NCBI RefSeq assembly: GCF_002943565.1
Contig: NZ_PJCH01000005.1
Location: 558,001 to 622,000, forward strand
DNA length: 64,000 bases
Reading direction: 5' to 3'
DNA from: Hyphococcus luteus
GTDB taxonomy: Bacteria > Pseudomonadota > Alphaproteobacteria > Caulobacterales > Parvularculaceae
A program made the translations under genes and the position numbers. Below are positions 1-64,000 of this stretch, piece after piece. Each line of letters begins with the position of its first letter. The first letter of the stretch is position 1. The notes beneath the pieces are model-generated. The model was not told the origin of the DNA, made no database searches, and saw only the letters and a list, made by a program, of their open reading frames with translations.

Positions 1-978
1 GTGGATCAATATATCGGCGGCATCGAGCACGCCATTTTGCACCTTCTTTATGCGCGGTTTTTCACCCGCGCCATGAAGAAAGTCGGACATTTGTCCGTAG
101 ACGAACCCTTCGCGAATTTGTTCACGCAAGGGATGGTGGTGCATGCGACTTATCGCGATCCCGAGACCGGCGAATGGCTGCTGCCGGAAGAGGTGGTCAT
201 TGAAAAAGACAGCGCGAAACGCGCCGACAACGGCAAGCCGATCAAAATCGGCCCCATCGAAAAGATGTCGAAGTCGAAAAAGAACGTCGTGTCGCCCGAA
301 GAGATCGCGAAGACTTACGGCGCGGATGCCGCGCGCTGGTTCATGCTTTCCGACTCGCCACCCGAGCGCGATGTCGAATGGACCGATAGCGGCGTCGAAG
401 GCGCGTGGAAACTGATCAACCGCATCTGGGACGCCGTGCAGGCCGCGCCCGGCGCCTTGAAAACTGTCGACCTGTCGAAACCGGAAGCAAACGACGCCGA
501 CAAATCTTTAAGGCAGGCCACCCACGCCGCCATCGCCGGCGTCACCGACGACATCGACCATTTCCGCTTCAACAAGGCGATCGCGCGCATCTATGAATTC
601 CTGAACGCGCTGAAAAAAGAGAATGGCGCGTCAGACTGGGCCCGCGCCGAAGCCCTGTCGGCGCTGGCGCGCCTGATTGCGCCCTTCACCCCGCATCTCG
701 CCGAAGAGAGCTGGGAGACCCTCGGCGGGGAGGGGCTTGTCTGCGACGCGCCCTGGCCGAAGGCCGATCCCGCACTCCTCGCGAAAGACGAAGTCGTCCT
801 CGGCCTGCAGGTCAACGGCAAGCGCCGCGGTGAATTGACGGTCGCGGCGGACGCCGACAAGGAGACTGTGGAACAAGCGGCCTTGTCCGATGAGGCCGTA
901 AAGCGGCATATTGAGGGCAAGACCGTCCGCAAGGTCGTGGTCGTGCCCGGGCGGATCGTGAATATCGTCGCCAATTGA
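1..978 (+). CDS. leuS: Leucyl-tRNA synthetase, C-terminal part (5' end outside window)
   Basis: Class I aminoacyl-tRNA synthetase that charges tRNA-Leu in the cytoplasm. The visible 325 residues start inside the catalytic core ([11 protein letters not shown], the segment before the signature loop), carry the KMSKS ATP loop at residues 88-92, then the helical anticodon-binding domain and the C-terminal domain. The GTG at base 1 is an internal Val codon, not a start; roughly the first 500 residues lie upstream of the window. It is followed after 22 bp by lptE and then holA, the usual alphaproteobacterial order, which suggests one transcript. Confidence 0.97.
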
Positions 979-1000
979 GCGGAAAGAAAAGCGTAGGCAG

Positions 1001-1651
1001 ATGAAGCGAACAGCCATCCTCGTCGCGATAACCGCAAGCGCGCTCCTTCTTTCCGGCTGCGGCTTCCGTCCGCTCTATGCGACGGCCGAAGGCGAAACGC
1101 CGGTGAGCCGTCTCGTCGCCGTCAGGACCGTCGCCGCGCCGGACATTGTCGCGCCCTATATCGTCGAAGCCCTTCATGGCCGCATGGGCGCTGTCGGCGA
1201 CGAGACGCCGCGTTACGATCTTTACGTCGAAGCCAATGAACAAGCCCAGCGCCTCGCCGTGCAGATCGACGCCACTGTGACCCGTTACAACTACCGCCTG
1301 TCGGCGCGTTACAGGGTTGTCGACAGCGTCACGGGCGAACGCTTCGAAGGATCGGCCCGCGCCGTCACCTCCTACAACATCGTCAGCTCGCAATATTCGA
1401 CCCTGTTCGCCGAACGGACCGCAATCGAAAAAGCCGCGCGCCTCCTTGCCGAAGAAATCGAACGCGATCTCCTGATCCAGTTCGACCAGACGCCGGAAGA
1501 ACGGGCGAAATCCAAAGGCCGCGATTACGAAACCGATCTCGATCCGTCAGAAATTCTGAACGAACCGCGGCGCGGCGAAACCGTCGAACCGATTGTCGGC
1601 GACGACGGCTTCGACGGGCCCATCGTCATTGAAAACAAAGAAGACGAATAA
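1001..1651 (+). CDS. lptE: LPS-assembly lipoprotein LptE
   Basis: Outer-membrane lipoprotein that plugs the LptD barrel and helps insert lipopolysaccharide into the outer leaflet. The 216-residue product has a lipoprotein signal with lipobox LSGC (Cys20) followed by GFRPLYA, the typical LptE opening, and an acidic C-terminus that is probably disordered. The assignment rests on the lipoprotein start, the length and the position between leuS and holA, since LptE sequences are poorly conserved. The next gene starts 3 bp after the stop, so translation is probably coupled. Confidence 0.88.
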   Translation: MKRTAILVAITASALLLSGCGFRPLYATAEGETPVSRLVAVRTVAAPDIVAPYIVEALHGRMGAVGDETPRYDLYVEANEQAQRLAVQIDATVTRYNYRLSARYRVVDSVTGERFEGSARAVTSYNIVSSQYSTLFAERTAIEKAARLLAEEIERDLLIQFDQTPEERAKSKGRDYETDLDPSEILNEPRRGETVEPIVGDDGFDGPIVIENKEDE

Positions 1652-1654
1652 GCC

Positions 1655-2710
1655 ATGGTCGCGCTTAAGGGCCGCGCCATCAAAAGTTTCCTCGCCGCGC
1701 GGGACAAAGACATCGCCGCCGTCCTGATTTACGGGCCGGATTCGGGGCTGGCGCGCGAACGCGCGCTGCACCTCGCCGGGCGCGTCGTCGAGGACCTCAA
1801 AGACCCGTTCAACGCGCTGGAGCTTTCCGACGCGGATCTGAAAGACGAACCCGGGCGTCTCGCGGATGAGATTACCGCGCTCTCCTTCGCCGGCGGCGAG
1901 CGCGCGATCCGTTTGCGCACGAGCGGGGAAGCCGCGGTGAAGGCCGTGCAGACGTTGCTCGAGGGGCTCGACAGCGGGCATCTGAAACCGAACGGCGTCG
2001 TCATCATCGAGGCGGGCGAGCTTTCCCCGCGCTCCGGACTGAGGAAAGCCTTCGAAAAAGCAAAACGCGGCGCGGCGCTGCCCTGTTACGCCGACGGGCC
2101 CGCCGACGTGCGCGCCATGGCGCAGGAGGCGGCGGCCGGCGAAGATCTTCGTTTCGATCAGGACGCGCTCGACCTTCTGGTCGCAATCCTCGGCGAGGAT
2201 CACGGGCTTTCCCGCGCGGAAATCGACAAGCTGATCCTTTACAAAGGGCCGTCCGCGCTGCGCTCCGGGCCGGCGACGATCTCCCTTGAAGACATCAAGG
2301 CCTCGCTCGTGGACGGGCTCGGCGACGCCATGGACGACACCGCAAACGCCGCCGCCGACGGCGCGCCGAAACGGCTTGCGGCGGCCCTTTACAAAGCCGC
2401 CGCCGCCGGGGCGAGCCCCATCGGCCTGTTGCGCGCCCTGCAGCGTCAATTTGCACGGCTGAAGACCGCCCAGGACTTCATGGATTCCGGCGAAAGCGCC
2501 TCGTCGGCCATGAAGAAACTCCGGCCCCCGGTCTTCTTCGCTGAGGAGCGCGCCTTTGAAAACCGGCTTTACAAATGGCGGGGGGCGAAGCTCGAAAAGG
2601 CGCTCCGCATGCTGATCGACGCCGAGCTTGACGCCAAGTCCACCGGCGCGCCGCAACGGGAAATCGTCGAACGCGCCGCGCTTCGCCTCGCGGTGATGGG
2701 GGCGCGTTAG
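1655..2710 (+). CDS. holA: DNA polymerase III delta subunit
   Basis: Clamp-loader subunit that opens the beta clamp during replication. The 351-residue protein has the family length, with an N-terminal AAA+-like fold (VLIYGPDSGLARERA near residue 25), a lid domain and a C-terminal collar helix bundle. Like other delta subunits it lacks a working Walker A lysine motif. It sits 3 bp after lptE as the third gene of the leuS-lptE-holA set. The trkH-type gene follows after 38 bp with its own AAAGGA ribosome site. Confidence 0.93.
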   Translation: MVALKGRAIKSFLAARDKDIAAVLIYGPDSGLARERALHLAGRVVEDLKDPFNALELSDADLKDEPGRLADEITALSFAGGERAIRLRTSGEAAVKAVQTLLEGLDSGHLKPNGVVIIEAGELSPRSGLRKAFEKAKRGAALPCYADGPADVRAMAQEAAAGEDLRFDQDALDLLVAILGEDHGLSRAEIDKLILYKGPSALRSGPATISLEDIKASLVDGLGDAMDDTANAAADGAPKRLAAALYKAAAAGASPIGLLRALQRQFARLKTAQDFMDSGESASSAMKKLRPPVFFAEERAFENRLYKWRGAKLEKALRMLIDAELDAKSTGAPQREIVERAALRLAVMGAR

Positions 2711-2748
2711 AAATGTCCGGCCGCAGCGGCTGGTGAAAGGAAATCAGG

Positions 2749-4188
2749 ATGCTGGGCCGGCCTTTTCTGGCGCTCGGACTTTTGTTGTGCGGCCTGTCTT
2801 TCGTCGAGTTTTTATTCGCCGCCGCGGACGCCACGGTGAGCGACGAAAACTGGCAGGGCTTTCTGCTCGCCGCCGTGATCTCCGGACTTCTCGGCGGCGG
2901 CTGCGTCGGCGCCTTCTGGACCGCGGCGAGCGACAAACGTTTCGACTTGCGCTCGGGGTTCGTGTTGACGGCGCTGTGCTGGACCGTCATTCCGCTGATG
3001 GCGTCCCTGCCGTTCCTGTTCAGCAATCTCGGCATGTCTTTCACGGATGCGGTTTTCGAGACCATTTCGGGAATCACCACCACCGGGTCGACCGTTTTAA
3101 CGGGGCTCGATCATCTCGATCCGATGCTGCTTTTATGGCGCTCGGCGCTGCAATGGATCGGCGGCGTCGGCATCATCCTGATGGCGATCATCATGATGCC
3201 TTTCTTGCGGATCGGCGGCATGCAGCTTTTCCAGCTCGAAAGCTCGACGCGCACGGAAGCGAGCTTGCATGCGCGCCCGCTGGCGCTGATCAACTCCATC
3301 GCCGCGCTCTATCTCACCTTGACGCTGTTGTGCACGGCGGCCTATGCGCTCGCCGGCATGTCGACCTTCGACGCGATCAATCACGCCATGACGACGCTGT
3401 CGACGGGCGGCTATTCCACCCATGACGCCTCGCTCGGGTTTTTCAACAGCACTGCGGTTTCCTGGGCGGCCATCATTTTCATGACCGCCGGCGCGCTGCC
3501 TTTCATGGCGTATCTCAAATCCTTTTCGGGCGAGCCGCGCGCCTTTCTGCGCGATCCGCAGGCGATCCCCTTTCTCGCCTTTCTCCTGGCTGTCTCGGCG
3601 GCGGGCGCGCTCTTGCTGAGCGACGAGGGCGGCGGCGACGCTTTCACCCGCGTCGCGCTGCATGTGGTGTCCATCGTCACCACGACGGGGTTCGCCAGCG
3701 AGGATTATCAATATTGGGGCGCCGGGTTCATCGGGCTTTTCTTCGCGCTCACCTTTATCGGCGGTTGTGCGGGATCGACCAGCGGCGCCATCAAGATCTA
3801 TCGCTTCCAGCTTTTAGGCATCTACGCCGCCGCGCATTTAAGGCGCCTTCATTCGCCATCGATCGTTCAGGCGACGTCCTATGGCGGCATGAAGCTCGAC
3901 CGCGAAATCGGGCTTTCGGTGCTCGCCTTCCTGTCGCTGTTTGTGGGCGCTTTCAGCGTCGGCGGCTTCGCGCTCTCGCTCACCGGGCTCGATTTCGTCA
4001 CCGCCATGTCGGCCTCGGCGACGGCGCTGTGCAATGTGGGGCCGGGTCTCGGCGAGATCATCGGGCCCGCCGGCAATTTCGCCTCCGTTTCCGATATGGC
4101 GAAATGGATCCTTCTCGGCCTGATGCTGCTCGGTCGGCTTGAGCTTTTCGCGCTCCTTGTTCTCCTGGATCCTTATTTCTGGCGGTAG
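2749..4188 (+). CDS. trkH: TrkH-family potassium uptake membrane protein
   Basis: Inner-membrane K+ translocating subunit of a Trk/Ktr-type system. The 479-residue protein is strongly hydrophobic with about ten membrane segments and repeated selectivity-filter-like loops (TTTGSTVLTG, TLSTGGYST, TTTGFASEDY, CNVGPGLG). Each has the central Gly expected of the MPM repeats of this superfamily. A gating partner of TrkA type would be needed and is not in the window. The gene converges on parB with 16 bp between the stops and no visible terminator hairpin. Confidence 0.92.
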   Translation: MLGRPFLALGLLLCGLSFVEFLFAAADATVSDENWQGFLLAAVISGLLGGGCVGAFWTAASDKRFDLRSGFVLTALCWTVIPLMASLPFLFSNLGMSFTDAVFETISGITTTGSTVLTGLDHLDPMLLLWRSALQWIGGVGIILMAIIMMPFLRIGGMQLFQLESSTRTEASLHARPLALINSIAALYLTLTLLCTAAYALAGMSTFDAINHAMTTLSTGGYSTHDASLGFFNSTAVSWAAIIFMTAGALPFMAYLKSFSGEPRAFLRDPQAIPFLAFLLAVSAAGALLLSDEGGGDAFTRVALHVVSIVTTTGFASEDYQYWGAGFIGLFFALTFIGGCAGSTSGAIKIYRFQLLGIYAAAHLRRLHSPSIVQATSYGGMKLDREIGLSVLAFLSLFVGAFSVGGFALSLTGLDFVTAMSASATALCNVGPGLGEIIGPAGNFASVSDMAKWILLGLMLLGRLELFALLVLLDPYFWR

Positions 4189-4204
4189 TCAGTCCGTAGA
4201 CGGA

Positions 4205-5167
4205 TCAAACATTCGCGCCCATGAGGCGCCGGCACAGATCGTCGAGCTGGTCGAGGGTGAGATAGTTGATCGTCACCGAGCCCGCGCCTTTTTTCGAATG
4301 ATCGATGGCGACGTCGAGCCCCAGAATATTGGAGAGATCGCGCTCAAGGGCGCGCGTGTCGGCGTCTTTCGATCCGCTCGAAGCCTTTGATTTTTCTTCT
4401 GTTTTCGCCGCGCCACCGGCGGTTTTGCCGGCGCTGGCGCCGCCTTTGATCTCGGCCTCCGCCTGGCGGATATGGGCTTCCGTTTCGCGCACCGAGAGCC
4501 CGCCTTTGAGGACGATATCGAGCATCTGTTTCGGCGCGGAAGAGCCGAGCAGGGCGCGCGCATGGCCCATTGTGATCTCGTTCGCGGAGAGCGCATCGAG
4601 CGCCTTTTTCGGCAGGTTCAAGAGCCGCATGATGTTCGCCACATGGCTGCGGGATTTGCCGACGGCTTTTGCGATGTCGTCCTGGGTGCGCCCGAAGACG
4701 TCGGCGAGGCGCGCATAGGCGGCGGCCTCTTCCACGGGGTTCAAATCCACCCGCTGCACGTTTTCGATGAGGGCGATCTCCGCCGTCTCTTCATCCGTCA
4801 GCTCACGGATGATCACCGGGACCTTGTGAAGCTGCGCCTTTTGCGCCGCGCGCCAGCGCCGCTCGCCGGCGACGATCTCATAGCTGTCCTGGCCTTGCGG
4901 ACGCACGAGGATCGGCTGCAGCATGCCTTTCGAAGAGATGGAGTTCGCCAGTTCCTCAATGGCGTCCTTGTCGAAGGTGCGGCGCGGCTGGTCGGCGTTG
5001 GCTTTGAGCTGCTCGATGGGGAGCTCGCGCTTCGGGCCGGGCGCCGCCGCGCCTTCGCGGGACGGGGAGCCGGGAACCGGCTTCGTCGCCGTCACGTCGC
5101 CCAGAAGCGCATCGAGGCCGCGCCCCAATCCCTTCATGCCGCTTTTCTTTTTCTCCGCCGCCGCCAT
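4205..5167 (-). CDS. parB: Chromosome-partitioning protein ParB
   Basis: CTP-dependent DNA clamp that loads at parS and spreads to build the segregation complex. The 320 residues contain the conserved N-terminal GLGRGLDALLG, the ParB/Srx CTP-binding motifs GERRWRA (101-107) and ENVQR (135-139), a helix-turn-helix around 163-182 that would read the parS sites found 1.4-4.5 kb away, an Ala/Lys-rich linker and a C-terminal dimerisation domain. It lies 27 bp downstream of parA in the same operon. Confidence 0.97.
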   Translation of the reverse strand: MAAAEKKKSGMKGLGRGLDALLGDVTATKPVPGSPSREGAAAPGPKRELPIEQLKANADQPRRTFDKDAIEELANSISSKGMLQPILVRPQGQDSYEIVAGERRWRAAQKAQLHKVPVIIRELTDEETAEIALIENVQRVDLNPVEEAAAYARLADVFGRTQDDIAKAVGKSRSHVANIMRLLNLPKKALDALSANEITMGHARALLGSSAPKQMLDIVLKGGLSVRETEAHIRQAEAEIKGGASAGKTAGGAAKTEEKSKASSGSKDADTRALERDLSNILGLDVAIDHSKKGAGSVTINYLTLDQLDDLCRRLMGANV

Positions 5168-5194
5168 GACGTCGCTTTCCTTCTACGCCGCTCT

Positions 5195-6010
5195 CTAGGC
5201 GGCTTGGGGGCGCGCGCGTTCGCGCTGGATGACTTCCGAGGCGAGCTGGATATAGGCTTGGCTGCCCGGACATTTGAGATCGTAAAGAAGCGCCGGCTTG
5301 CCATGGCTGGGCGCTTCGGAAATCCTGACATTGCGCGGGATCACGGTCGTATAGACCTTGTCGCCGAAATGGCCGCGCACGTCGTCCTCGACCTGGTTCG
5401 TGAGCTTGTTGCGCCGGTCATGCATGGTGAGGACCACCCCTTGCAGTTCGAGCGCCGGATTGATCCTGGTGCGGACCGTCTCGATGGTGCGCATGATCTG
5501 CGACAGGCCTTCGAGCGCGAAGAACTCGCATTGCAAGGGGATGATCACCGCGTGGGCCGCAGAAAGGGCGTTCACCGTCAACAGGCTCAAAGAGGGCGGG
5601 CAGTCGATCAGGATATAGCTGACCCCCTGGCCGGCCTCGGAGGCCGCATATTCCTCGATGGCGTCGGCGAGGCGGAAATGGCGCCGCTCGGCGTCGATAA
5701 GCTCGATTTCCGCGCCGGCGAGATCGACCCCGGCCGGAGCGAGGAGGAGGCCCGGAATGTCGCTTTCGGCCACTGCGGCCTCGAGCCGGTAATCGCCGGA
5801 GAGGACTTCATAAGTGGTGACGCCCCGGTCGGCCGCGGAAATGCCGAGCCCGGTGGAGGCGTTGCCCTGCGGGTCGAGATCGATGAGCAACACCTTTTCG
5901 CCGACGGCGGCGAGGGCGGTCGCGAGATTGATCGCGGTCGTCGTCTTGCCGACGCCGCCCTTCTGGTTGGCGATAGCGAGAATCCGTGGAGTGGCGCTGT
6001 TACCGGACAC
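5195..6010 (-). CDS. parA: Chromosome-partitioning ATPase ParA
   Basis: Walker-type ATPase that forms the nucleoid-bound gradient pulling ParB-parS complexes to the cell pole. The 271-residue protein shows the deviant Walker A motif KGGVGKTT (17-24), the Walker A' region LIDLDPQGNAST and Walker B IDCPPSLSLLT. The start overlaps the end of rsmG by 11 bp, which implies translational coupling within mnmG-rsmG-parA-parB. Length and motifs match chromosomal ParA (Soj) rather than the larger plasmid types. Confidence 0.97.
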   Translation of the reverse strand: MSGNSATPRILAIANQKGGVGKTTTAINLATALAAVGEKVLLIDLDPQGNASTGLGISAADRGVTTYEVLSGDYRLEAAVAESDIPGLLLAPAGVDLAGAEIELIDAERRHFRLADAIEEYAASEAGQGVSYILIDCPPSLSLLTVNALSAAHAVIIPLQCEFFALEGLSQIMRTIETVRTRINPALELQGVVLTMHDRRNKLTNQVEDDVRGHFGDKVYTTVIPRNVRISEAPSHGKPALLYDLKCPGSQAYIQLASEVIQRERARPQAA

Positions 6011-6623
6011 GGGCGAGATTTCCGATTTCTAAAATGGCGGCGCGCGGGTCTGTGCGGCTCGGATGTTTTATGACGTTCATATGCCAATATTTAGCGGCCT
6101 CGGTCAATTCACCCTCAACATCTTGTCCCTTGAGAAAGTAATACTTCGTCTTTTTGCCAGCCAATCCAGCGCTATAGCCAAGTAATTTGTCAAGGCGGGC
6201 GAGGGCGCGGGCGGTGACGATATCGGGCTTAAAGCCAAGCCGGGCGGACTCGATTCGCTCCGGTATGACCTGCAAATTTTTTATCCCCATGGCGGCGCCG
6301 GCCTCGGTCAGAAAGGCGCATTTCTTCTGCGTCGATTCGATCAGCGTCACCTGAACGCCTTCCGGCTCCAGCATGGCGGCGAGAACGAGGCCCGGAAAAC
6401 CGGCGCCGGAACCGAGATCGACGAGTGTTTTTGCGCTCTCGGGCAGCAGCGGAACGAGCTGCGCGGAATCCAAGTAATGCCGATGCCACCGGTCTTTTAT
6501 GGTCGAGCGCGCCACGAGATTGTGCCGCTCCGACCAATCGATCAGCACACGGTCCATTTCCAGAAGACGCTCGAATGTTTCACGTGGAACATTCGTTTCC
6601 GCCAGGAACTCCTCAGGGGTCAT
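6000..6623 (-). CDS. rsmG: 16S rRNA (guanine-N7)-methyltransferase RsmG (GidB)
   Basis: Methylates N7 of a conserved guanine in 16S rRNA (G527 in E. coli numbering) using SAM. The 207-residue protein carries the SAM-binding motif [11 protein letters not shown] and the typical early RsmG sequence [10 protein letters not shown]. That early stretch (V12-T16) is encoded by a parS site at 6576-6591, so the same bases serve both as codons and as a ParB target. Its start overlaps the mnmG stop by 4 bp (ATGA). Confidence 0.96.
6576..6591. promoter_or_regulatory. parS site 1 (inside rsmG)
   Basis: TGTTTCACGTGGAACA matches the bacterial parS consensus TGTTYCACGTGRAACA in all positions. It lies within the first 20 codons of rsmG and encodes VPRET there. 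It is the parS closest to parAB. Confidence 0.93.
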
Positions 6624-8647
6624 CCCGCCGCCTTCGCGTTCTTCTTCACCCAGGCCAGCAGCAGCGCCAGCGCCGCCGGGGTCACCCCTTCGATGCGCCC
6701 GGCCTGACCGAGGGTCGCGGGCCGGGCGTCGAGAAGCTTCGCCCGCACCTCATTGGACAGACCGGAGATCGCGCCATAGTCGAGATCGGCGGGAAGCCGC
6801 AAGCTTTCGTCCCTTTTGAAGGCGACGATGTCCGCCTCCTGCCGATGGAGATAACCGGCATAGAGCGCGTCGAAAGCCAATTGTTCCGCAACCGCATCGG
6901 GCATCTCGCCCAATTCCGGCCAGATCGCCGTCAGGGCCGCCAGATCGACTCCGGGCAGGGCCAGAAGATCGATCACCGAGCGCCGCCGGCCATCCTTGTT
7001 GAGCTTCAGCCCGTATTTTTCGGCCTCATTAGGGGTCAGCGTCGTCTCGCCCGCCCAGATCCGCGCCGCGTCGAGCGCCGATTGTTTCACGTGAAACATC
7101 TCGGCTCTACGCTCGCCCACAATCTCCGCCGCGATCCCGATGGGCGTCAGGCGCTGGTCGGCGTTGTCGGCGCGCAAGGTGAGGCGGTATTCCGCGCGGC
7201 TCGTGAACATGCGGTACGGTTCTGTGACTCCGTTGGTTACAAGATCATCGATCATCACGCCGATATAGGCTTGCGCCCGATCCAAGGTGAAGGGCTCGCC
7301 GCCAGTCGCCGACCGGGCGGCGTTGACCCCGGCTATCAGCCCCTGCGCCGCCGCTTCTTCATAGCCGGTGGTGCCGTTGATCTGGCCCGCCAGGAAAAGC
7401 CCGGGCAGGGCCCGCGTCTCCAGCGTCCGGGTCAGGGAGCGCGGGTCCACATAGTCATATTCGATGGCGTAGCCGTAGCGGACCACTTCGGCGCGCTCGA
7501 GGCCGGGGATGGTCTTCAGAAACGCCGCCTGGACGTCCTCCGGCAGCGAGGTCGAGATCCCGTTGGGGTATACCGTGGGGTCGTCGAGGCCTTCCGGCTC
7601 CAGGAAAATCTGGTGGCTGTCGCGCTCGGCGAAGCGCACCACCTTGTCCTCGATGGAGGGGCAATAGCGCGGGCCCCGGCCCGAGACGGCGCCCCCATAG
7701 ACCGCGGATTTACTGAGGTTCGCCTCGATGATCTTGTGGGTCTCGGGGGTCGTATAGGTGATCCCGCAGGAGATTTGCGGCACCTCTATGCGCTCAGTCA
7801 GGAAAGAGAAGGGGACAGGGCTTTCGTCCGCCGGCTGCATCTCCAGCCGCTCCCAGTCGATGGTCCGCCCGTCGAGGCGCGCCGGGGTGCCGGTCTTCAG
7901 GCGACCCATTTTAAGCCCGAGCCCGTAGAGCCGGTCGGACAGGCCCACGGCCGGCGCCTCGACCCCACCGCCCCATTCCTTATTGGCGGCGCGGGCGTTG
8001 GCCCGGCCCGCCGGAATGCGCTTCTCGCCAATATGGATGACGCCCTTGAGGAAGGTCCCGGTGGTCAGCACCACCGCCTTTGCGCGGATTTCGGTCCCGT
8101 CGGCGGTTACAATTCCCGTGACGCACTCACCCCCTCCGTCCGCTTCGCGGACACCTCCCCCGTAAACGGGGGAGGAGGATTGCCCTTCTTCTCTTCCCCC
8201 GCTTGCGGGGGAAGTCCCGGCGAAGCCGGGGATGGGGGTTTGTGTTCCACGTGGAACATCTTCGACAATCAGGTCCTCCACCGCGGCCTCGAGAATATCG
8301 AGCCCCGGATAGCCGCTGAGGATCTCCTGCATGGTCTCGCGATAGAGCCTGCGGTCGGCCTGGGCGCGCGGGCCCCGCACCGCCGGGCCCTTGGAGCGGT
8401 TCAGCATGCGGAACTGGATGCCGGCCTTGTCGATGACCCGGCCCATGAGCCCGTCCAGGGCGTCGACCTCGCGCACCAGATGGCCCTTGCCGAGCCCGCC
8501 AATGGCCGGATTGCAGGACATCTCGCCGATCGTGTCGCGCCGGTGGGTGGCGAGGAGCGTGCGCGCGCCGGCGCGGGCCGCAGCGGCTGCAGCCTCGCAT
8601 CCGGCGTGTCCGCCGCCGATCACGATGACATCGTAGTCTCTGGTCAT
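6620..8647 (-). CDS. mnmG: tRNA uridine-5-carboxymethylaminomethyl enzyme MnmG (GidA) with an in-frame insertion
   Basis: FAD enzyme that, with MnmE, modifies wobble uridine 34 of several tRNAs. An N-terminal dinucleotide-binding motif [13 protein letters not shown], the [11 protein letters not shown] signature (41-51) and the C-terminal GidA helical domain are present. At 675 residues it is about 45 longer than usual. The excess sits at residues ~130-174, a Gly/Ser/Pro-rich stretch translated from a cluster of perfect DNA palindromes plus a parS site. Sequence on both sides is normal MnmG and the frame is intact. A second parS (7083-7098) encodes FHVKQ further along. Confidence 0.96.
7083..7098. 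promoter_or_regulatory. parS site 2 (inside mnmG)
   Basis: TGTTTCACGTGAAACA is the fully symmetric parS palindrome. It is translated in mnmG as FHVKQ, so it is under both protein and DNA constraint. Confidence 0.93.
8138..8232. repeat. REP-like cluster of four palindromes within mnmG
   Basis: Four consecutive inverted repeats occur in 95 bp. GTCCGC/GCGGAC spans 8138-8152. CCTCCCCCGT/ACGGGGGAGG, with a 2-bp loop, spans 8154-8175. TTCCCCCGC/GCGGGGGAA spans 8194-8213. CCCGGC/GCCGGG spans 8216-8230. This looks like a mobile palindromic repeat normally found between genes; here it is read in frame as part of MnmG. A degenerate relative lies at 55925-55963 and another palindrome pair at 10596-10653. 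Confidence 0.85.
8243..8258. promoter_or_regulatory. parS site 3 (at the edge of the mnmG insertion)
   Basis: TGTTCCACGTGGAACA is a fully symmetric parS variant. It directly abuts the palindrome cluster and encodes the first residues (VPRGT) of the extra segment of MnmG, so it may have arrived with the insertion or marked its target. Confidence 0.92.
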
Positions 8648-8728
8648 AACTTCACTTTCGCGCGCCCATATAGGCGGGACGCTCGCGCTTGGAAACGGCT
8701 TTTGCCGTTTCGGGTGAGGGCGCCGGAA

Positions 8729-8744
8729 TGTTTCACGTGGAACA
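8729..8744. promoter_or_regulatory. parS site 4 (intergenic)
   Basis: TGTTTCACGTGGAACA lies in the 274-bp gap upstream of mnmG. It is the only one of the six parS sites outside a coding region. The rest of the gap holds the presumed mnmG promoter; I could not pick convincing -35/-10 boxes. Confidence 0.92.
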
Positions 8745-8921
8745 GCCTAAAGCCTCCCCGGAAGGCGGGGATAGATTTTCATGTCACGAATTGTTGCGGT
8801 TTTACCGGGCCTCAGCCTGGAAGTTTACAAATGCGAAAGTAAACGCCGCGCCGCCCGTTTCGGGCATGGCGGCTGCAATACGCCCCCGGCTTGTGCGCAA
8901 CAAACAGAGAAGGGGTGCGAC

Positions 8922-9176
8922 ATGGCTCAGTCAGGTACTTTGCGTTCAAGGGGGAAACCGCTTTTCGGAGAGGCTGTCGCGCCTTGCCCGGAAAAGACGC
9001 CGGATCTGGCCGCCGAGCTCAACCGGCGGCTGAGAGAGAAATACCGCAATTACGAGCGGGCCGCCCTGCGGCTGGAGCTCAGGGGGGATTACGACTCCGC
9101 CCAGGTCTTGCGCCGGGCGGCAGGCCGGGCGCGGCTCCTCAGGAACCGCCCGGCGAATGACCGGGGCATGGGTTAG
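8922..9176 (+). CDS. Small hypothetical protein (84 aa)
   Basis: I do not recognise a family. I chose the ATG at 8922 because GAGAAGGGG lies just upstream as a ribosome site; the same frame is open further upstream to 8781 but that part looks non-coding. The C-terminal half (from PDLAAELNRRLREKYRNYER) is a charged, Arg/Leu-rich amphipathic helix pair, which suggests a small helical cytoplasmic protein, perhaps binding nucleic acid or a partner. It is the only plus-strand gene among the mnmG/mnmE group and converges on mnmE with a 23-bp gap. Confidence 0.6.
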   Translation: MAQSGTLRSRGKPLFGEAVAPCPEKTPDLAAELNRRLREKYRNYERAALRLELRGDYDSAQVLRRAAGRARLLRNRPANDRGMG

Positions 9177-9199
9177 CAGGCGGAGTTTGGGGCTGGCGC

Positions 9200-10582
9200 C
9201 TATTTCCCGATACAAAAACTCGAGAAAATCTCGCCGAGGACATCCTCCACGCCCACGGCGCCGGTGATCTTGCCGAGCGCCCGGGCGGCGAGGCGGGCGT
9301 CTTCCGCGGCGAGCTCCGGCGCCGTCTCGATATTGGCCTCGGCGCGGGAGAGAGCCCCGAGGGCTTCCTCCACCGCGGCGGCATGCCGGGCGCGGGTGAG
9401 GGCGGGGCCGTCGGACGCCCCTTCAGCGGCCTTCTGTGTCAGCGCATGAAGGAGCGCGGCCATACCTTCGCCGGTCTTCGCCGAGACGGCGAGCTCGGTG
9501 AAGGGCGATTGTTCTCTTTCAGGACGGGTTTCGGCCCCTTTTGCGATGTCGGCCTTGTTCCAGGCGATGATGTCGCCGGGTTTCAAGAGAGCCAATGTTT
9601 CACGTGAAACACTCATCGTTTCGCCCTCAAGAATTGTTTCACGTGGAACATCTTCCGAAGCGTCGAGAACGAGCACGCGAATATCCGCCGCCGCCGCTTT
9701 CTGGCGCGCGCGCTTTATGCCTTCCGCTTCAATGACATCCCCGGCCATACCGCGGAGCCCCGCGGTGTCGGCGACGCTCGCCGCCATGCCGGCGAGATCG
9801 AGCCGGGTCTCGACGACATCCCGCGTCGTCCCCGCGATGTCGGAGACGATGGCGACTTCCGAACCGGCGAGCGCATTCATCAGGGATGACTTGCCGGCGT
9901 TGGGCGGACCGATGATCGCGATCGAGACGCCCTCGCGGATCTTCCGTGCACGGACCGACTGGTTAAGAAACGCGGTTAACGAACTCTTAAGGTTTTTTAT
10001 GGCGGGCCCGGCCCGGGTCGCGACGGCGGCGGGAACGTCCCCTTCGTCGGGAAAATCGATGTCCGCTTCGAGGGGCGCCAGGACGTCGAGGACCTGCTGG
10101 CGCCAGCCTTCCGCAGCCTCGGAAAGCCGCCCGTCGAGCTGACCCAAAGCCTGCATTCTTTGTAGGGTCGTTTCGGAATCGATAAGATCGGCGAGAGCCT
10201 CGACCTGGGCGAGATCGAGCTTGCCGTTCCGGAGCGCGCGGAGGGTGAATTCGCCGGCTTCGGCGGGCCGGGCGCCGAGCCGCGCGAGGGCTTCGTAAAG
10301 GGCCGTTTCGACTGCGCGGCTGCCATGGAGATGGAGCTCGGCGACGTCCTCGCCGGTGAAGCTCGCCGGTCCTTCGAAAAGTATAGCCAGACCGCGGTCG
10401 ATCACGGCGCGGCTTTCCGGATCGCACACGCTCACCATATGCGCGGCGCGGTTATCAATCCGTTTACCAACTAACTGATTGAAAATCCCGAACGCGTCGG
10501 GACCCGACAGGCGAAACACGGCGACGCCGGCCTTCCCAGCGCCGGAGGCGCGGGCGAAAATCGTGTCGCTCCGCTCTGACAT
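9200..10582 (-). CDS. mnmE: tRNA modification GTPase MnmE (TrmE)
   Basis: Potassium-activated GTPase that partners MnmG to modify tRNA wobble uridines. The 460 residues show the N-terminal tetrahydrofolate-binding domain, the helical domain, an inserted G domain with G1 GPPNAGKS (225-232) and G3 DTAG (272-275), and the invariant C-terminal CIGK (457-460). Two parS sites (9596-9611 and 9635-9650) lie in the G domain and are read as SVSRET and DVPRET. Length is normal for the family. Confidence 0.97.
   Translation of the reverse strand: MSERSDTIFARASGAGKAGVAVFRLSGPDAFGIFNQLVGKRIDNRAAHMVSVCDPESRAVIDRGLAILFEGPASFTGEDVAELHLHGSRAVETALYEALARLGARPAEAGEFTLRALRNGKLDLAQVEALADLIDSETTLQRMQALGQLDGRLSEAAEGWRQQVLDVLAPLEADIDFPDEGDVPAAVATRAGPAIKNLKSSLTAFLNQSVRARKIREGVSIAIIGPPNAGKSSLMNALAGSEVAIVSDIAGTTRDVVETRLDLAGMAASVADTAGLRGMAGDVIEAEGIKRARQKAAAADIRVLVLDASEDVPRETILEGETMSVSRETLALLKPGDIIAWNKADIAKGAETRPEREQSPFTELAVSAKTGEGMAALLHALTQKAAEGASDGPALTRARHAAAVEEALGALSRAEANIETAPELAAEDARLAARALGKITGAVGVEDVLGEIFSSFCIGK
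9596..9611. promoter_or_regulatory. parS site 5 (inside mnmE)
   Basis: TGTTTCACGTGAAACA, fully symmetric. It is translated as VSRET in MnmE and lies 24 bp from site 6. Confidence 0.93.
9635..9650. promoter_or_regulatory. parS site 6 (inside mnmE)
   Basis: TGTTTCACGTGGAACA, translated as VPRET in MnmE. With site 5 it forms a close pair 39 bp apart start to start, a tandem arrangement not shared by the other four sites. Confidence 0.93.
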
Positions 10583-10595
10583 TCACTCTCCGATC

Positions 10596-10653
10596 ATCCC
10601 CGCGCAGGCGGGGATCCAGTTAACCATCTCTGGGTCCCCGCTTTCGCGGGGAC
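10596..10653. repeat. REP/BIME-like palindrome pair upstream of mnmE
   Basis: Two perfect hairpins lie 18 bp apart in the gap between mnmE and the DUF6489 gene. The first is ATCCCCGC/GCGGGGAT (10596-10603 and 10608-10615, 4-nt loop). The second is GTCCCCGC/GCGGGGAC (10634-10641 and 10646-10653, 4-nt loop). The paired layout with GGGATCCAG and TGGGTCCCC edges is that of a bacterial interspersed mosaic element common in Caulobacter relatives. It may also terminate transcription coming from the DUF6489 gene. Confidence 0.8.
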
Positions 10654-10682
10654 GAGCGGGAAATTTTTAGCACAAAGAACGC

Positions 10683-10913
10683 CTACTTCTTCGAGCCCAT
10701 GCCCATCATCTGCTGGAACTGCTCGAAGCTCTTGCCGGACATGGTGAGCCATTGCGCCACCAGCTTTTCCGGATCGGCGAGGGTGTCCATGTTTTCCTTG
10801 GCCCGCTTGGTCATCTCATCGACGATCATCTTGTTCATGGGCTCGAGATCCGGCTGGCCGAAAAAGGCGCGGGCCTCCGCAGGCGTGCAGTCGATATTCA
10901 CGGTGAGTTTCAT
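10683..10913 (-). CDS. DUF6489 family small protein
   Basis: The 76-residue protein begins MKLTVNIDCTPAEARAFFG and has the pattern known for DUF6489: a short beta strand, an EARAFxG turn, then a long amphipathic helix (MNKMIVDEMTKRAKENM) and a Met/Gln/Phe-rich tail. The family is widespread in alphaproteobacteria with no assigned function. The helical tail somewhat resembles phasin-type sequences, but I would not assign that role. No signal peptide or membrane segment is visible, so it is probably cytoplasmic. Confidence 0.8.
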   Translation of the reverse strand: MKLTVNIDCTPAEARAFFGQPDLEPMNKMIVDEMTKRAKENMDTLADPEKLVAQWLTMSGKSFEQFQQMMGMGSKK

Positions 10914-11000
10914 GGGACCGCTCCTTTCGGCGTCTCAAAGGCCCGTAGCCAATAGCCTAATTGGTCCTTCGGGAACAGTCTCGCAAGTGCGGAATCGGCG

Positions 11001-11999
11001 TTATGGGGTTTCGGGGCAAGCGGCGCCGAGATAGCGCCCTTCCCCATCGAACATGGCGACGAAGTAGTTCGCCGACTGGCGCGCCGTCCGGCCATTTTCA
11101 TCCCTGGGAAAGGTCTGGAATACGTCAATGAACGCCGCCTCTTCAAAAGGCCCGTAGCTCAGTCCGCGGCGAAGCAGAACCAGCTTCGCCGGACCCGTCA
11201 CGCAAACCTGTCCCGTTCTGGTGTCCCGTACGGACTTCCCCGCCAGCATTTCGCATTCCGGGCGACCGAAATCGCCATCGAACTCGTCAGTACAGAAATC
11301 GACCGCCTCTTCACTGCGCCCGAAAGCGTGGACTTCCAAAAACATCCCCATTCGAAAAGCAAATTCATCGCTTTGCCGCCACGCCGGCGTGCTGTCGATG
11401 GTCTGGCTCAGCGCTTCATCCGCCCGGCCCAGTTCATAAAGCGCCTCATCGAGCTCGCGTTCCGCATAGGGAATCCGGTCGCGGTGATAGTCGATATTCT
11501 TGCGCGCTTTCTTGATCTGTTTTTCCGTGGCGTCCGGATCGCGCAGGCGTTTGCGCGCCCGGCGCAGCTGGTCGCGATGATAATCGAGCGATGAAACCGC
11601 GCTGTTATAGGCGTTTTCGGCCCGGTCCCGCGCGGCTTCCGCCCAATAGATGCGCTGGCCCTCAAGATAGCCGCTGAGGAAGGCCGGTTCGCGTTCGGCC
11701 CGGCAGACGCCGAGATAAGACTTGCCGGCGCGGGCATAGGCGTAACCGCCGCCTTCGGTGCACAACCGGCCGAGCGCCAGGTCGCGGCCTTGCGCGTAGG
11801 CCTCGTAATCGGCGGGCGCGCCATAGCCCTCGCAAAGCCCCGCCCGTTCATCGAAAGCGCGCAGGAGCCGGCCTTCGCCGCCGTCCTCGAGCCCCGCCCC
11901 GTACCAGTCGCCGGCGAGACATTCCTCTTCGCTCATCAGCTCCGTGGCGCAGCCGGACAGGAAAACCGCCGCCAGCAATGCTCCGAAGTAACGCTGCAT
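11001..11999 (-). CDS. DUF2799 family lipoprotein
   Basis: Predicted 332-residue lipoprotein with lipobox LSGC (Cys17). The N-terminal part (ECLAGDWYGAGLEDGGEGR, then repeated AxGRDLALGRLC and SGYLEGQRIYW) is the recognisable DUF2799 pattern. A long charged coiled-coil follows (about residues 120-190, rich in Arg/Lys/Asp). The C-terminal 100 residues are less typical. Function unknown; probably anchored at the periplasmic face of a membrane. It is divergent from the quinone oxidoreductase gene, with a shared ~110-bp promoter region. Confidence 0.75.
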   Translation of the reverse strand: MQRYFGALLAAVFLSGCATELMSEEECLAGDWYGAGLEDGGEGRLLRAFDERAGLCEGYGAPADYEAYAQGRDLALGRLCTEGGGYAYARAGKSYLGVCRAEREPAFLSGYLEGQRIYWAEAARDRAENAYNSAVSSLDYHRDQLRRARKRLRDPDATEKQIKKARKNIDYHRDRIPYAERELDEALYELGRADEALSQTIDSTPAWRQSDEFAFRMGMFLEVHAFGRSEEAVDFCTDEFDGDFGRPECEMLAGKSVRDTRTGQVCVTGPAKLVLLRRGLSYGPFEEAAFIDVFQTFPRDENGRTARQSANYFVAMFDGEGRYLGAACPETP

Positions 12000-12111
12000 G
12001 AAACGACCCCCTCCCTAATCCCCGAACACAGCCTCTTCTTTGAAACCGCCGCGGTCAACAACAAGCCGTGAGCCGCTTGTGGCCGCGCGCCCGACAGGAT
12101 ACGGGAGTCCC

Positions 12112-13083
12112 ATGACAAAAGCGGTTTTCCTCGACGAGCATGGCGGGCCGGACGCTTTCGCCTTGCGCGACCAGACCCTCGCCGACCCGGGCCCCGGCGA
12201 AATCCGGGTGCGCCACAAGGCTGTCGGGCTCAATTTCATCGACATCTATCAGCGCAAAGGCCTTTATCCGGTCTCGCTCCCGGCGGTCCTCGGTCAGGAG
12301 GCTGCAGGCGTCGTCGAAGCGGTCGGCGAGGGCGTTTCGGACTTCGCACCGGGCGAGCGCGTCGCCTGTCTTTACGGCGTCGGCGGCTATGCGGAGGAAG
12401 GCAACGCCCCCGCCGCCCTTTCCGCGAAAATCCCTGACGGCGTATCCGACGATGCGGCGGCTGCACTCTTCCTCAAAGGCTTAACGGCGGAAATGCTGGT
12501 GCGCCAGCTCTATCCCTTGAAAGCCGGCAAAACCTGCCTCGTCCATGCGGCGGCGGGCGGCGTCGGCACCATCCTTTGCCAATGGGCGAAACATATCGGC
12601 GCGCGCGTCATCGCCGTCGTCGGATCGCCGGAAAAGGAAGCGATCGCGCGCGAAAACGGCGCCGACGAGGTTGTTATCCGTACACAGACGGAAAGCATTG
12701 CGGCGGAGGTGCGCAGGCTCACCGGCGGCGAAGGCGTCGAGGTGGTTTACGACTCTATCGGCGAAGCGACTTTCGAAGCCTCCCTCGACAGCCTCGCCCT
12801 GCGCGGGCACATGGTGACCTACGGCAACGCGTCGGGCCCGCCGCCGGCGGTGACGCCGCTCGAACTCATGCGCCGCGGCTCGCTCACCCTCACCCGGCCT
12901 TCGCTCTTTCATTACGCAACGCCCGAGCGGCTCCCCGCCATGGCCGCCGCGCTGTTCGAGATGGTCGCCAGCGGCGCGGTGAAGCCGAAGATCGCCCATC
13001 GCCTGGCCCTGTCCGACATCGCCGACGCCCACCGCCTTTTAGAGAGCGGCAAAACCGCCGGCGCGATCATCCTGACGCCGTAA
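12112..13083 (+). CDS. NAD(P)-dependent quinone oxidoreductase (MDR family)
   Basis: Medium-chain reductase of the zinc-free quinone oxidoreductase type. The 323-residue product has a GroES-like N-terminal domain (KAVGLNFIDIYQRKGLYPV), the Rossmann motif AAAGGVGTILCQWAKHIGARV and a C-terminal segment typical of QOR. The structural-zinc cysteines of alcohol dehydrogenases are absent. The start is set at the ATG at 12112, the conserved beginning MTKAVFLDEHGGPD; the 24 codons open upstream do not resemble the family. The next gene begins 17 bp after the stop. Confidence 0.9.
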   Translation: MTKAVFLDEHGGPDAFALRDQTLADPGPGEIRVRHKAVGLNFIDIYQRKGLYPVSLPAVLGQEAAGVVEAVGEGVSDFAPGERVACLYGVGGYAEEGNAPAALSAKIPDGVSDDAAAALFLKGLTAEMLVRQLYPLKAGKTCLVHAAAGGVGTILCQWAKHIGARVIAVVGSPEKEAIARENGADEVVIRTQTESIAAEVRRLTGGEGVEVVYDSIGEATFEASLDSLALRGHMVTYGNASGPPPAVTPLELMRRGSLTLTRPSLFHYATPERLPAMAAALFEMVASGAVKPKIAHRLALSDIADAHRLLESGKTAGAIILTP

Positions 13084-13100
13084 ATTTTGAGTATTTTCAT

Positions 13101-14054
13101 ATGGTTAGATGGTTAACCGCCGTTAGTTTTCTGGCACTCGCCGCTTGCGGTGACTCTGTAACCGACACGGAGTCGCAAAGCGCCGGCGGCTGGTCCATCG
13201 CGCCGGAGGGGGGCCTCAACGCCTTTTTCGAATGCCTCGAGGCGTCCGACGCCGCCCTCGTTTCAGCCCACCGCGGCGGGGCCTATCCCGGCTATCCGGA
13301 AAACGCGCTTGAAACCATGCAGGCGCTGATGGCGGACGTTCCCGCGATTATGGAGATCGACGTCGCGACTTCCGCCGACGGCGTTCTTTATCTCAATCAC
13401 GACGACACGCTCGAGCGCACCACTACCGGCGAAGGCGCGAGCGACGCCCTTTCATGGAGCGAGATCAAAGAGCTTCGGCTCGAAGACAATGACGGAAAGC
13501 TGACGCCCTTCGCCCCGACGCGTTTCCGGGAGGCGCTGAGATGGGCCGGCGGGCGCACCATCCTGCAGATCGATTTCAAAAGGACCACGCGCTATGAAGA
13601 CGTGGCCGCGGAAGTCAACCGTCAGCAGGCGGAAGACCGCGTCATCCTGATCGCCTATTCCACAGGCGCAGCGCGCAAGCTCCACAGGCTGCTGCCGGAC
13701 GCGATGATCTCGCTTTCCCTCGACACCCAGTCGGCGCTGAACGCCGCCGTCGCCGCCGGCGTGCCCGACGACCGGATCATCGGCTTCACTGGCGTCGAGG
13801 ATCCGCGCCCGCGTCTCTTTTCCATTCTGAACGGCCGCGACGTCGAGGTGATTTTCGGCACTTTGGGGGACGCCGATTCCATCGACAACGACATCGCCCG
13901 CTCCGGCTATGAAGCGCTTTACGCCGACATCGCCGCGCAAGGCGCCGACATCATCGCCACCGACCGGCCCCGCGCCGCCTTCGCCGCCCTTGAAGAGGCC
14001 GGCCGCGCCGTCGAGCCCGGGGAATGCGGGATCACGAAAGGAGTTTCCTCTTGA
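13101..14054 (+). CDS. Glycerophosphodiester phosphodiesterase family lipoprotein
   Basis: Predicted lipoprotein (lipobox LAAC, Cys16) with a GDPD TIM-barrel domain, so it probably hydrolyses glycerophosphodiesters at the cell envelope. Catalytic residues are visible: H57-R58 in AHRGG, N68 in PENALE, E85 and D87 in MEIDVAT, H100 in LNHDDTLERTT. The 317-residue length suits a periplasmic GDPD. I chose the ATG at 13101 since it starts the signal peptide; the longer open frame overlaps the preceding gene. Its stop overlaps the TTG start of the YceI gene. Confidence 0.87.
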   Translation: MVRWLTAVSFLALAACGDSVTDTESQSAGGWSIAPEGGLNAFFECLEASDAALVSAHRGGAYPGYPENALETMQALMADVPAIMEIDVATSADGVLYLNHDDTLERTTTGEGASDALSWSEIKELRLEDNDGKLTPFAPTRFREALRWAGGRTILQIDFKRTTRYEDVAAEVNRQQAEDRVILIAYSTGAARKLHRLLPDAMISLSLDTQSALNAAVAAGVPDDRIIGFTGVEDPRPRLFSILNGRDVEVIFGTLGDADSIDNDIARSGYEALYADIAAQGADIIATDRPRAAFAALEEAGRAVEPGECGITKGVSS

Positions 14055-14752
14055 ATATCAGATATTTGATGGGGCTTTCCCTGCTCTCGCTCGCCGCCTG
14101 CGGGGGACCCGCGGACGACACGGCGCCCGCCAAACAGGCGGCAGACGCCCCGTCCGCGTCGGAGGCGCCAGCGCAAGCCATAACCGCGCCCGCCGGCGAA
14201 TACCGCCTCGACAAGAGCCATGCGAACCTCGTCTTCCGGGTCGATCATCTCGGGTTTTCCCATTACACGGGGATTTTCGCCGACTACGACGCAACGCTTC
14301 AATTCGACCCGGCTGCGCCCGAAAACATGAGCGTCGAGGCGGTGATCATGGCGCCCTCCCTGACGGTCCCGGCTCCGCCCGAAGGCTTTCATGCAACGCT
14401 TCTGGGCCCCGACTGGTTTGATGCCGACGAGTATCCGCAGATCACCTTCCGCTCCACAAAGGTGACGCAGACGGGTCCGCGCAAAGCGACGGTCGAGGGC
14501 GAGCTCACCATGCTCGGCGTCACGGCGCCGGTTTCCATGGAGGCGGAATTCATCGGCGGCTATGCCGGCTATCCGCCCTATGACCCTAATGCGCGGATCG
14601 GATTTTCTGCACACGGAATATTAAGCCGCTCCGATTTCGGCTTTACCCAGGGCCTGCCGCCCGAAGGCTCGACCATGGGCGTCGGCGACGCGGTTTCTTT
14701 TCAGATCGACGCCGAATTCACCGGTCCGCCGACTCCGGCGGAAGGCGAATAG
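14051..14752 (+). CDS. YceI-family lipoprotein (TTG start)
   Basis: YceI proteins form a lipocalin-like barrel that binds long isoprenoid or lipid molecules in the periplasm. After a lipobox LAAC (Cys17) and an Ala/Pro linker, the domain starts at GEYRLDKSHANLVFRVDHLGFSHYTG and ends in VSFQIDAEF. The start is TTG at 14051: AAAGGAG lies 7 bp upstream and the codon overlaps the TGA of the GDPD gene (TTGA), so the two are translationally coupled. An ATG nine codons upstream would spoil the signal peptide. Confidence 0.87.
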   Translation: MNIRYLMGLSLLSLAACGGPADDTAPAKQAADAPSASEAPAQAITAPAGEYRLDKSHANLVFRVDHLGFSHYTGIFADYDATLQFDPAAPENMSVEAVIMAPSLTVPAPPEGFHATLLGPDWFDADEYPQITFRSTKVTQTGPRKATVEGELTMLGVTAPVSMEAEFIGGYAGYPPYDPNARIGFSAHGILSRSDFGFTQGLPPEGSTMGVGDAVSFQIDAEFTGPPTPAEGE

Positions 14753-14845
14753 ATAATCATTTCAATAGCTTGTGCCATATGTCGCCGACAAGCGGTTTGA
14801 AAGGCGCGCCTCTATCTAGAGGCCGCCGGCGGCCTTTCCCGCCCG

Positions 14846-15316
14846 CTACCCCGCCGCGTCGAGGACGATGCGAAGCCGGGTCAGCTCTTTCAGGATCTTG
14901 TCCCAGTCGGCGCCGGGCGTTCCCTCTTTGAGATAGGCAAGCCCCGGCTCGATTGTCTTCACCGCCTTGTCTCGAATGGCGCGGCCGGCGCGCGTCACCT
15001 TCACATGCTTGACGCGCCGGTCCTTCGTATCCGGAACGAATTCCACATAGCCCTTTTCGTGAAGCCGTTTCACCGTCGACGACATGGTCGGCTGGGCGAC
15101 CTGCATCGCGCCGGCGATTTCGCCGATGGTCTGTTGCGCCTTCAAGCGCAGGAGATGATTCAAGACGCCGAACTGCGCTGTCGTAAGCCCGCCGGGCATG
15201 CGCCGCTCGAATTCGCGGTCGGCAAGATTGGCGATGATCGAGATTTCGGTCATCACCTTGAACAGCGCGGGATCGCCGGGAAGCCCGGCATCGGCTTTGT
15301 CTGCATATTTAGGCAT
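14846..15316 (-). CDS. MarR-family transcriptional regulator
   Basis: The 156-residue protein has a winged helix-turn-helix (TIGEIAGAMQVAQPTMSSTVKRLHEKGYV) followed by the DTKDRRVKHVKVT wing with the conserved D-x-R-x. The ATG at 15316 overlaps the TAA of the nitroreductase gene by 8 bp, so the two are co-translated; a longer frame runs 43 codons into that gene but is non-coding in style. It probably represses its own operon through the palindromes at 16503-16528. Confidence 0.88.
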   Translation of the reverse strand: MPKYADKADAGLPGDPALFKVMTEISIIANLADREFERRMPGGLTTAQFGVLNHLLRLKAQQTIGEIAGAMQVAQPTMSSTVKRLHEKGYVEFVPDTKDRRVKHVKVTRAGRAIRDKAVKTIEPGLAYLKEGTPGADWDKILKELTRLRIVLDAAG

Positions 15317-16463
15317 CGGCGTTGACCAGCCTCGTTTCAAGCGGCCATCGCGGCGCGGGCGGCTCGTCCTTCCCATAGCCGAAACGGAAAAGCCCTTGCA
15401 TCCGCGCGGGCGCGCGAAGCCCGGCAAAGTCATGAATTTCCTCAAGAATTTCCGCCATTTCGGGATATTCCTCGAGCGCCTGACTGAAAGGCTGCATGGA
15501 AAGACCCATGCCCGCCGCCGCCTGCTGCAGGCGCACCCAGCCCGCGCCGGACCGTAATTGATCCTTACGGGAATTATTTTCCGTCGTCAGCCAGCCGAAG
15601 GCCATCGCGGTGTCGATGTTCTTTTCATAGAATTTGATCGTCTCGGCGAACGCTGTCGAGTCCGGGTCGTCCATGGCGTCCTGCGTCAGAACGCCGAACG
15701 CGCCCATGGCCTCCATGACGGGACCGGAAAGAGAAATGCCGTCGGGATGCGCATTGATCTGTTTTTCGCCGATCCGCGTATAGCTGGCGGACTCATGGCG
15801 CGGGCCCGGCGTCGTCATTTCCGTTCGCCAGGCCTTGCGGCAGATTTCTTTCAGCATTTCGAGATTGGCGTCGTCATTGGCCCATTCGAACTCGCCGTCT
15901 TCGGCGCGCAAGACGCTGTCGAGCGCGTTCAGGGTTTCCGCGCTCACGGGCCGCGACTGATCGAAAGGCGAGCGCGCGGTGCGGCGCTTCAAAAGCGCTG
16001 CAAACAAAGGGTCTTTGTCTCTTTCGCCGGTCTTCACAAAGCGCACGGACGCGATCGGGCGCTTGTCGAGAACCGGAAAAGCTTCGCCTTCGGGAAAGGC
16101 GTCCGTCTCGAGCGCGTAGCCCATCTCCGCCGCCGCCTGACGCAACAGCTCCAGAAACGCGCCGAGGCCGATAACCGTCTGCCGGTCCAGCGGGTCGGTC
16201 TCAGGCAGGCGGCGCTCAAGATCGCAGAAAAGCGTCAGCCCGTCATCGCCGTCAAGCCGGATCAACCAGGGCTGGAGATTGTGCGGGCTCGGCGCCAGCA
16301 CCGCATAGGAAAGCGCGTCGAGACGCGGATCGTCGTAACCTTCGCCCGCCTCGAACCAGGGCTTGCGCGCCGGGCCGAGATTGGAATGCAGCCGAAACGC
16401 AGCGGCGCCGATCAGCGCAACGCCTGCGCCGCCGGTGATCAGCATGACCCGTCTTGAAACCAT
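15309..16463 (-). CDS. Nitroreductase-family protein with N-terminal export signal (Acg-like)
   Basis: A 384-residue protein with a twin-Arg-like N-terminus (VSRRVMLITGGAGVALIGAAAF). An FMN nitroreductase-type domain follows, as in large Acg/Rv3131-type proteins (LDALSYAVLAPSPHNLQPWLI near residue 50; AGWVRLQQAAAGMGLSMQPFSQAL near 310). Likely an exported or membrane-anchored flavoprotein reducing quinones or nitro-compounds; the substrate cannot be read from sequence. It is the first gene of an operon with the MarR regulator. Confidence 0.8.
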   Translation of the reverse strand: MVSRRVMLITGGAGVALIGAAAFRLHSNLGPARKPWFEAGEGYDDPRLDALSYAVLAPSPHNLQPWLIRLDGDDGLTLFCDLERRLPETDPLDRQTVIGLGAFLELLRQAAAEMGYALETDAFPEGEAFPVLDKRPIASVRFVKTGERDKDPLFAALLKRRTARSPFDQSRPVSAETLNALDSVLRAEDGEFEWANDDANLEMLKEICRKAWRTEMTTPGPRHESASYTRIGEKQINAHPDGISLSGPVMEAMGAFGVLTQDAMDDPDSTAFAETIKFYEKNIDTAMAFGWLTTENNSRKDQLRSGAGWVRLQQAAAGMGLSMQPFSQALEEYPEMAEILEEIHDFAGLRAPARMQGLFRFGYGKDEPPAPRWPLETRLVNADA

Positions 16464-16502
16464 GAGACTCTCTTTCCAGCGCTGTCTGTGTCCTTTATTA
16501 TA

Positions 16503-16528
16503 TAGATACCTATCTAATAGATGTCTAT
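16503..16528. promoter_or_regulatory. Candidate MarR operator, two adjacent palindromes
   Basis: TAGATACCTATCTA (16503-16516) is a perfect 6+6 palindrome around CC. It is directly followed by ATAGATGTCTATG, whose ATAGA/TCTAT arms (16517-16528) form a second palindrome. They lie 40-65 bp upstream of the nitroreductase-MarR operon in an A/T-rich tract that stands out from its surroundings. The size and form fit a MarR dimer site. Confidence 0.6.
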
Positions 16529-16572
16529 GTAATTTCTATGGGAGGCGAAACGGGCCGGTTTTAAAAGGAAAA

Positions 16573-17190
16573 TCAGGGCTGTAGGGCGCTCGCCCGGGTC
16601 CAGGCCTCGCGCGCCCGAAGCCGGTCGAAATAGGCCGACACGCGCTCGCCCATAAACTTGCCGTTGCGCGAAACCTTCAGCAGAAAAAGCACATAGCCGA
16701 CGGAAATGTCGGCGAGAGAAAAATCTTCGAGAAGATAATCGCGGTCATCGAGACTGTTTTCGAGAAAGGCGAGGCAATTCTGCATTTCACCAGTCGCCCA
16801 TTGCAGCATGGATGTGATGCGGTGTTCTTCCGGCAACAGGAAGGAGTGTCCGAGGAGTTGGTTCACATAGCCGCCCATGCCCGCTTCGCCGAACTGCATC
16901 CATTGCAGATAGTCCCCATACTCTTCTTGGGACGCATTTCGCGACAAGGCGCCGCCTGCATATTTGTTGGCGAGATATTCGATAATGGCGACGGATTCGA
17001 TCATGCGCTTGCCGTAGTCGAAAAAGACCGGCGTCTTGCCGAGCGGATTGAGCGCCAGATAGTCCGGTTCTTTCAGTTTCGCCCGGTCGAAGGGCCGGGT
17101 TTCGATCTCCGCATCGAGATCCAGCTCAAAGATCGCCCAGGCGACCCTTAACGACCGCGTCATGGGAAAATGAATGAGCTTCAAAGCCAT
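16573..17190 (-). CDS. Glutathione S-transferase family protein
   Basis: The 205-residue protein has a thioredoxin-like N-terminal domain (LKLIHFPMTRSLRVAWAIFELDL, then NPLGKTPVFFDYGKRMIESVAIIEYLANKY, which holds the cis-Pro and ES glutathione-contact motif) and an all-helical C-terminal domain. The start is placed at 17190: GGAGG lies 5-6 bp upstream, whereas the ATG four codons earlier has its ribosome site on the wrong side. It is probably a detoxification or stress enzyme, upstream of the MarR-controlled operon but separated from it by 109 bp. Confidence 0.88.
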   Translation of the reverse strand: MALKLIHFPMTRSLRVAWAIFELDLDAEIETRPFDRAKLKEPDYLALNPLGKTPVFFDYGKRMIESVAIIEYLANKYAGGALSRNASQEEYGDYLQWMQFGEAGMGGYVNQLLGHSFLLPEEHRITSMLQWATGEMQNCLAFLENSLDDRDYLLEDFSLADISVGYVLFLLKVSRNGKFMGERVSAYFDRLRAREAWTRASALQP

Positions 17191-17260
17191 CGTCGCCTCC
17201 ATATGATCGAGGCGACAGTAAAGGCTGGAAAGCCGCGGCCGGGCAAATCATTTACGCAGC

Positions 17261-17291
17261 AAAAAACGCCGAGCGGTCTTGCCGCCCGGCG
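17261..17291 (-). terminator. Rho-independent terminator of the small exported protein gene
   Basis: Read on the minus strand: CGCCGGGCGG, a 5-nt loop, CCGCTCGGCG (one mismatch in ten pairs), then TTTTTT. It sits 33 bp after the stop of the gene at 17324-17707. It is the clearest intrinsic terminator I found in the window. Confidence 0.85.
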
Positions 17292-17323
17292 CTTTCCCAA
17301 GGTCAAATTCGACCCCGGAGGGC

Positions 17324-17707
17324 CTACATTTTTTCGACTTCGCGCTTGAAGCCGCGGCTGACGCCTTTTTTACGCGCGATCGTGTCCCAGCACTTTTCAA
17401 AACGGCTATTCGCCGTGACCGCCTCATTGAGGCTTTCCGCAGCCTCGTCGATGGCCGCGGCGTTTCCGCTTTCCAGCGCGTCGCCGAGCGCCTCGTAACG
17501 CGAGATCAGGATGTCGATCCGGCGGTTGTCGTTGCGGCCGAACTCTCCGCACTCGTCCGTGCGGTTGGCCGTAATGCGCCGCCAGTCAGCATCCGCGCTG
17601 TCAAACGCGCCGGGCACATAAGAGTCCTTAAGGCTCGCCGCATCGGCGAGGGCGTGGCCGCTGAGAAGCATCGCGCCGGCGAAGGCGAAAAGGGCTGTTT
17701 TTTTCAT
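17324..17707 (-). CDS. Small exported hypothetical protein (127 aa)
   Basis: No family recognised. A clear Sec signal peptide (MKKTALFAFAGAMLLSGHALA) precedes a ~105-residue mature protein. That part is helical and charged, with two cysteines (in TDECGEFG and FEKCWDT) that could form one disulfide in the periplasm. It is a single-gene unit, with a good intrinsic terminator downstream and an isolated promoter region upstream. Confidence 0.7.
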   Translation of the reverse strand: MKKTALFAFAGAMLLSGHALADAASLKDSYVPGAFDSADADWRRITANRTDECGEFGRNDNRRIDILISRYEALGDALESGNAAAIDEAAESLNEAVTANSRFEKCWDTIARKKGVSRGFKREVEKM

Positions 17708-18111
17708 CGGGGGTTCCTCCTGGGTTCAAACAAAAGCGCAACAATCCATCGCCGTCTCGTGCGCGGGGTTTTCGCACGAAGCACCGTATACAGATGAATT
17801 GCATGATGAAGCTAGAAAGCCGGGCGCGCCGCCGCAACAGCCTTTCGGCGAAGCGAAGCCTCCCTGCGCCAGAACCCATTTAAACGCGACGAACCGAAAA
17901 CGCAGCGGCGCTGTTTTCCGTCCCCAGGCGCAACGCATGCGGACCCGTCATGATATTTGTAAGACCGTCGCCGCGGAATGTTTCGCGTCGCAACAATGAA
18001 GACCGAAAGCCGCCCATGCGGTGAAACGAGAGCTCAATGCGGCGAAACGAAAAAGCCACGGCGCTAAAAACCGCCTATGCTTCTCCGCAACAGCACGAAA
18101 AGGGGCGAGAC
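17708..18111. other. 404-bp intergenic region, divergent promoters
   Basis: It lies between the small exported protein gene (minus) and the iorA-type gene (plus), so it must hold both promoters. I see no strong palindrome, repeat or RNA-like fold. The open frame at 17799-17999 lacks a ribosome site and has atypical composition. The stretch TGTTTCGCGTCGCAACA near 17978 superficially resembles parS but breaks the core. Confidence 0.5.
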
Positions 18112-18594
18112 ATGATCGGTCTTACAGTGAACGGCGAGAGACGGCGCTATGACGGCGATCCGGATATGCCGCTTTTGTGGTATCTGCGCGACTCGCTTGA
18201 CCTTAAAGGCGCCAAATTCGGCTGCGGCGCGGCGCTCTGCGGCGCCTGCACGGTGCATGTGAACGGGTCGGCCATGCGCTCCTGCGTTGCGCCCATGGCC
18301 TCGCTTGACGGCGCGGAGATCACCACCATCGAAGCGGTGAGCAAAAGCAAGGATGGGGGCGAGACCCTGCATCCCGTGCAGCAAGTCTGGCTCGACGAAG
18401 ACGTCGCCCAATGCGGCTACTGCCAGACCGGCCAGATCATGGCGGTGATCGACCTTCTCTCGCGCATCCCCGAGCCGACAGATGAAGACATCGACGCCAA
18501 TCTCACCAATATCTGCCGTTGCGGCACCTATTACCGGTTGAGAAAAGCCGTGCATCGCGCCGCTGCGGCCCTGAAAGAGGAGCGCGCCTCATGA
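18112..18594 (+). CDS. iorA: (2Fe-2S)-binding subunit of an isoquinoline 1-oxidoreductase-type molybdenum hydroxylase
   Basis: Small electron-transfer subunit of the xanthine oxidase superfamily. The 160 residues contain the plant-type ferredoxin cluster cysteines C38, C43, C46, C58 (GCGAALCGAC) and the second-cluster cysteines C101, C104, C135, C137 (CGYCQTGQ, NICRCGTYYR). The start at 18112 follows AGGGGCGAG; the frame open further upstream is not conserved in style. The stop overlaps the next start (ATGA), as expected for subunits made in equal amounts. Confidence 0.9.
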   Translation: MIGLTVNGERRRYDGDPDMPLLWYLRDSLDLKGAKFGCGAALCGACTVHVNGSAMRSCVAPMASLDGAEITTIEAVSKSKDGGETLHPVQQVWLDEDVAQCGYCQTGQIMAVIDLLSRIPEPTDEDIDANLTNICRCGTYYRLRKAVHRAAAALKEERAS

Positions 18595-20855
18595 ACGCTC
18601 CGCTCACCGCCACCCGCCGGGATCTTTTGCGCTACGCCGCCGCCGGCGGCGCCCTCGTCGTCGCCGCGCCGCTCGCCTCCTGCGCGCGGCCGTCATCCAC
18701 AGAAGAAACAGAAAGCGAAACCGGACCGTTTAAAGGAACCGTCGGGCCTTTCGTAATCATCAATCCCGACGACAGCGTCGTCATCGCTTTTCCCAATCCG
18801 GAAATGGGTCAGGGCGTCGACACCTCGCTCCCCATGCTCGTCGCCGAAGAGCTCGAAGCCGATTTCGACAAGGTCGAAACCGTGCAGATGCCGCTTGAAC
18901 TGAAGGTTGCGGAAGACGGCGAAGGCTTCGCCTGGAAATATGTGGGCCAGGGCTCGGGCGGCAGCTATTCCATCGTCGGCCATTGGGAGGCCCTGCGCCA
19001 GGCCGGCGCGCTCGCGCGCCATCTTCTCCTCGCCGCCGCGGCCGAACGCTGGAGCGTTCCCGTTGCAGAGCTTGCCGCGAAGAAAGGCGTCGTCAGCCAT
19101 GCGGCGTCCGGACAAAGCGCGCGCTATGGCGAGCTCGCCGAAGCGGCCGCAAACATCACCCCGCCACAGGACCCGCCGGCGCTGAAAGGGGCGAAAGACT
19201 TCACGCTGATCGGCACGGCGCAGAAGATGAAGAACGCCCGCGCCATCGTCACCGGCAAGGCGGTCTACGGCATCGACGCGCAAATGCGCGGCATGGTCCA
19301 TGCGGTGATGGCGCGCTGCCCCTATTTCGACGGGACCGCGATCTCCGTCGACGACAGCGCCGCGCGCGCCGTTCCCGGCGTCATCGATGTCGTGAAAGTG
19401 CGCCGCCCGGCGCTTGACGGGCCTTACGACGTTCAGGCCGAAGGCTACGCCGTCGTCGCTGAAAATCTCTGGGCGGCGATGAAAGGCCGGCGCGCCTTGA
19501 AGATCGAATGGGATCATGGTCCTTATGCGGATGAATCGTCCGACAGCTTCAGGGCCCATTGTTCCGAGTTGCTTGAAGGCGAAGGGCAGATCGTGCGCGA
19601 CGACGGCGATTTCGACGCCGCCATGGCGAACGCCGCCTCGGTTCACGAGGCGCGCTATTGGGAGCCCTATGTCAGCCATTCCCCGCTGGAGCCGCAAAAC
19701 TGTCTGGCGCATGTGCGCGAGGACGGCGTCGACATCATTGCGCCCACGCAAATGCCCGGCGGCGCCAACCGCATCGTCGCCAATGTTTTAGGCCGCGAGG
19801 ACCGGCTCAACATCAAGGTCCAGCCGACGCGGCTCGGCGGCGGCTTCGGGCGGCGGCTCTCCAACGATTATGTGGCTGAGGCCGCGCTCGTCAGCCAGGC
19901 TGTCGCGAAGCCGGTGAAGCTCTTCTGGACCCGCGACGACGATCTCCAGCATGACTTCTATCGCCCGGCGGGCATGCATCATCTGAAAGCGGCCTTCGAC
20001 GCCGACGGCAATCTCGTCGCCTGGACCCACCGCCTTGCGAGCGCGTCGAAATATTACCGTCGTCCCAATCTTCCGGAGACGGATTATTGGCAGGCCGAAC
20101 TCTATCCGGACGATTTTCCGGCCCATCTCGTCGAGAATTACCGGCTTGAATATTTCTCCGCGAAGTCGGGCGCGCCGCGCGGCTCCTGGCGGGCGCCGGC
20201 GCATACGGCAAATGCTTTCGTGGTGCAGAGCTTCCTCGATGAAATCGCCGAGAGCCGCGGCGAAAACCCGCTCGATTTGCGCTTGCGGCTTCTCGGCGCG
20301 CCGCGCGAACTTCCCTATGACGGCCATGGCGGGCCGGTCTTCAATCCGGGCCGTCTCGCCGCGGTTTTAAAACTCGCGGCGGAAAAGGGCGGCTATGGAG
20401 AAGCCATGGGCCCGGGCCGGGGCCGCGGGATTTCCGGCCATTTCACCTTCGGCGGTTATGTGGCCGAGGTCGTTGATGTGGACGTCGACGAGAATGGAAA
20501 TTTGCGCGTCCCGCGCGTCGTCGCAGCGGTCGATATCGGCACGGTGGTGAACCCCAACGGCGTCGCCGCCCAGCTTGAATCCGGCGTCAATGACGGGCTG
20601 TCGACGGCGCTGCGCCTAGCGATCAATGTCGAGGGCGGACGCGTCACCAACGAGAATTTCGACAGCTATCGGCTGATGCGCATGGCCGACGCGCCGCCGG
20701 TCGTCGAAACCCACATCATCGACAATGGCGATGCGCCGTCCGGCATGGGCGAAATGGGCCTGCCGCCGCTGGCCCCGGCCCTGGCCGAAGCGATCTTCCA
20801 GGCGACGGGCAAGCGCATCCGCGCGCTTCCCATCGCCGATCAGTTGAAAGCCTAG
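18591..20855 (+). CDS. iorB: Molybdopterin-binding subunit, isoquinoline 1-oxidoreductase beta-type
   Basis: Large catalytic subunit of an exported aldehyde oxidase/xanthine dehydrogenase-family hydroxylase. The 754-residue product starts with a twin-arginine signal (TRRDLLRYAAAGGALVVAAPLASC) that could also be a Tat lipoprotein signal. It holds family motifs PNPEMGQGVDTSLPMLVAEEL, QPTRLGGGFGRR and GEMGLPPLAPALAEAIF, the last containing the usual catalytic Glu region. It pairs with the 2Fe-2S subunit; electrons would pass to a cytochrome not encoded nearby. The substrate is unknown. Its stop shares CTAG with the convergent lipoprotein gene. Confidence 0.9.
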   Translation: MNAPLTATRRDLLRYAAAGGALVVAAPLASCARPSSTEETESETGPFKGTVGPFVIINPDDSVVIAFPNPEMGQGVDTSLPMLVAEELEADFDKVETVQMPLELKVAEDGEGFAWKYVGQGSGGSYSIVGHWEALRQAGALARHLLLAAAAERWSVPVAELAAKKGVVSHAASGQSARYGELAEAAANITPPQDPPALKGAKDFTLIGTAQKMKNARAIVTGKAVYGIDAQMRGMVHAVMARCPYFDGTAISVDDSAARAVPGVIDVVKVRRPALDGPYDVQAEGYAVVAENLWAAMKGRRALKIEWDHGPYADESSDSFRAHCSELLEGEGQIVRDDGDFDAAMANAASVHEARYWEPYVSHSPLEPQNCLAHVREDGVDIIAPTQMPGGANRIVANVLGREDRLNIKVQPTRLGGGFGRRLSNDYVAEAALVSQAVAKPVKLFWTRDDDLQHDFYRPAGMHHLKAAFDADGNLVAWTHRLASASKYYRRPNLPETDYWQAELYPDDFPAHLVENYRLEYFSAKSGAPRGSWRAPAHTANAFVVQSFLDEIAESRGENPLDLRLRLLGAPRELPYDGHGGPVFNPGRLAAVLKLAAEKGGYGEAMGPGRGRGISGHFTFGGYVAEVVDVDVDENGNLRVPRVVAAVDIGTVVNPNGVAAQLESGVNDGLSTALRLAINVEGGRVTNENFDSYRLMRMADAPPVVETHIIDNGDAPSGMGEMGLPPLAPALAEAIFQATGKRIRALPIADQLKA

Positions 20856-21502
20856 TCGCCGGCGCTCTCTTCCCCGGCGTCGTCCATGTCGGTTTCCATG
20901 GGCTCCTGAGAAACGGCGTCTTCGTCTTCCATTGCTTCGCCGGACGTTTCTTCCATGGCGTCCGCTTCGGCCGCGCTTTCGTCGTCATTCGCACCTTCAT
21001 CGATCACAATGAAATCGCCAGCTTTCTTGTCCGCTTCTTCGGCTTCTTTTTCCGCGCGTTTTTTATCTTCTTCGCTGAGGACGATCCGTGACTCCTTGTC
21101 GGACTCGAGCGGCTCCAGTTCTGCGATCAGCGGGTTGGGGCGAAGATCGAGATTGGCGCCCGTGCCGGCGTCCACGCCGATGCCGATAAGCCCGCCGGCG
21201 AGAACATTGCCGGCGCCGGAGGCGACCCCACCGCCGGTCACCCTGGGCTGCAGCACGCCGGTTACCGGCTTATAGCCATCCAGCGCAAACTCAGCATTCC
21301 ATTCGCGCTTTCTTTTCAGTTCAAGCTCGCATGGCGTGACGCAGTCAAACGGCCCAAGCTTGTCGGCGCTGATGGACTCGACCGTGACGGTCGCGCCGTC
21401 AGGCGTGCTTTCAAATTTTGCGTTGTCCTTCGTGCCGCGGATCACGGTTGCGCAACCCGACGCACACAGCGCGGCGGCTGCGATCAAGATTATTTTTTGC
21501 AT
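20852..21502 (-). CDS. Lipoprotein with PEGA-like domain and acidic tail
   Basis: A 216-residue predicted lipoprotein (ASGC lipobox after MQKIILIAAAALC). A small beta domain follows (FESTPDGATVTVES ... CVTPCELELKRKREWNAEFALDGYKP), which resembles PEGA-type surface domains. Then come a Gly-rich hydrophobic stretch and a very acidic, probably disordered C-terminus rich in Glu, Asp, Ala and Met. I chose the ATG at 21502 as the true signal start; an earlier ATG adds eight charged residues. It overlaps the iorB stop by 4 bp, tail to tail. Function unknown. Confidence 0.7.
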   Translation of the reverse strand: MQKIILIAAAALCASGCATVIRGTKDNAKFESTPDGATVTVESISADKLGPFDCVTPCELELKRKREWNAEFALDGYKPVTGVLQPRVTGGGVASGAGNVLAGGLIGIGVDAGTGANLDLRPNPLIAELEPLESDKESRIVLSEEDKKRAEKEAEEADKKAGDFIVIDEGANDDESAAEADAMEETSGEAMEDEDAVSQEPMETDMDDAGEESAGD

Positions 21503-21790
21503 GGGACCCCTTTTTTCCCTCTCCACTTGAAGAGACTAACTGAAGGCTAGAAAAAAGATAGAAAATTATTGCACTGATATTTCAGCCGCTTGTGTATTGC
21601 ACCGGCAATGTCCGGCGCATGCGGCCTTGCTGTCATGAACCCGCATATCCCGCGCTCGCCTTGTCCGGCCTCCCTTGCGCCCGAACATCCATATGCGCTG
21701 GCGACCCGCCGCGCGCTTGGCTCGCAAACCAGCTTCGCCTCAACGGCATGGAGTCATTCAGTTTTTCTCGGCATGGGATCAGGAAATGAA

Positions 21791-21811
21791 TTGCGAATAA
21801 TTCTCATTTGC
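21791..21811. promoter_or_regulatory. Fur-like box 1 upstream of the TonB receptor
   Basis: The core GCGAATAATTCTCATTTGC is an imperfect palindrome close to the Fur consensus (AT-rich GATAAT-type hexamers). It lies about 80 bp before the receptor start. Siderophore receptor plus piuC downstream makes iron repression the natural reading. Confidence 0.65.
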
Positions 21812-21842
21812 CATTGACTCTGGCCGACCCCGCCTCCAAAAA

Positions 21843-21865
21843 CTGCGAATTGTTCGCATTTGCAG
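21843..21865. promoter_or_regulatory. Fur-like box 2 upstream of the TonB receptor
   Basis: CTGCGAATTG/TTCGCATTTGCAG contains CTGC...GCAG arms around GCGAA..TTCGC. It shares the GCGAAT and CATTTGC words with box 1, 52 bp away, and lies 25-47 bp before the start codon. Confidence 0.6.
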
Positions 21866-21889
21866 TAATCAGGAACGGGGATTTGGGCG

Positions 21890-24106
21890 ATGAAAGACGA
21901 TAGTGAGCAACAGAGCGCGCACGGCAAGAATGCGGCGTTTTACGGCACCGCAATGGCGCTGTTCGCCGCGGCCGGGGCGGCCCAGCAGCCGGCCCAGGCG
22001 CAGGAAACCGCGCTCGCTTATGCCAATGTCAGCGACGAGATTTTCGTCGAGGGCAAGAACGGATCCTACAAGCTCGAAACCGACTCCCCGAAATACACGG
22101 CCGATCTTGTCGACACCCCGCGCGCCATTTCCGTTATCGGCGAGGACATCATGCGCGACCTTGCTGCCACGTCGCTCACTGACGCGCTGCGCACCGTGCC
22201 GGGCATCACCATGGCCATGGGCGAAGGCGGCCAGCCTTTCGCCGACCGGCCTTTTATCCGCGGCAGCGAGTCGACCTCCGGCCTCCTCGTCGACGGGTTG
22301 CGCGATTCCAGCGCCCAGTCCCGCGACGTCTATAATCTCGAACAGATCGAAGTCGCCAAGGGCCCTAACGGCGCGTTCGCCGGCCGCGGCGCGCCGGGCG
22401 GTTCGATTAATCTGGTCACCAAGAAAGCCAAGGACGAAACCGGCGTCAGCGGTCTCGTGCGCGCCGGCAACGCCAAGCAAAAGCGCGGCGAAATCGACCT
22501 CAATGTCGCCGCAACGGAGAATTTCGCGCTGCGCCTCAACGCCATGTGGCAGAATTCCGAAGTTCCCGGCCGCGACGCCGTTTTTGACGACCGCTGGGGG
22601 ATCGCGCCTTCCGTCACATGGGGCTTTAACGGTCCGACGCGGGTCACGGCGAGCTATGAGCATTACGAAGGCGACGGGCTGATCGATTACGGCCACCCCC
22701 TCGATCCCGTCACGGGCGAGCCCATCGCCGACATCGATCCCGATAATTTCTACGGGCTTGTGGCGCGCGACTTCAACCGGACCGAACTTGACGCCGGCCT
22801 TTTGACGATCTCTCATGACTTGAACGACAACGTCACCATACGGAACATCACCCGCTATGCGGAATCGTCGACGGACTACATCGCCTCGAACCCGGACGAC
22901 AGCCAGGGCAATGTCGTCAACGGCCTCGTCGTGCGCAATGTGAAAAGCAACAACTCGAACAACGAAACCATCGTCAGCCAGACCGACCTGACGGCGCGCT
23001 TTAAAACCGGCGGTCTGGAACACTCCATCGCAAGCGGCTTCGAGATTGCAAACGAAGAAACCGTGCGCGCCACTTACGAGGTGGAGCAGGTTGACGCGAA
23101 TGGCGACCCGATCCCGCGCGGCGGCTGCGATCTCGTGGGCGCGGGCGCGCCGAGCGGCTATAATTGCACCGGTCTTTACAACCCCGACCCTTACGATCCC
23201 TGGACAGGCGCAATTTCCTTACGCGAACCGACGACCACCGAAGTCGACACGCTCGGCGCCTATATTTTCGACACTGTCACGGTGACGCAGAAGCTTCTCA
23301 TCAATTTCGGCCTGCGCTGGGACAAGTTCGACACCGAGACCTCTTCCGGCCTCTCCAACAAGGACGACTTCCTGACCTATCAGGCCGGCGTCGTTTACAA
23401 GCCGACCGAAAATTCGAGCCTTTACGCCTCCTACGGAACATCCACGAGCCCGTCGGGCGTCACCGCCGGGGACGGCGGCGAGAACATCAACACGCGCAAC
23501 GAAGATCTCGAACCGGAAAAGGGCCGCAACTACGAACTCGGCGCCAAGGTGGAGCTTTTCGGCGAGCGGCTGGCGCTGAACGCCGCGCTTTTCCGCACCG
23601 AAATCGTCGACGATCATGTGGCGACCGCCGCCGGGCGCGGCGCCCCGCAGGAAGCGATCGGCGAGACGCGGGTGCAAGGCTTTGAGCTGAGCGCGGCCGG
23701 CCATATCCTTCCCAACTGGAGCATCTTCGGCGGCTACAGCTATCTCGACAGCGAGATCATCGACGCCGGTCCGGTCAACACCGATACGGTCGGCAACAAA
23801 CTGCCGAACACGCCCGAACACAGTTTCAGCATGTGGACGACCTATAAACCGGTTGACCGGCTCTCTCTCGGCGGCGGCGTCAATTACGCTTCCGAACGCT
23901 TCGGCGACACCGGCAACACCAAACGCGTCGACGGCTATGTGCGCCTCGATGCGGCGGCGACTTATGTCCTGACCGATAACATCGCGCTTCAGCTCAATGT
24001 CCAGAACCTGACGGATAAACGCTATTACGAGCGCGTTTACGTCACGCACATGGCGACCGTCGCGCCGGGCCGCTCGATCACCGGCACAGTGCGTTTCAAT
24101 TTCTAG
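21890..24106 (+). CDS. TonB-dependent siderophore receptor (Fiu-like)
   Basis: Outer-membrane barrel importing ferric siderophore with TonB energy. The 738-residue precursor has an N-terminal signal ending near AQAQETA, a plug domain ([54 protein letters not shown]) and a 22-strand barrel ending in the aromatic terminal Phe (TGTVRFNF). The plug motifs and piuC next door point to a catecholate receptor of the Fiu type. Two Fur-like boxes sit upstream. Confidence 0.92.
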
Positions 24107-24123
24107 CCCTCCCTGCTAGTCTT

Positions 24124-24155
24124 GCGGCTTTCTGCTCTCATGGGCGGAAAGCCGC
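24124..24155 (+). terminator. Hairpin between receptor and piuC
   Basis: GCGGCTTTC (24124-24132) and GAAAGCCGC (24147-24155) form a 9-bp perfect stem followed by TTTCCTTT. It lies between the receptor stop and the piuC start 20 bp on, so it could end or attenuate the receptor transcript or stabilise its 3' end. Confidence 0.6.
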
Positions 24156-24174
24156 TTTCCTTTGGATTTCACCC

Positions 24175-24855
24175 ATGCTCGTCAAAATTCCCGATGTCTT
24201 GAGCGCCGGCCAGCTCGCAAAAATCCGCGCGCTTCTCGACGCGGCCGAATGGGTCGACGGCAATGTCACCTCGGGCGCCCAGGCCGCGCGCGCCAAGCGC
24301 AACGACCAGCTTGCGCCCGGATCGCCGGAGGGAAAACAGGCCGGCGAGATGGTGCTCGACGCGCTGCAGGCGAACCCGACTTTCATCTCCGCCGCATTGC
24401 CGCACAGGGTCTACCCGCCCTTGTTCAACCGTTATTCCGGCGGCCAGAATTTCGGCAATCATGTGGACAACGCCATCCGTCCGCTGCCGGGGTCCGACCA
24501 ACGCATCCGCACCGATGTCTCGACGACGCTGTTCCTTTGCGAGCCCGACGAATATGACGGCGGCGAACTGATTATAGACGACACCTATGGCGCGCATTCG
24601 GTGAAACTGCCCGCGGGGCACATGGTCGTTTATCCGTCGTCGAGCCTTCACCGCGTGGCGCCGGTGACGCGCGGCGCGCGCATCGCGTCGTTTTTCTGGT
24701 CGCAAAGCATGGTGCGCGACGACGGCGAGCGCACCTTGTTGTTCGAGCTGGATCAATCGATCCAGTCGCTCTATCGCAGCCAGCCCGAAAGCCCGGAGAT
24801 CGTGCGCCTCACGGGCGTTTATCACAATCTCATCCGGCGCTGGTCGCAGGTTTAA
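24175..24855 (+). CDS. piuC: Fe2+-dependent PKHD-type dioxygenase PiuC (YbiX)
   Basis: 2-oxoglutarate/Fe(II) hydroxylase of the PKHD family that regularly accompanies Fiu/PiuA siderophore receptors; its exact substrate is not established. The 226-residue protein shows the facial triad H96-x-D98 (NHVDNAIR) and H159, with the 2-oxoglutarate-binding R169. It also has the family sequence [15 protein letters not shown] and [13 protein letters not shown]. It follows the receptor by 69 bp and would be iron-repressed with it. Confidence 0.92.
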
Positions 24856-24940
24856 AGCCCGCCATTCCCGACCGCCAAGCTTGTTCCAGGCCATGGCGCA
24901 TGCGACCCTCCCGCGTGAATGTCACGGACGGGAGGCTCTC

Positions 24941-26725
24941 ATGAATGCTGTGAAACGAAACGCCGGACTTTTCTTCGCCATTGCGCTCGCCCTGGCGCCT
25001 TTCGGCGCCGTTCAGGCTGAAGACCCGTCGCTGGGGGCGGGCGGGCGCCCGGTGGGCGCCGACTGGTCGCGCAGCCCCGTCTATGCCCAGCACGGCATGG
25101 CGGCGACCGCACAGCCGCTGGCGAGCCAGATCGCCATCGACATCCTGAAACAAGGCGGCAGCGCGGCGGACGCCGCCATCGCGGTGAACGCCGCGCTCGG
25201 GCTGATGGAGCCGACGGGCTGCGGGCTCGGCGGCGATCTTTTCGCCATTGTCTGGGACCCGAAAACCGGAAAACTGCACGGCCTCAACGCCTCGGGCCGC
25301 GCGCCCATGGGCCGCACGCTTGAAGAAACGAAAATGAAATCCGCTGCGATCATGGGCGAGGGCGAAGGCATTCCGCCCTTCGGCCATCTGCCGGTCTCCG
25401 TGCCCGGAACGGCGAGCGGCTGGTTCGCGCTGCATCAGAAATTCGGAAAGCTTCCCATGCGGACAATCCTGGCGCCGGCCATCGATTACGCGGAAAACGG
25501 TTTCCCCGTTTCGCCAGTGATCGCCGAATATCTCCGGATGAATCTCGCGCGCTTCGAAGAGTATGAGGAGATGATCGACGAGTTCGACAACGCCCGCGCG
25601 ATCTGGTTCGCCGACGGCGCGCCTCAAGCCGGCGAAGTTTTCAAAAACCCGGCTCTGGCAAACACCTATAAACTGCTCGCCAAAAAAGGCCGGAAAGCCT
25701 TTTACGAGGGGGAAGTCGCCGAGACCATCGACGCCTATATGAAGCGGATTGGCGGCGATCTTCGCTATGAGGATTTCGCCGCGCATGAAGCGAACTGGGT
25801 GGAGCCTGGCTGCGTCGATTACAGGGGATATGACGTGTGCGAATTGCCGCCGAACGGGCAAGGGTTCGCGGCGCTGCAAATGCTCAACATCCTGAAAAAT
25901 GTCGATCTGACGCAATGGCCGCGCGCTTCGGCGGAAGTTTTCCATTACATGGTGGAGGCCAAGCGCCTCGCTTTTGAAGATCTTGCGAAATTCTACGCCG
26001 ATCCCGACTTCGCCGAGATTCCCCTCGACTGGCTGCTCTCCGAAGACTACGGCGCGGAACGGTTCGCGCTGATCGATCCTGAAAAAGCCATGACCGACCC
26101 GGCGCCGGGAACCCCGCCGTCGACCATCGACGGCGAAGGCGACACCACCTATTTCACTGTCGCCGACAAGGACGGCATGATGGTCTCGCTGATCCAGTCG
26201 AACTATCGCGGGATGGGCTCGGGGCTTTCCCCCGACGGGCTCGGCTTCATGCTGCAGGACCGCGGCGAGCTCTTCTCCCTCGATCCGGATCATCCGAACG
26301 CCTATGCGCCGGGCAAGCGCCCGTTTCACACCATCATTCCGGCTTTCGTCATGAAGGACGGCGCGCCCTTCATGTCCTTCGGTCTCATGGGCGGCGGCAT
26401 GCAGCCCCAGGGCCATGTGCAGGTGCTGGTCAACATGATCGATTACGGTATGAACGTGCAGGAGGCGGGCGACGCCGCGCGTTTCCATCATTCAGGCGGG
26501 CGCAGCCCCACAGGGCTTCACGGCGATCCCGTCGGCGAGCTCGATCTCGAACCGGGCGTGCCGTCCGAGACCGTCGCGAAACTGAAAGCCATGGGCCACA
26601 AGGTCAAGATCGTCGATGACGGAATCGTCTTCGGCGGCTATGAGGCGATCCAGCGCGATTCTAAAACCGGCGTTTATTCCGGCGCCACGGAAATGCGCAA
26701 GGACGGAACCGTGGCGGGATATTAA
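24941..26725 (+). CDS. ggt: Gamma-glutamyltransferase family enzyme
   Basis: Ntn-hydrolase that cleaves gamma-glutamyl amides such as glutathione, usually in the periplasm. The 594-residue precursor has a signal peptide (FFAIALALAPFGAVQA) and a large chain. The autoprocessing site is D401-T402-T403 (GEGDTTYFTVAD), with Thr402 the new N-terminal nucleophile. The downstream GMGSGLSPDGLGFMLQDRG loop is that of the YwrD-like or cephalosporin-acylase-like branch, so the donor may not be glutathione. The ATG at 24941 follows GGGAGG. Confidence 0.9.
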   Translation: MNAVKRNAGLFFAIALALAPFGAVQAEDPSLGAGGRPVGADWSRSPVYAQHGMAATAQPLASQIAIDILKQGGSAADAAIAVNAALGLMEPTGCGLGGDLFAIVWDPKTGKLHGLNASGRAPMGRTLEETKMKSAAIMGEGEGIPPFGHLPVSVPGTASGWFALHQKFGKLPMRTILAPAIDYAENGFPVSPVIAEYLRMNLARFEEYEEMIDEFDNARAIWFADGAPQAGEVFKNPALANTYKLLAKKGRKAFYEGEVAETIDAYMKRIGGDLRYEDFAAHEANWVEPGCVDYRGYDVCELPPNGQGFAALQMLNILKNVDLTQWPRASAEVFHYMVEAKRLAFEDLAKFYADPDFAEIPLDWLLSEDYGAERFALIDPEKAMTDPAPGTPPSTIDGEGDTTYFTVADKDGMMVSLIQSNYRGMGSGLSPDGLGFMLQDRGELFSLDPDHPNAYAPGKRPFHTIIPAFVMKDGAPFMSFGLMGGGMQPQGHVQVLVNMIDYGMNVQEAGDAARFHHSGGRSPTGLHGDPVGELDLEPGVPSETVAKLKAMGHKVKIVDDGIVFGGYEAIQRDSKTGVYSGATEMRKDGTVAGY

Positions 26726-27384
26726 CGGGAGTTCGTCGCGCTTATCTTTGTCTCGCCAAGGTACCAGCCGTCTTTGTGCAATTCATAAATGGCGTCGCCA
26801 ACATGCGCGCGCGCACCCGGCATCATTGAGGAAAAATCCAGCGCACGTTCCCGTCTTCCATCAATTTCTGTCATGACTTCCAGAAAAGCAAACCGGTCGT
26901 CTGTATCGGGGCGCACCCGAATTGATGTCTTTTCATCATTATAGGCGACGACGATAAATTCAGTATCTAGAAATTTATCCTGACGGACCGGAAAGAGAAA
27001 AATGTTTCCGTCAATCTCGAAATCCTGGCCTTTAACCGTCATGGCGGAACCTGCATGTTGACCATATTCGTCAGGCTGCTTGGATGAATCCGCATAGACT
27101 TCGACCCATCCATCGCTTTCTGATTTAAACATTGACGGCAATGGAAATGTTCTGCCGTCTTCCGTTACGAGCGATATTTGTGTGAATCTCAGTTGCTGCG
27201 GCGAGAACTTGGAAGGCGGCACCATCGGCGCAGGCGGCGGCCACGGCCCTTCATTCATCGCGGGCTTGTTAAGATCGCCTAGATTGCCATCGCAGCCGCC
27301 AGAAATGAGCGCTGCTCCGGCAAGCAAGCTTAGCGCAAAAACCTTAGTTGAGACGCTGTAACGCTTAAATGCAAAAAGACGCAC
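26722..27384 (-). CDS. Hypothetical lipoprotein (220 aa)
   Basis: No family recognised. The N-terminus carries a signal with a lipobox-like SGGC (Cys31), then a Pro-rich linker (GPWPPPAPMVPPSKF) and a beta-rich domain of about 150 residues. The coding region is visibly less GC-rich than its neighbours, which hints at acquisition or relaxed constraint. It shares TTAA with the ggt stop, tail to tail. The start could be shifted a few codons downstream to give a more standard signal (MRLFAFKRYSVSTKVFALSL is long and basic). Confidence 0.62.
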   Translation of the reverse strand: MRLFAFKRYSVSTKVFALSLLAGAALISGGCDGNLGDLNKPAMNEGPWPPPAPMVPPSKFSPQQLRFTQISLVTEDGRTFPLPSMFKSESDGWVEVYADSSKQPDEYGQHAGSAMTVKGQDFEIDGNIFLFPVRQDKFLDTEFIVVAYNDEKTSIRVRPDTDDRFAFLEVMTEIDGRRERALDFSSMMPGARAHVGDAIYELHKDGWYLGETKISATNSR

Positions 27385-27492
27385 CCCCCGAGGCTCCTTC
27401 TGTGCAATCGCAAGTCACCATAACCCCCGTGCACCCAAAGTTCAAAACAATACTGGATCCAAAGGGCGCTGGAGATTGTCAGAAACCATGCC

Positions 27493-28764
27493 TTACGTAT
27501 TCATCGACTCGAAGAAATCCTGATTGGTCTTCGTCTGCTTTAATTTGTCGATGAGGAACTCGATGGCGTCGGACGTGCCCATGGGCGCGAGGATCCGGCG
27601 CAGGACGAAAATCTTCTGCATCGCGCCCTTGTCCGTGATGAGGTCCTCTTTCCGCGTGCCGGACTTGGCGATGTCGATCGCCGGATAAACGCGCTTGTCG
27701 GCGACCTTGCGGTCGAGGATCAGCTCCGAGTTGCCGGTGCCTTTGAATTCCTCGAAGATCACCTCGTCCATTTTCGAGCCGGTCTCGATAAGCGCCGTCG
27801 CGATGATGGTGAGCGAGCCGCCTTCCTCGATGTTCCGCGCCGCGCCGAAGAAACGTTTCGGGCGCTGCAGGGCGTTGGCGTCGACGCCGCCGGTCAGGAC
27901 CTTGCCCGAAGACGGCACCACGGTGTTGTAGGCGCGGCCGAGACGGGTGATGGAGTCGAGGAGAATGACGACGTCGCGGCCGTGCTCCACGAGGCGCTTG
28001 GCTTTTTCGATGACCATCTCGGCCACCGCCACGTGGCGCGTCGCCGGTTCGTCGAAGGTCGAAGAGACGACCTCGCCCTTCACCGAGCGCTGCATGTCCG
28101 TGACTTCTTCCGGGCGCTCGTCGATCAGGAGTACGATCAGATAAGCTTCCGGGTGATTGACCGCGATAGAATGGGCGATGTTCTGAAGGATGACGGTCTT
28201 ACCCGTGCGCGGCGGCGCGGTGATCAGCCCGCGCTGGCCCTTGCCGAGCGGCGCCACGAGATCGATGACGCGCGCGGTGAGGTCTTTGGTCTTTTCATCG
28301 TCGATTTCCATCTTCAGCCGTTCGTCAGGATAGAGCGGCGTCAGATTGTCGAAATGGACCTTGTGACGGGTTTTTTCCGGTTCTTCGAAATTGATGGTGT
28401 GAACCTTGAGCAGCGCGAAATAGCGTTCGCCCTCTTTCGGGCTGCGGATCTCGCCTTTCACCGTATCGCCGGTGCGAAGCGCAAAGCGGCGGATCTGGTT
28501 CGGCGAGACATAGATGTCGTCGGGCCCGGCGAGATAATTGGCGTCCGGCGAGCGCAAAAACCCGAACCCGTCGGGGAGCACTTCGAGAACCCCGCCGCCG
28601 TGGATTTCCACATCATGATCGGCAAGCTCTTTGAGGATCGCGAACAGCATGTCCTGCTTGCGCATGGTCGAGGCGTTTTCGACCTCGAGCTCTTCGGCGA
28701 AAGACAAAAGGTCCGCCGGGGTTCTTTCTTTCAGCTCTTCGAGCGTGATGGTTTCGGGCAACAT
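27493..28764 (-). CDS. rho: Transcription termination factor Rho
   Basis: Hexameric RNA helicase that ends transcription. The 423-residue protein has the N-terminal Rho domain ([19 protein letters not shown]), the OB-fold RNA-binding domain ([22 protein letters not shown]) and the RecA-like ATPase with P-loop TAPPRTGKT. It also has the Q/R-loop regions ([21 protein letters not shown]) and the typical C-terminus ([17 protein letters not shown]). In Caulobacter and Rickettsia rho lies close to the replication origin; here it is 3 kb from the proposed origin, separated by two small lipoprotein or exported-protein genes, hemJ and hemE. Confidence 0.98.
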
Positions 28765-29005
28765 GAAAAGCCTCTAAATCACAGGGATTTTCCCGCGCCG
28801 GACAGGCGGGACAGGGGAAGAAGCCGGCAATGGAAATACGGCGCGCGCGGGGGCCGACCATGGGCCGGGCGGCGCTCAAAAGGAAAGTTGGCCTAGATAT
28901 AGGCTGAAAGGCCTATTCGTCAATGGGTTCTTGCGCCGCGCTGTTCCGGCGTTCAGCGGGTTTTTACGCTTTCGGCCTATCCTTTCCCCATCAGGGAGGC
29001 TTTTC

Positions 29006-29536
29006 ATGCCCGCCGCCACGCTTCGCATTCTCGCCGGGATTTGCCCGCTCCTCATCGCCGCCGCCTGCGATAGAGAGCCGGAAACGCGCACCCTTCTCGA
29101 CGCGGCTGAAATCTACGCCGCCCACGAAACGGTGTTCGAGTCGATCCGCGGCGCCTATCCCGGCCCCTATGAGGACTTCACCCGCATCCCGCGCCGGGAC
29201 CCGGCGGAGGAAACACCCCAGACCAGGCAATTCATCAAGGCCTTGAGGAAAAACATTCCTGTCGAGTATGTCGACTTTTTCCCGATCGGCGACGGCCATG
29301 GCGACGAGCTCGACGTCGTTTTGAACCGCTACAGCGACGGCGATGACTGGCGTACGATAAGCGTGATCTATTTCAGCGAGCCTATGGCCTTTTCAGACAC
29401 AAGCCCGAATGTGCGGATGTTCGAGACGTGCGATGAGCGCGCCATTGAATGGCTCGAGAGCGGCCAGAGAGAGCCCCCTTACGCCGCCTTCTGCAAGATC
29501 AACGACTCCTGGCGCGCCTATCAGCGCGTGGATTAG
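29006..29536 (+). CDS. Hypothetical lipoprotein (176 aa)
   Basis: No family recognised. The ATG at 29006 follows AGGGAGG by 7 bp and starts a lipoprotein signal (ILAGICPLLIAAAC). The open frame upstream to 28931 is rejected on that basis. The mature part contains acidic helices, a SVIYFSEPMAF beta strand and two late cysteines (FETCDERA, AAFCKIND). It is divergent from rho and convergent with the next gene. Confidence 0.66.
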   Translation: MPAATLRILAGICPLLIAAACDREPETRTLLDAAEIYAAHETVFESIRGAYPGPYEDFTRIPRRDPAEETPQTRQFIKALRKNIPVEYVDFFPIGDGHGDELDVVLNRYSDGDDWRTISVIYFSEPMAFSDTSPNVRMFETCDERAIEWLESGQREPPYAAFCKINDSWRAYQRVD

Positions 29537-29551
29537 ATCGCGGTCGCCGCA

Positions 29552-30043
29552 CTAATTCGGATTGTCAAACCAGCTCCGCATTCCCGCATCGAGTTCGCCG
29601 CTGTAAAACAGAACCTCCGGCGGTTCCTCACGCCATGCAGCGCGATGATCAACAAAGGCAGTGAACATATCAGTCTGATGGGAGGGCTCGCCATACGCGT
29701 TTTGCAGCGCCTTTAGAACCGTGTCCCGGTCCTCGGCGTCCACCATCACCCAGACCATTTGCAGCCGATCATCGCCGATCACAAATTCGGTCCAGCGCGG
29801 CGCGCCAAGAAAATCAAGGCCGTCGCAGTCAATCTGAACCTGCTTGTCCTCGACATTCTGTAAAAAAGGCGGGTCTATCGGCCGGTTAACAAAGCCGTTG
29901 GCGCATTTGCCTTCAAGCGACTTTTCGATATCCGCGGCGCTGGCGCCCCATTCGATCACCTCAGGCCGAAGAGAATCCTCACCGGCCATAGCCTGTGTCG
30001 CGATAACCGATAAAGCTCCCCAAGCGGCTAGAAAAACCTTCAT
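29552..30043 (-). CDS. Exported hypothetical protein (163 aa)
   Basis: No family recognised. AGGAGGGAG sits just before the ATG at 30043, which begins a clean Sec signal (MKVFLAAWGALSVIATQAMA). The upstream 23 codons in frame are basic and Gly-rich and therefore rejected. The mature protein (~144 residues) has one CANGF/IDCDG cysteine pair and an alternating beta pattern (WTEFVIGDDRLQMVWVMVDAED). It lies downstream of hemJ on the same strand and may be the last gene of that transcript. Confidence 0.66.
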   Translation of the reverse strand: MKVFLAAWGALSVIATQAMAGEDSLRPEVIEWGASAADIEKSLEGKCANGFVNRPIDPPFLQNVEDKQVQIDCDGLDFLGAPRWTEFVIGDDRLQMVWVMVDAEDRDTVLKALQNAYGEPSHQTDMFTAFVDHRAAWREEPPEVLFYSGELDAGMRSWFDNPN

Positions 30044-30151
30044 CGCGCTCCCTCCTTTTTTCAAGGGAACGTTAGAAGGCTCCTTCCGGCCTCGCAACGA
30101 CCTTTCGGTCAAGCGAGTTACAAATCAGATCGGCGGTCCTGGGCCGTCCTA

Positions 30152-30598
30152 TCAGAAGGGTTTCACGATCACCATGATCACGATGACGATCATGGCGAGG
30201 AAGGGAGCCTCGTTCATCATGCGCCAGAATTTTTCGGTGCGCGGGCGCTCGCCCTTTTCGAATTTCCGGCGCGACGAAGCGTAATAGCCATGGATCGCCG
30301 AAATCGCCACCACCAGCGCGAGTTTCACATGGAACCAGCCCTGGCTCAGGATCGCCGGATTAGCGATCAGCATCAAAATGCCGAGCACCCAGACGAAGAT
30401 CATAGACGGGTTGATGATGCCTTTAAGGAGCCGGCGCTGCATCTGGATGAAATAGCGCTCCGCCTCGCCGCCCTTTTCCGACTGGTGCTGGTAAACGAAG
30501 AGACGCGGCAGATACATCATGCCCGCCATCCAGGCGATCACGAAGATCAGATGCGCGGATTTAATCCACAGATAAATCCCGGAGAGAAATTCGGCCAT
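30152..30598 (-). CDS. hemJ: Protoporphyrinogen IX oxidase HemJ
   Basis: Membrane heme-containing oxidase that makes protoporphyrin IX, replacing HemG/HemY in most alphaproteobacteria. The 148-residue, four-helix membrane protein has the conserved start (YLWIKSAHLIFVIAWMAGMMYLPRLFVYQH), including the heme-ligand-type His in SAHLI, and ends near FWRMMNEAPF. Its ATG overlaps the hemE stop by one base (TGATG), so both heme-pathway enzymes are co-translated. Confidence 0.94.
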   Translation of the reverse strand: MAEFLSGIYLWIKSAHLIFVIAWMAGMMYLPRLFVYQHQSEKGGEAERYFIQMQRRLLKGIINPSMIFVWVLGILMLIANPAILSQGWFHVKLALVVAISAIHGYYASSRRKFEKGERPRTEKFWRMMNEAPFLAMIVIVIMVIVKPF

Positions 30599-31632
30599 CA
30601 GCCGTTCCTTCGCACGAAGTCGACCAGCGCCGCCACATGTTCCGGCGGCGTCTGGGGCGTGAACCCATGGCCCAGATTGAAGATATAGGGAACGTCATGG
30701 AAGAGCTTCAGATAAACATCTGCGGCTTCCTCCATAGGCTTGCCGCCCGGTATGACCAGCAGCGGATCGAGACCGCCCTGAACCACGACGCGCTCACCGA
30801 GATTGCCGCGCGCCCAGCCCGGATCCATGGCGTAATCGACGCCATACCCGTCGCAGCCCTGTAAAAGCGCATATTCCGTCGCCTTCTCGCCGACGCCTTT
30901 GGGGAAAAGGATCACCGGCGTATCCGGCCGCGCTTTTTTCACCGCGCGGGAAATCCTGTCGAGCGGTCTGACCGAGACCGCATCGAGCACCGGCCAAGGC
31001 AGACCGCCCGCCCAGGTGTCGAAAAGCTGCACCGCATCCGCGCCGGCGTCGATCTGCGCGATCAGATAATCGATGGTTTTATCCGCAAGGACGTCGATGA
31101 GCCCGGTCACGAACTCCGGCTCCTCGTAAAAGCGTTGGCGCAACACGCCCGGATCCTTCATGGGCCCGCCGGCCATCATGTAAGTGGCGACGGTCCAGGG
31201 CGCGCCGGCGAACCCGATCAGCGCCTTGTCCTTTGAAAGCGCCGCCTTGGTTTTCGAAACCGTCTCGAATACCGGCGCCAAGGGTTCGAGAACGTCACGG
31301 TCCCGAAAGCGCTTAACCTCTTCAAGGCTTACGGGGGGATCGAGCTTCGGCCCTTCATTTTCGACGAAACTCAACTTCTGTCCCAGCGCATGCGGGATCA
31401 GGAGAATGTCGGCGAAGAGGATCGCCGCATCGAGATCGAAGCGGCGCACTGGCTGCAACGTCACTTCGCTCGCCAGCGCCGGATCGAAGCAAAGATCGAG
31501 GAACGATCCCGCTTGCGCTCGAAGCTTTCTATATTCGGGAAGATACCGTCCCGCCTGACGCATGAACCAGATCGGCGGAGAGGAGAATGTTTCTCCTTCA
31601 AAGACCCTGAGGAATTTCGATGAGACTGCCAT
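30598..31632 (-). CDS. hemE: Uroporphyrinogen decarboxylase
   Basis: Decarboxylates uroporphyrinogen III to coproporphyrinogen III in the cytoplasm. The 344-residue protein has the PPIWFMRQAGRYLPEYR signature near the N-terminus, catalytic-Asp region FADILLIPHALG, and the GFAGAPWTVATYMMAGG motif. In Caulobacter the hemE promoter overlaps the chromosomal origin; here the upstream 400 bp have the same character, including a TTAA-N7-TTAA site 43-57 bp before the start. Confidence 0.97.
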   Translation of the reverse strand: MAVSSKFLRVFEGETFSSPPIWFMRQAGRYLPEYRKLRAQAGSFLDLCFDPALASEVTLQPVRRFDLDAAILFADILLIPHALGQKLSFVENEGPKLDPPVSLEEVKRFRDRDVLEPLAPVFETVSKTKAALSKDKALIGFAGAPWTVATYMMAGGPMKDPGVLRQRFYEEPEFVTGLIDVLADKTIDYLIAQIDAGADAVQLFDTWAGGLPWPVLDAVSVRPLDRISRAVKKARPDTPVILFPKGVGEKATEYALLQGCDGYGVDYAMDPGWARGNLGERVVVQGGLDPLLVIPGGKPMEEAADVYLKLFHDVPYIFNLGHGFTPQTPPEHVAALVDFVRRNG

Positions 31633-32033
31633 GAGACGTACAAAGGGTCCTTCTTAACCTTCTATAAAGGATTCTTAATAAAGGATTAATATGAAGAGTC
31701 AGGCGGGAAGCCGGGGAAAACAGCGAAGCGGCGATTTATCCTTCATCTTTGCAGAAAACCCTCACAGGAATTTCCCAAGATATTTCCGGGGGAATAAGGC
31801 TTCCCGGGTTTGTTGAAAACCCCTCCAAACGCCGCAAGCCACATGAAAAATTTTCACATCCCCTCCTTCAAAACTGGATTCCTCCCATGGACCGAGCCAT
31901 TCCGGGGATGGAGGTATGACCAGGCAAGATTTTCAGGTAGGGCTGGGCGCCGGACTGGTATGACTCGGAGGTTTTGCGGGGAAGGAAAAACGGGGTCGGC
32001 AAACGCCCGGGCTTTCCCCTATAGTTCCACAGG
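31633..32033. other. oriC: Probable chromosomal replication origin (Cori-type) between hemE and ppsR
   Basis: In Caulobacter and Rickettsia the origin lies between hemE and the RP001 gene (ppsR family), followed by maf, aroE and coaE; this window has the same arrangement. The 401-bp gap is non-coding and contains an A/T-rich tract (about 31650-31692) and a perfect CtrA site with a near copy 21 bp away. It also holds four GANTC (CcrM-type) sites (31670, 31696, 31877, 31962) and a TGAAAA-A-TTTTCA palindrome (31844-31856). DnaA boxes are weak by eye: TTATCC at 31737, TCCACA near 32026, and TTTTCAACA on the minus strand near 31813. Confidence 0.78.
31654..31689. promoter_or_regulatory. CtrA-type boxes upstream of hemE
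   Basis: TTAA-TAAAGGA-TTAA (31675-31689) is an exact TTAA-N7-TTAA CtrA site. TTAA-N7-TAAA (31654-31668) is a near copy whose start is 21 bp away, two helical turns. Both lie in the A/T-rich tract and overlap the direct repeat ATAAAGGATT (31664-31673 and 31678-31687). They would couple hemE transcription and origin firing to the cell cycle. Confidence 0.7.
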
Positions 32034-32912
32034 ATGAGCGAGCTTAAAGCGCATAAAGAGGAAGAGATGCGGACCGCGAAGAGACGGACGCCGCTCGCCA
32101 CCTATTTTCACGTTCATCTCGTTTCCGATTCCACCGGCGAGACCTTGAACGCCATGCTGAAAGCCACGGCCTCGCAATTCGCCGCGGCGAAACCGCTGGA
32201 ACATATCTATGCGCTGATCCGCTCAAGAGCGCAGATGGAGAAAACCCTCGCCGAGATCGAAGCTTCGCCGGGGCTGGTTCTTTATACGGTGATCAACCCG
32301 GATCTGCGTCGGCTCCTTGAAATCCGCTGCAGCGAGTTGCAAACCCCGGCGATCTCGGTCCTCGACCCGTTGCTCAACGCTTTCACCGATTATCTTGGCC
32401 TCGAACAATCCCTGCGGCCCGGCGCCCAGCACGAACTTAACGACGCTTATTTCAAACGCATCGCCGCGCTCGATTACACGCTTTCCCACGACGATGGGCA
32501 GATGGTGTGGGATCTCGAGCCTGCGGATGTCGTGCTGGTCGGGGTCAGCCGCACGTCGAAAACGCCGACCTGCATGTATCTGGCGAACCGCGGCGTGAAA
32601 GCCGCGAATGTGCCCCTGGTTCCCACGGCCGACCCGCCGCCGGAGCTTTTCAATCTTCGAAAACCGATGGTCATCGGACTGGTGGCAAGCCCCGAACGCC
32701 TGGCGCAGATCCGCCAGTCCCGGATCGGCGGCATGAACGCCGAAGGCGCGGCGGAGGAATATTCCGATCTCGAGCTCATCCGCCAAGAGGTCCTGAAAGC
32801 CAAGCGGCTTTTCGCCAAGCACCGCTGGCCGACCATCGACGTTACGCGCAAATCGGTCGAGGAAACCGCCGCAGCGATCCTCACCAAGCTTTCCGCCCGC
32901 CAGAACCAATAG
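32034..32912 (+). CDS. ppsR: Pyruvate, phosphate dikinase regulatory-family protein (DUF299/RP001)
   Basis: Bifunctional kinase/pyrophosphorylase family that switches PEP synthase or PPDK on and off using ADP and phosphate. The 292-residue protein has the family opening TYFHVHLVSDSTGETLNAMLKA and the P-loop-like VGVSRTSKTPTCMYLANRGVKAANVPLVP. The start at 32034 gives an 11-residue N-terminal extension; the ATG at 32067 with GAGGAAGAG before it is an equally good choice. No PEP synthase or PPDK gene is in the window. First gene right of the proposed origin. Confidence 0.93.
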   Translation: MSELKAHKEEEMRTAKRRTPLATYFHVHLVSDSTGETLNAMLKATASQFAAAKPLEHIYALIRSRAQMEKTLAEIEASPGLVLYTVINPDLRRLLEIRCSELQTPAISVLDPLLNAFTDYLGLEQSLRPGAQHELNDAYFKRIAALDYTLSHDDGQMVWDLEPADVVLVGVSRTSKTPTCMYLANRGVKAANVPLVPTADPPPELFNLRKPMVIGLVASPERLAQIRQSRIGGMNAEGAAEEYSDLELIRQEVLKAKRLFAKHRWPTIDVTRKSVEETAAAILTKLSARQNQ

Positions 32913-32919
32913 AGACGTC

Positions 32920-33522
32920 ATGTCATCGGCCCCCCGCATTATTCTCGCCTCCGGCAGCGCCATCCGCCGGGACATCCTTACCGGCGCCGGCGTCCCGTTC
33001 GAAGTGATGAAACCCGAGGTGGACGAAGGCGTCATCAAAGACGAAGGCGGGCGCGAAGGCGTCGATCTCGAAACGCTCGCCATGCGCCTTGCGGAGGCGA
33101 AATGCCTCGATATCGCCGCGAAAACGAACGCCATCGTCATCGGCTCCGACCAGATCATGGAGTTTAAGGGCCGCGCCTATGACAAGCCGGCCTCCATGGA
33201 CGAAGCGCGCGCGCGTCTTCTCGAAACGCAAGGCGCCGCCCACACCCTGATTAACGCGATCGCCGTCGCCCGGGACGGCCGGATTATCTGGCGCAATCTC
33301 GACCGGCCGAAACTGGTCATGCGGAAATTAAGCGCGGGTGAAATCGACGCCTATCTCAAGGGCGCGGGCCCGGAGATTCTTCATTCCGTCGGCGCCTATC
33401 AGATCGAAAAGCTGGGCGCGCGGCTTTTCGAACGGATCGAGGGCGACCATTACGCCGTGCTCGGCCTATCGCTGTTTCCACTGCTCGATCTTTTGCGCCG
33501 TGAAGGGGCGCTTCTCTTCTGA
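32920..33522 (+). CDS. maf: Maf-family nucleotide pyrophosphatase
   Basis: House-cleaning nucleoside triphosphate pyrophosphatase that removes modified or non-canonical NTPs. The 200 residues show the Maf N-terminal motif (RIILASGSAIRRDIL), PEVDEG, the catalytic-Asp region IVIGSDQIMEFKG and the C-terminal GAYQIEKLGARLFERIEGDHYAVLGL. It starts 7 bp after ppsR and overlaps aroE by one base (TGATG), part of ppsR-maf-aroE-coaE. Confidence 0.93.
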   Translation: MSSAPRIILASGSAIRRDILTGAGVPFEVMKPEVDEGVIKDEGGREGVDLETLAMRLAEAKCLDIAAKTNAIVIGSDQIMEFKGRAYDKPASMDEARARLLETQGAAHTLINAIAVARDGRIIWRNLDRPKLVMRKLSAGEIDAYLKGAGPEILHSVGAYQIEKLGARLFERIEGDHYAVLGLSLFPLLDLLRREGALLF

Positions 33523-34373
33523 TGGTCGAGAAAAAGAATAACACGCCAATTTTAGCGGGCGTCGTCGGCTGGCCGGTGGGTCATTCCCTGTCGCCGCTCA
33601 TTCATGGAACCTGGGCGAAGCGCGCCGGCGTCAACGGCTATTACATTCCGGTCCCCGTCGCGCCCGATTATGATGATTTCGCCGTCGCTATGGATGCGCT
33701 GAAAACGCTTGGGTTTGCCGGCGTTAATATCACCATCCCGCACAAAGAACACGCGCTGCGTTACACCAGCGAAGCAAGCGATGCGGCGCGCCGCGCCGGG
33801 GCTGCTAACATGCTGACCTTTGGCGAAAAAAGTTACGCCGACAATTCCGACATTACCGGTTTCACCGAGGCCGTACGCGCAACATCCTCCGCCCCCGGAC
33901 AATCGGCGCTGGTGCTCGGCGCCGGCGGCGCGGCGCGCGGGGTCGTGCTGGCGCTTCAAAGCCTCGGCTTCGCGGACATCGCCGTCGCCAACCGCACGCG
34001 CGCCAAATCCGAAGAGCTGGCGAAGACCTTCGGCCTTTCCGTCGCGGACTGGGAAGACCGTACCAAAGTCCTTGAAAATATTGATCTTCTCGTCAACACG
34101 ACCAGCCTCGGCATGGCCGGACAACCGCCGCTCGAAATCGATCTTGCAGATCTTAAACCCGGCGCGCTCGTCGCCGACATCGTCTATGCGCCGCTCGAAA
34201 CGCCGTTGTTGAAAGCCGCGAAAGCGAGCGGACATAAAACTGTCGACGGGCTCGCCATGCTGATGCATCAAGCTGTTCCGGGTTTTAAAACATGGTTCGG
34301 CGGCGAGGCGGTCGTCGACGATGCGTTGCGCGCGGTTCTGGTCGAGGACCTCAACAAACGGGGCGGCGCATGA
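33522..34373 (+). CDS. aroE: Shikimate dehydrogenase
   Basis: NADPH-dependent reduction of 3-dehydroshikimate in aromatic amino acid synthesis. The 283-residue protein has [14 protein letters not shown] (shikimate binding), [11 protein letters not shown] with the catalytic Lys, the Gly-rich [17 protein letters not shown] and [13 protein letters not shown]. Start and stop overlap maf and coaE respectively (TGATG, ATGA), so the set is tightly coupled. Confidence 0.96.
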
Positions 34374-34972
34374 TCCGCATCGGCCTGACCGGCTCCATCG
34401 GCATGGGCAAGTCCACTGTGCTCGACATGTTCGCCGATTTCGGGGCCGCGACCTGGAACGCCGACGATGCGGTGCACCGGCTTTATGAAAAAGGCGGCGC
34501 CGCGGTTCCCTTTATTGAAAAAGCGTTTCCTGAGGTGGTCAAAGACGGCGCCGTCGATCGCGCGGAACTCGCCAAACGCGTGCTCGGCGATGCGGAAGCC
34601 GTCAAAAAACTCGAAGCCATCGTCCACCCGCTTGTGGGCGAGGACCGCGAAGCGTTTTTGAACGCGGCGGAAAAAGCCGGCGCCGATGCGGCGGTGCTCG
34701 ACATTCCGTTGCTGTTCGAAAACGCAAGCGAAAAGTTTTTCGACGCGACCATCGTCGTCAGCGCGCCGGCGGACGTGCAGAAAAATCGCGTTCTCGCCCG
34801 GCCCGGCATGTCGGAAGAAAAATTCGAAGCGATTTTAAAGCTGCAAATGCCGGACGCGGAAAAGCGTCAGAAGGCGGATTACATCATTGACACCGGCCTC
34901 ACGCTCGATGAAACGCGAGGCCAGGTCGACGCCGCCTATGCGGACATTTTGCGGAAATTTACAAAGGCCTAG
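34370..34972 (+). CDS. coaE: Dephospho-CoA kinase
   Basis: Last step of coenzyme A synthesis. The 200-residue protein starts [16 protein letters not shown] with the P-loop, followed by [15 protein letters not shown] and the CoA-binding [10 protein letters not shown]. The start at 34370 forms ATGA with the aroE stop; a longer frame from 34292 lies inside aroE. In related genomes dnaQ and secB follow; here the cluster ends and an unrelated kinase gene comes next on the other strand. Confidence 0.95.
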
Positions 34973-35155
34973 AGCCTGATCCGGCGGCTCTGCGCGCTTT
35001 TGCGACAGAGGAAGACCAGACGTTTCTTTCCACGCCCCGATACGGCTTCGGCTCTAATTCTTAAAGAGAAAGAGCCTTGACCGCATCGGTTTTTTGCAGG
35101 CGAACATCTGTCCTTCAGCTTCATGCGGCTGCGCATGTATTTGCGCCAGGCTCTT
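34971..35155. repeat. Nested GGCTCT/AGAGCC inverted repeats after coaE
   Basis: AGAGCC (34971-34976) pairs with GGCTCT (34986-34991) right at the coaE stop, a short hairpin followed by a weak T run. Further on, AAGAGCCT (35070-35077) pairs with AGGCTCTT (35148-35155), enclosing CCGCAT (35081-35086) and ATGCGG (35123-35128), a two-stem structure of 86 nt. GGCTCT also occurs at 35050-35055. It may be the bidirectional terminator region of coaE and the adenosine kinase gene, or a degraded repeat. Confidence 0.5.
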
Positions 35156-36156
35156 TAGAGCAGGCCGGCCTTTTCCGCGAGGGCTTTCAGCGGCTGTTCC
35201 GGCCGGGCGCCCACATGGCTGATCACTTCGCTCGCCGCGATGGAGCCGAGCGCGCCGGCGGTCTCCAGCTCATAGCCGCGCGCCAGCCCGTAAAGCAGGC
35301 CCGCCGCGTAAGCGTCGCCGGCGCCGGTCGTGTCTTCCAGCTGCGGCGGTTTGACGGCCGCAACCTCGACGATGTCGCCATCGCGCGGGATCAGAACCGA
35401 CCCCTTTTCCGACATGGTGACGGCGGTTAATTCGCACATCTTGCGCGCCTTGTCGGCAATGACGGCGATGTCGTCTGAACCGAACAGCGCTTTCGCCTCG
35501 TCGTCATTGGCGAGCAGGATGTCGATATGCTCGGGGATGAACTGTTTGAGTTCGTCGAACTGGCGCTCGACGCAGCCGGCGTCGGAAAGGGTCAGCGCGG
35601 AGCGCTTGCCTTCGCGCTTGGCGATGGCGCAGGCCCGCACGAACGCCTTCCTGGCTTCGGGCTGTTCGAAAAGATAGCCCTCGAAAAAGGTGATGGCGGC
35701 GCGGGCGATCTGGCTTTCGTCGATATCGTCCGCGGAGACGAGGCCGGCGGAGCCGAGAAAGGTCATCATGGAGCGCTGGGCGTCCGGCGTCACATTGACG
35801 AGACAGCGCCCGGTCCCCGGGCCGTCGCCTTCAAGCGGCTTGGTTTCGAATTCGACGCCCAGCGCGCGCAGGTCGTGACGGAAAATATCGCCCAGCGCGT
35901 CAGCGGACACCTTGCCGACAAAACCGCCCTTGCCGCCGAGCGAGGCGATGCAGGCGATGGAGTTCGCCGCGGACCCGCCGGAAACTTCAACGCCCGCGGC
36001 CATGTCTTCGTAAACCGTTTTCGCCTGGTCCTCGTCGATGAGGAGCATTCCGCCTTTCGGGATGTCGTGGGTCTTCAAAAAGGCGTCGTCGGCTTTGGCG
36101 AGAACGTCGACAATGGCGTTGCCGACGCCGATTACGTCGAGTGCGGCGTCTGTCAT
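35155..36156 (-). CDS. Adenosine kinase (PfkB-family carbohydrate kinase)
   Basis: Sugar/nucleoside kinase of the ribokinase fold, 333 residues. Motifs: GVGNAIVDVLA at the N-terminus, GGSAANSIACIASLGGKGGFVGKV (PfkB signature 1) and DTTGAGDAYAAGLLYGLARG (signature 2 with catalytic Asp). The overall sequence resembles alphaproteobacterial enzymes annotated as adenosine kinase; the substrate is inferred. It takes the place next to coaE that dnaQ has in many relatives. Confidence 0.9.
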   Translation of the reverse strand: MTDAALDVIGVGNAIVDVLAKADDAFLKTHDIPKGGMLLIDEDQAKTVYEDMAAGVEVSGGSAANSIACIASLGGKGGFVGKVSADALGDIFRHDLRALGVEFETKPLEGDGPGTGRCLVNVTPDAQRSMMTFLGSAGLVSADDIDESQIARAAITFFEGYLFEQPEARKAFVRACAIAKREGKRSALTLSDAGCVERQFDELKQFIPEHIDILLANDDEAKALFGSDDIAVIADKARKMCELTAVTMSEKGSVLIPRDGDIVEVAAVKPPQLEDTTGAGDAYAAGLLYGLARGYELETAGALGSIAASEVISHVGARPEQPLKALAEKAGLL

Positions 36157-36333
36157 TTGCTATCCTTCGTGGTCAGCTTGAGCTCAAAAATTCATAAAGG
36201 GCGGCTTATAGGAAGCGGGCGGCTGAGAAGCAAGGCGCGCCGCCTTTTCGCTTTATTAATCTGCTCGCGCTTGAGTTGAATGCGGGGCGCCCCTATCGTC
36301 CGGCGTCTGTTTATAGAGGATTTACCGGGTCTT

Positions 36334-36693
36334 ATGCGGTTCAGACATTGCGCTTTCTTCGGGCTCTTTTCGCTCGCCGCGGCCTGCGCCTCTGCGCCGG
36401 AAAGCGCTGAAGCGCCTGTAACCGCGCCTCCGGCGCCGGCCGAGCCGGTTTATCGTCTCGCTGATATTCTGGGCGCGCGCGCCAGCGCCATTGATGAGAT
36501 GTTCGGCGCCCCGGCGCTGACCCGCAAGGAGGGCGCGGGTGAATATCGCCGTTACGCGCTCACCACCTGCACGCTGATCCTTATTCTGTATCCGGACGAA
36601 ACCGGCGTTTCGAAAGTCGCCCATGTGGACGCGACGGCGACCCATTCCGCCGGAGAAAAACCCGACCTCGAAGACTGTCTCGCGGCGGGTTAA
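36334..36693 (+). CDS. Small hypothetical lipoprotein (119 aa)
   Basis: Predicted lipoprotein with AAAC lipobox (FFGLFSLAAACASAP) and an Ala/Pro linker. The compact domain (ADILGARASAIDEMFGAPALTRKEGAGEYRRYALTTCTLILILYPDE) resembles SmpA/BamE-like folds: a helix with the DxxFGxP pattern followed by strands. The similarity is weak, so no function is assigned. The start at 36334 begins the signal; an in-frame upstream ATG at 36280 is less likely. Its stop shares TTAA with the ampG-like gene. Confidence 0.65.
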   Translation: MRFRHCAFFGLFSLAAACASAPESAEAPVTAPPAPAEPVYRLADILGARASAIDEMFGAPALTRKEGAGEYRRYALTTCTLILILYPDETGVSKVAHVDATATHSAGEKPDLEDCLAAG

Positions 36694-38069
36694 TCAGCGG
36701 CCTCGAGCTCGGCGCTCGCCTGTTTGCGGTCGAAGGAAAAGCGTTCTTCGGAATATTTCAAAAAGAACACGAGGATTGCCGCCGGGATCCCGATGATCGC
36801 CGTGACGGCGAAGAACCAGGCGAAACCGAGGCTCTCCACCATGAAGCCGGAGAAGCCGCCGACAAATTTACCGGGCAGCGCATAGAACGAACTGAAGAGC
36901 GCATATTGCGTCGCCGTGAAGGCGGTGTTCGTCAGGCTCGACATGTAAGCGATCAGGATCGTCCCCGCCGCGCCGTAAGCGATGTTGTCGATAACGACGG
37001 CGAAGGCGAGCCCGCCTGTCGTCGCGTCGGAAAGCGCGAGCCAGCTATAGATGAGATTGGTCAGCGATTGCGCGAGGACGCCGATCAACAAACTCCATTT
37101 GAAACTGAGGCGCGCAACCACAAGCCCGCCGACAAACACTCCGCCGAGGGTGGCGAAAAGCCCGACCCCTGACCGGATCGCGCCGATGGTCGTCTTGTCA
37201 TAGCCAAGATCGATATAGAGCGGGCCCGTCATGTAGCCCATGAGAAAATCCGGCACCCGGAAGAGGGCGATGAACAAGAGAATGACGAGCGCGTGAACGC
37301 CATAGCGCTCGAAAAAATCGCGGAACGGGCCGATGACGGATTTGGAGACAGTCTCGGCGAGGGGCGCGCTTTCAGGCGGCACATAATCGCGCACTTCGAC
37401 TTTCGGCGCGAAAATCGCGGTCAAAAAACCGACGCCCATAAGCAGCGCCATGAACTGATAAGCGGCGGACCAGTTGACGTAATCGGCGACGATCAGCGCG
37501 CCGGCGCCCGCCACCATGATGGCGACGCGGTAGCCATATTGATACATCGCCGCCATGACGCCCTGTTCCTCGTCCGTCGCGGCTTCGATGCGCCAGGCGT
37601 CGATGGCGATGTCCTGCGTTGCGGCGGCGAAGGCGAGCCCCACGGCGATGGCGGCGACGATGAGAAGATTTCCTTGCGGGTCCGCGGCGGACATGGCGAA
37701 CAGCGCCAGGGCGACGCCGATCTGCGCCGCCGCCATCCAGGCGCGCCGGCGGCCGACGACTTTTTCAAGCAGCGGCACCGGCGCGCGGTCGACCACCGGC
37801 GCCCACAGGAATTTCAAGGTGAAAGCAAATCCTGTCCAGGCGAAAAGCCCGATCTCTCCCTTTTCCACCCCGGCTTCGGCCAGCCAGAGGGAAAGGTTCT
37901 GATAGATCATGTAAAACGGAAGGCCCGATGAAAAGCCGAGCAGCAGCATGACGATGCTGCGCGCGCGCAAATAGGCCGAGAGCGACTCGAGCAATGATTT
38001 GCGGCTGCTTTTTGCGTTTTCGCCGGCGCTGTTTTCCGCGTCGTCGTCGTGTGCTGCGTCCTGTGTCAT
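36690..38069 (-). CDS. ampG: AmpG-family muropeptide permease (MFS transporter)
   Basis: Inner-membrane importer of anhydromuropeptides for cell-wall recycling. The 459-residue protein starts with a hydrophilic tail, then about 12-14 membrane segments. AmpG motifs present are LLLGFSSGLPFYMIYQNLSLWLAEAGV, FLWAPVVDR and ATQDIAIDAWRIE. I chose the ATG at 38069; the 20 codons open upstream are Arg/Pro-rich and unlike the family. Beta-lactamase genes regulated through this pathway are not in the window. Confidence 0.9.
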   Translation of the reverse strand: MTQDAAHDDDAENSAGENAKSSRKSLLESLSAYLRARSIVMLLLGFSSGLPFYMIYQNLSLWLAEAGVEKGEIGLFAWTGFAFTLKFLWAPVVDRAPVPLLEKVVGRRRAWMAAAQIGVALALFAMSAADPQGNLLIVAAIAVGLAFAAATQDIAIDAWRIEAATDEEQGVMAAMYQYGYRVAIMVAGAGALIVADYVNWSAAYQFMALLMGVGFLTAIFAPKVEVRDYVPPESAPLAETVSKSVIGPFRDFFERYGVHALVILLFIALFRVPDFLMGYMTGPLYIDLGYDKTTIGAIRSGVGLFATLGGVFVGGLVVARLSFKWSLLIGVLAQSLTNLIYSWLALSDATTGGLAFAVVIDNIAYGAAGTILIAYMSSLTNTAFTATQYALFSSFYALPGKFVGGFSGFMVESLGFAWFFAVTAIIGIPAAILVFFLKYSEERFSFDRKQASAELEAAD

Positions 38070-38177
38070 GGGCGCGGACGCTAGTCGCGTTTTCCGGCTA
38101 AAGAAAGGCGGCCAGCCCGGCGCAAGCAAACCTTGCGCGCATTGAAGGCGCGCTTTTTTTGAACGACCCGCGTCACG

Positions 38178-40070
38178 TCAGGAGGCTTCGCTCCACGCGC
38201 TTTCGCTTTCGCCCCATTTGGCGAGCAGCTCGGTAAGATCGTGGGGCTCGAAAGGTTTGGAAAGGAAATCGTCCATCCCCGCGGCGATGCATTTTTGCCG
38301 GTCGGCGGCCATGGCGTTGGCGGTCAGCGCGATAATCGGCGCGCGGCGCATGGGTCCGTCAAGGCGGCGGATGCGCCGCGCCGCCTCAAGCCCGTCCATC
38401 TCCGGCATATGCATGTCCATGAGGATGATGTGGTATTCGCCGGATTTCACCGCTTCCACGGCGGCGAGACCGTTCGGCGCGACGTCGACCTGGTGGCCGG
38501 CGCGGCGAATGATGGTGGTCGCGAGGACGGCGTTGATCTGGTTGTCCTCGGCGAGAAGCACGCGATAGGACTTTTCCTCGCGGGCCGGGGTTTCGGCTTT
38601 TTCTTCGGCGGGGGCGGGCGTTTCCTCTGCGTCTTCGATTAATTGTTTTTGTAAGGACGATTGTCTGATCGGTTTGATGAAATAGCCGTCGAAACCGGCC
38701 TCGCGCAGCTCGTTGATGCGGCCGCGCGCCAGCGGCGACAAAAGCACGTAAGACCGCGCGGCTTTTTGGGAAAGCGGCTGGGCGCTTTCCCCGGCGATGT
38801 AAATATCACAGAGAAGAACCGCGCCGGGATGTTCTTCGATCGCCTCCATGGCGGCGGCGGGCGTCGTTACGGCGATGACGGTCTCGGCGCCGATGGCGTC
38901 GAGCTGCAATTCAAGGCTGCGCGCGAGCACGCAAGAACGCGTGGCGACGATCACCGGCGTTGTGAAGGGCGCGGGGCCCCCTTGCGCGGCCGCCGCGCCG
39001 TCCAGGGGGACGGTGAACGTGAAAGCGCTGCCTTCTCCCAACGTGCTTTCTAGCGTGACGTCGCCGCCCATGGCGCGCACGATCTTGCGCGCGATGGCGA
39101 GGCCGAGACCGGCCCCTTCGCGCTTGCCGGACGAATCGCCTTGCGTGAATTCATCGAAGATCGCCATCTTTTTGTCTTCGGGAATGCCGATGCCGGTGTC
39201 GCGCACGGAAAAGGCCAGCTGCGCGGCGCCGTCTTTTTCGGTTACGAGTCGCGCCTCGATGCCGACGCCGCCCTTGTCGGTGAATTTAACGCCGTTGCCG
39301 ACGAGGTTGATGAGGACCTGGCGCAGCCGCGCTTCATCGCCGTAAAGCTCGGCCGGCACGGCGCTGTCCACGAAGGCGGTGATCTCAATGCCTTTGTCGG
39401 CGGCTTTGGGCGATAGCAGTTCGGCCACCGATTGCACGAGCGCTTGCGGGCTGAACGGCGCGCGGCCGATGTCGAGACGGCCGGCCTCGATCTTCGAATA
39501 ATCGAGAAGGTCGTTGATCAGCGCCAGAAGGGAGACGCCGGATTCGCGCACGGATTCCGCATAGGCGCGCTGGTTCGGTTCGAGCGTCGTATCGAGGAGC
39601 AGCGACGTCATGCCGAGAATGCCGTTCAAAGGCGTTCTCATTTCGTGGCTCATGGTCGCCAGCAATTGCAGTTTCGGATCGGCGTCGCCGCTCTCGACGG
39701 CCGCCGCTTCGGCGATGGCTTCGGACATGGCGGCGGCGGTTTTTGTCTTGTCGTTTTCCTCGGCTTGAGGGGCGGCGTCGGAGTCGGCATGGGGCGCGCC
39801 CACATAAAGCCGCTCGCCGCCGGAAAGCACGGTTTCCGTCCAGTCGACAATGAAGGCCCGGTCGCCGGCGCGCGCCTCGGTCCGGTAACGGGCCGGCTGG
39901 CCCGGCGCCGCGGCGTCGTCGCCGGGCGAGAAGGCGCGGCCATGCCAGCTTTCCGCGCCGGCGCCGAAAAAAGTCGCAAAGCTTTGCGAGACGAAACGAA
40001 TGACGCCGGCCCTGTCGCATACGACGATCAGTTCCCGGACGGTGTCGGAAGTGGCGCCTGCCTGCCGCAT
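38178..40070 (-). CDS. Hybrid sensor histidine kinase, PAS-HisKA-HATPase-REC-REC
   Basis: A 630-residue soluble sensor kinase. Order: a PAS-like domain (about 10-95), HisKA with phospho-acceptor His142 ([15 protein letters not shown]), and HATPase with N259 and G boxes ([15 protein letters not shown]). A degenerate receiver (about 372-480) follows; it keeps D422 in LLCDIYIAG and K466. The second receiver (502-620) is complete, with E508-D509, phospho-acceptor D552 and K605. No membrane segment, so it senses a cytoplasmic cue. No partner regulator or Hpt protein is adjacent. Confidence 0.93.
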
Positions 40071-40160
40071 TGATGTGAAGATCCCCGATTACGCAACCGG
40101 GCCCATCATCTGCGCCGCGCCTTGAAAATTGATTGACAGGCTTGGTTAACGAACCGCGTT

Positions 40161-41756
40161 TCAGGGCGCTCGCGGCGCGAAATCCGTAAGGTTTTCCACA
40201 GGCTGCGCAACGCCCGCCTTAACCCGGTCCGTCGTTTCGCGTCGCCGGAAGCTCACCGCCTCGGCGATGTGACGGCGCCTGACCCCGCCGCCCCCTTCGA
40301 GATCGGCGAGGGTGCGCGCGACCCTTAAGATGCGCATGTAAGCGCGCGCGGACAAGCCGAGGGTCTCGGCGGCGCGGGACAGGAGCGACGCGCCTTCCGC
40401 ATCCGGTTCGGCGACGGCGGCAAGGTCGGCGTCGGCGAGGGCCGCATTGGTGACGCCGTCCTTGCCGCCGGTTCCCTGCGCGTCCCGCCCCCGTGCATAT
40501 TGAGCCTCGCGCGCCGCGGCGACGCGCGCGGCGACGGTCGCGGTCGTTTCCCCCAGTGCGGGCGCGGCGAGGTCGGCGGGCGTGACGGCGGGAAGCTCGA
40601 TCGCGAGGTCCATGCGGTCGAGAAGCGGTCCTGAAATGCGCGACTGATAGATCTCTTCGCAATTGGGGCCCTTCCCGCATGCGCGCCCCGAGGCCCGGCC
40701 ATAGCCGCAGCGGCAGGGGTTCATGGCGGCGACAAGCTGGAACCGGGCCGGATAGCGCACATGGAAATTGGCCCGGGCGATGAGAACGTCTCCGGTTTCC
40801 AGCGGCTGGCGCAGGCAATCGAGAACCGGCGCGGCGAATTCCGGCAGCTCATCCAAAAACAGCACGCCATGATGAGCCAGCGACGCCTCGCCGGGCTTGG
40901 CGCGCACGCCGCCGCCGATCATCGCCGCCATGGAGGCGGAATGATGCGGCGCCCGGAAGGGCCGCGCCCGCGAGAGCCGCCCGCCCTCGAGCAGACCGGC
41001 GAGCGATTGCACCATGGAGATTTCGAGCATCTCTTTGGGCGAGAGCGGGGGCAAAAGGCCGGGAAGGCGCGCGGCGAGCATGGACTTGCCCGCGCCCGGC
41101 GGCCCCACCATCAGGAGATTGTGGCCGCCGGCGGCGGCCACCTCGAGGGCGCGCTTGGCGGTCTCCTGACCTTTGACGTCAACAAGGTCCGGTATGGCCG
41201 CCGGAGTCTCGAGCGCCCCGGGTTCCGGCGCGGAGAGAACCTGCGTGCCTTTGAGATGATTGACCAGCTGGATCAATGATTTCGGCGCCAAAATCGCCGC
41301 GTCGCCGCCGGCCCATGCCGCCTCCGCGCCGCTCGCCGCCGGACAGATGAGGCCGAGCCCCATGGCGTTGGCGGCGACCGCGGCGGGCAGGGCGCCGGCG
41401 CAGGGCGCGATCGAACCGTCAAGGCCGAGCTCGCCCATTACCGCGAAACCGGCGGCGGCGTCCGCCGGCGCGGCGCCCATTTCAATGAGAAGGCCGAGCG
41501 CGATGGCGAGGTCGAAATGGCTGCCTTCCTTGGGCAGGTCCGCCGGGGCGAGATTGACAGTGATGCGTTTTACGGGAAGGCCCAGCCCCACGGCGGAAAG
41601 GGCGGCGCGCACCCTTTCGCGCGCTTCGGAGACGGCTTTGTCGGGAAGGCCGACAATGGTGATGGCGTTGTTGCCGCCATTGACGAGCTGCACTTGGACG
41701 GTCACCGGCCGCGCATCGACCCCGTGAAAAGCGAAAGTGGTGATCTGCGCGACCAT
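40161..41756 (-). CDS. comM: ComM/YifB-family Mg-chelatase-like AAA+ ATPase
   Basis: AAA+ helicase of the ComM family, which drives branch migration during integration of transformed DNA. The 531-residue protein has the N-terminal Lon-like domain (TVQVQLVNGGNNAITIVGLPDKAVSEARERVRAAL), Walker A GPPGAGKSMLA, Walker B LFLDELPEF, the CRCGY zinc-like motif and a C-terminal Mg-chelatase domain. An exact LexA box lies 24 bp upstream of the start, placing it in the SOS response. Confidence 0.95.
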   Translation of the reverse strand: MVAQITTFAFHGVDARPVTVQVQLVNGGNNAITIVGLPDKAVSEARERVRAALSAVGLGLPVKRITVNLAPADLPKEGSHFDLAIALGLLIEMGAAPADAAAGFAVMGELGLDGSIAPCAGALPAAVAANAMGLGLICPAASGAEAAWAGGDAAILAPKSLIQLVNHLKGTQVLSAPEPGALETPAAIPDLVDVKGQETAKRALEVAAAGGHNLLMVGPPGAGKSMLAARLPGLLPPLSPKEMLEISMVQSLAGLLEGGRLSRARPFRAPHHSASMAAMIGGGVRAKPGEASLAHHGVLFLDELPEFAAPVLDCLRQPLETGDVLIARANFHVRYPARFQLVAAMNPCRCGYGRASGRACGKGPNCEEIYQSRISGPLLDRMDLAIELPAVTPADLAAPALGETTATVAARVAAAREAQYARGRDAQGTGGKDGVTNAALADADLAAVAEPDAEGASLLSRAAETLGLSARAYMRILRVARTLADLEGGGGVRRRHIAEAVSFRRRETTDRVKAGVAQPVENLTDFAPRAP

Positions 41757-41779
41757 GCTCTCTCTCCCAAACGCTGATC

Positions 41780-41794
41780 GAACATAACAGGAAC
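41780..41794 (-). promoter_or_regulatory. LexA (SOS) box upstream of comM
   Basis: Minus strand GTTC-CTGTTAT-GTTC exactly fits the alphaproteobacterial LexA site GTTC-N7-GTTC. It is 24-38 bp upstream of the comM start, in promoter position. The rest of the gap to 41972 shows no other clear signal. Confidence 0.8.
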
Positions 41795-41972
41795 AAACAC
41801 ATTTGGGAAGCCCGCTCCCGCCGGCGTTTTCCCCAGGCGGGCCGGACCGTTTCTTGCCAAAGTTTTAAGAAAAGCTTCTCGGGGGCGAAGCCGATTCGCC
41901 TTAATAGAGCGGGTTGGAGAAAGCTTTCAGCGCTTTGGCGAAAAGGCTCGTCACGCACCAGAAACATTAACC

Positions 41973-43859
41973 ATGATGTCCGTATCGATCATTCATGCGC
42001 CGCGCGACGAAGCGCTGGGAGAAAAAATCGCAGCCGCGCTGGCGAGCGCCGGGCATGCGAGCCGCAGGGTCAGCCCCGATCCCAATCTCGGCGATCTGCA
42101 GCTCGAAACGGAAACCGTGGTCGAGGATGACGACGAAACGGCGATCGTGGTCTGGACCGAAGCGGCGGCGAAACTTGCGCGCCTTCACCAGCAGGCCGGG
42201 GCGGCCATGGCTCGCGGGACCCTGATCCCCGTGGCCGTGGGCGGCGTGCGTCCGCCCGGCGGCTTTGAAGATCTTCCGCCGGTGGATCTGTCCGGCTGGA
42301 CCGGCGCGCCGGACGATCCGCGCTGGCGCTTCGTGCTCGAAGAAATCCAGCTTGCGAAAGAGCGCACGCTTTTAAAGGACGGCGAGGTCTGGGCCGCGCC
42401 CGATAATGACGAGGGAGACGCGGCGCCGGAAGAGGCCGCGCTTTACGCCCGGCCCTTCGTCGAAAAAGACGCAGAGCCGGAAACCATGGACGCGCCGCCG
42501 GCCTTCCTGGCGCGCCCGCAGCGTTCCGGCCTCGCCCGCCGGTTCAGCGCGCGCGAAGTGGCGATTGGCGCGACGGCGGGGCTGGTGGTCATGACGCTCG
42601 CCACGGCGTTTCTGGCGCCGCTGGTCCTGCCGGGGATCGAGCGCCGCCTATCGAATGCGATCGACGGCGGCGTTGAGCCGGACCGGAGCGCTGCGGCGGC
42701 GGGCGATCCGTCGCCGGATGCGGCGACAAATCTGGCGTCCCTGCGCCCTGTGCAAACGGAGGGCGCTCCGTCTACGGATGAAGAGGTTTCTCTGACGCCG
42801 GGGCTTCCGGAAGAAGAAGACGCTATCGCCGCGCTGATCGACAGCGAGGCGGCGGATGCGAATGAAGAAACGACGCCGACCTTTCCTGCGGCGGCGAATG
42901 AAACGCCTCTTGCGATGGAAGACGGCGCCGGTGACGATGGCGCGCCCGCAGAGACGGCGATCGCCGAGAGTGTTGAAACCGGCTCCGGCCAAACGCAAAC
43001 GGCCGCGCTGGACAGCGAAGGCATGGAGCGGCTGATCGCGTCAGTGAGCGACGAAGTGCAAGGAGAAGACGGGACGGAAGAAAATGCGTCGGCGCCTGAC
43101 GCTGCTGCGCAAGCGACTGGCGAGGACGGCTTTTTCCGTGATTGCGTCGACTGTCCCCAGATGGCGCGGCTGCCCGCGGGACGTTTCCGCATGGGCGCGG
43201 GACAAGGCGCGCGCGATCCCGCCGAAAGTCCGGCGCGCGACGTGACTATCGCCAATCCCTTCGCGATTGGCGTTCACGAAATCACCTATGAGGACTGGGC
43301 GCCTTGCGTCGAGGCCGGCGTCTGTCCGGCCGCGCCCGAGCATGGCTGGGGCGGCGGCCGACGCCCTGTGGTCAGCGTTTCTTACGAAGACGCGCAGACA
43401 TATGTCGGCTGGCTGTCGACCGTCACGGGCGAGGCCTATCGCCTGCCGAGCGAAGCGGAATGGGAATACGCCGCGCGGGCGGGAAGCGACAGCGCCTTCG
43501 CGTTCGGGCCGACCATCTCCGTCGATCAGGCGAATTTCAACGGTCAGTATCCTTATGGCGGCGGCAAAGGCGTGTTCCGTGAGCGGACGACCGAGGTTGC
43601 GAGCTTTCCGCCCAACGCCTTCGGGCTTTACGACATGCACGGCAACGCCTGGGAATGGACATCCGATTGCTGGAACCCGACCCATGCCGGCGCGCCGGGG
43701 GACGGGTCCGCGGTTGCGACGGGCGATTGCACGAAACATGTTCTAAAAGGCGGCGCCTGGAACACCGGCGGCTGGCGGCTGCGGTCGGCCCACCGTATCG
43801 GCAAGGCGTCGACCAAGCGCGAATTCGACAATGGCTTCCGCATCGCGCGGGATTTATAG
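41973..43859 (+). CDS. TIR-like / transmembrane / FGE-SUMF1-fold protein A
   Basis: A 628-residue three-part protein. Residues 3-130 resemble a TIR-like fold (SVSIIHAPRDEALGEKIAAAL, ETAIVVWTEAAAKL, GTLIPVAVGGVRPPGGF, PVDLSGW). A single membrane helix follows at about 197-221. Next come a very acidic low-complexity linker (230-385), a CVDC pair (391-394) and an FGE/SUMF1/PvdO-fold domain to the end (RLPSEAEWEYAARAG, GLYDMHGNAWEWTSDCW, NGFRIARDL). The usual TIR catalytic Glu position and both FGE catalytic cysteines appear absent, so a sensor/binding role is likelier than catalysis. Topology: TIR inside, FGE outside. Paralogue at 48465-50408. Confidence 0.82.
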   Translation: MMSVSIIHAPRDEALGEKIAAALASAGHASRRVSPDPNLGDLQLETETVVEDDDETAIVVWTEAAAKLARLHQQAGAAMARGTLIPVAVGGVRPPGGFEDLPPVDLSGWTGAPDDPRWRFVLEEIQLAKERTLLKDGEVWAAPDNDEGDAAPEEAALYARPFVEKDAEPETMDAPPAFLARPQRSGLARRFSAREVAIGATAGLVVMTLATAFLAPLVLPGIERRLSNAIDGGVEPDRSAAAAGDPSPDAATNLASLRPVQTEGAPSTDEEVSLTPGLPEEEDAIAALIDSEAADANEETTPTFPAAANETPLAMEDGAGDDGAPAETAIAESVETGSGQTQTAALDSEGMERLIASVSDEVQGEDGTEENASAPDAAAQATGEDGFFRDCVDCPQMARLPAGRFRMGAGQGARDPAESPARDVTIANPFAIGVHEITYEDWAPCVEAGVCPAAPEHGWGGGRRPVVSVSYEDAQTYVGWLSTVTGEAYRLPSEAEWEYAARAGSDSAFAFGPTISVDQANFNGQYPYGGGKGVFRERTTEVASFPPNAFGLYDMHGNAWEWTSDCWNPTHAGAPGDGSAVATGDCTKHVLKGGAWNTGGWRLRSAHRIGKASTKREFDNGFRIARDL

Positions 43860-43868
43860 GCGAATAGG

Positions 43869-44576
43869 TTACGCCGCGCTTTTGCGGGCGGCCCAGACGT
43901 AAATCATCGCCGCCTGATAATATCGAACAGGCCGATCGAACCCGTTCGCCGCGATCAGCGCTTCGACTTCTTCTGGCGTATGCGCCGCCACAGCCTTGCC
44001 GAACATCTCTTCATAGCGGTCTCTTCCCGCTTCATCCATGTCGGCGAGCGCCAGCGTGTTAAGCCAGATATCCATTAGCGCCGGATAGGAGGAGTCGCTC
44101 CTGTCAGGCGCGAGATCGGCGTTGACGAAAACGCCGCCGGGGCGAAGGCGTTGCGCAACAGCGTGAAAGAAAGCGCCGCGTTCATCCGTATCCGTCAGAA
44201 AATGGGAAACCAGAAAACTTGTCGCCGCATCGAAGGGCGCGCTTTGGGGAAGCGTGTCGACAACCCCGTGATGCAGCTCGCAACGGTCTGAAAGACCTGC
44301 CGCGTCAAGGTTCGCGCGGCAGACCCCAAGCATGGCTTCGGAAGGATCGAATCCGGTAAAACGCCAGCCCGGATAAATTTTTCCCAGATATAAAATCTCC
44401 GCGCCGGTGCCGACTCCGGCGCACAGGATGCGCGCATTGTCCGCAAGGCCGTCCAGCGCGCCCCGCGACAATAGATGCATGGCCTCGCTTAATGGCGAGA
44501 GCGGCTTCCAGCGCGCGTCATAAGCTTCGGCGTGGTCTTTATTAAAGGGTTGGCTTGGCGGCTGGTTGTCAGCCAT
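43869..44576 (-). CDS. Class I SAM-dependent methyltransferase
   Basis: The 235-residue Rossmann methyltransferase has motif I ILCAGVGTGAEILYLGKIYPG, acidic motif II FTGFDPSEAMLG, and motif IV DAATSFLVSHFL followed by LRPGGVFVNADL. The protein resembles trans-aconitate or ubiquinone-type methyltransferases in layout, but the substrate cannot be told. It is convergent with TIR-FGE protein A (9 bp between stops). A compact A/T-rich promoter (44590-44640) separates it from the CGNR gene. Confidence 0.85.
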   Translation of the reverse strand: MADNQPPSQPFNKDHAEAYDARWKPLSPLSEAMHLLSRGALDGLADNARILCAGVGTGAEILYLGKIYPGWRFTGFDPSEAMLGVCRANLDAAGLSDRCELHHGVVDTLPQSAPFDAATSFLVSHFLTDTDERGAFFHAVAQRLRPGGVFVNADLAPDRSDSSYPALMDIWLNTLALADMDEAGRDRYEEMFGKAVAAHTPEEVEALIAANGFDRPVRYYQAAMIYVWAARKSAA

Positions 44577-44676
44577 CAGGAGGCTCTCTTTTTGATATTA
44601 TGTTATATTATCACATTTCTGGGCAAAAGTCTATCCCGTCGCGACGGCGATGCAGCCTCGTCGTTGCGGCCGGGTC

Positions 44677-45303
44677 TTAAGCCGCCTTTTTCTTCCGCTT
44701 ACGGAATTTTTTAACCTTGGCGTCATTGCCGCAGGTCGCCATGGAGCACCAGCGCCGGCGGCCGTTTTTCGACAGATCCACGAAAAGCCATTCGCAATTG
44801 TCGCCGCCGCAGGCGTGCAGCCGGTCGAGCCGGCCGTCCAGGAGCAGGTCTTCGGCCGCCTCGATGATGAGACGCAGGGCGCGCTCGAGCGCCGGCGCCT
44901 CGTCCCGGCAACGACGGCGGAAGCCGTCGCCTTCGCGCACAATGCGGCACTGGCTGGCGGCCCGGACCTTTCCCCGGTCCAGAGTTTCAAGATCCTCTTC
45001 GGCGACCTCCCCGCCGGTCGCGACCGCGTTGAAAATCCGCCACAGCGTCGCCCGCAGCGAGACAGCATCGTCAAACAGCGCCGCCGCCTTTTCCGGCTCC
45101 TCGGCGAGCTCCTTTTCGAGGAGCGCCATGTCCTCAGTCTCAAGAAGGCCCGCGGCTTGCGCCCAGGCGCCGAAGCCTTCGGGCCCGCCGAGGCGGTCCG
45201 CCGGGTCGCCGCCCGCCCATTCAGAGGCCGTATTGACGAAGTCGAGGGCGGCGTTGCCGCCGATCATGTCCTTATCGGACCAAGCATATGGAGAAAATCT
45301 CAT
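44677..45303 (-). CDS. CGNR zinc-finger regulator (ABATE domain)
   Basis: The 208-residue protein combines an N-terminal ABATE-type domain (GGNAALDFVNTASEW near residue 15) with a C-terminal CGNR zinc finger. Its cysteines are in HACGGDNCEWLFVD and RRWCSMATCGND, followed by a Lys/Arg-rich tail. Proteins of this form are predicted stress-responsive transcription regulators. It is divergent from the two microprotein genes, with a dyad symmetry in the shared 137-bp region. Confidence 0.88.
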   Translation of the reverse strand: MRFSPYAWSDKDMIGGNAALDFVNTASEWAGGDPADRLGGPEGFGAWAQAAGLLETEDMALLEKELAEEPEKAAALFDDAVSLRATLWRIFNAVATGGEVAEEDLETLDRGKVRAASQCRIVREGDGFRRRCRDEAPALERALRLIIEAAEDLLLDGRLDRLHACGGDNCEWLFVDLSKNGRRRWCSMATCGNDAKVKKFRKRKKKAA

Positions 45304-45331
45304 TCTATAACCAGTAAAAATCGATTGAACA

Positions 45332-45358
45332 GTTACAATATAGGCGCTATTCCGTAAC
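45332..45358. promoter_or_regulatory. Dyad between the CGNR gene and the microprotein pair
   Basis: GTTAC (45332-45336) and GTAAC (45354-45358) face each other around AATA...TATT, a 27-bp imperfect palindrome in an A/T-rich divergent promoter. On the plus strand TTGAAC and TATTCC with 17-bp spacing form a possible promoter overlapping it. Plausible operator for the CGNR protein. Confidence 0.45.
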
Positions 45359-45440
45359 CGTCAATATGAATTTCAGGAGTTACAGCTCGAAGAGCCATCC
45401 GCTCCTACCCGGAAAGCCCGTCTCGAAAGGAGAGCCGCCC

Positions 45441-45530
45441 ATGCCCAACACCTTCGTTTTTTCACTCCTCCTGACAGCGCTCGTCGTCGGGCTGGCGCTT
45501 CTGGAAAACGCGCTCAGCAGCGCCTTTTGA
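45441..45530 (+). CDS. Hydrophobic microprotein 1 (29 aa)
   Basis: A strong ribosome site (AAAGGAGAG) precedes ATG at 45441. The 29-residue product begins MPNTFVF and is a single hydrophobic helix (SLLLTALVVGLALL) with a short polar end (ENALSSAF). Nearly the whole length would span the membrane. A paralogue with the same MxNTFVF opening and the same length starts 13 bp after its stop. The repeat of start motif, length and ribosome site supports real genes. No family known to me. Confidence 0.68.
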   Translation: MPNTFVFSLLLTALVVGLALLENALSSAF

Positions 45531-45543
45531 AGGAGAGATCCTC

Positions 45544-45633
45544 ATGTCCAACACATTTGTTTTCGCTTTTCAGATCACGGCCCTTGTCTTCGTGCTGGCG
45601 CTTATCAGCCAGACCGTCGGCGTTGTGGTGTAA
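45544..45633 (+). CDS. Hydrophobic microprotein 2 (29 aa)
   Basis: AAGGAGAG precedes ATG at 45544. The 29 residues begin MSNTFVF, followed by a hydrophobic helix (TALVFVLALIS) and QTVGVVV. Same length and opening as microprotein 1, differing in most other positions, which implies an old duplication under selection. A strong hairpin follows at 45651-45687. The pair could be membrane peptides modifying a larger complex, or type I toxin-like peptides; the sequence does not decide. Confidence 0.68.
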   Translation: MSNTFVFAFQITALVFVLALISQTVGVVV

Positions 45634-45650
45634 CGCCCCGCAAGGGCCGG

Positions 45651-45687
45651 GACCGGGCGGCGGGCCAACCCTCGCCGCCGCCCGGTC
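45651..45687 (+). terminator. Strong hairpin after the microprotein pair
   Basis: GACCGGGCGGCG (45651-45662) and CGCCGCCCGGTC (45676-45687) form a perfect 12-bp stem with a 13-nt loop. No T-run follows, so it may act with Rho or as a 3' stabiliser. It also lies between convergent transcripts. Confidence 0.65.
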
Positions 45688-45734
45688 CGTCAAGACCGTA
45701 GTCCACGACCGCCTGAAGATTTTGGGCGCGGGTC

Positions 45735-47321
45735 TTAATTCGGCTCGCCCAGCCGGGCGAGGTTTTCATCCGCAAGGCCCGTCAGCTTTGCGCGGCCGTC
45801 AGGCGCGACAAGAACAATCGCAAAATGCGCCGGCTGATAGATATGCGCCTCGCCTTCCTGAAAGAAATAGCTTTCCGGCGCGTAGCGCATGCGCGCATCT
45901 GCGGTCTTGATGTAATCGATCCTGATTTCGTCCGTATCCAGAACATCATTCTCGCCCGGAATGCGCGAGAAAGAGGCGACGGCGTTTTCGTCAAGTTTCA
46001 AAAAGACCTCGCCGGTTCGCGGCAAAGCCCCGATCTCTTGGGACGGCGGATAGGCCGTGTTGCGGTAATTGAGCGTCATGTAATCGCCCTGAATGAGCGA
46101 GCGCGGATCGACCGGGCCCAAGGGCAGATAGATCCGGCGCGCTTCGGCGAAGGCGTTTTCAAGGCGCATGACGGAGTAATTGACATAGGCGCAGGCGAGC
46201 GCGAGGAGCGCGGCGAAACCGAGAATGGCGAGCCAGTTGCGCTGTGCGCCGCCGCCGGATTGCGCTTCGCCGCCGGCGCTATCTTTGGAAAGCCTGCGAA
46301 AGAAAAACGCGCCGCCAAGGGTCGCCGCGCCCAGCGCCGCCAATAAGGCGGATTTTTCCAGGAGCGTCATCGACAGATCGTAATAAAACCGGCTGATGAA
46401 CCAGATCACGCCGACGACGGCGACGGCTGCGAGCCCGCGATGATTGGCGGCGAACGCGGCCAGAAGGGCGAGGATGGCGACGCCGCCGGCGTTGGGCAGG
46501 ACCCAGATCCCGGCGATGAGAAGCGTGCTCGCGGCGGCGAGGGGCGCCGGCGCATAGCGCGCGCGCAAAAGCCAGAGGCAGTAAAGCGCCGAGGCGATGA
46601 ATGCGATTTTTGCGATCAGCCAATGCGTGTGGATATCGCCGCCTGAAGCCAAGGCAGGGAAGCTCGTGATCAGGGTGTAATAGATCACCGGGCCGATCAG
46701 CAGGGCGGCACCGGCGGGCTGTCGCACCGATCCCGGTTCGGCGCGCGCAAACAGCCAGGCGCCGAACGCCGCCGCAGCCGCCGTCGCATAATGATCGGAA
46801 TGCCAGCCAATGCCGTCATCGGCGTGCAGGACGATCAGCGCGGCGACGGCGACGCCGTAAACGGCGAGCGCGGTCAGAAAGCTCAAAATGCCGTCGCGCA
46901 CCCGTCTTGTGAGAAAAAAGCCTGCAGCGGCGAGCATGGCGGCGGCGCAAAGACCGCCGGACCCGATGGCGGTCGCTTCCGGCGCGCCGCCCGCATCGAA
47001 GATTTTGAACGCGAGATACCAGACCGCGAATGTCGCGGCGGTAAGACCGGCGGCGATGCAGGAAATGCCGAAATGACGCGCGAAATCGCCTTTCTGCGGG
47101 CCGCCGACAAAAACCCCGAGCGCGATAAATCCGCCGCCGAAAAGAAGCGCGATCAGGCAAACGGCGATGTCCTGGCCGCCGCTTTTAAAGTCGCCTGCGA
47201 TTGCAACGCCGATGGCGAAAATCGCGATGGCTGCGAAAATCCCGGCGAGCCACCCGCCGATGGCGAGAAACATCTCCACATACCAAGGTGCGGGCCAGGG
47301 CGCGGATTTGTCCGTGCTCAT
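45735..47321 (-). CDS. DUF4401 - GDYXXLXY membrane protein
   Basis: A 528-residue membrane protein. Residues 1-350 hold about ten membrane segments typical of DUF4401. After one more helix (LAILGFAALLALACAYVNYSV) the C-terminal 150 residues form a GDYXXLXY domain with its signature (LIQGDYMTLNY), presumably outside the membrane. The two parts are often separate genes; here they are fused. Function unknown. Its start overlaps the stop of the DUF2157 gene (ATGA), and DUF2157 proteins are its usual partners. Confidence 0.82.
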   Translation of the reverse strand: MSTDKSAPWPAPWYVEMFLAIGGWLAGIFAAIAIFAIGVAIAGDFKSGGQDIAVCLIALLFGGGFIALGVFVGGPQKGDFARHFGISCIAAGLTAATFAVWYLAFKIFDAGGAPEATAIGSGGLCAAAMLAAAGFFLTRRVRDGILSFLTALAVYGVAVAALIVLHADDGIGWHSDHYATAAAAAFGAWLFARAEPGSVRQPAGAALLIGPVIYYTLITSFPALASGGDIHTHWLIAKIAFIASALYCLWLLRARYAPAPLAAASTLLIAGIWVLPNAGGVAILALLAAFAANHRGLAAVAVVGVIWFISRFYYDLSMTLLEKSALLAALGAATLGGAFFFRRLSKDSAGGEAQSGGGAQRNWLAILGFAALLALACAYVNYSVMRLENAFAEARRIYLPLGPVDPRSLIQGDYMTLNYRNTAYPPSQEIGALPRTGEVFLKLDENAVASFSRIPGENDVLDTDEIRIDYIKTADARMRYAPESYFFQEGEAHIYQPAHFAIVLVAPDGRAKLTGLADENLARLGEPN

Positions 47322-48277
47322 GACGCGCCTCTTTCATCGCGCAGGCGCTTCAAGCCGGGGGCGAGCACCGCCGTGACGGCGACGATCCACAGCGCGCTTA
47401 AAAAGAAGAGGCCCGCAATGGCGCCGGCGCTGTCCGGAAAATCGCCGGAAAAGAGCACGCGCAGGCCGAATACAGCAATCCAGGCGGCCGGCGCGAACAT
47501 CGCCATGGCCTGGACCGGCCGGTCGGGCCGCCAATAGCGATAGGCGGCGAAAAGCCCGCCGGAAACAGCGAAAAGCGCCAGCGACGCAGCGACGCCTGTC
47601 TCAAACATCCCGGCGCCGCCGGTCAGGTTGATCACCCCGCCGAACAGGGGCGCGGCAAGCGCCGCGGCGGCGATAAGCCAGGCGAGCCAGCGGGGCGCGC
47701 CGTCCGCGGTTATCTCGCGCAGAAATAAAATGACGGCGGCGCCGGCGGCGTAGATCGCAGTGGAGCGGGAGACGACGCTGTTGCCCGCCATGACCGCCCC
47801 CCAGGTTTCCTCCGTATAAAGAAAGAAAGCGATGCCGACGATAAGGAACCAGACCGCGAAATGCGCGTCATTGCGCGCGATGATGGAAAGCGGCAGCGCA
47901 AAAGCGGCCCAGATCGCGAACAGCCGCCAGGGATCGGCGCCGAGCTGATAGACCTGTCCGACGACGCCCATGGAAACGCCGATCATCGCTGTGGCGAGAA
48001 TGCCTGCGGCCGCGCCGAGCCGCGAGCGGCGACCCATGACGGCCCAGCCGAGAAAGCCGATCCCCATGGCAAGTTGCGGCAGGGCGATTTTCAACGGGTC
48101 TGCGAGCTCGCGCCAGTTATAGGCGAAAAAGAAAATAACGGCGGCGATAATCTGCGCCGCGCCGAACAGTACAAAGAGCGCAAGCGCCCAGTCTTGCGGC
48201 TCGGATTGCAGGGTCCCTGGCGTGCGCGGCGCCTCTTTGTCGATTACGGGGCCGATCACCGGTTTTCCCCTCCCCAT
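47318..48277 (-). CDS. DUF2157 membrane protein, N-terminally short
   Basis: The 319-residue protein has the DUF2157 helical core (LALFVLFGAAQIIAAVIFFFAYNWRELADPLKIALPQLAMGIGFLGWAV) and about ten membrane segments. The family usually has 60-80 cytoplasmic residues before the first helix; here only about 30 precede it. The region upstream (48280-48445) is open but reads as low-quality Arg/Gly/Pro-rich sequence, so the N-terminal domain may have decayed. Start at 48277 with AGAGGA just upstream; 48295 is an alternative. Partner of the overlapping DUF4401 gene. Confidence 0.72.
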   Translation of the reverse strand: MGRGKPVIGPVIDKEAPRTPGTLQSEPQDWALALFVLFGAAQIIAAVIFFFAYNWRELADPLKIALPQLAMGIGFLGWAVMGRRSRLGAAAGILATAMIGVSMGVVGQVYQLGADPWRLFAIWAAFALPLSIIARNDAHFAVWFLIVGIAFFLYTEETWGAVMAGNSVVSRSTAIYAAGAAVILFLREITADGAPRWLAWLIAAAALAAPLFGGVINLTGGAGMFETGVAASLALFAVSGGLFAAYRYWRPDRPVQAMAMFAPAAWIAVFGLRVLFSGDFPDSAGAIAGLFFLSALWIVAVTAVLAPGLKRLRDERGAS

Positions 48278-48464
48278 TGGTCCTCTACGGAGCATAATGG
48301 AGCCGGGCTTTCCTGGCGAGGCGTGCGGCCGCCTTTCGTGAGCGCCGGCCCTTTTCAGCTTACGGCCCGGTAATATTCCGCCATGGCGGGCCCGATGCGC
48401 TTGCAGTCGGGGTCCATGTTCGCTAGGCGCGTCAGGCCCAGCCATATGCTGGCGGCCAGTGGGG

Positions 48465-50408
48465 ATGATGGCGCAACAGGAAACAGAGCCGGGCGCAAAA
48501 GGCGTCGTTCAACTTCTTGCCGCGAAAGCCAATGCGAATTTCGCGGAGAAGATTGCGACCGCTCTTGCGCGCGCAGGATATCGGATCGACGACGGCGCGT
48601 TCGATCTGCGCCGCATCGATGCGGTCGTCGTGCTGTGGACGGGCGTTGCGCTCGACGATGCCGATCTTATCGCCAAAGCGCGCGAAGCCTGGAAAGAGCG
48701 CCGCCTCGCGCCGGTCAGCATCGGTCGCGTCGAACCGCCTTTCGGCGCCAAAGAAATGACGCCCATGGATCTCGCCGGCTGGCGCGGCGGCGACGACGAT
48801 CCGCGCTGGGGATTTGTCCTTACCGACATTGAAGAGTTGAAAGCACGCGCCCGCCTTCGGTCGCACGAAGAAGACCCGGCGGCGCCCTCTTCTGCGAAAC
48901 AGGTTGCGCCTGCGGAGCCAAAATCCGAATCCCGGCCGGTTCCGCCTGCGGTCTCCTCGACAGCCGAGGCGAAAAAACCGCCGGAACCGCAGCCCCATCA
49001 GGCGGCTTCCAAGCCAGCCCCAAAACCGGCCCCGAAACTGAAAGCCCCGCCGCGCAATATTCCGCAAACGGAGCAACCGGTCGCGGTCCTGCATCCCGCG
49101 CGGCATGCGTGGCGCTATCATATCCTGCCCGCCGCGCCGGCTGTCGCGGGCGTTCTTGTCCTGCTCGGCCTGGCCGCCGGCGGCGCCTATTTCGCCGCGG
49201 GGCTGCGCCCATCCGCAAGTCCTGCGCCGGAAAAAACAGCGGCGCCGGCCGCGCCCGAAAAAGACCAATCTGCGCAGGAAAAGCCCGATCCGGACGCCTC
49301 TCTGTCGCTTGTGCGCCTCGCCCCGGGGGAAAAGCCGCCGGAAGAGCGGCGGGCGAAAACCGCGCCCGAAAAGGCGGAAACCGACCCGGTGGATAACGCC
49401 TTTCCGGCGTCCGCATCGGCCGAAGAAGCTCCGGATGTAAGCGTGACGGCGCGGCTTCGGGAGGCGGCGATCGAAAGCGGCGTCGCCGAGATGCAGGATG
49501 CGGCGGATAAGACCGATGCAGAGCAAGGTGAAGAGACGCATCTGGCTGCCTTGTCCGCGCCGCGGCTGAAGCCCGCCGCGCCGCCTGAGGAAGCCGCCGC
49601 CGACGATCCCGGCCCTGACGATCCGGATCATGAAGCGGCGCCCGCGCTCGATCAGGCCGCGCTCGCCGAACTCGCCTCCGCGGTGGAGGCGGCGCATACA
49701 AATGAAGAAGAGAGCCATCGCGGCGATTTTTTCAGTGACTGTTCAGGCTGTCCCGACATGGCGGCGCTCGACGGCGGCGCCTTTCTCATGGGCGCGCCGC
49801 GCGGCGAGGAAGGTCGTCAGCCTGCGGAGGGACCGCAAAGGCGGATCAATATCGGCTATCGTTTCGCCATCGCGACGCGCGAGACGACCTTCGATCAATG
49901 GGCCTTGTGCGTCGATGACGGCGGTTGCCGCGATTATGCGCCCCCGGACGAGGGCTGGGGCCGCGCCGACCGCCCGGTGATCAATGTCTCCTATGAAGAC
50001 GCGTCGGCCTATGCGCGCTGGCTGTCGGCCAAGACCGGTTTTTATTATCGCCTGCCGAGCGAGGCGGAGTGGGAGTTCGCCGCCCGCGCCGGCGGGGAAA
50101 AAGCGATGTCTTCCGGCGCCGCGTCCGGGGAGATGGGTCCGTCGCCGGCCTCCCGGGATAACGCCTTCGGGCTTTTCGGCATGCTCGGCAATGTCCGGGA
50201 ATGGACGCTCGACTGCTGGGCGCCGAGCCATCATGGCGGGCCGGCGACGGGTGCGGCCCGGATCGACGGGGACTGTTCGCGACGGGTCGTGAAGGGCGGC
50301 GCCGGGAACGCGCCGGGCTCGGCCTCGCGCCCGGCGGCGCGCCGGCCGGCGGATGTTGAAAGGCGGGCGCCGGACACGGGGTTCAGGGTGGTGCGCGTCC
50401 TGGATTGA
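48465..50408 (+). CDS. TIR-like / transmembrane / FGE-SUMF1-fold protein B
   Basis: A 647-residue paralogue of the protein at 41973-43859 with the same plan. TIR-like residues 12-130 (VVQLLAAKANANFAEKIATAL, IDAVVVLWTGVAL, RLAPVSIGRVEPPFGAKE, PMDLAGW) are followed by a Pro/Ala/Lys-rich linker, a membrane helix (219-246), a long acidic linker, CSGC (426-429) and an FGE/SUMF1-fold domain (RLPSEAEWEFAARAG, GLFGMLGNVREWTLDCW, DTGFRVVRVLD). The cysteine-bearing loop of true FGE reads GAGNAPGSASR, without cysteine. Linkers differ greatly in sequence from protein A while both ends are conserved, so the end domains are what is selected. Confidence 0.82.
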   Translation: MMAQQETEPGAKGVVQLLAAKANANFAEKIATALARAGYRIDDGAFDLRRIDAVVVLWTGVALDDADLIAKAREAWKERRLAPVSIGRVEPPFGAKEMTPMDLAGWRGGDDDPRWGFVLTDIEELKARARLRSHEEDPAAPSSAKQVAPAEPKSESRPVPPAVSSTAEAKKPPEPQPHQAASKPAPKPAPKLKAPPRNIPQTEQPVAVLHPARHAWRYHILPAAPAVAGVLVLLGLAAGGAYFAAGLRPSASPAPEKTAAPAAPEKDQSAQEKPDPDASLSLVRLAPGEKPPEERRAKTAPEKAETDPVDNAFPASASAEEAPDVSVTARLREAAIESGVAEMQDAADKTDAEQGEETHLAALSAPRLKPAAPPEEAAADDPGPDDPDHEAAPALDQAALAELASAVEAAHTNEEESHRGDFFSDCSGCPDMAALDGGAFLMGAPRGEEGRQPAEGPQRRINIGYRFAIATRETTFDQWALCVDDGGCRDYAPPDEGWGRADRPVINVSYEDASAYARWLSAKTGFYYRLPSEAEWEFAARAGGEKAMSSGAASGEMGPSPASRDNAFGLFGMLGNVREWTLDCWAPSHHGGPATGAARIDGDCSRRVVKGGAGNAPGSASRPAARRPADVERRAPDTGFRVVRVLD

Positions 50409-50697
50409 CGCTTGACGGCGTCGGCGCCTGCGCCAAGGCTTGCCAAACCGTAAAGAAGGCGACTTTGATGACGGGGGATTTTTTGCCGCGCCCGCGCGAG
50501 CCATGGGTTGCGGGCTTGAACACCCCTACTTATATCCCGCTCGAACGCGGGGGCGCGGTCGGTTTCCGGCTCTCGTCCCCGCATCCATCAACAGTCACCC
50601 TTAGGGGCGTTCCGCTTCCGGCGCTTTACGGCGCCAAAAGGGCCGATATGAAGGCCGGAAATAAAGGGACCGCTCGCTGCAACGGAGAGAAGACGAA
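50409..50697. promoter_or_regulatory. dnaK upstream region with possible heat-shock promoter
   Basis: CTTGAA (50515-50520) followed by CCCCTACTTATAT resembles an RpoH-type promoter only loosely; the spacing is not ideal. A CCCGC/GCGGG palindrome (50536-50551) follows. No CIRCE element (TTAGCACTC-N9-GAGTGCTAA) is present, so HrcA control at this promoter is unlikely. Ribosome site AACGGAGAAG precedes dnaK. Confidence 0.4.
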
Positions 50698-52623
50698 ATG
50701 GGCAAAGTTATTGGCATTGACCTCGGGACGACGAACTCCTGCGTCGCCGTCATGGAAGGCAAAGAGCCGAAAGTCATCGAAAACACCGAAGGCGCGCGCA
50801 CCACGCCATCCGTGGTCGCCTTTACGGAAGACGGCGAGCGCCTGATCGGCCAGCCGGCGCGCCGCCAGGCGGTCACCAACCCTGAAAACACCTTTTTCGC
50901 CATCAAGCGCCTGATCGGGCGTCCTTATGACGATCCCACGGCCCAGAAAGACAAGGAGATGGTGCCGTACAAGATCGTCAAGGCCGACAATGGCGACGCC
51001 TGGGTCGAAAGCCGCGGCGAGAAATACGCGCCGTCGCAGATCTCGGCCTTCATCCTGCAAAAGATGAAAGAGACCGCCGAAAGCTTTCTCGGCGAGGAAG
51101 TGACGCAGGCCGTCATCACCGTGCCGGCCTATTTCAACGACGCCCAGCGCCAGGCGACCAAAGACGCCGGCAAGATCGCCGGGCTCGAAGTGCTCAGGAT
51201 CATCAACGAGCCGACGGCGGCGGCGCTCGCTTACGGCCTCGATAAAAAAGAAGGCAAGAAGATCGCCGTCTACGACCTCGGCGGCGGCACCTTCGACGTG
51301 TCGATCCTCGAAATCGGCGACGGCGTGTTCGAAGTCCTGTCGACCAATGGCGACACCTTCCTCGGCGGTGAAGACTTCGACTTGCGCATTGTCGATTATC
51401 TCGCCGACGAGTTCAAAAAGGATCAGGGCATTGACTTGCGCAAGGACAAGCTTGCGCTGCAGCGCCTGAAAGAAGAAGCGGAGAAAGCCAAGAAAGAGCT
51501 TTCCTCGACCTCTTCTTACGAGGTGAACCTGCCCTTCATCACCGCAGACCAGTCCGGCCCGAAACACCTGACGATGAAGCTGTCGCGCGCGAAACTCGAA
51601 AGCCTTGTCGACGACCTCATCAAGCGCACCGTCGAGCCGTGCAAGGCGGCCTTGAAAGACGCCGGCGTTTCCTCCGGCGACATTGACGACGTCATCCTCG
51701 TTGGCGGCATGACCCGCATGCCGAAAGTCCAGGAAGCGGTGACGCAGTTCTTCGGCAAGGACCCGCATAAGGGCGTCAACCCGGATGAAGTTGTGGCGCT
51801 CGGCGCCGCGATCCAGGCGGGCGTCCTGCAGGGCGACGTCAAGGACGTTCTCCTGCTCGACGTCACCCCGCTGTCGCTCGGCATCGAAACCCTTGGCGGC
51901 GTCTTCACCCGCCTCATCGACCGCAACACCACGATCCCGACCAAGAAGTCGCAGACCTTCTCCACGGCTGAGGACAATCAGTCGGCGGTCACCATCCGCG
52001 TCTTCCAGGGCGAGCGCGAAATGGCGGCGGACAACAAGATGCTCGGCCAGTTCGACCTTGTGGGCATTCCCCCGGCCCCGCGCGGCGTGCCGCAGATCGA
52101 AGTCGCTTTCGACATCGACGCCAACGGCATCGTCAATGTGTCGGCCACAGACAAGGCGACCAACAAAGAGCAGTCGATCCGCATCCAGGCGAGCGGTGGT
52201 TTGTCCGATGACGACATCGAGAACATGGTCAAGGACGCCGAAGCCAACGCCGACGCCGACAAGAAACGCCGCGAGGGCGTCGAGTCGAAAAACCGCGCCG
52301 AAGCGCTGGTCCATTCCACCGAGAAAAATCTCGAGGAATACGGCGACAAGCTCGAAGAGACCGACCGCAAAGCCATCGACGACTCGCTGGCTGCGCTGAA
52401 GGAAAAGCTTGAAGCCGAAGATTCCGACATCGAGGCGATCGATGCGGCCGCCGGAACGCTGGCGCAGGCGTCGATGAAACTCGGCGAGGCGATGTACAAA
52501 GCCGGCGCCGCGCCGGAAGGCGCCGCCGAAGACGTCGAGCACGAAGTCGAAGGCAAAGGCGGCGATGACGACGACGTCGTCGACGCGGACTTCGAAGAAG
52601 TCGACGGCGACAAGAAAGACTAA
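50698..52623 (+). CDS. dnaK: Chaperone protein DnaK (Hsp70)
   Basis: ATP-driven chaperone. The 641 residues begin [21 protein letters not shown], carry the ATPase motifs [17 protein letters not shown] and [14 protein letters not shown], the [18 protein letters not shown] linker into the substrate-binding domain, and an acidic end [12 protein letters not shown]. Length is normal. Followed by dnaJ after 113 bp containing a strong hairpin. dnaKJ also lie close to the origin in Caulobacter. Confidence 0.99.
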
Positions 52624-52632
52624 GGACGAGCG

Positions 52633-52658
52633 GGGCCGCGCCCATGGCGCGGCCCTTT
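52633..52658 (+). terminator. Hairpin between dnaK and dnaJ
   Basis: GGGCCGCGCC (52633-52642), 3-nt loop, GGCGCGGCCC (52646-52655), then TTT. The 10-bp perfect GC stem lies 10 bp after the dnaK stop. It probably terminates part of the transcripts and so sets a lower DnaJ level. Confidence 0.7.
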
Positions 52659-52736
52659 ATCGACCGGTCTTTCCGGCTGACCCGGGGAGAGGGGCGCAAA
52701 AGACCGACAACCCGAAAAACGGGCGCGTGAAAGTTT

Positions 52737-53921
52737 ATGGCGCAGCAGTGTTATTACGAAGTTTTAGGGATTGAGCGCACGGCGGATGCGGCGTCGATCA
52801 AGTCCGCGTTCCGCAAGCGCGCCATGCAATATCATCCCGACCGCAACAAGGACGACCCGGAAGCCGAGCAGAAGTTCAAGGAGCTTGGCGAAGCCTACGA
52901 AGTCCTTTCCGACGACCAGAAACGCGCGGCTTACGACCGCTTCGGCCACGCCGCCTTCCAGAATGGCGGCATGGGCGGGGCCAACGGCTTTGCGCGCGGC
53001 GGCATGGGCGGCGGCGCCGGCGCCGCCGGTTTTTCCGATATTTTCGACGAGATTTTCGGCGAGTTCATGGGCGGGCGCGGCGGCGGTGGACGCCGTTCCG
53101 GTCCCGGTCGCGGCGCCGATCTGAAATACAATCTTGAAATCACCCTCGAAGAGGCGTTCCACGGCAAAAAGGCCGAGCTTACCGTGCCGGGCTCCGTTTC
53201 TTGCGAGACCTGCGAGGGCTCGGGCGCAAAACCCGGCTCCGGCCCGGTCGAATGCGGCACCTGCAAAGGCGTCGGCCGCGTGCGCGTGCAGCAGGGCTTT
53301 TTCACCATCGAACGCTCCTGCCCGCATTGCAACGGCGAGGGCCGGACGATCTCCGATCCGTGTACGGATTGCGGCGGTCAGGGCCGCGTCCGGCGCGAGC
53401 GCACGCTTTCCGTGGACGTGCCGCCCGGCATTGAGGACGGCACGCGCATTCGCCTTTCCGGCGAAGGCGAGGCGGGCCCGCGCGGCGGACCGGAAGGCGA
53501 TCTCTATATTTTCATCCATGTTGCGGATAACGATCTCTTCGAACGCGACGGGCCCGATCTTTTCTGCATCATGCCGATCCCCATGACGACGGCGGCGCTC
53601 GGCGGCGAGTTCGAAACGCCGACCATAGACGGCGGGCGCGTGAAAATCTCCGTGCCCGAAGGATCGCAGACCGGACGGCGCTTCCGCGTCAAGGGCAAGG
53701 GCATGACCCAGCTCGATTCCTCGGGCCGGGGCGACATCCGCCGCCGCGGCGATCTTTATGTCGAGATCCAGGTGGAAACCCCGACCAGCCTCAACGCTGA
53801 GCAGAAAGACTTGCTGCGTCAGTTCTGCGAAGCCGGCGGCGGCGAAGCGGCCTGCCCCCAGCACAAGGGCTTTTTCGATAAGGCCAAAACGTTCTGGGAG
53901 AACGTCACCGAGGGGCGGTAG
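52737..53921 (+). CDS. dnaJ: Chaperone protein DnaJ (Hsp40)
   Basis: Co-chaperone that stimulates DnaK ATPase. The 394-residue protein has the J domain with HPD in [13 protein letters not shown], a Gly/Phe-rich region (52960-53110) and four CxxCxGxG zinc repeats ([32 protein letters not shown]). A C-terminal substrate domain follows. It is a class I DnaJ, complete and of normal length, the natural partner of the dnaK gene upstream. Confidence 0.98.
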
Positions 53922-53968
53922 CGCAAGTCCGCAAAACTTTCCTGCCCCTCTCTGGCGCGCATAAGGAA

Positions 53969-54014
53969 AAGTCATTCAAGGGTTTCACGACGAAACACGG
54001 GCGTTGAGTGACTT
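53969..54014. repeat. Nested inverted repeat downstream of dnaJ
   Basis: AAGTCATTCAA (53969-53979) faces TTGAGTGACTT (54004-54014) with one mismatch in 11. Inside, GTTTC (53982-53986) faces GAAAC (53992-53996). The structure lies between convergent dnaJ and the DUF4386 gene and has no T-run on either strand. It probably forms the 3' end of both mRNAs. Confidence 0.55.
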
Positions 54015-54048
54015 GAGGCGCATTCCCGGACTGTGAGCTCAGCCTTTT

Positions 54049-54720
54049 CTAGTACCGCTCGTTCCGGGCCCCCATAATCAACAGCCAGAAGATCGCTCCC
54101 ATCTCGCCAATGACGCTGGCCATGGCGACGACGACGCTAAGCGTCGTGCCTACATAAATATCCGGCAGCAGCAAGGGGCCGAGAAAATTCATGAGATATC
54201 CCGCCCCGCCAAGAACCAGGAAAAAGCCGATCACGCGCGGGATGGCCCCGGAGACCAGCACCAGATAGCCAAACGGGATCAACCAGAGGCCCCAGAAAAT
54301 CTCCACGAAACCCATTTCGAGTTCGTATTGTTCGATGCGCTCCATGACGCGCGCCGCCATATCCCCCGACGCGGCTTCGGCGCCCTCGGCAAGCGGCGCG
54401 ACGGCGTAGAGATTCGTAAAGGCTGAAAAATGCAGCGCTACGCCGACAACCACGAAAACGACCAACAAGCCTGCCGCGAACCGGCCATAGCGCTCAAGCA
54501 TAAGGAAAAGGCGGACGGCCATTCCCATAAACATGACATCGGAAAAAAGCCCGCTCGCAATCCCAAGCTTCAAAAGCAATGGAGAAGCGGAAATTCTCTC
54601 CAGGGTCGCCTGCGGGTCGTCCGCGACGAAGAGCTGGCCTGGAACATAGAGCGTGCTGAACGCGCCTGTCACGCCCAGCAACAGGTATAAAAGGCCCGCT
54701 TGCCGACCCGCTGACATCAT
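54049..54720 (-). CDS. DUF4386 family membrane protein
   Basis: The 223-residue protein has about six membrane segments and the DUF4386 pattern (GLLYLLLGVTGAFSTLYVPGQLFV, LRL-type helix 2 with SDVMFMGMAVRLFLMLERYGR, GLWLIPFGYLV, IPRVIGFFLVLGGAGYL). Members have no known function. It is divergent from a LysR regulator with palindromes in the shared gap, which suggests it is that regulator's target. Confidence 0.85.
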   Translation of the reverse strand: MMSAGRQAGLLYLLLGVTGAFSTLYVPGQLFVADDPQATLERISASPLLLKLGIASGLFSDVMFMGMAVRLFLMLERYGRFAAGLLVVFVVVGVALHFSAFTNLYAVAPLAEGAEAASGDMAARVMERIEQYELEMGFVEIFWGLWLIPFGYLVLVSGAIPRVIGFFLVLGGAGYLMNFLGPLLLPDIYVGTTLSVVVAMASVIGEMGAIFWLLIMGARNERY

Positions 54721-54811
54721 GGCTTTAACCCCGCTTTTCTTTTTCGCACCGCATCAAACACGCCGCCGAACCGATGGCGCTCGGCCAACGCTGGAAAAGA
54801 ATATCTATGCG

Positions 54812-54863
54812 AATTTCAAATAGAAATTGCCGAAATTAGTATTTGAGTTATACAAAAATGTAT
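54812..54863. promoter_or_regulatory. Two palindromes between the DUF4386 and LysR genes
   Basis: AATTTC-aaata-GAAATT (54812-54828) is a perfect 6+6 palindrome. ATACA-AAAA-TGTAT (54850-54863) overlaps the LysR start codon. Both are A/T-rich and fit LysR-type recognition and autoregulatory sites of divergent pairs. Confidence 0.55.
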
Positions 54864-55755
54864 GAACTGGCAGGCGATCGCCTTCGACTGGAATCAGGTG
54901 CGCGCTTTTCTGGCTACGGCTGAGGAGGGTTCGTTTTCGGCTGCCGCGCGGGCGCTAAGACAAACACAACCAACGCTCAGCCGCCAGGTCGCCGCTCTTG
55001 AAGAGGAGCTGGGCGTTACGTTGTTCGAGCGCGCCGGCCGCAAAATGATGCTGACCGCCGCGGGCATGGACCTTCTTGAACATGTGCGGGAGATGGGCGA
55101 GGCGGCGACGCGCGTTTCGCTTGCTGCGAGCGGGCAAGCGCAAACGGTCGAGGGGCGCGTCGTCATTACCGCGACCGACGGGGTTTCGGCCACAGTTCTT
55201 CCTCCGATACTGAAAAAAATTCGTGAAACTGCGCCGGGAATTCAGATCGATATAGTGAGTACTATTGAGATACGGAATATTGCGCAGCGAGAGGCCGACA
55301 TCGCTATTCGTCACGGCGCGCCGGATCGCTCCGATCTGATGTCAAAACAGGTTGGCCAAACCACGGTGTTTTTATGCGCCGCGAAAGAATATTTGCGCGC
55401 TTTCGGGCCGGTCCAGAAACTGGATGATCTTTCTCGAGCCGACTTTATCGGTCTGGGGCGAAACGAAGACATGATTGAATGGTTGCGCCAATACGAGCTT
55501 AGACTGACGCCTGAACAGTTTTCCATCAGTTCGACGAGCGGCGTCGTTATAAAGGAGCTTGTGCGTCAAGGTTTGGGCGTTGCTCTTATGCCCTTCGACC
55601 GAGGGCTGCGCTCCGAGATCGAACCAGTTCTGCCTGAACAATTTTCCATTCCAGTTCCTGTCTCGCTTACGACGCATCGCGAATTGTACGCCAGCCGCAG
55701 GATCAAACTCGTTTTCGATATTCTGTCCGAGGAGTTAAGCAAGGTCGACTGGTAA
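54862..55755 (+). CDS. LysR-family transcriptional regulator
   Basis: The 297-residue regulator has an N-terminal winged HTH (FDWNQVRAFLATAEEGSFSAAARALRQTQPTLSRQVAALEEELGVTLFER) and a periplasmic-binding-type effector domain. The start has no evident ribosome site and sits in a palindrome, so translation may be leaderless or repressed by the protein itself. Codon use is somewhat less GC-rich than its neighbours. It probably controls the divergent DUF4386 gene. Confidence 0.9.
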   Translation: MNWQAIAFDWNQVRAFLATAEEGSFSAAARALRQTQPTLSRQVAALEEELGVTLFERAGRKMMLTAAGMDLLEHVREMGEAATRVSLAASGQAQTVEGRVVITATDGVSATVLPPILKKIRETAPGIQIDIVSTIEIRNIAQREADIAIRHGAPDRSDLMSKQVGQTTVFLCAAKEYLRAFGPVQKLDDLSRADFIGLGRNEDMIEWLRQYELRLTPEQFSISSTSGVVIKELVRQGLGVALMPFDRGLRSEIEPVLPEQFSIPVPVSLTTHRELYASRRIKLVFDILSEELSKVDW

Positions 55756-56137
55756 CTTGACGGGCGCCGCTCCTGGCGTAACGTGAAGAATGTTTCTCCA
55801 AGGAAAGCTTTAAGCGACGTCCGGCGCCGAGCCTGCTTTACGCTCATTCTCCCCAAACCGATCCGCATTCGACAGCGTCGGGAAGAGTTTCACCATAAGG
55901 CGGTTGTGGCGAGGAAACGCCATGCCTCCTCCCGTTCTTCCCCGTGAAAGCAGGGGAGAGGGCGTCTTATGCCGCCGCCCGCCCGCACTCCGTGCCGTTC
56001 TTACATATAAGCTTCATATTGCCGGCGGTTATTAACCATCCTTCGGCGATTGTCACAAAACATCTGCATACGTCTTAAAATACTGTCACACGGATCAAGC
56101 ATAAGCGCGAGCGATTGGGCGGCTCGGCATTTTGCTT
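55756..56137. other. 382-bp intergenic region with a degenerate REP copy
   Basis: The stretch 55925-55963 carries TCCCC (55939-55943) / GGGGA (55953-55957) inside CTCCCG...GAGGG edges, a worn relative of the palindrome in mnmG. The rest holds the promoter region of the phosphodiesterase-fold gene (TTAACC at 56033, A/T-rich 56050-56100) and no gene I can support. Confidence 0.55.
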
Positions 56138-57274
56138 ATGCAATTCCGAAAACACCGACGCGCGACGGGTGCGATTTTATGGGCGCTGCCTTTTTGCGCA
56201 TTTGCCGCGCTTTCCAGCTGTTCGTCGCTTCCTGATAATCCGTCTCCCGCGCAGTTGGCTGAGCTGCAGTCCGAGGTGAAGCCGCCGCGCATAGAAATCG
56301 ATCCTCTGCGCGGAACGGCGTCGACCGAGCTGACCGTGATGACCTACAACGTCGCGGGGCTCCCCTGGCCGATCAAGAAGGGTCGCCGGCGCGCCCTGAA
56401 AGAGATCGCGCGGGAGGTCCGGACGCTGCATGCGGCGGGGCGCGCGCCCGACGTCCTGGTGCTGCAGGAGGCGTTCACCGCGCCGGCGCTCGCCATCGGC
56501 GAGGCTTACCCGAACCGGTTGCGCGGACCCCTGTCATCCGACCGCAGCAATACGGACGCGCCGCAGATCAGCGAAGACTTCAGGCGCGCGCGCCGCTTCG
56601 GGAAGGGCGAGCGTCTGGGCAAGGTCCTGTCTTCGGGGCTCTATGTTTTGAGCGACTTTCCGATTGCAGCCTCTTACATGACGCCGTTTCGGCGCACGAG
56701 TTGCGCAGGCTATGACTGTCTCGCCAATAAGGGCGCGATGATTGCCGTCATCGAGATTCCCGGCGCGCCCGAGCCGGTTCAGATTCTCAACACGCATTTG
56801 AATTCCAACGGCAAGTCGGGCGTGTCTCCTGAACGCTCCCTCGCGGCCCATTATCAGCAGGTCGATGAAATGGGCGCGCTGATGGCGCGCGCGGTCAACC
56901 GGCGCTGGCCGTTCATCTATGCGGGCGACTTCAACACGCGCCATGCGCCGGACCGGTTCGATCATAATGCGCAGAGCTTGCCCGGAGTTTTCGTGCGTCA
57001 ACATTGCCTTCAGCCGGATGCGGGCTGCGAGACGAATATCGCCTGGGAGGGCGACGAGGCGCCGTGGCTCAGGACCCAGGACCTTCAGGGTTTCACAAGC
57101 GGTTCGAAAGTTTCCATCCGCCCGGTCCGCGCCGGGATGGCGTTCGATAAGCCCGTGAACGGGCGCAAATTGTCGGACCATGACGCCTATGTCGTCACTT
57201 ACCGCCTGGCTTGGAAGCTCGAGAAGCTCGCCTCGGCTAATCACGCCTTTCGAGACGTCGCCGCCGCCGAATAG
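56138..57274 (+). CDS. Endonuclease/exonuclease/phosphatase-fold lipoprotein (sphingomyelinase-like)
   Basis: Predicted lipoprotein (lipobox LSSC, Cys28) with a DNase I-fold phosphoesterase domain. Catalytic and metal residues appear in order: Asn in LTVMTYNVAG, Glu in VLVLQEAF, His in NTHLNSNG, Asp/Asn in YAGDFNTR and the terminal SDHDAYVV. The 378 residues and the cell-envelope location suggest a phospholipase C or phosphodiesterase acting on lipid or nucleotide phosphodiesters. The ATG at 56138 is used; a TTG two codons earlier is possible. Confidence 0.82.
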   Translation: MQFRKHRRATGAILWALPFCAFAALSSCSSLPDNPSPAQLAELQSEVKPPRIEIDPLRGTASTELTVMTYNVAGLPWPIKKGRRRALKEIAREVRTLHAAGRAPDVLVLQEAFTAPALAIGEAYPNRLRGPLSSDRSNTDAPQISEDFRRARRFGKGERLGKVLSSGLYVLSDFPIAASYMTPFRRTSCAGYDCLANKGAMIAVIEIPGAPEPVQILNTHLNSNGKSGVSPERSLAAHYQQVDEMGALMARAVNRRWPFIYAGDFNTRHAPDRFDHNAQSLPGVFVRQHCLQPDAGCETNIAWEGDEAPWLRTQDLQGFTSGSKVSIRPVRAGMAFDKPVNGRKLSDHDAYVVTYRLAWKLEKLASANHAFRDVAAAE

Positions 57275-57435
57275 GGCGGCGCGGCGTGGTATTTGTTGCG
57301 TTTTTTCTTCATTTCGCCCGATCTGACGCGCGTCTCGCCCTAAAACGGCTTGCCGGTTTCCGCGCTTTCTTGTTGAGGTCGACAGGCAGGGCGCGAGGGG
57401 CTGACGCCCGCGCTTGCCGAAAAAAGGAGACGCTT

Positions 57436-58353
57436 GTGAAAACTCTTTTCGCCGTCGCCGCCGCTTGCGCGGCGATGCTGTCGCCCGCTTTCTCGCAATC
57501 CGTCTTGAAATCGCGGGAAACGATGACGCTTCCCGGTTACGCACAGGCGCTCGAAACGTCGGATGTCGACGTCTACGCCGACGAAGGAACATATGAAGCT
57601 GCGCGAAACGACAGCGCTTATATTTTTGAAAAGCTCACCTATGAAAGCGACGGGTTTGAGGTGGTCGCCTATCTGATGCGTGCGCGGAACGGCGGCGCGC
57701 GCGCAGGCGTCGTCTTCAATCGCGGCAGCTATATCCGCAACAACGCCGCGCCGGAACTTTTGCCGCTGATGCACCGCATGGCGCGTGAAGGGTTTACGGT
57801 GCTTGCGCCCATGTATCGCGGCAGCGAAGGCGCCGAAGGCCGCGACGAAATGGGCGGCGCCGATCTCGACGATCTGATGGCGACGGCTGCGCTGGCAGGG
57901 GAGCTCGATTCCATCATCGACGACGCGCTTTATCTTTACGGGGAATCCCGCGGCGCCATGATGGTCTATCAGGCGATTCGCGACGGCTATCCGGCGCGCG
58001 CCGCCGCCGTTTATGGCGGCTTCACCGATCTCGAACGGCTCATCGACTCCGATCCCGAACGTTACGCCGGGCTGACGCAGGCGCTCTGGCCGGATTTCGA
58101 CGAAAACCGCGAAGCGATCATCGCGCGCCGTTCGGCTTTGCGTTTCGCCGACGCGCTCAAAACGCCCTTGTTGATCATGCATGGCGGGCGCGATGATGAC
58201 ATTCCTCTAGCCCACGCGCTTGATATGGCGGCGGCGCTCGCGGCGCGCGGCCGCGATTTCGATCTCGTGGTTTATGGAGACGACAGCCATGTCTTGCCGG
58301 GCCACGCCGAGGCGCGGGACGGGCGCGCGGCGCGCTGGTTTCGCGCGCACTAA
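57436..58353 (+). CDS. Exported alpha/beta hydrolase (prolyl-oligopeptidase/dienelactone-hydrolase type)
   Basis: A 305-residue serine hydrolase with a signal peptide (VKTLFAVAAACAAMLSPAFSQ) and GTG start at 57436 after AAAAAAGGAG. The nucleophile elbow is GESRG, the acid is probably in HGGRDDDIP and the histidine in DDSHVLPGH. The sequence VVAYLMRARNGGARAGVVFNRGSY is typical of the S9-peptidase-like esterases. The frame is open 50 codons further upstream without coding character. It overlaps the convergent MFS gene by 4 bp. Confidence 0.82.
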   Translation: MKTLFAVAAACAAMLSPAFSQSVLKSRETMTLPGYAQALETSDVDVYADEGTYEAARNDSAYIFEKLTYESDGFEVVAYLMRARNGGARAGVVFNRGSYIRNNAAPELLPLMHRMAREGFTVLAPMYRGSEGAEGRDEMGGADLDDLMATAALAGELDSIIDDALYLYGESRGAMMVYQAIRDGYPARAAAVYGGFTDLERLIDSDPERYAGLTQALWPDFDENREAIIARRSALRFADALKTPLLIMHGGRDDDIPLAHALDMAAALAARGRDFDLVVYGDDSHVLPGHAEARDGRAARWFRAH

Positions 58354-59651
58354 GATGTCGCGGAAGGCGAGGTTTCCCGTTTCGCTTCTCCCTCCACTTC
58401 CTCAAACCGGTCCGCCCTCGACAGCGTCGGGAAAAGCTTCAGCCATGAGGCGACGGTGACCAGCGAGACGACGCCGCCGAGGAAGACGGCGCCGATGGGT
58501 CCCAGGAATCGCGCGGCGACGCCGCTTTCAAACTCGCCGAGCTGGTTCGAGGCGGCGATGAAAATGAACGAGACGGAGGAGACGCGTCCGCGCATATGGT
58601 CCGGCGTCGCATGCTGGACGATGGACTGGCGGATGAACATCGACACCATGTCCGCCGCCCCGCCGATCGCCAGCATCAGGAGCGACAGCCAGAAAATTTT
58701 CGAAAAGCCGAAACCGAGCATGGAAAGCCCGTAAATCACGATGGAGCCGAGGAGCCACGGGCCGACCTTGCGCTCCAGGGGATTGGCCGCGAGGAGAAAC
58801 GCGACAATCGCGGCGCCGACCGCCGGCGCGGCGCGCAAGAGCCCCAGCCCCTCCGAGCCGACCATCAGAATGTCGCGCGCAAAAACCGGCAACAGCGCTG
58901 TGACGCTGCCGAAAAAGACGACGATGAGATCGAGCGTGATCGACCCGAGAACGAGCTTGTTGTTGAAAACATATTTAAGCCCGTCGACGATCATCGACCA
59001 CCCGCGCACATTATGCACCGGTTCGTGCGGCGGCGTTTCGGCGGTGGCGAACATGACGACGGCGACAGCGGTCAAAAACGCAGCGGCGCCGTAAACCACA
59101 TAGGCCCCGCCGATGAACAGGAAGCCGCCGATGGCGGGCCCGAGCATCGCCGCCCCTTGCATTCCGAGCGAATTCCACGCAATCGCCAGCGGCAGCTCGT
59201 CCCGGGGCACGAGGCGCGGATAGAGCGAGTTCGAGGCCGAGGGCGTGAAGGCGCTCACCGCGCCATTGCCGAAAGCGGCGAAAAAGATCGCCGGGATCGC
59301 GATATGGGCGGGCATGAAGCTCGCCGCGAAAAGCGATGAAATGACGAAGAACCGGACGATGTTTGAATAGACGAGGATCTTCTTGCGGTCGAAACGGTCC
59401 GCCGCCTGGCCGCCGGGCAGCGACAAAACGAGGATCGGGACGAATTGCGTCAGCCCCACAAGGCCGAGCATGAAAGCCGATTCCTCGATCGAGCGGGTGA
59501 GGCGCGACAGATCGTAAATCTGCCAGCCGATGGCGATGGCCACCATCTGGCGCTCGGCGCTGATCAGCTGCCGCGCGATCCAGTAATGGCGATAGCCCTG
59601 ATGGCGAAAAATCGAAAAGGACGGAACGGAACGCATCTGGGCGCGGACCAT
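58350..59651 (-). CDS. MFS transporter (EntS/drug-efflux type)
   Basis: A 433-residue protein with 12 predicted membrane segments. It has the sequence typical of the MFS_3 (EntS, multidrug or siderophore exporter) family: RHYWIARQLISAERQMVAIAIGWQIYDLSR, PGGQAADRFDRKK, and GRVSSVSFIFIAASNQLGEFESG. I prefer the ATG at 59651 with GAGG upstream; an open frame to 59729 crosses likely promoter sequence. Substrate unknown; there are no siderophore biosynthesis genes nearby. Confidence 0.88.
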   Translation of the reverse strand: MVRAQMRSVPSFSIFRHQGYRHYWIARQLISAERQMVAIAIGWQIYDLSRLTRSIEESAFMLGLVGLTQFVPILVLSLPGGQAADRFDRKKILVYSNIVRFFVISSLFAASFMPAHIAIPAIFFAAFGNGAVSAFTPSASNSLYPRLVPRDELPLAIAWNSLGMQGAAMLGPAIGGFLFIGGAYVVYGAAAFLTAVAVVMFATAETPPHEPVHNVRGWSMIVDGLKYVFNNKLVLGSITLDLIVVFFGSVTALLPVFARDILMVGSEGLGLLRAAPAVGAAIVAFLLAANPLERKVGPWLLGSIVIYGLSMLGFGFSKIFWLSLLMLAIGGAADMVSMFIRQSIVQHATPDHMRGRVSSVSFIFIAASNQLGEFESGVAARFLGPIGAVFLGGVVSLVTVASWLKLFPTLSRADRFEEVEGEAKRETSPSATS

Positions 59652-59760
59652 AGGCCTCGTTCGCAACGGCGCAACCGAAAAAAAGACGTCAATCTTTTTT
59701 CGTCTTGCCATTCCGCCGCCGGCTTGCAACGCTCGCGCGTTTTTTGAAGGGGAGAGGCGG

Positions 59761-60447
59761 ATGGCCTTGAAAGTAATCGGCGCCGGGTTCGGGCGGACGG
59801 GAACGGCGTCTTTGAAACTGGCGCTGGAAAAGCTTGGCTTCGGCCCCTGTTATCATATGAGCGAAGTGCTCGCGAACGCCGGGCATATGGATTTATGGAA
59901 CGAGGTCGCCGCCGGAAAGCCGGACTGGGATGCGATTTTCAAGGACTATGCCGCCACGACGGATTTTCCCGCTTCAATCTACTGGCGCGAACTGGCCGCC
60001 TTTTATCCGGACGCAAAAATCGTTCTTTCGCTGCGCGATGCGGAGCGCTGGATCGACTCGACGCAGGAGACCATCCTGAGCCCGAAAATGATGGGGTTGA
60101 TCGAGGGGACGCCGTGGCGGGCGATGCTCAGGAAAACAGTGGACGCTATTTTCGACGGCGACATCCACGATCACGACACCCTGCGGCGCGTCTTCAATGA
60201 ACACAACGCGGCGGTCAAAGCCGCCTTCGGGCCGGACCGGCTTCTCGTCTTCGAAGCGAAACAGGGCTGGGCGCCGCTCTGCGCCTTTCTCGGCGTTCCG
60301 GTTCCCGACGAAGACTTTCCGCGGGTCAATTCCAAAGAAGAGCTGCAGGGCATGATCGCCATGCTGGAATCCGACATGGGGCGCGACATGATGCAGGGCA
60401 AAGGCATGCCGCAGGCTATGCGCGAACAGGTGTTTGGAAAGGACTAG
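59761..60447 (+). CDS. Sulfotransferase-family protein
   Basis: The 228-residue protein has the PAPS 5'-phosphosulfate loop near the N-terminus (GAGFGRTGTASLKLALEKLG) and the 3'-phosphate region (AKIVLSLRDAERWIDST). This is the arrangement of the single-domain sulfotransferase family (Sulfotransfer_4). The acceptor is not predictable. First gene of a same-strand run (59.8-64 kb). Confidence 0.88.
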   Translation: MALKVIGAGFGRTGTASLKLALEKLGFGPCYHMSEVLANAGHMDLWNEVAAGKPDWDAIFKDYAATTDFPASIYWRELAAFYPDAKIVLSLRDAERWIDSTQETILSPKMMGLIEGTPWRAMLRKTVDAIFDGDIHDHDTLRRVFNEHNAAVKAAFGPDRLLVFEAKQGWAPLCAFLGVPVPDEDFPRVNSKEELQGMIAMLESDMGRDMMQGKGMPQAMREQVFGKD

Positions 60448-60459
60448 GCGGAGCGGGCG

Positions 60460-60915
60460 ATGGAGATAAGGGAAGACGACCTGACAGGCGAGGCGGTGCG
60501 TGATCTCCTCGCCTATCATTTCGAGATGATGCACGAAAACTCGCCGCCGGGCATGGCCTATGTGCTCGATGTCGAGGGGCTGAAAGCGCCGGATATGAGT
60601 TTCTGGAGCATCTGGGCGGGCGCCGACCTTCTCGGTTTCGGCGCCTTGAAGGAGCTGGAGCCGGGCTGGGGCGAGATCAAATCCATGCGCACCCATCCCG
60701 ACCATCTGGGCAAGGGCGCCGGCGCCGCGATGCTCGATCATATTATCGGCGTCGCCAAGGCGCGCGGCTATCAACGCCTCAGCCTTGAGACCGGCTCGAC
60801 GCCCACTTTCCTTCCCGCGATCGCGCTTTACAAAAAACGCGGCTTTGAAAACGGCGAGGCCTTCGCCGGCTATGCGGCCAGCGATTTCAATCAGTTCCTG
60901 CATCTCGATCTGTAG
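60460..60915 (+). CDS. GNAT-family N-acetyltransferase
   Basis: A 151-residue acetyltransferase with the acetyl-CoA-binding motif A (MRTHPDHLGKGAGAAMLDHII) and motif B (YQRLSLETGSTPTFLPAIALYKKRGFENG). It is close in form to GNATs acting on small amines or peptides. It starts 12 bp after the sulfotransferase gene. Confidence 0.88.
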   Translation: MEIREDDLTGEAVRDLLAYHFEMMHENSPPGMAYVLDVEGLKAPDMSFWSIWAGADLLGFGALKELEPGWGEIKSMRTHPDHLGKGAGAAMLDHIIGVAKARGYQRLSLETGSTPTFLPAIALYKKRGFENGEAFAGYAASDFNQFLHLDL

Positions 60916-60924
60916 GCGGAGCGA

Positions 60925-61272
60925 ATGAAAAAGGATGTTCTCTTTTTGCTGGCGCCGGGCTTTGAAGCGAAGGGACGGCGCGAGTTCTGTCCCGAATGCG
61001 CGGAGATCTGGGGCGTGCTTGCTTATTTTCCGGCGATCCGCGAAGCGCTCGACATCCGCTACGAGCCGCTCGCCCATCCGCGTCCCGGCCTTGTGAAAAG
61101 GCTGGGCGAAGGAAACTGGAACTGTCCGACGCTGGTCCTCGCCGACGGCGCGGACGCCGGCCCCCATGCGGCGGTCAAAACCGCCAACGGCGTGCATTTC
61201 CTCGATAATTCCCGCGATATCGCGCGCTATTTCGCCCACCGCTTCGGAACGCCCTTCCCGCGGGGAAGCTGA
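60925..61272 (+). CDS. DUF3088 family protein
   Basis: The 115-residue protein matches DUF3088: KDVLFLLAPGF at the start, FCPECAEIWGVLAYFP with a CxxC, NWNCPTLVLADGA and a terminal RYFAHRFGTP. The fold is probably thioredoxin-like, with C-P-x-C as a redox pair and NCPTL resembling the cis-Pro loop. Function unknown. Part of the same transcript as its neighbours (9 bp from the GNAT gene). Confidence 0.82.
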   Translation: MKKDVLFLLAPGFEAKGRREFCPECAEIWGVLAYFPAIREALDIRYEPLAHPRPGLVKRLGEGNWNCPTLVLADGADAGPHAAVKTANGVHFLDNSRDIARYFAHRFGTPFPRGS

Positions 61273-61349
61273 TCGCTTCCCATGGGCGTTTGCCTCTCTT
61301 GCGGGAGGCCCTAGAGTGAAGTCAGGGCGGATCGAGCAGGGAGAGGCCG

Positions 61350-61979
61350 ATGACTGCCGCATTCACCAGTATCGTGCGCACCAACAGCGAGTTGCAGGAA
61401 ATCCTCGGAGAGCCGCCGGCGCCGGTGGTGATGAAAACCCTGTCGGCGCTCGACCGGCACTGCCGAGCCTTCATCGCGAAATCGCCTTTCGTGCTGGTTG
61501 CCTCGTCTGACAGCGAGGGCCGCATGGACATTTCGCCGAAAGGCGATCCGCCGGGTTTCGTGCAGGTTCTCGACGACAAGACGCTGGCGATCCCGGACCG
61601 CCCGGGCAACCGCCGCGCCGACACCTTTCATAATCTTCTCGATAACCCCCATGTAGGGCTGATCTTTCTCATTCCCGGCAAGAAGGAAACGCTGCGCGTT
61701 AGCGGCCTTGCGGAAATCGTGCGCGATGAAAGCTTGCGCGAGTCCATGGCGGTGAACGGCAAGACGCCCGACCTCGCGCTCGTGATACGCGTCGAAGAGG
61801 CGTTCTTTCACTGCGCCAAATGCGTGACGCGTTCGAAACTCTGGCGGCCTGACGACTGGCCTTCGCTCGAGGGGCTGCCGACGCTCGCCGAGACGATGAT
61901 CGATGCGGCGAAAATCGATGCGCCGGCCGACGCCGTGCAGGCGATCATCGATGAGGATGAAAAAGAGCGGCTTTATTAA
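61350..61979 (+). CDS. Pyridoxamine 5'-phosphate oxidase-family flavoprotein (MSMEG_1061 type)
   Basis: The 209-residue split-barrel flavoprotein resembles MSMEG_1061-type FMN proteins: FIAKSPFVLVASSDSEGRMDISPKGDPPGFVQVLDD, IPDRPGNRRADTFHNLLDNPHVGLIFLIPGKKETLRVSG and CVTRSKLWRPDDWP. It probably binds FMN or F420-like flavin and reduces small substrates. Ribosome site GGGAGAGG precedes the ATG. Confidence 0.87.
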   Translation: MTAAFTSIVRTNSELQEILGEPPAPVVMKTLSALDRHCRAFIAKSPFVLVASSDSEGRMDISPKGDPPGFVQVLDDKTLAIPDRPGNRRADTFHNLLDNPHVGLIFLIPGKKETLRVSGLAEIVRDESLRESMAVNGKTPDLALVIRVEEAFFHCAKCVTRSKLWRPDDWPSLEGLPTLAETMIDAAKIDAPADAVQAIIDEDEKERLY

Positions 61980-62003
61980 CCGCTGAAATCAAGGGAGGCC
62001 GGA

Positions 62004-62693
62004 TTGGCGAAAGAAACCACCTTCGTTCTGGTGCACGGCGCCTGGTGGGGCGGCGACTGGTTCTGGCGCGGCGTGGCGGACCGCTTGCGCGCCGAAGGCC
62101 ATCGGGTTTTCACGCCGATGCTGACCGGTCTCGGCTCGCGCGCGCATCTGAAAGACTGCGGCGTCGATCTTTCCCTGCACATTCTCGACATCGTCAAGCT
62201 CATCGAATGGGAGGCGCTGACCGACATCGTCCTTGTCGGCCATTCCTATGCCGGCATGGTCGTCTCGGGCGCCGCGGAAAAACTTCCGGAAGGGACGATC
62301 CGCTCCATCGTTTTTCTCGACGCCTTCCTGCCGGAAAACGGCGAAGCGCTTGCCGATATCGCGTCGAACTTCAAAGACCTCGCGGGCGATCATGATCCTG
62401 TGCCGCCACCGGTCTTTTTCGCCGGCGACAATGAAGCGTTGAAAGCGATCCTCGAAAAGCGAGGCAGTCCGCAGTCGCGCGCCTGTTTCGAAGAGCCGGT
62501 CGTTCTCACCGGCGCGCGCGAGCGCATCGCGATCAAAACCTACGTGCTGGCGCAGGGGCCGGTGTTCCTGCCTTTTTACGAAAAGGCGAAAGCCGATCCA
62601 GGCTGGCGGACCGAGACCATCGACTGCGCGCATTTCCCGATGCTCGAGGCGCCGGAAGAGACGGCGGAGATTTTACTGCGCGCCATGGAGTGA
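62004..62693 (+). CDS. Alpha/beta hydrolase 1 (EstC-like, TTG start)
   Basis: A 229-residue hydrolase. LVHGAWWGGDWFWRGVADRL is the oxyanion-hole region, LVGHSYAGMVVSG the nucleophile elbow, DCAHFPMLEAPEETAE the catalytic His region. The start is TTG at 62004 with AAGGGAGG 5-6 bp upstream. It is a tandem paralogue of the next gene, similar in most motifs and length. Probably an esterase acting on small esters. Confidence 0.88.
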   Translation: MAKETTFVLVHGAWWGGDWFWRGVADRLRAEGHRVFTPMLTGLGSRAHLKDCGVDLSLHILDIVKLIEWEALTDIVLVGHSYAGMVVSGAAEKLPEGTIRSIVFLDAFLPENGEALADIASNFKDLAGDHDPVPPPVFFAGDNEALKAILEKRGSPQSRACFEEPVVLTGARERIAIKTYVLAQGPVFLPFYEKAKADPGWRTETIDCAHFPMLEAPEETAEILLRAME

Positions 62694-62716
62694 CGCGACC
62701 CGGAGAAGGGGGAGAG

Positions 62717-63415
62717 ATGAGCGACAAACATACATTCGTTCTGGTGCATGGCGGTATGTGCTGTGGTCGGTGGTGGCGTGAGACCGCCGATATGTTGAGA
62801 GCAAAAGGCCATGAGGTTTACACGCCGACGCTGACAGGGCTTGGCGAACGCGCGCATCTCACCGGCCGCAAAGTCAATCTCACCACCCACGCGCTTGACG
62901 TCGCCAATCTCGTCAAATGGGAAGAGCTGAAAGACACCGTGCTGGTCGGCCATTCCTATGGCGGCATGGTGATCAGCGCCGCCGCGGAACTCATTCCCGA
63001 AGGGACCATCCGCTCCATCGTCTATCTCGACGCGATGTATTTGGATGATGGCGAATGTGTTTTCGACGCCGCGCCGGAGTTTAAAGATGCAGTTGGCGAT
63101 GCCGACGAAATCCCGACGCCGAGCCCTTCTATGTTCGGCTATGACGGCGCAATCGCCGCCTATATGGAGCGCACCGGCTCGCCGCAGCCGGTGGAAACCT
63201 TTGCGGAAAAGCTGAAGCTCACCGGCGCGCGCGACCGCGTTCCCGTGAAAACATTTGTGCTGGCCCTTAACAGCGGCATTCCGGCGTTTCAGGACTATTA
63301 CGATCGGCTGAAACCAGATCCGTCCTGGCGCACCGAAACCATGGATACGCGCCATAACATGATGCTCGAGGCGCCGGAAGAAACGGCGGCGGTGCTGCTG
63401 CGCGCCGCCATCTGA
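62717..63415 (+). CDS. Alpha/beta hydrolase 2 (tandem paralogue)
   Basis: The 232-residue protein shares the plan of the preceding gene: LVHGGMCCGRWWRETADML, LVGHSYGGMVISAAAELIPEGTIRSIVYLDA, and MDTRHNMMLEAPEETAAVLLRA. The ATG at 62717 follows AAGGGGGAGAG; an in-frame GTG at 62690 overlaps the preceding gene. Differences concentrate in the lid (residues ~120-180), which suggests divergent substrates. Confidence 0.88.
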   Translation: MSDKHTFVLVHGGMCCGRWWRETADMLRAKGHEVYTPTLTGLGERAHLTGRKVNLTTHALDVANLVKWEELKDTVLVGHSYGGMVISAAAELIPEGTIRSIVYLDAMYLDDGECVFDAAPEFKDAVGDADEIPTPSPSMFGYDGAIAAYMERTGSPQPVETFAEKLKLTGARDRVPVKTFVLALNSGIPAFQDYYDRLKPDPSWRTETMDTRHNMMLEAPEETAAVLLRAAI

Positions 63416-63438
63416 ATTTTTCAAGCAAGGAGGGGAGC

Positions 63439-64000
63439 ATGGGCCGTCTTGAAGGAAAAACCGCCATCGTCACCGGTTCGGGACGCGGCATCGGCAAGGC
63501 GATTGCGCTTGCTTTCGCAAAGGAAGGCGCGAAAGTCGCGGTGGTTTCGCTGACGCCGGAAAAGATCGAAGAGACGGTCGGGGCGATCAAGAGTGCGGGC
63601 GGCGAGGCGATCGGCGTCAAATGCGACATTGCAAAACCAGACGACATTACAGTCGCCGTAAAGCAGACCGCCGACGCCTTCGGCGGCGTCGACATTCTCG
63701 TCAACAACGCTTCAGCGCATGCGGCGAACGTAAAACCGCTTACCGAGGTGACGGCGGAAGAGGTTCATGCGCAGATGGATCTGGGGCCAATTGCCTGCAT
63801 GCGTTTCATGCAGGCGGTTTATCCGCATATGGAGCAAAAGGGCGGGCGCGTCATCAATCTCGCGACCATGTTGGGTATCATGGGCGCGGGTCTTCTTGCG
63901 CCTTTCGCCATGGCCAAGGAATCGATCCGCACCTTAACTCGCGTCGCCGCGCGCGAATGGGGCCCGAAAGGGATCACGGTCAACGCCATATGCCCTTTCG
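63439..64000 (+). CDS. Short-chain dehydrogenase/reductase, partial, catalytic Tyr replaced by Phe
   Basis: The first 187 residues of an SDR; the 3' end is outside the window. The cofactor motif TGSGRGIGKA and NNAS follow the classical pattern. At the active site the Y-x-x-x-K motif reads F156-A-M-A-K160, and the catalytic Ser segment is INLATML without the usual serine. Either the protein is a non-classical SDR or it has lost dehydrogenase activity. AGGAGGGGAG precedes the ATG. Confidence 0.85.
   Translation, partial: MGRLEGKTAIVTGSGRGIGKAIALAFAKEGAKVAVVSLTPEKIEETVGAIKSAGGEAIGVKCDIAKPDDITVAVKQTADAFGGVDILVNNASAHAANVKPLTEVTAEEVHAQMDLGPIACMRFMQAVYPHMEQKGGRVINLATMLGIMGAGLLAPFAMAKESIRTLTRVAAREWGPKGITVNAICPF

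Follow-up and report, generated by a model that had tools for sequence, protein, structure and literature searches.

Where does chromosome replication start in the Parvularculaceae, a family whose records may count chromosome positions from dnaA, hundreds of kilobases from the locus considered here? An earlier note on this DNA had named the non-coding gap between hemE and ppsR as the Cori of this species. The window that we analyzed is the whole 64,000-nt stretch, G000:C12:558001-622000; the draft genome that it comes from totals 4.92 Mb in 16 contigs. Marinicaulis and Parvularcula MAGs are the closest relatives that bear a name, Marinicaulis being placed by NCBI in Hyphococcus (Parvularculaceae). 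The turn of the GC skew, the proximity of parS and parAB, synteny and a conserved CtrA site support the proposal, and with a probability of roughly 0.93 we place the oriC, of Cori type, of this marine alphaproteobacterium (Marinicaulis/Hyphococcus group) in the gap. A replication start at this position is strongly inferred rather than demonstrated.

Origins between hemE and the RP001/ppsR gene are a known kind, with precedents in Caulobacter and Rickettsia (PMC1914354). The gap adds a member, extending the CtrA-marked hemE origin to the Parvularculales. The parts most worth attention are a divergent DnaA and a 21-bp element.

The hemE–ppsR gap and its neighbours

The gap was described as 401 bp of non-coding DNA between divergent hemE and ppsR, the latter followed by maf, aroE and coaE, and this description is accurate (Table 1). 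An Rfam search returned no RNA. The name ppsR stands in part: the protein passes the cut-off of PRK05339, the PPDK/PEPS regulator subfamily, and misses that of the PpsR equivalog, so that 'ppsR' is a label of convenience.

The divergent pair flanks a gap in 109 of 110 loci of relatives (30 Parvularculaceae and 80 named loci, from partly overlapping genomes), and the remaining locus had no hemE within the fetched stretch. Gap length is 377–422 bp in 27 of 28 congeners. The blocks kept among these 28 are TATAAAGGANTCTTAATAAAGGATTAATAT near hemE, CGGGGAAAA, TTGAAAA, TTTTCA together with TGGGCGCC-N5-GGTATGAC, and TTTCCCCTATAGTTCC ahead of ppsR, and they cover the middle of the gap as well as its ends.

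Table 1. Features of the predicted origin and of the nearby segregation locus (window coordinates).
Feature	Position	Strand	Basis and remarks
Predicted chromosomal replication origin, hemE/ppsR intergenic gap	31633..32033	.	Skew turn, parS/parAB proximity, synteny, conserved blocks
hemE	30598..31632	-	PF01208; TIGR01464 above cut-off
ppsR / COG1806 / RP001-type gene (Kinase-PPPase; PPDK/PEPS regulator family)	32034..32912	+	PF03618; PRK05339 above cut-off
parB (4205-5167) and parA (5195-6010)	4205..6010	-	TIGR00180 above cut-off; ParA-family matches below cut-off; neighbours rsmG, mnmG, mnmE
Six exact parS (6576, 7083, 8243, 8729, 9596, 9635)	6576..9650	.	Genome-wide scan; rsmG-mnmG-mnmE stretch
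AT-rich tract, predicted unwinding element	31650..31699	.	Direct repeat ATAAAGGATT at 31664 and 31678
Exact CtrA site TTAATAAAGGATTAA (TTAA-N7-TTAA)	31675..31689	.	Motif scan; 22/28 congeners at aligned position
One-mismatch CtrA copies, overlapping	31654-31668 and 31664-31678		Motif scan
GANTC (CcrM-type methylation) site	31670..31674	.	24/28 congeners
Other GANTC sites	31696, 31877, 31962		15/28, 3/28 and 11/28 congeners, respectively
GTTTTCCCCGGC, candidate weak DnaA (W-type) box	31710..31721	-	GGGGAAA in 23/28 congeners, 12/17 other Parvularculaceae
Further TTCCCC	31789, 31978, 32014	-, -, +	Motif scan
TGGGCGCC-N5-GGTATGAC, conserved 21-bp putative element	31944..31964	+	Overlaps GANTC at 31962
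Predicted ppsR promoter TCGGCA-18-TATAGT	31996..32025	+	-10 end 8 nt ahead of ATG
AGTTCCACA, TCCACA core resembling the 3' six bases of the E. coli DnaA box	32023..32031	+	TCCCCA (W-box) here in most congeners

The GC skew turns at the gap

GC skew was computed from sampled stretches of the genomes. Within the window the cumulative skew drops until about 32–34 kb and rises afterwards. Sampled along the 1.2-Mb contig, 20-kb stretches have mostly negative skew left of the locus and mostly positive skew right of it; the exceptions are stretches of lower GC at 640–720 kb. When positions 520–780 kb were taken contiguously, the lowest 1-kb bin ended at 592,000 and the base-level minimum fell at 592,204 (window 34204), which puts it 2.2 kb outside the gap. 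A second dip, nearly as deep, occurs at about 677 kb. We rejected it as an origin: the GC content is lower there, and the relatives support no counterpart. The lower-GC stretches and disturbed skew around this dip span about 635–735 kb, and acquired DNA is possible there.

Three complete Parvularculaceae chromosomes, sampled all round, each turn at most about 1 kb from the same gap, with the opposite turn roughly half a chromosome off. For the complete congener G001 the local minimum over 40 kb falls within ppsR (1,256,262), some 0.5 kb beyond the gap, and the sampled stretches are negative left of the gap and positive right of it up to about 2.9 Mb. The minimum of G042 is at 3,156,714, in the gap, and that of G057 at 3,005,305, in ppsR; both reverse near 1.6 Mb, and G057 has one outlier negative stretch at 1.0 Mb.

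The position of the minimum in our own genome raises the question of whether replication starts a few kilobases outside the gap, for example in ppsR-maf-aroE-coaE, where that base-level minimum falls. These genes are coding and nearly gapless, the minima of the relatives scatter between the gap itself and a point 0.6 kb inside ppsR, and the cluster of origin-type motifs described below is confined to the gap. We consider a start outside the gap very improbable.

An origin beside dnaA and dnaN, often assumed in the numbering of records, is a common arrangement outside Alphaproteobacteria, and a skew minimum at dnaA would have spoken against the hemE–ppsR gap. The minimum is at hemE–ppsR in our genome and in the three complete relatives, and the skew does not turn at dnaA. 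In our genome dnaA (C12:1140437) and dnaN belong to the positive arm of the skew, some 550 kb away from its turn, and the corresponding distance from dnaA is about 490 kb in G001, 260 kb in G042 and 660 kb in G057. The complete G042 record does start at dnaA (G042:C1:411-1856), yet its skew minimum, at hemE–ppsR, is some 260 kb from there. Having examined the dnaA locus, we rejected it because of its place in the positive arm; of the readings considered here, an origin at dnaA seems to us barely credible.

The segregation locus lies 22–28 kb away

A genome-wide scan of the 4.9 Mb found six exact parS sites, all of them in the window and 22–25 kb from the gap; as a control, the reversed pattern gave one match per strand at ≤2 mismatches. 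Together with parAB (Table 1) the segregation locus is 22–28 kb from the gap. The same exact scan found no parS near dnaA in this genome, a further point against an origin there. In nine relatives parS clusters lie 6–25 kb from ppsR, with a few isolated exceptions.

CtrA sites, GANTC sites and an AT-rich tract

The exact TTAA-N7-TTAA site and near copy noticed earlier are both present, the near copies being two and overlapping. Together these make three CtrA sites in the gap, compared with 0.23 in dinucleotide shuffles, and none of 200 shuffles reached three. An exact site occurs somewhere in the gap of 26 of the 28 congeners (0.02 expected) and in 25 of 42 gaps of Caulobacterales and other Alphaproteobacteria. 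The genome encodes a CtrA orthologue at C10:272812, with 85% identity to a C. crescentus CtrA sequence. Only two exact CtrA sites exist in the whole window, against 0.11 expected; the other, at 9976-9990, is within mnmE and adjoins the parS cluster.

All four GANTC sites of the earlier note were recovered. At the genome's own density 0.55 would be expected in the gap, and in shuffles of the AT-richer gap sequence itself 1.75 (P about 0.08). The A/T-rich tract was also borne out: the 50 bp from 31650 rank among the lowest 0.03% of 50-mers in stability (564 kb sampled). This tract is the most conserved block of the region, with a mean conservation of 0.84 over 31663-31701. The short palindromes are present, as are repeats, and carry no weight on their own. 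Within the 564 kb, only this gap combines at least three TTCCCC, one exact CtrA site and three GANTC per 401 bp, by thresholds that were set after seeing the region.

Could these motifs instead serve transcription, the gap being only a bidirectional hemE/ppsR promoter and the origin lying elsewhere nearby? The gap does contain a promoter-like site with its -10 just ahead of the ppsR ATG, and the CtrA site is 43–57 nt from the hemE start, a possible position for a promoter regulator. Against a promoter alone stand a skew turn at this place in four genomes, a parS cluster nearby in ten, conserved blocks in mid-gap, and a gap of 377–422 bp in 27 of 28 congeners, and we regard this explanation as very unlikely. 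The layout TATARTTCCMCA-ATG is found in most congeners, and the ppsR transcript is probably leaderless, as judged from the promoter sequence. At 32020-32034 a -10 of the form TATARTTCC stands immediately before the ppsR ATG in most congeners.

Candidate weak DnaA boxes and a divergent DnaA

The main gap in the original argument was said to be its weak DnaA boxes, and rightly so. Neither the DnaA box TTATCCACA nor the G-box TGATCCACA occurs in the 401-bp gap, even at one mismatch; the W-box TCCCCA has no copy there; and the IHF site WATCAANNNNTTR has no match in the gap and is found in one of 28 congeners. Scans of our gap for canonical DnaA, G-box, W-box and IHF sites gave nothing above shuffles. 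The IHF site is not known to be kept outside the close relatives of Caulobacter, and we therefore treat it as optional.

What the gap does contain is TTCCCC, in four copies against 1.45 in shuffles, one of them within the conserved candidate box GTTTTCCCCGGC. Over the gaps of the genus TTTCCCC (35 copies vs 6.9) and TCCACA are enriched relative to shuffles, and over those of Caulobacterales TTATCCCC and TTGTCCCC are. The TTCCMCA at the ppsR ATG could be part of the promoter instead of a DnaA box. Caulobacter uses weak W-boxes, defined as TCCCCA, along with G-boxes (PMC4285127, PMC4468827), so that a weak-box origin is to be expected, and in this gap even the weak boxes are degenerate.

The initiator itself has diverged. 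Our DnaA (C12:1140437-1141810, L002) scores 299 bits on TIGR00362, the DnaA equivalog model, whose cut-off is 343.9. None of 62 Parvularculaceae genomes passes this cut-off, their full-length matches scoring 223–328 bits, whereas 139 of 143 Alphaproteobacteria genomes pass it, mostly with 500–590 bits. DnaN passes its cut-off in all 59 Parvularculaceae genomes where it was found, so that the low DnaA scores do not reflect models that generally work poorly for this family. DnaA identity between genera is 29–34%, compared with 63–68% for PpsR in the same pairs. The protein retains Walker A, DDIHF and the RDHTTV core of the DNA-binding domain, and on these motifs it should remain an ATP-dependent, box-binding initiator. 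The helix-turn-helix lacks one G (GGRDHTTV to xRDHTTV); we do not count this as an oddity, since the DnaA chain 3pvp also aligns without it. Most Parvularculaceae genomes also encode small proteins (about 130–190 aa) with only a helix-turn-helix like that of DnaA domain IV, in ours at C8:29716-29961.

With so divergent a DnaA the standard box consensus may not apply. A plausible background to the missing canonical boxes is the combination of weak TCCCC-type boxes, as in Caulobacter (PMC4285127), with this DnaA, and our hypothesis is that the Parvularculaceae box has itself changed. The 21-bp element TGGGCGCC-N5-GGTATGAC has one exact copy in the 4.9-Mb genome, and its GGGCGCC core is present in 27 of 28 congeners, mostly 82–92 bp ahead of ppsR. 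GGCGCC by itself is frequent in the genome (0.8 per 401 bp), so that what stands out is just the long element and the constancy of its position. The core CGGTATGAC also occurs in Aquisalinus gaps, and Brevundimonas gaps often contain GGCGCC. A tentative and rather doubtful extension is that DnaA and origin drifted together in Parvularculaceae: the fast-evolving DnaA might read an altered weak box like TTTTCCCC instead of TTATCCACA, and the lineage-specific element might bind an origin factor, in an otherwise Caulobacter-type origin. An origin devoid of canonical boxes alongside a divergent DnaA is a natural system in which to study how an essential initiator and its binding sites change together.

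A proposed working of the origin

Our computations directly show where the gap lies, its synteny, the skew turn, the nearby parS, the conserved CtrA site and the AT-rich tract; for protein binding, melting, repression and methylation at the gap, each step below is modelled on Caulobacter (PMC1914354, PMC4468827). DnaA would bind several weak boxes that share the core TCC(C/A)C and are scattered through the gap, and would melt the AT-rich tract beside hemE (31650-31699). In the non-replicating phase phosphorylated CtrA would prevent initiation from its exact site at 31675-31689, within this tract and beside the hemE promoter. The overlap of site and tract suggests that CtrA may repress both by preventing melting and by denying access to DnaA. 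New and old DNA would be told apart by CcrM-type methylation of GANTC; ParA and ParB, working through the parS cluster 22–25 kb off, would then separate the replicated origins.

Comparison with known origins

The closest parallel is the Cori of Caulobacter crescentus (hemE-RP001/CC0001), which shares both flanking genes, an AT-rich tract, CtrA sites of the form TTAA-N7-TTAA, GANTC, a nearby parS/parAB locus and a dnaA located away from the origin. Caulobacter has five CtrA sites, in contrast to one exact site and two near copies here, and our gap differs in having no G-box, exact W-box or IHF match. The distance from parS to the origin is 22–25 kb here and about 8 kb in Caulobacter (PMC4468827).

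In Hyphomonas neptunium marker frequency peaks near hemE, parAB and parS are nearby (PMC6650430), and ChIP places CtrA on DNA adjoining that origin (PMC7200025). That origin was placed by experiment; its skew was ambiguous, whereas here the skew is clear. The predicted origins of Rickettsia and Wolbachia also have hemE at one edge, contain CtrA sites and are AT-richer than their genomes (PMC1914354). Unlike our gap they mostly have DnaA and IHF consensus sites, and Wolbachia has lost the hemE-COG1806 pairing that is kept here.

Elsewhere in the window, the protein encoded at 41973-43859 combines an FGE-sulfatase domain with a weak match to TIR at its N-terminus.
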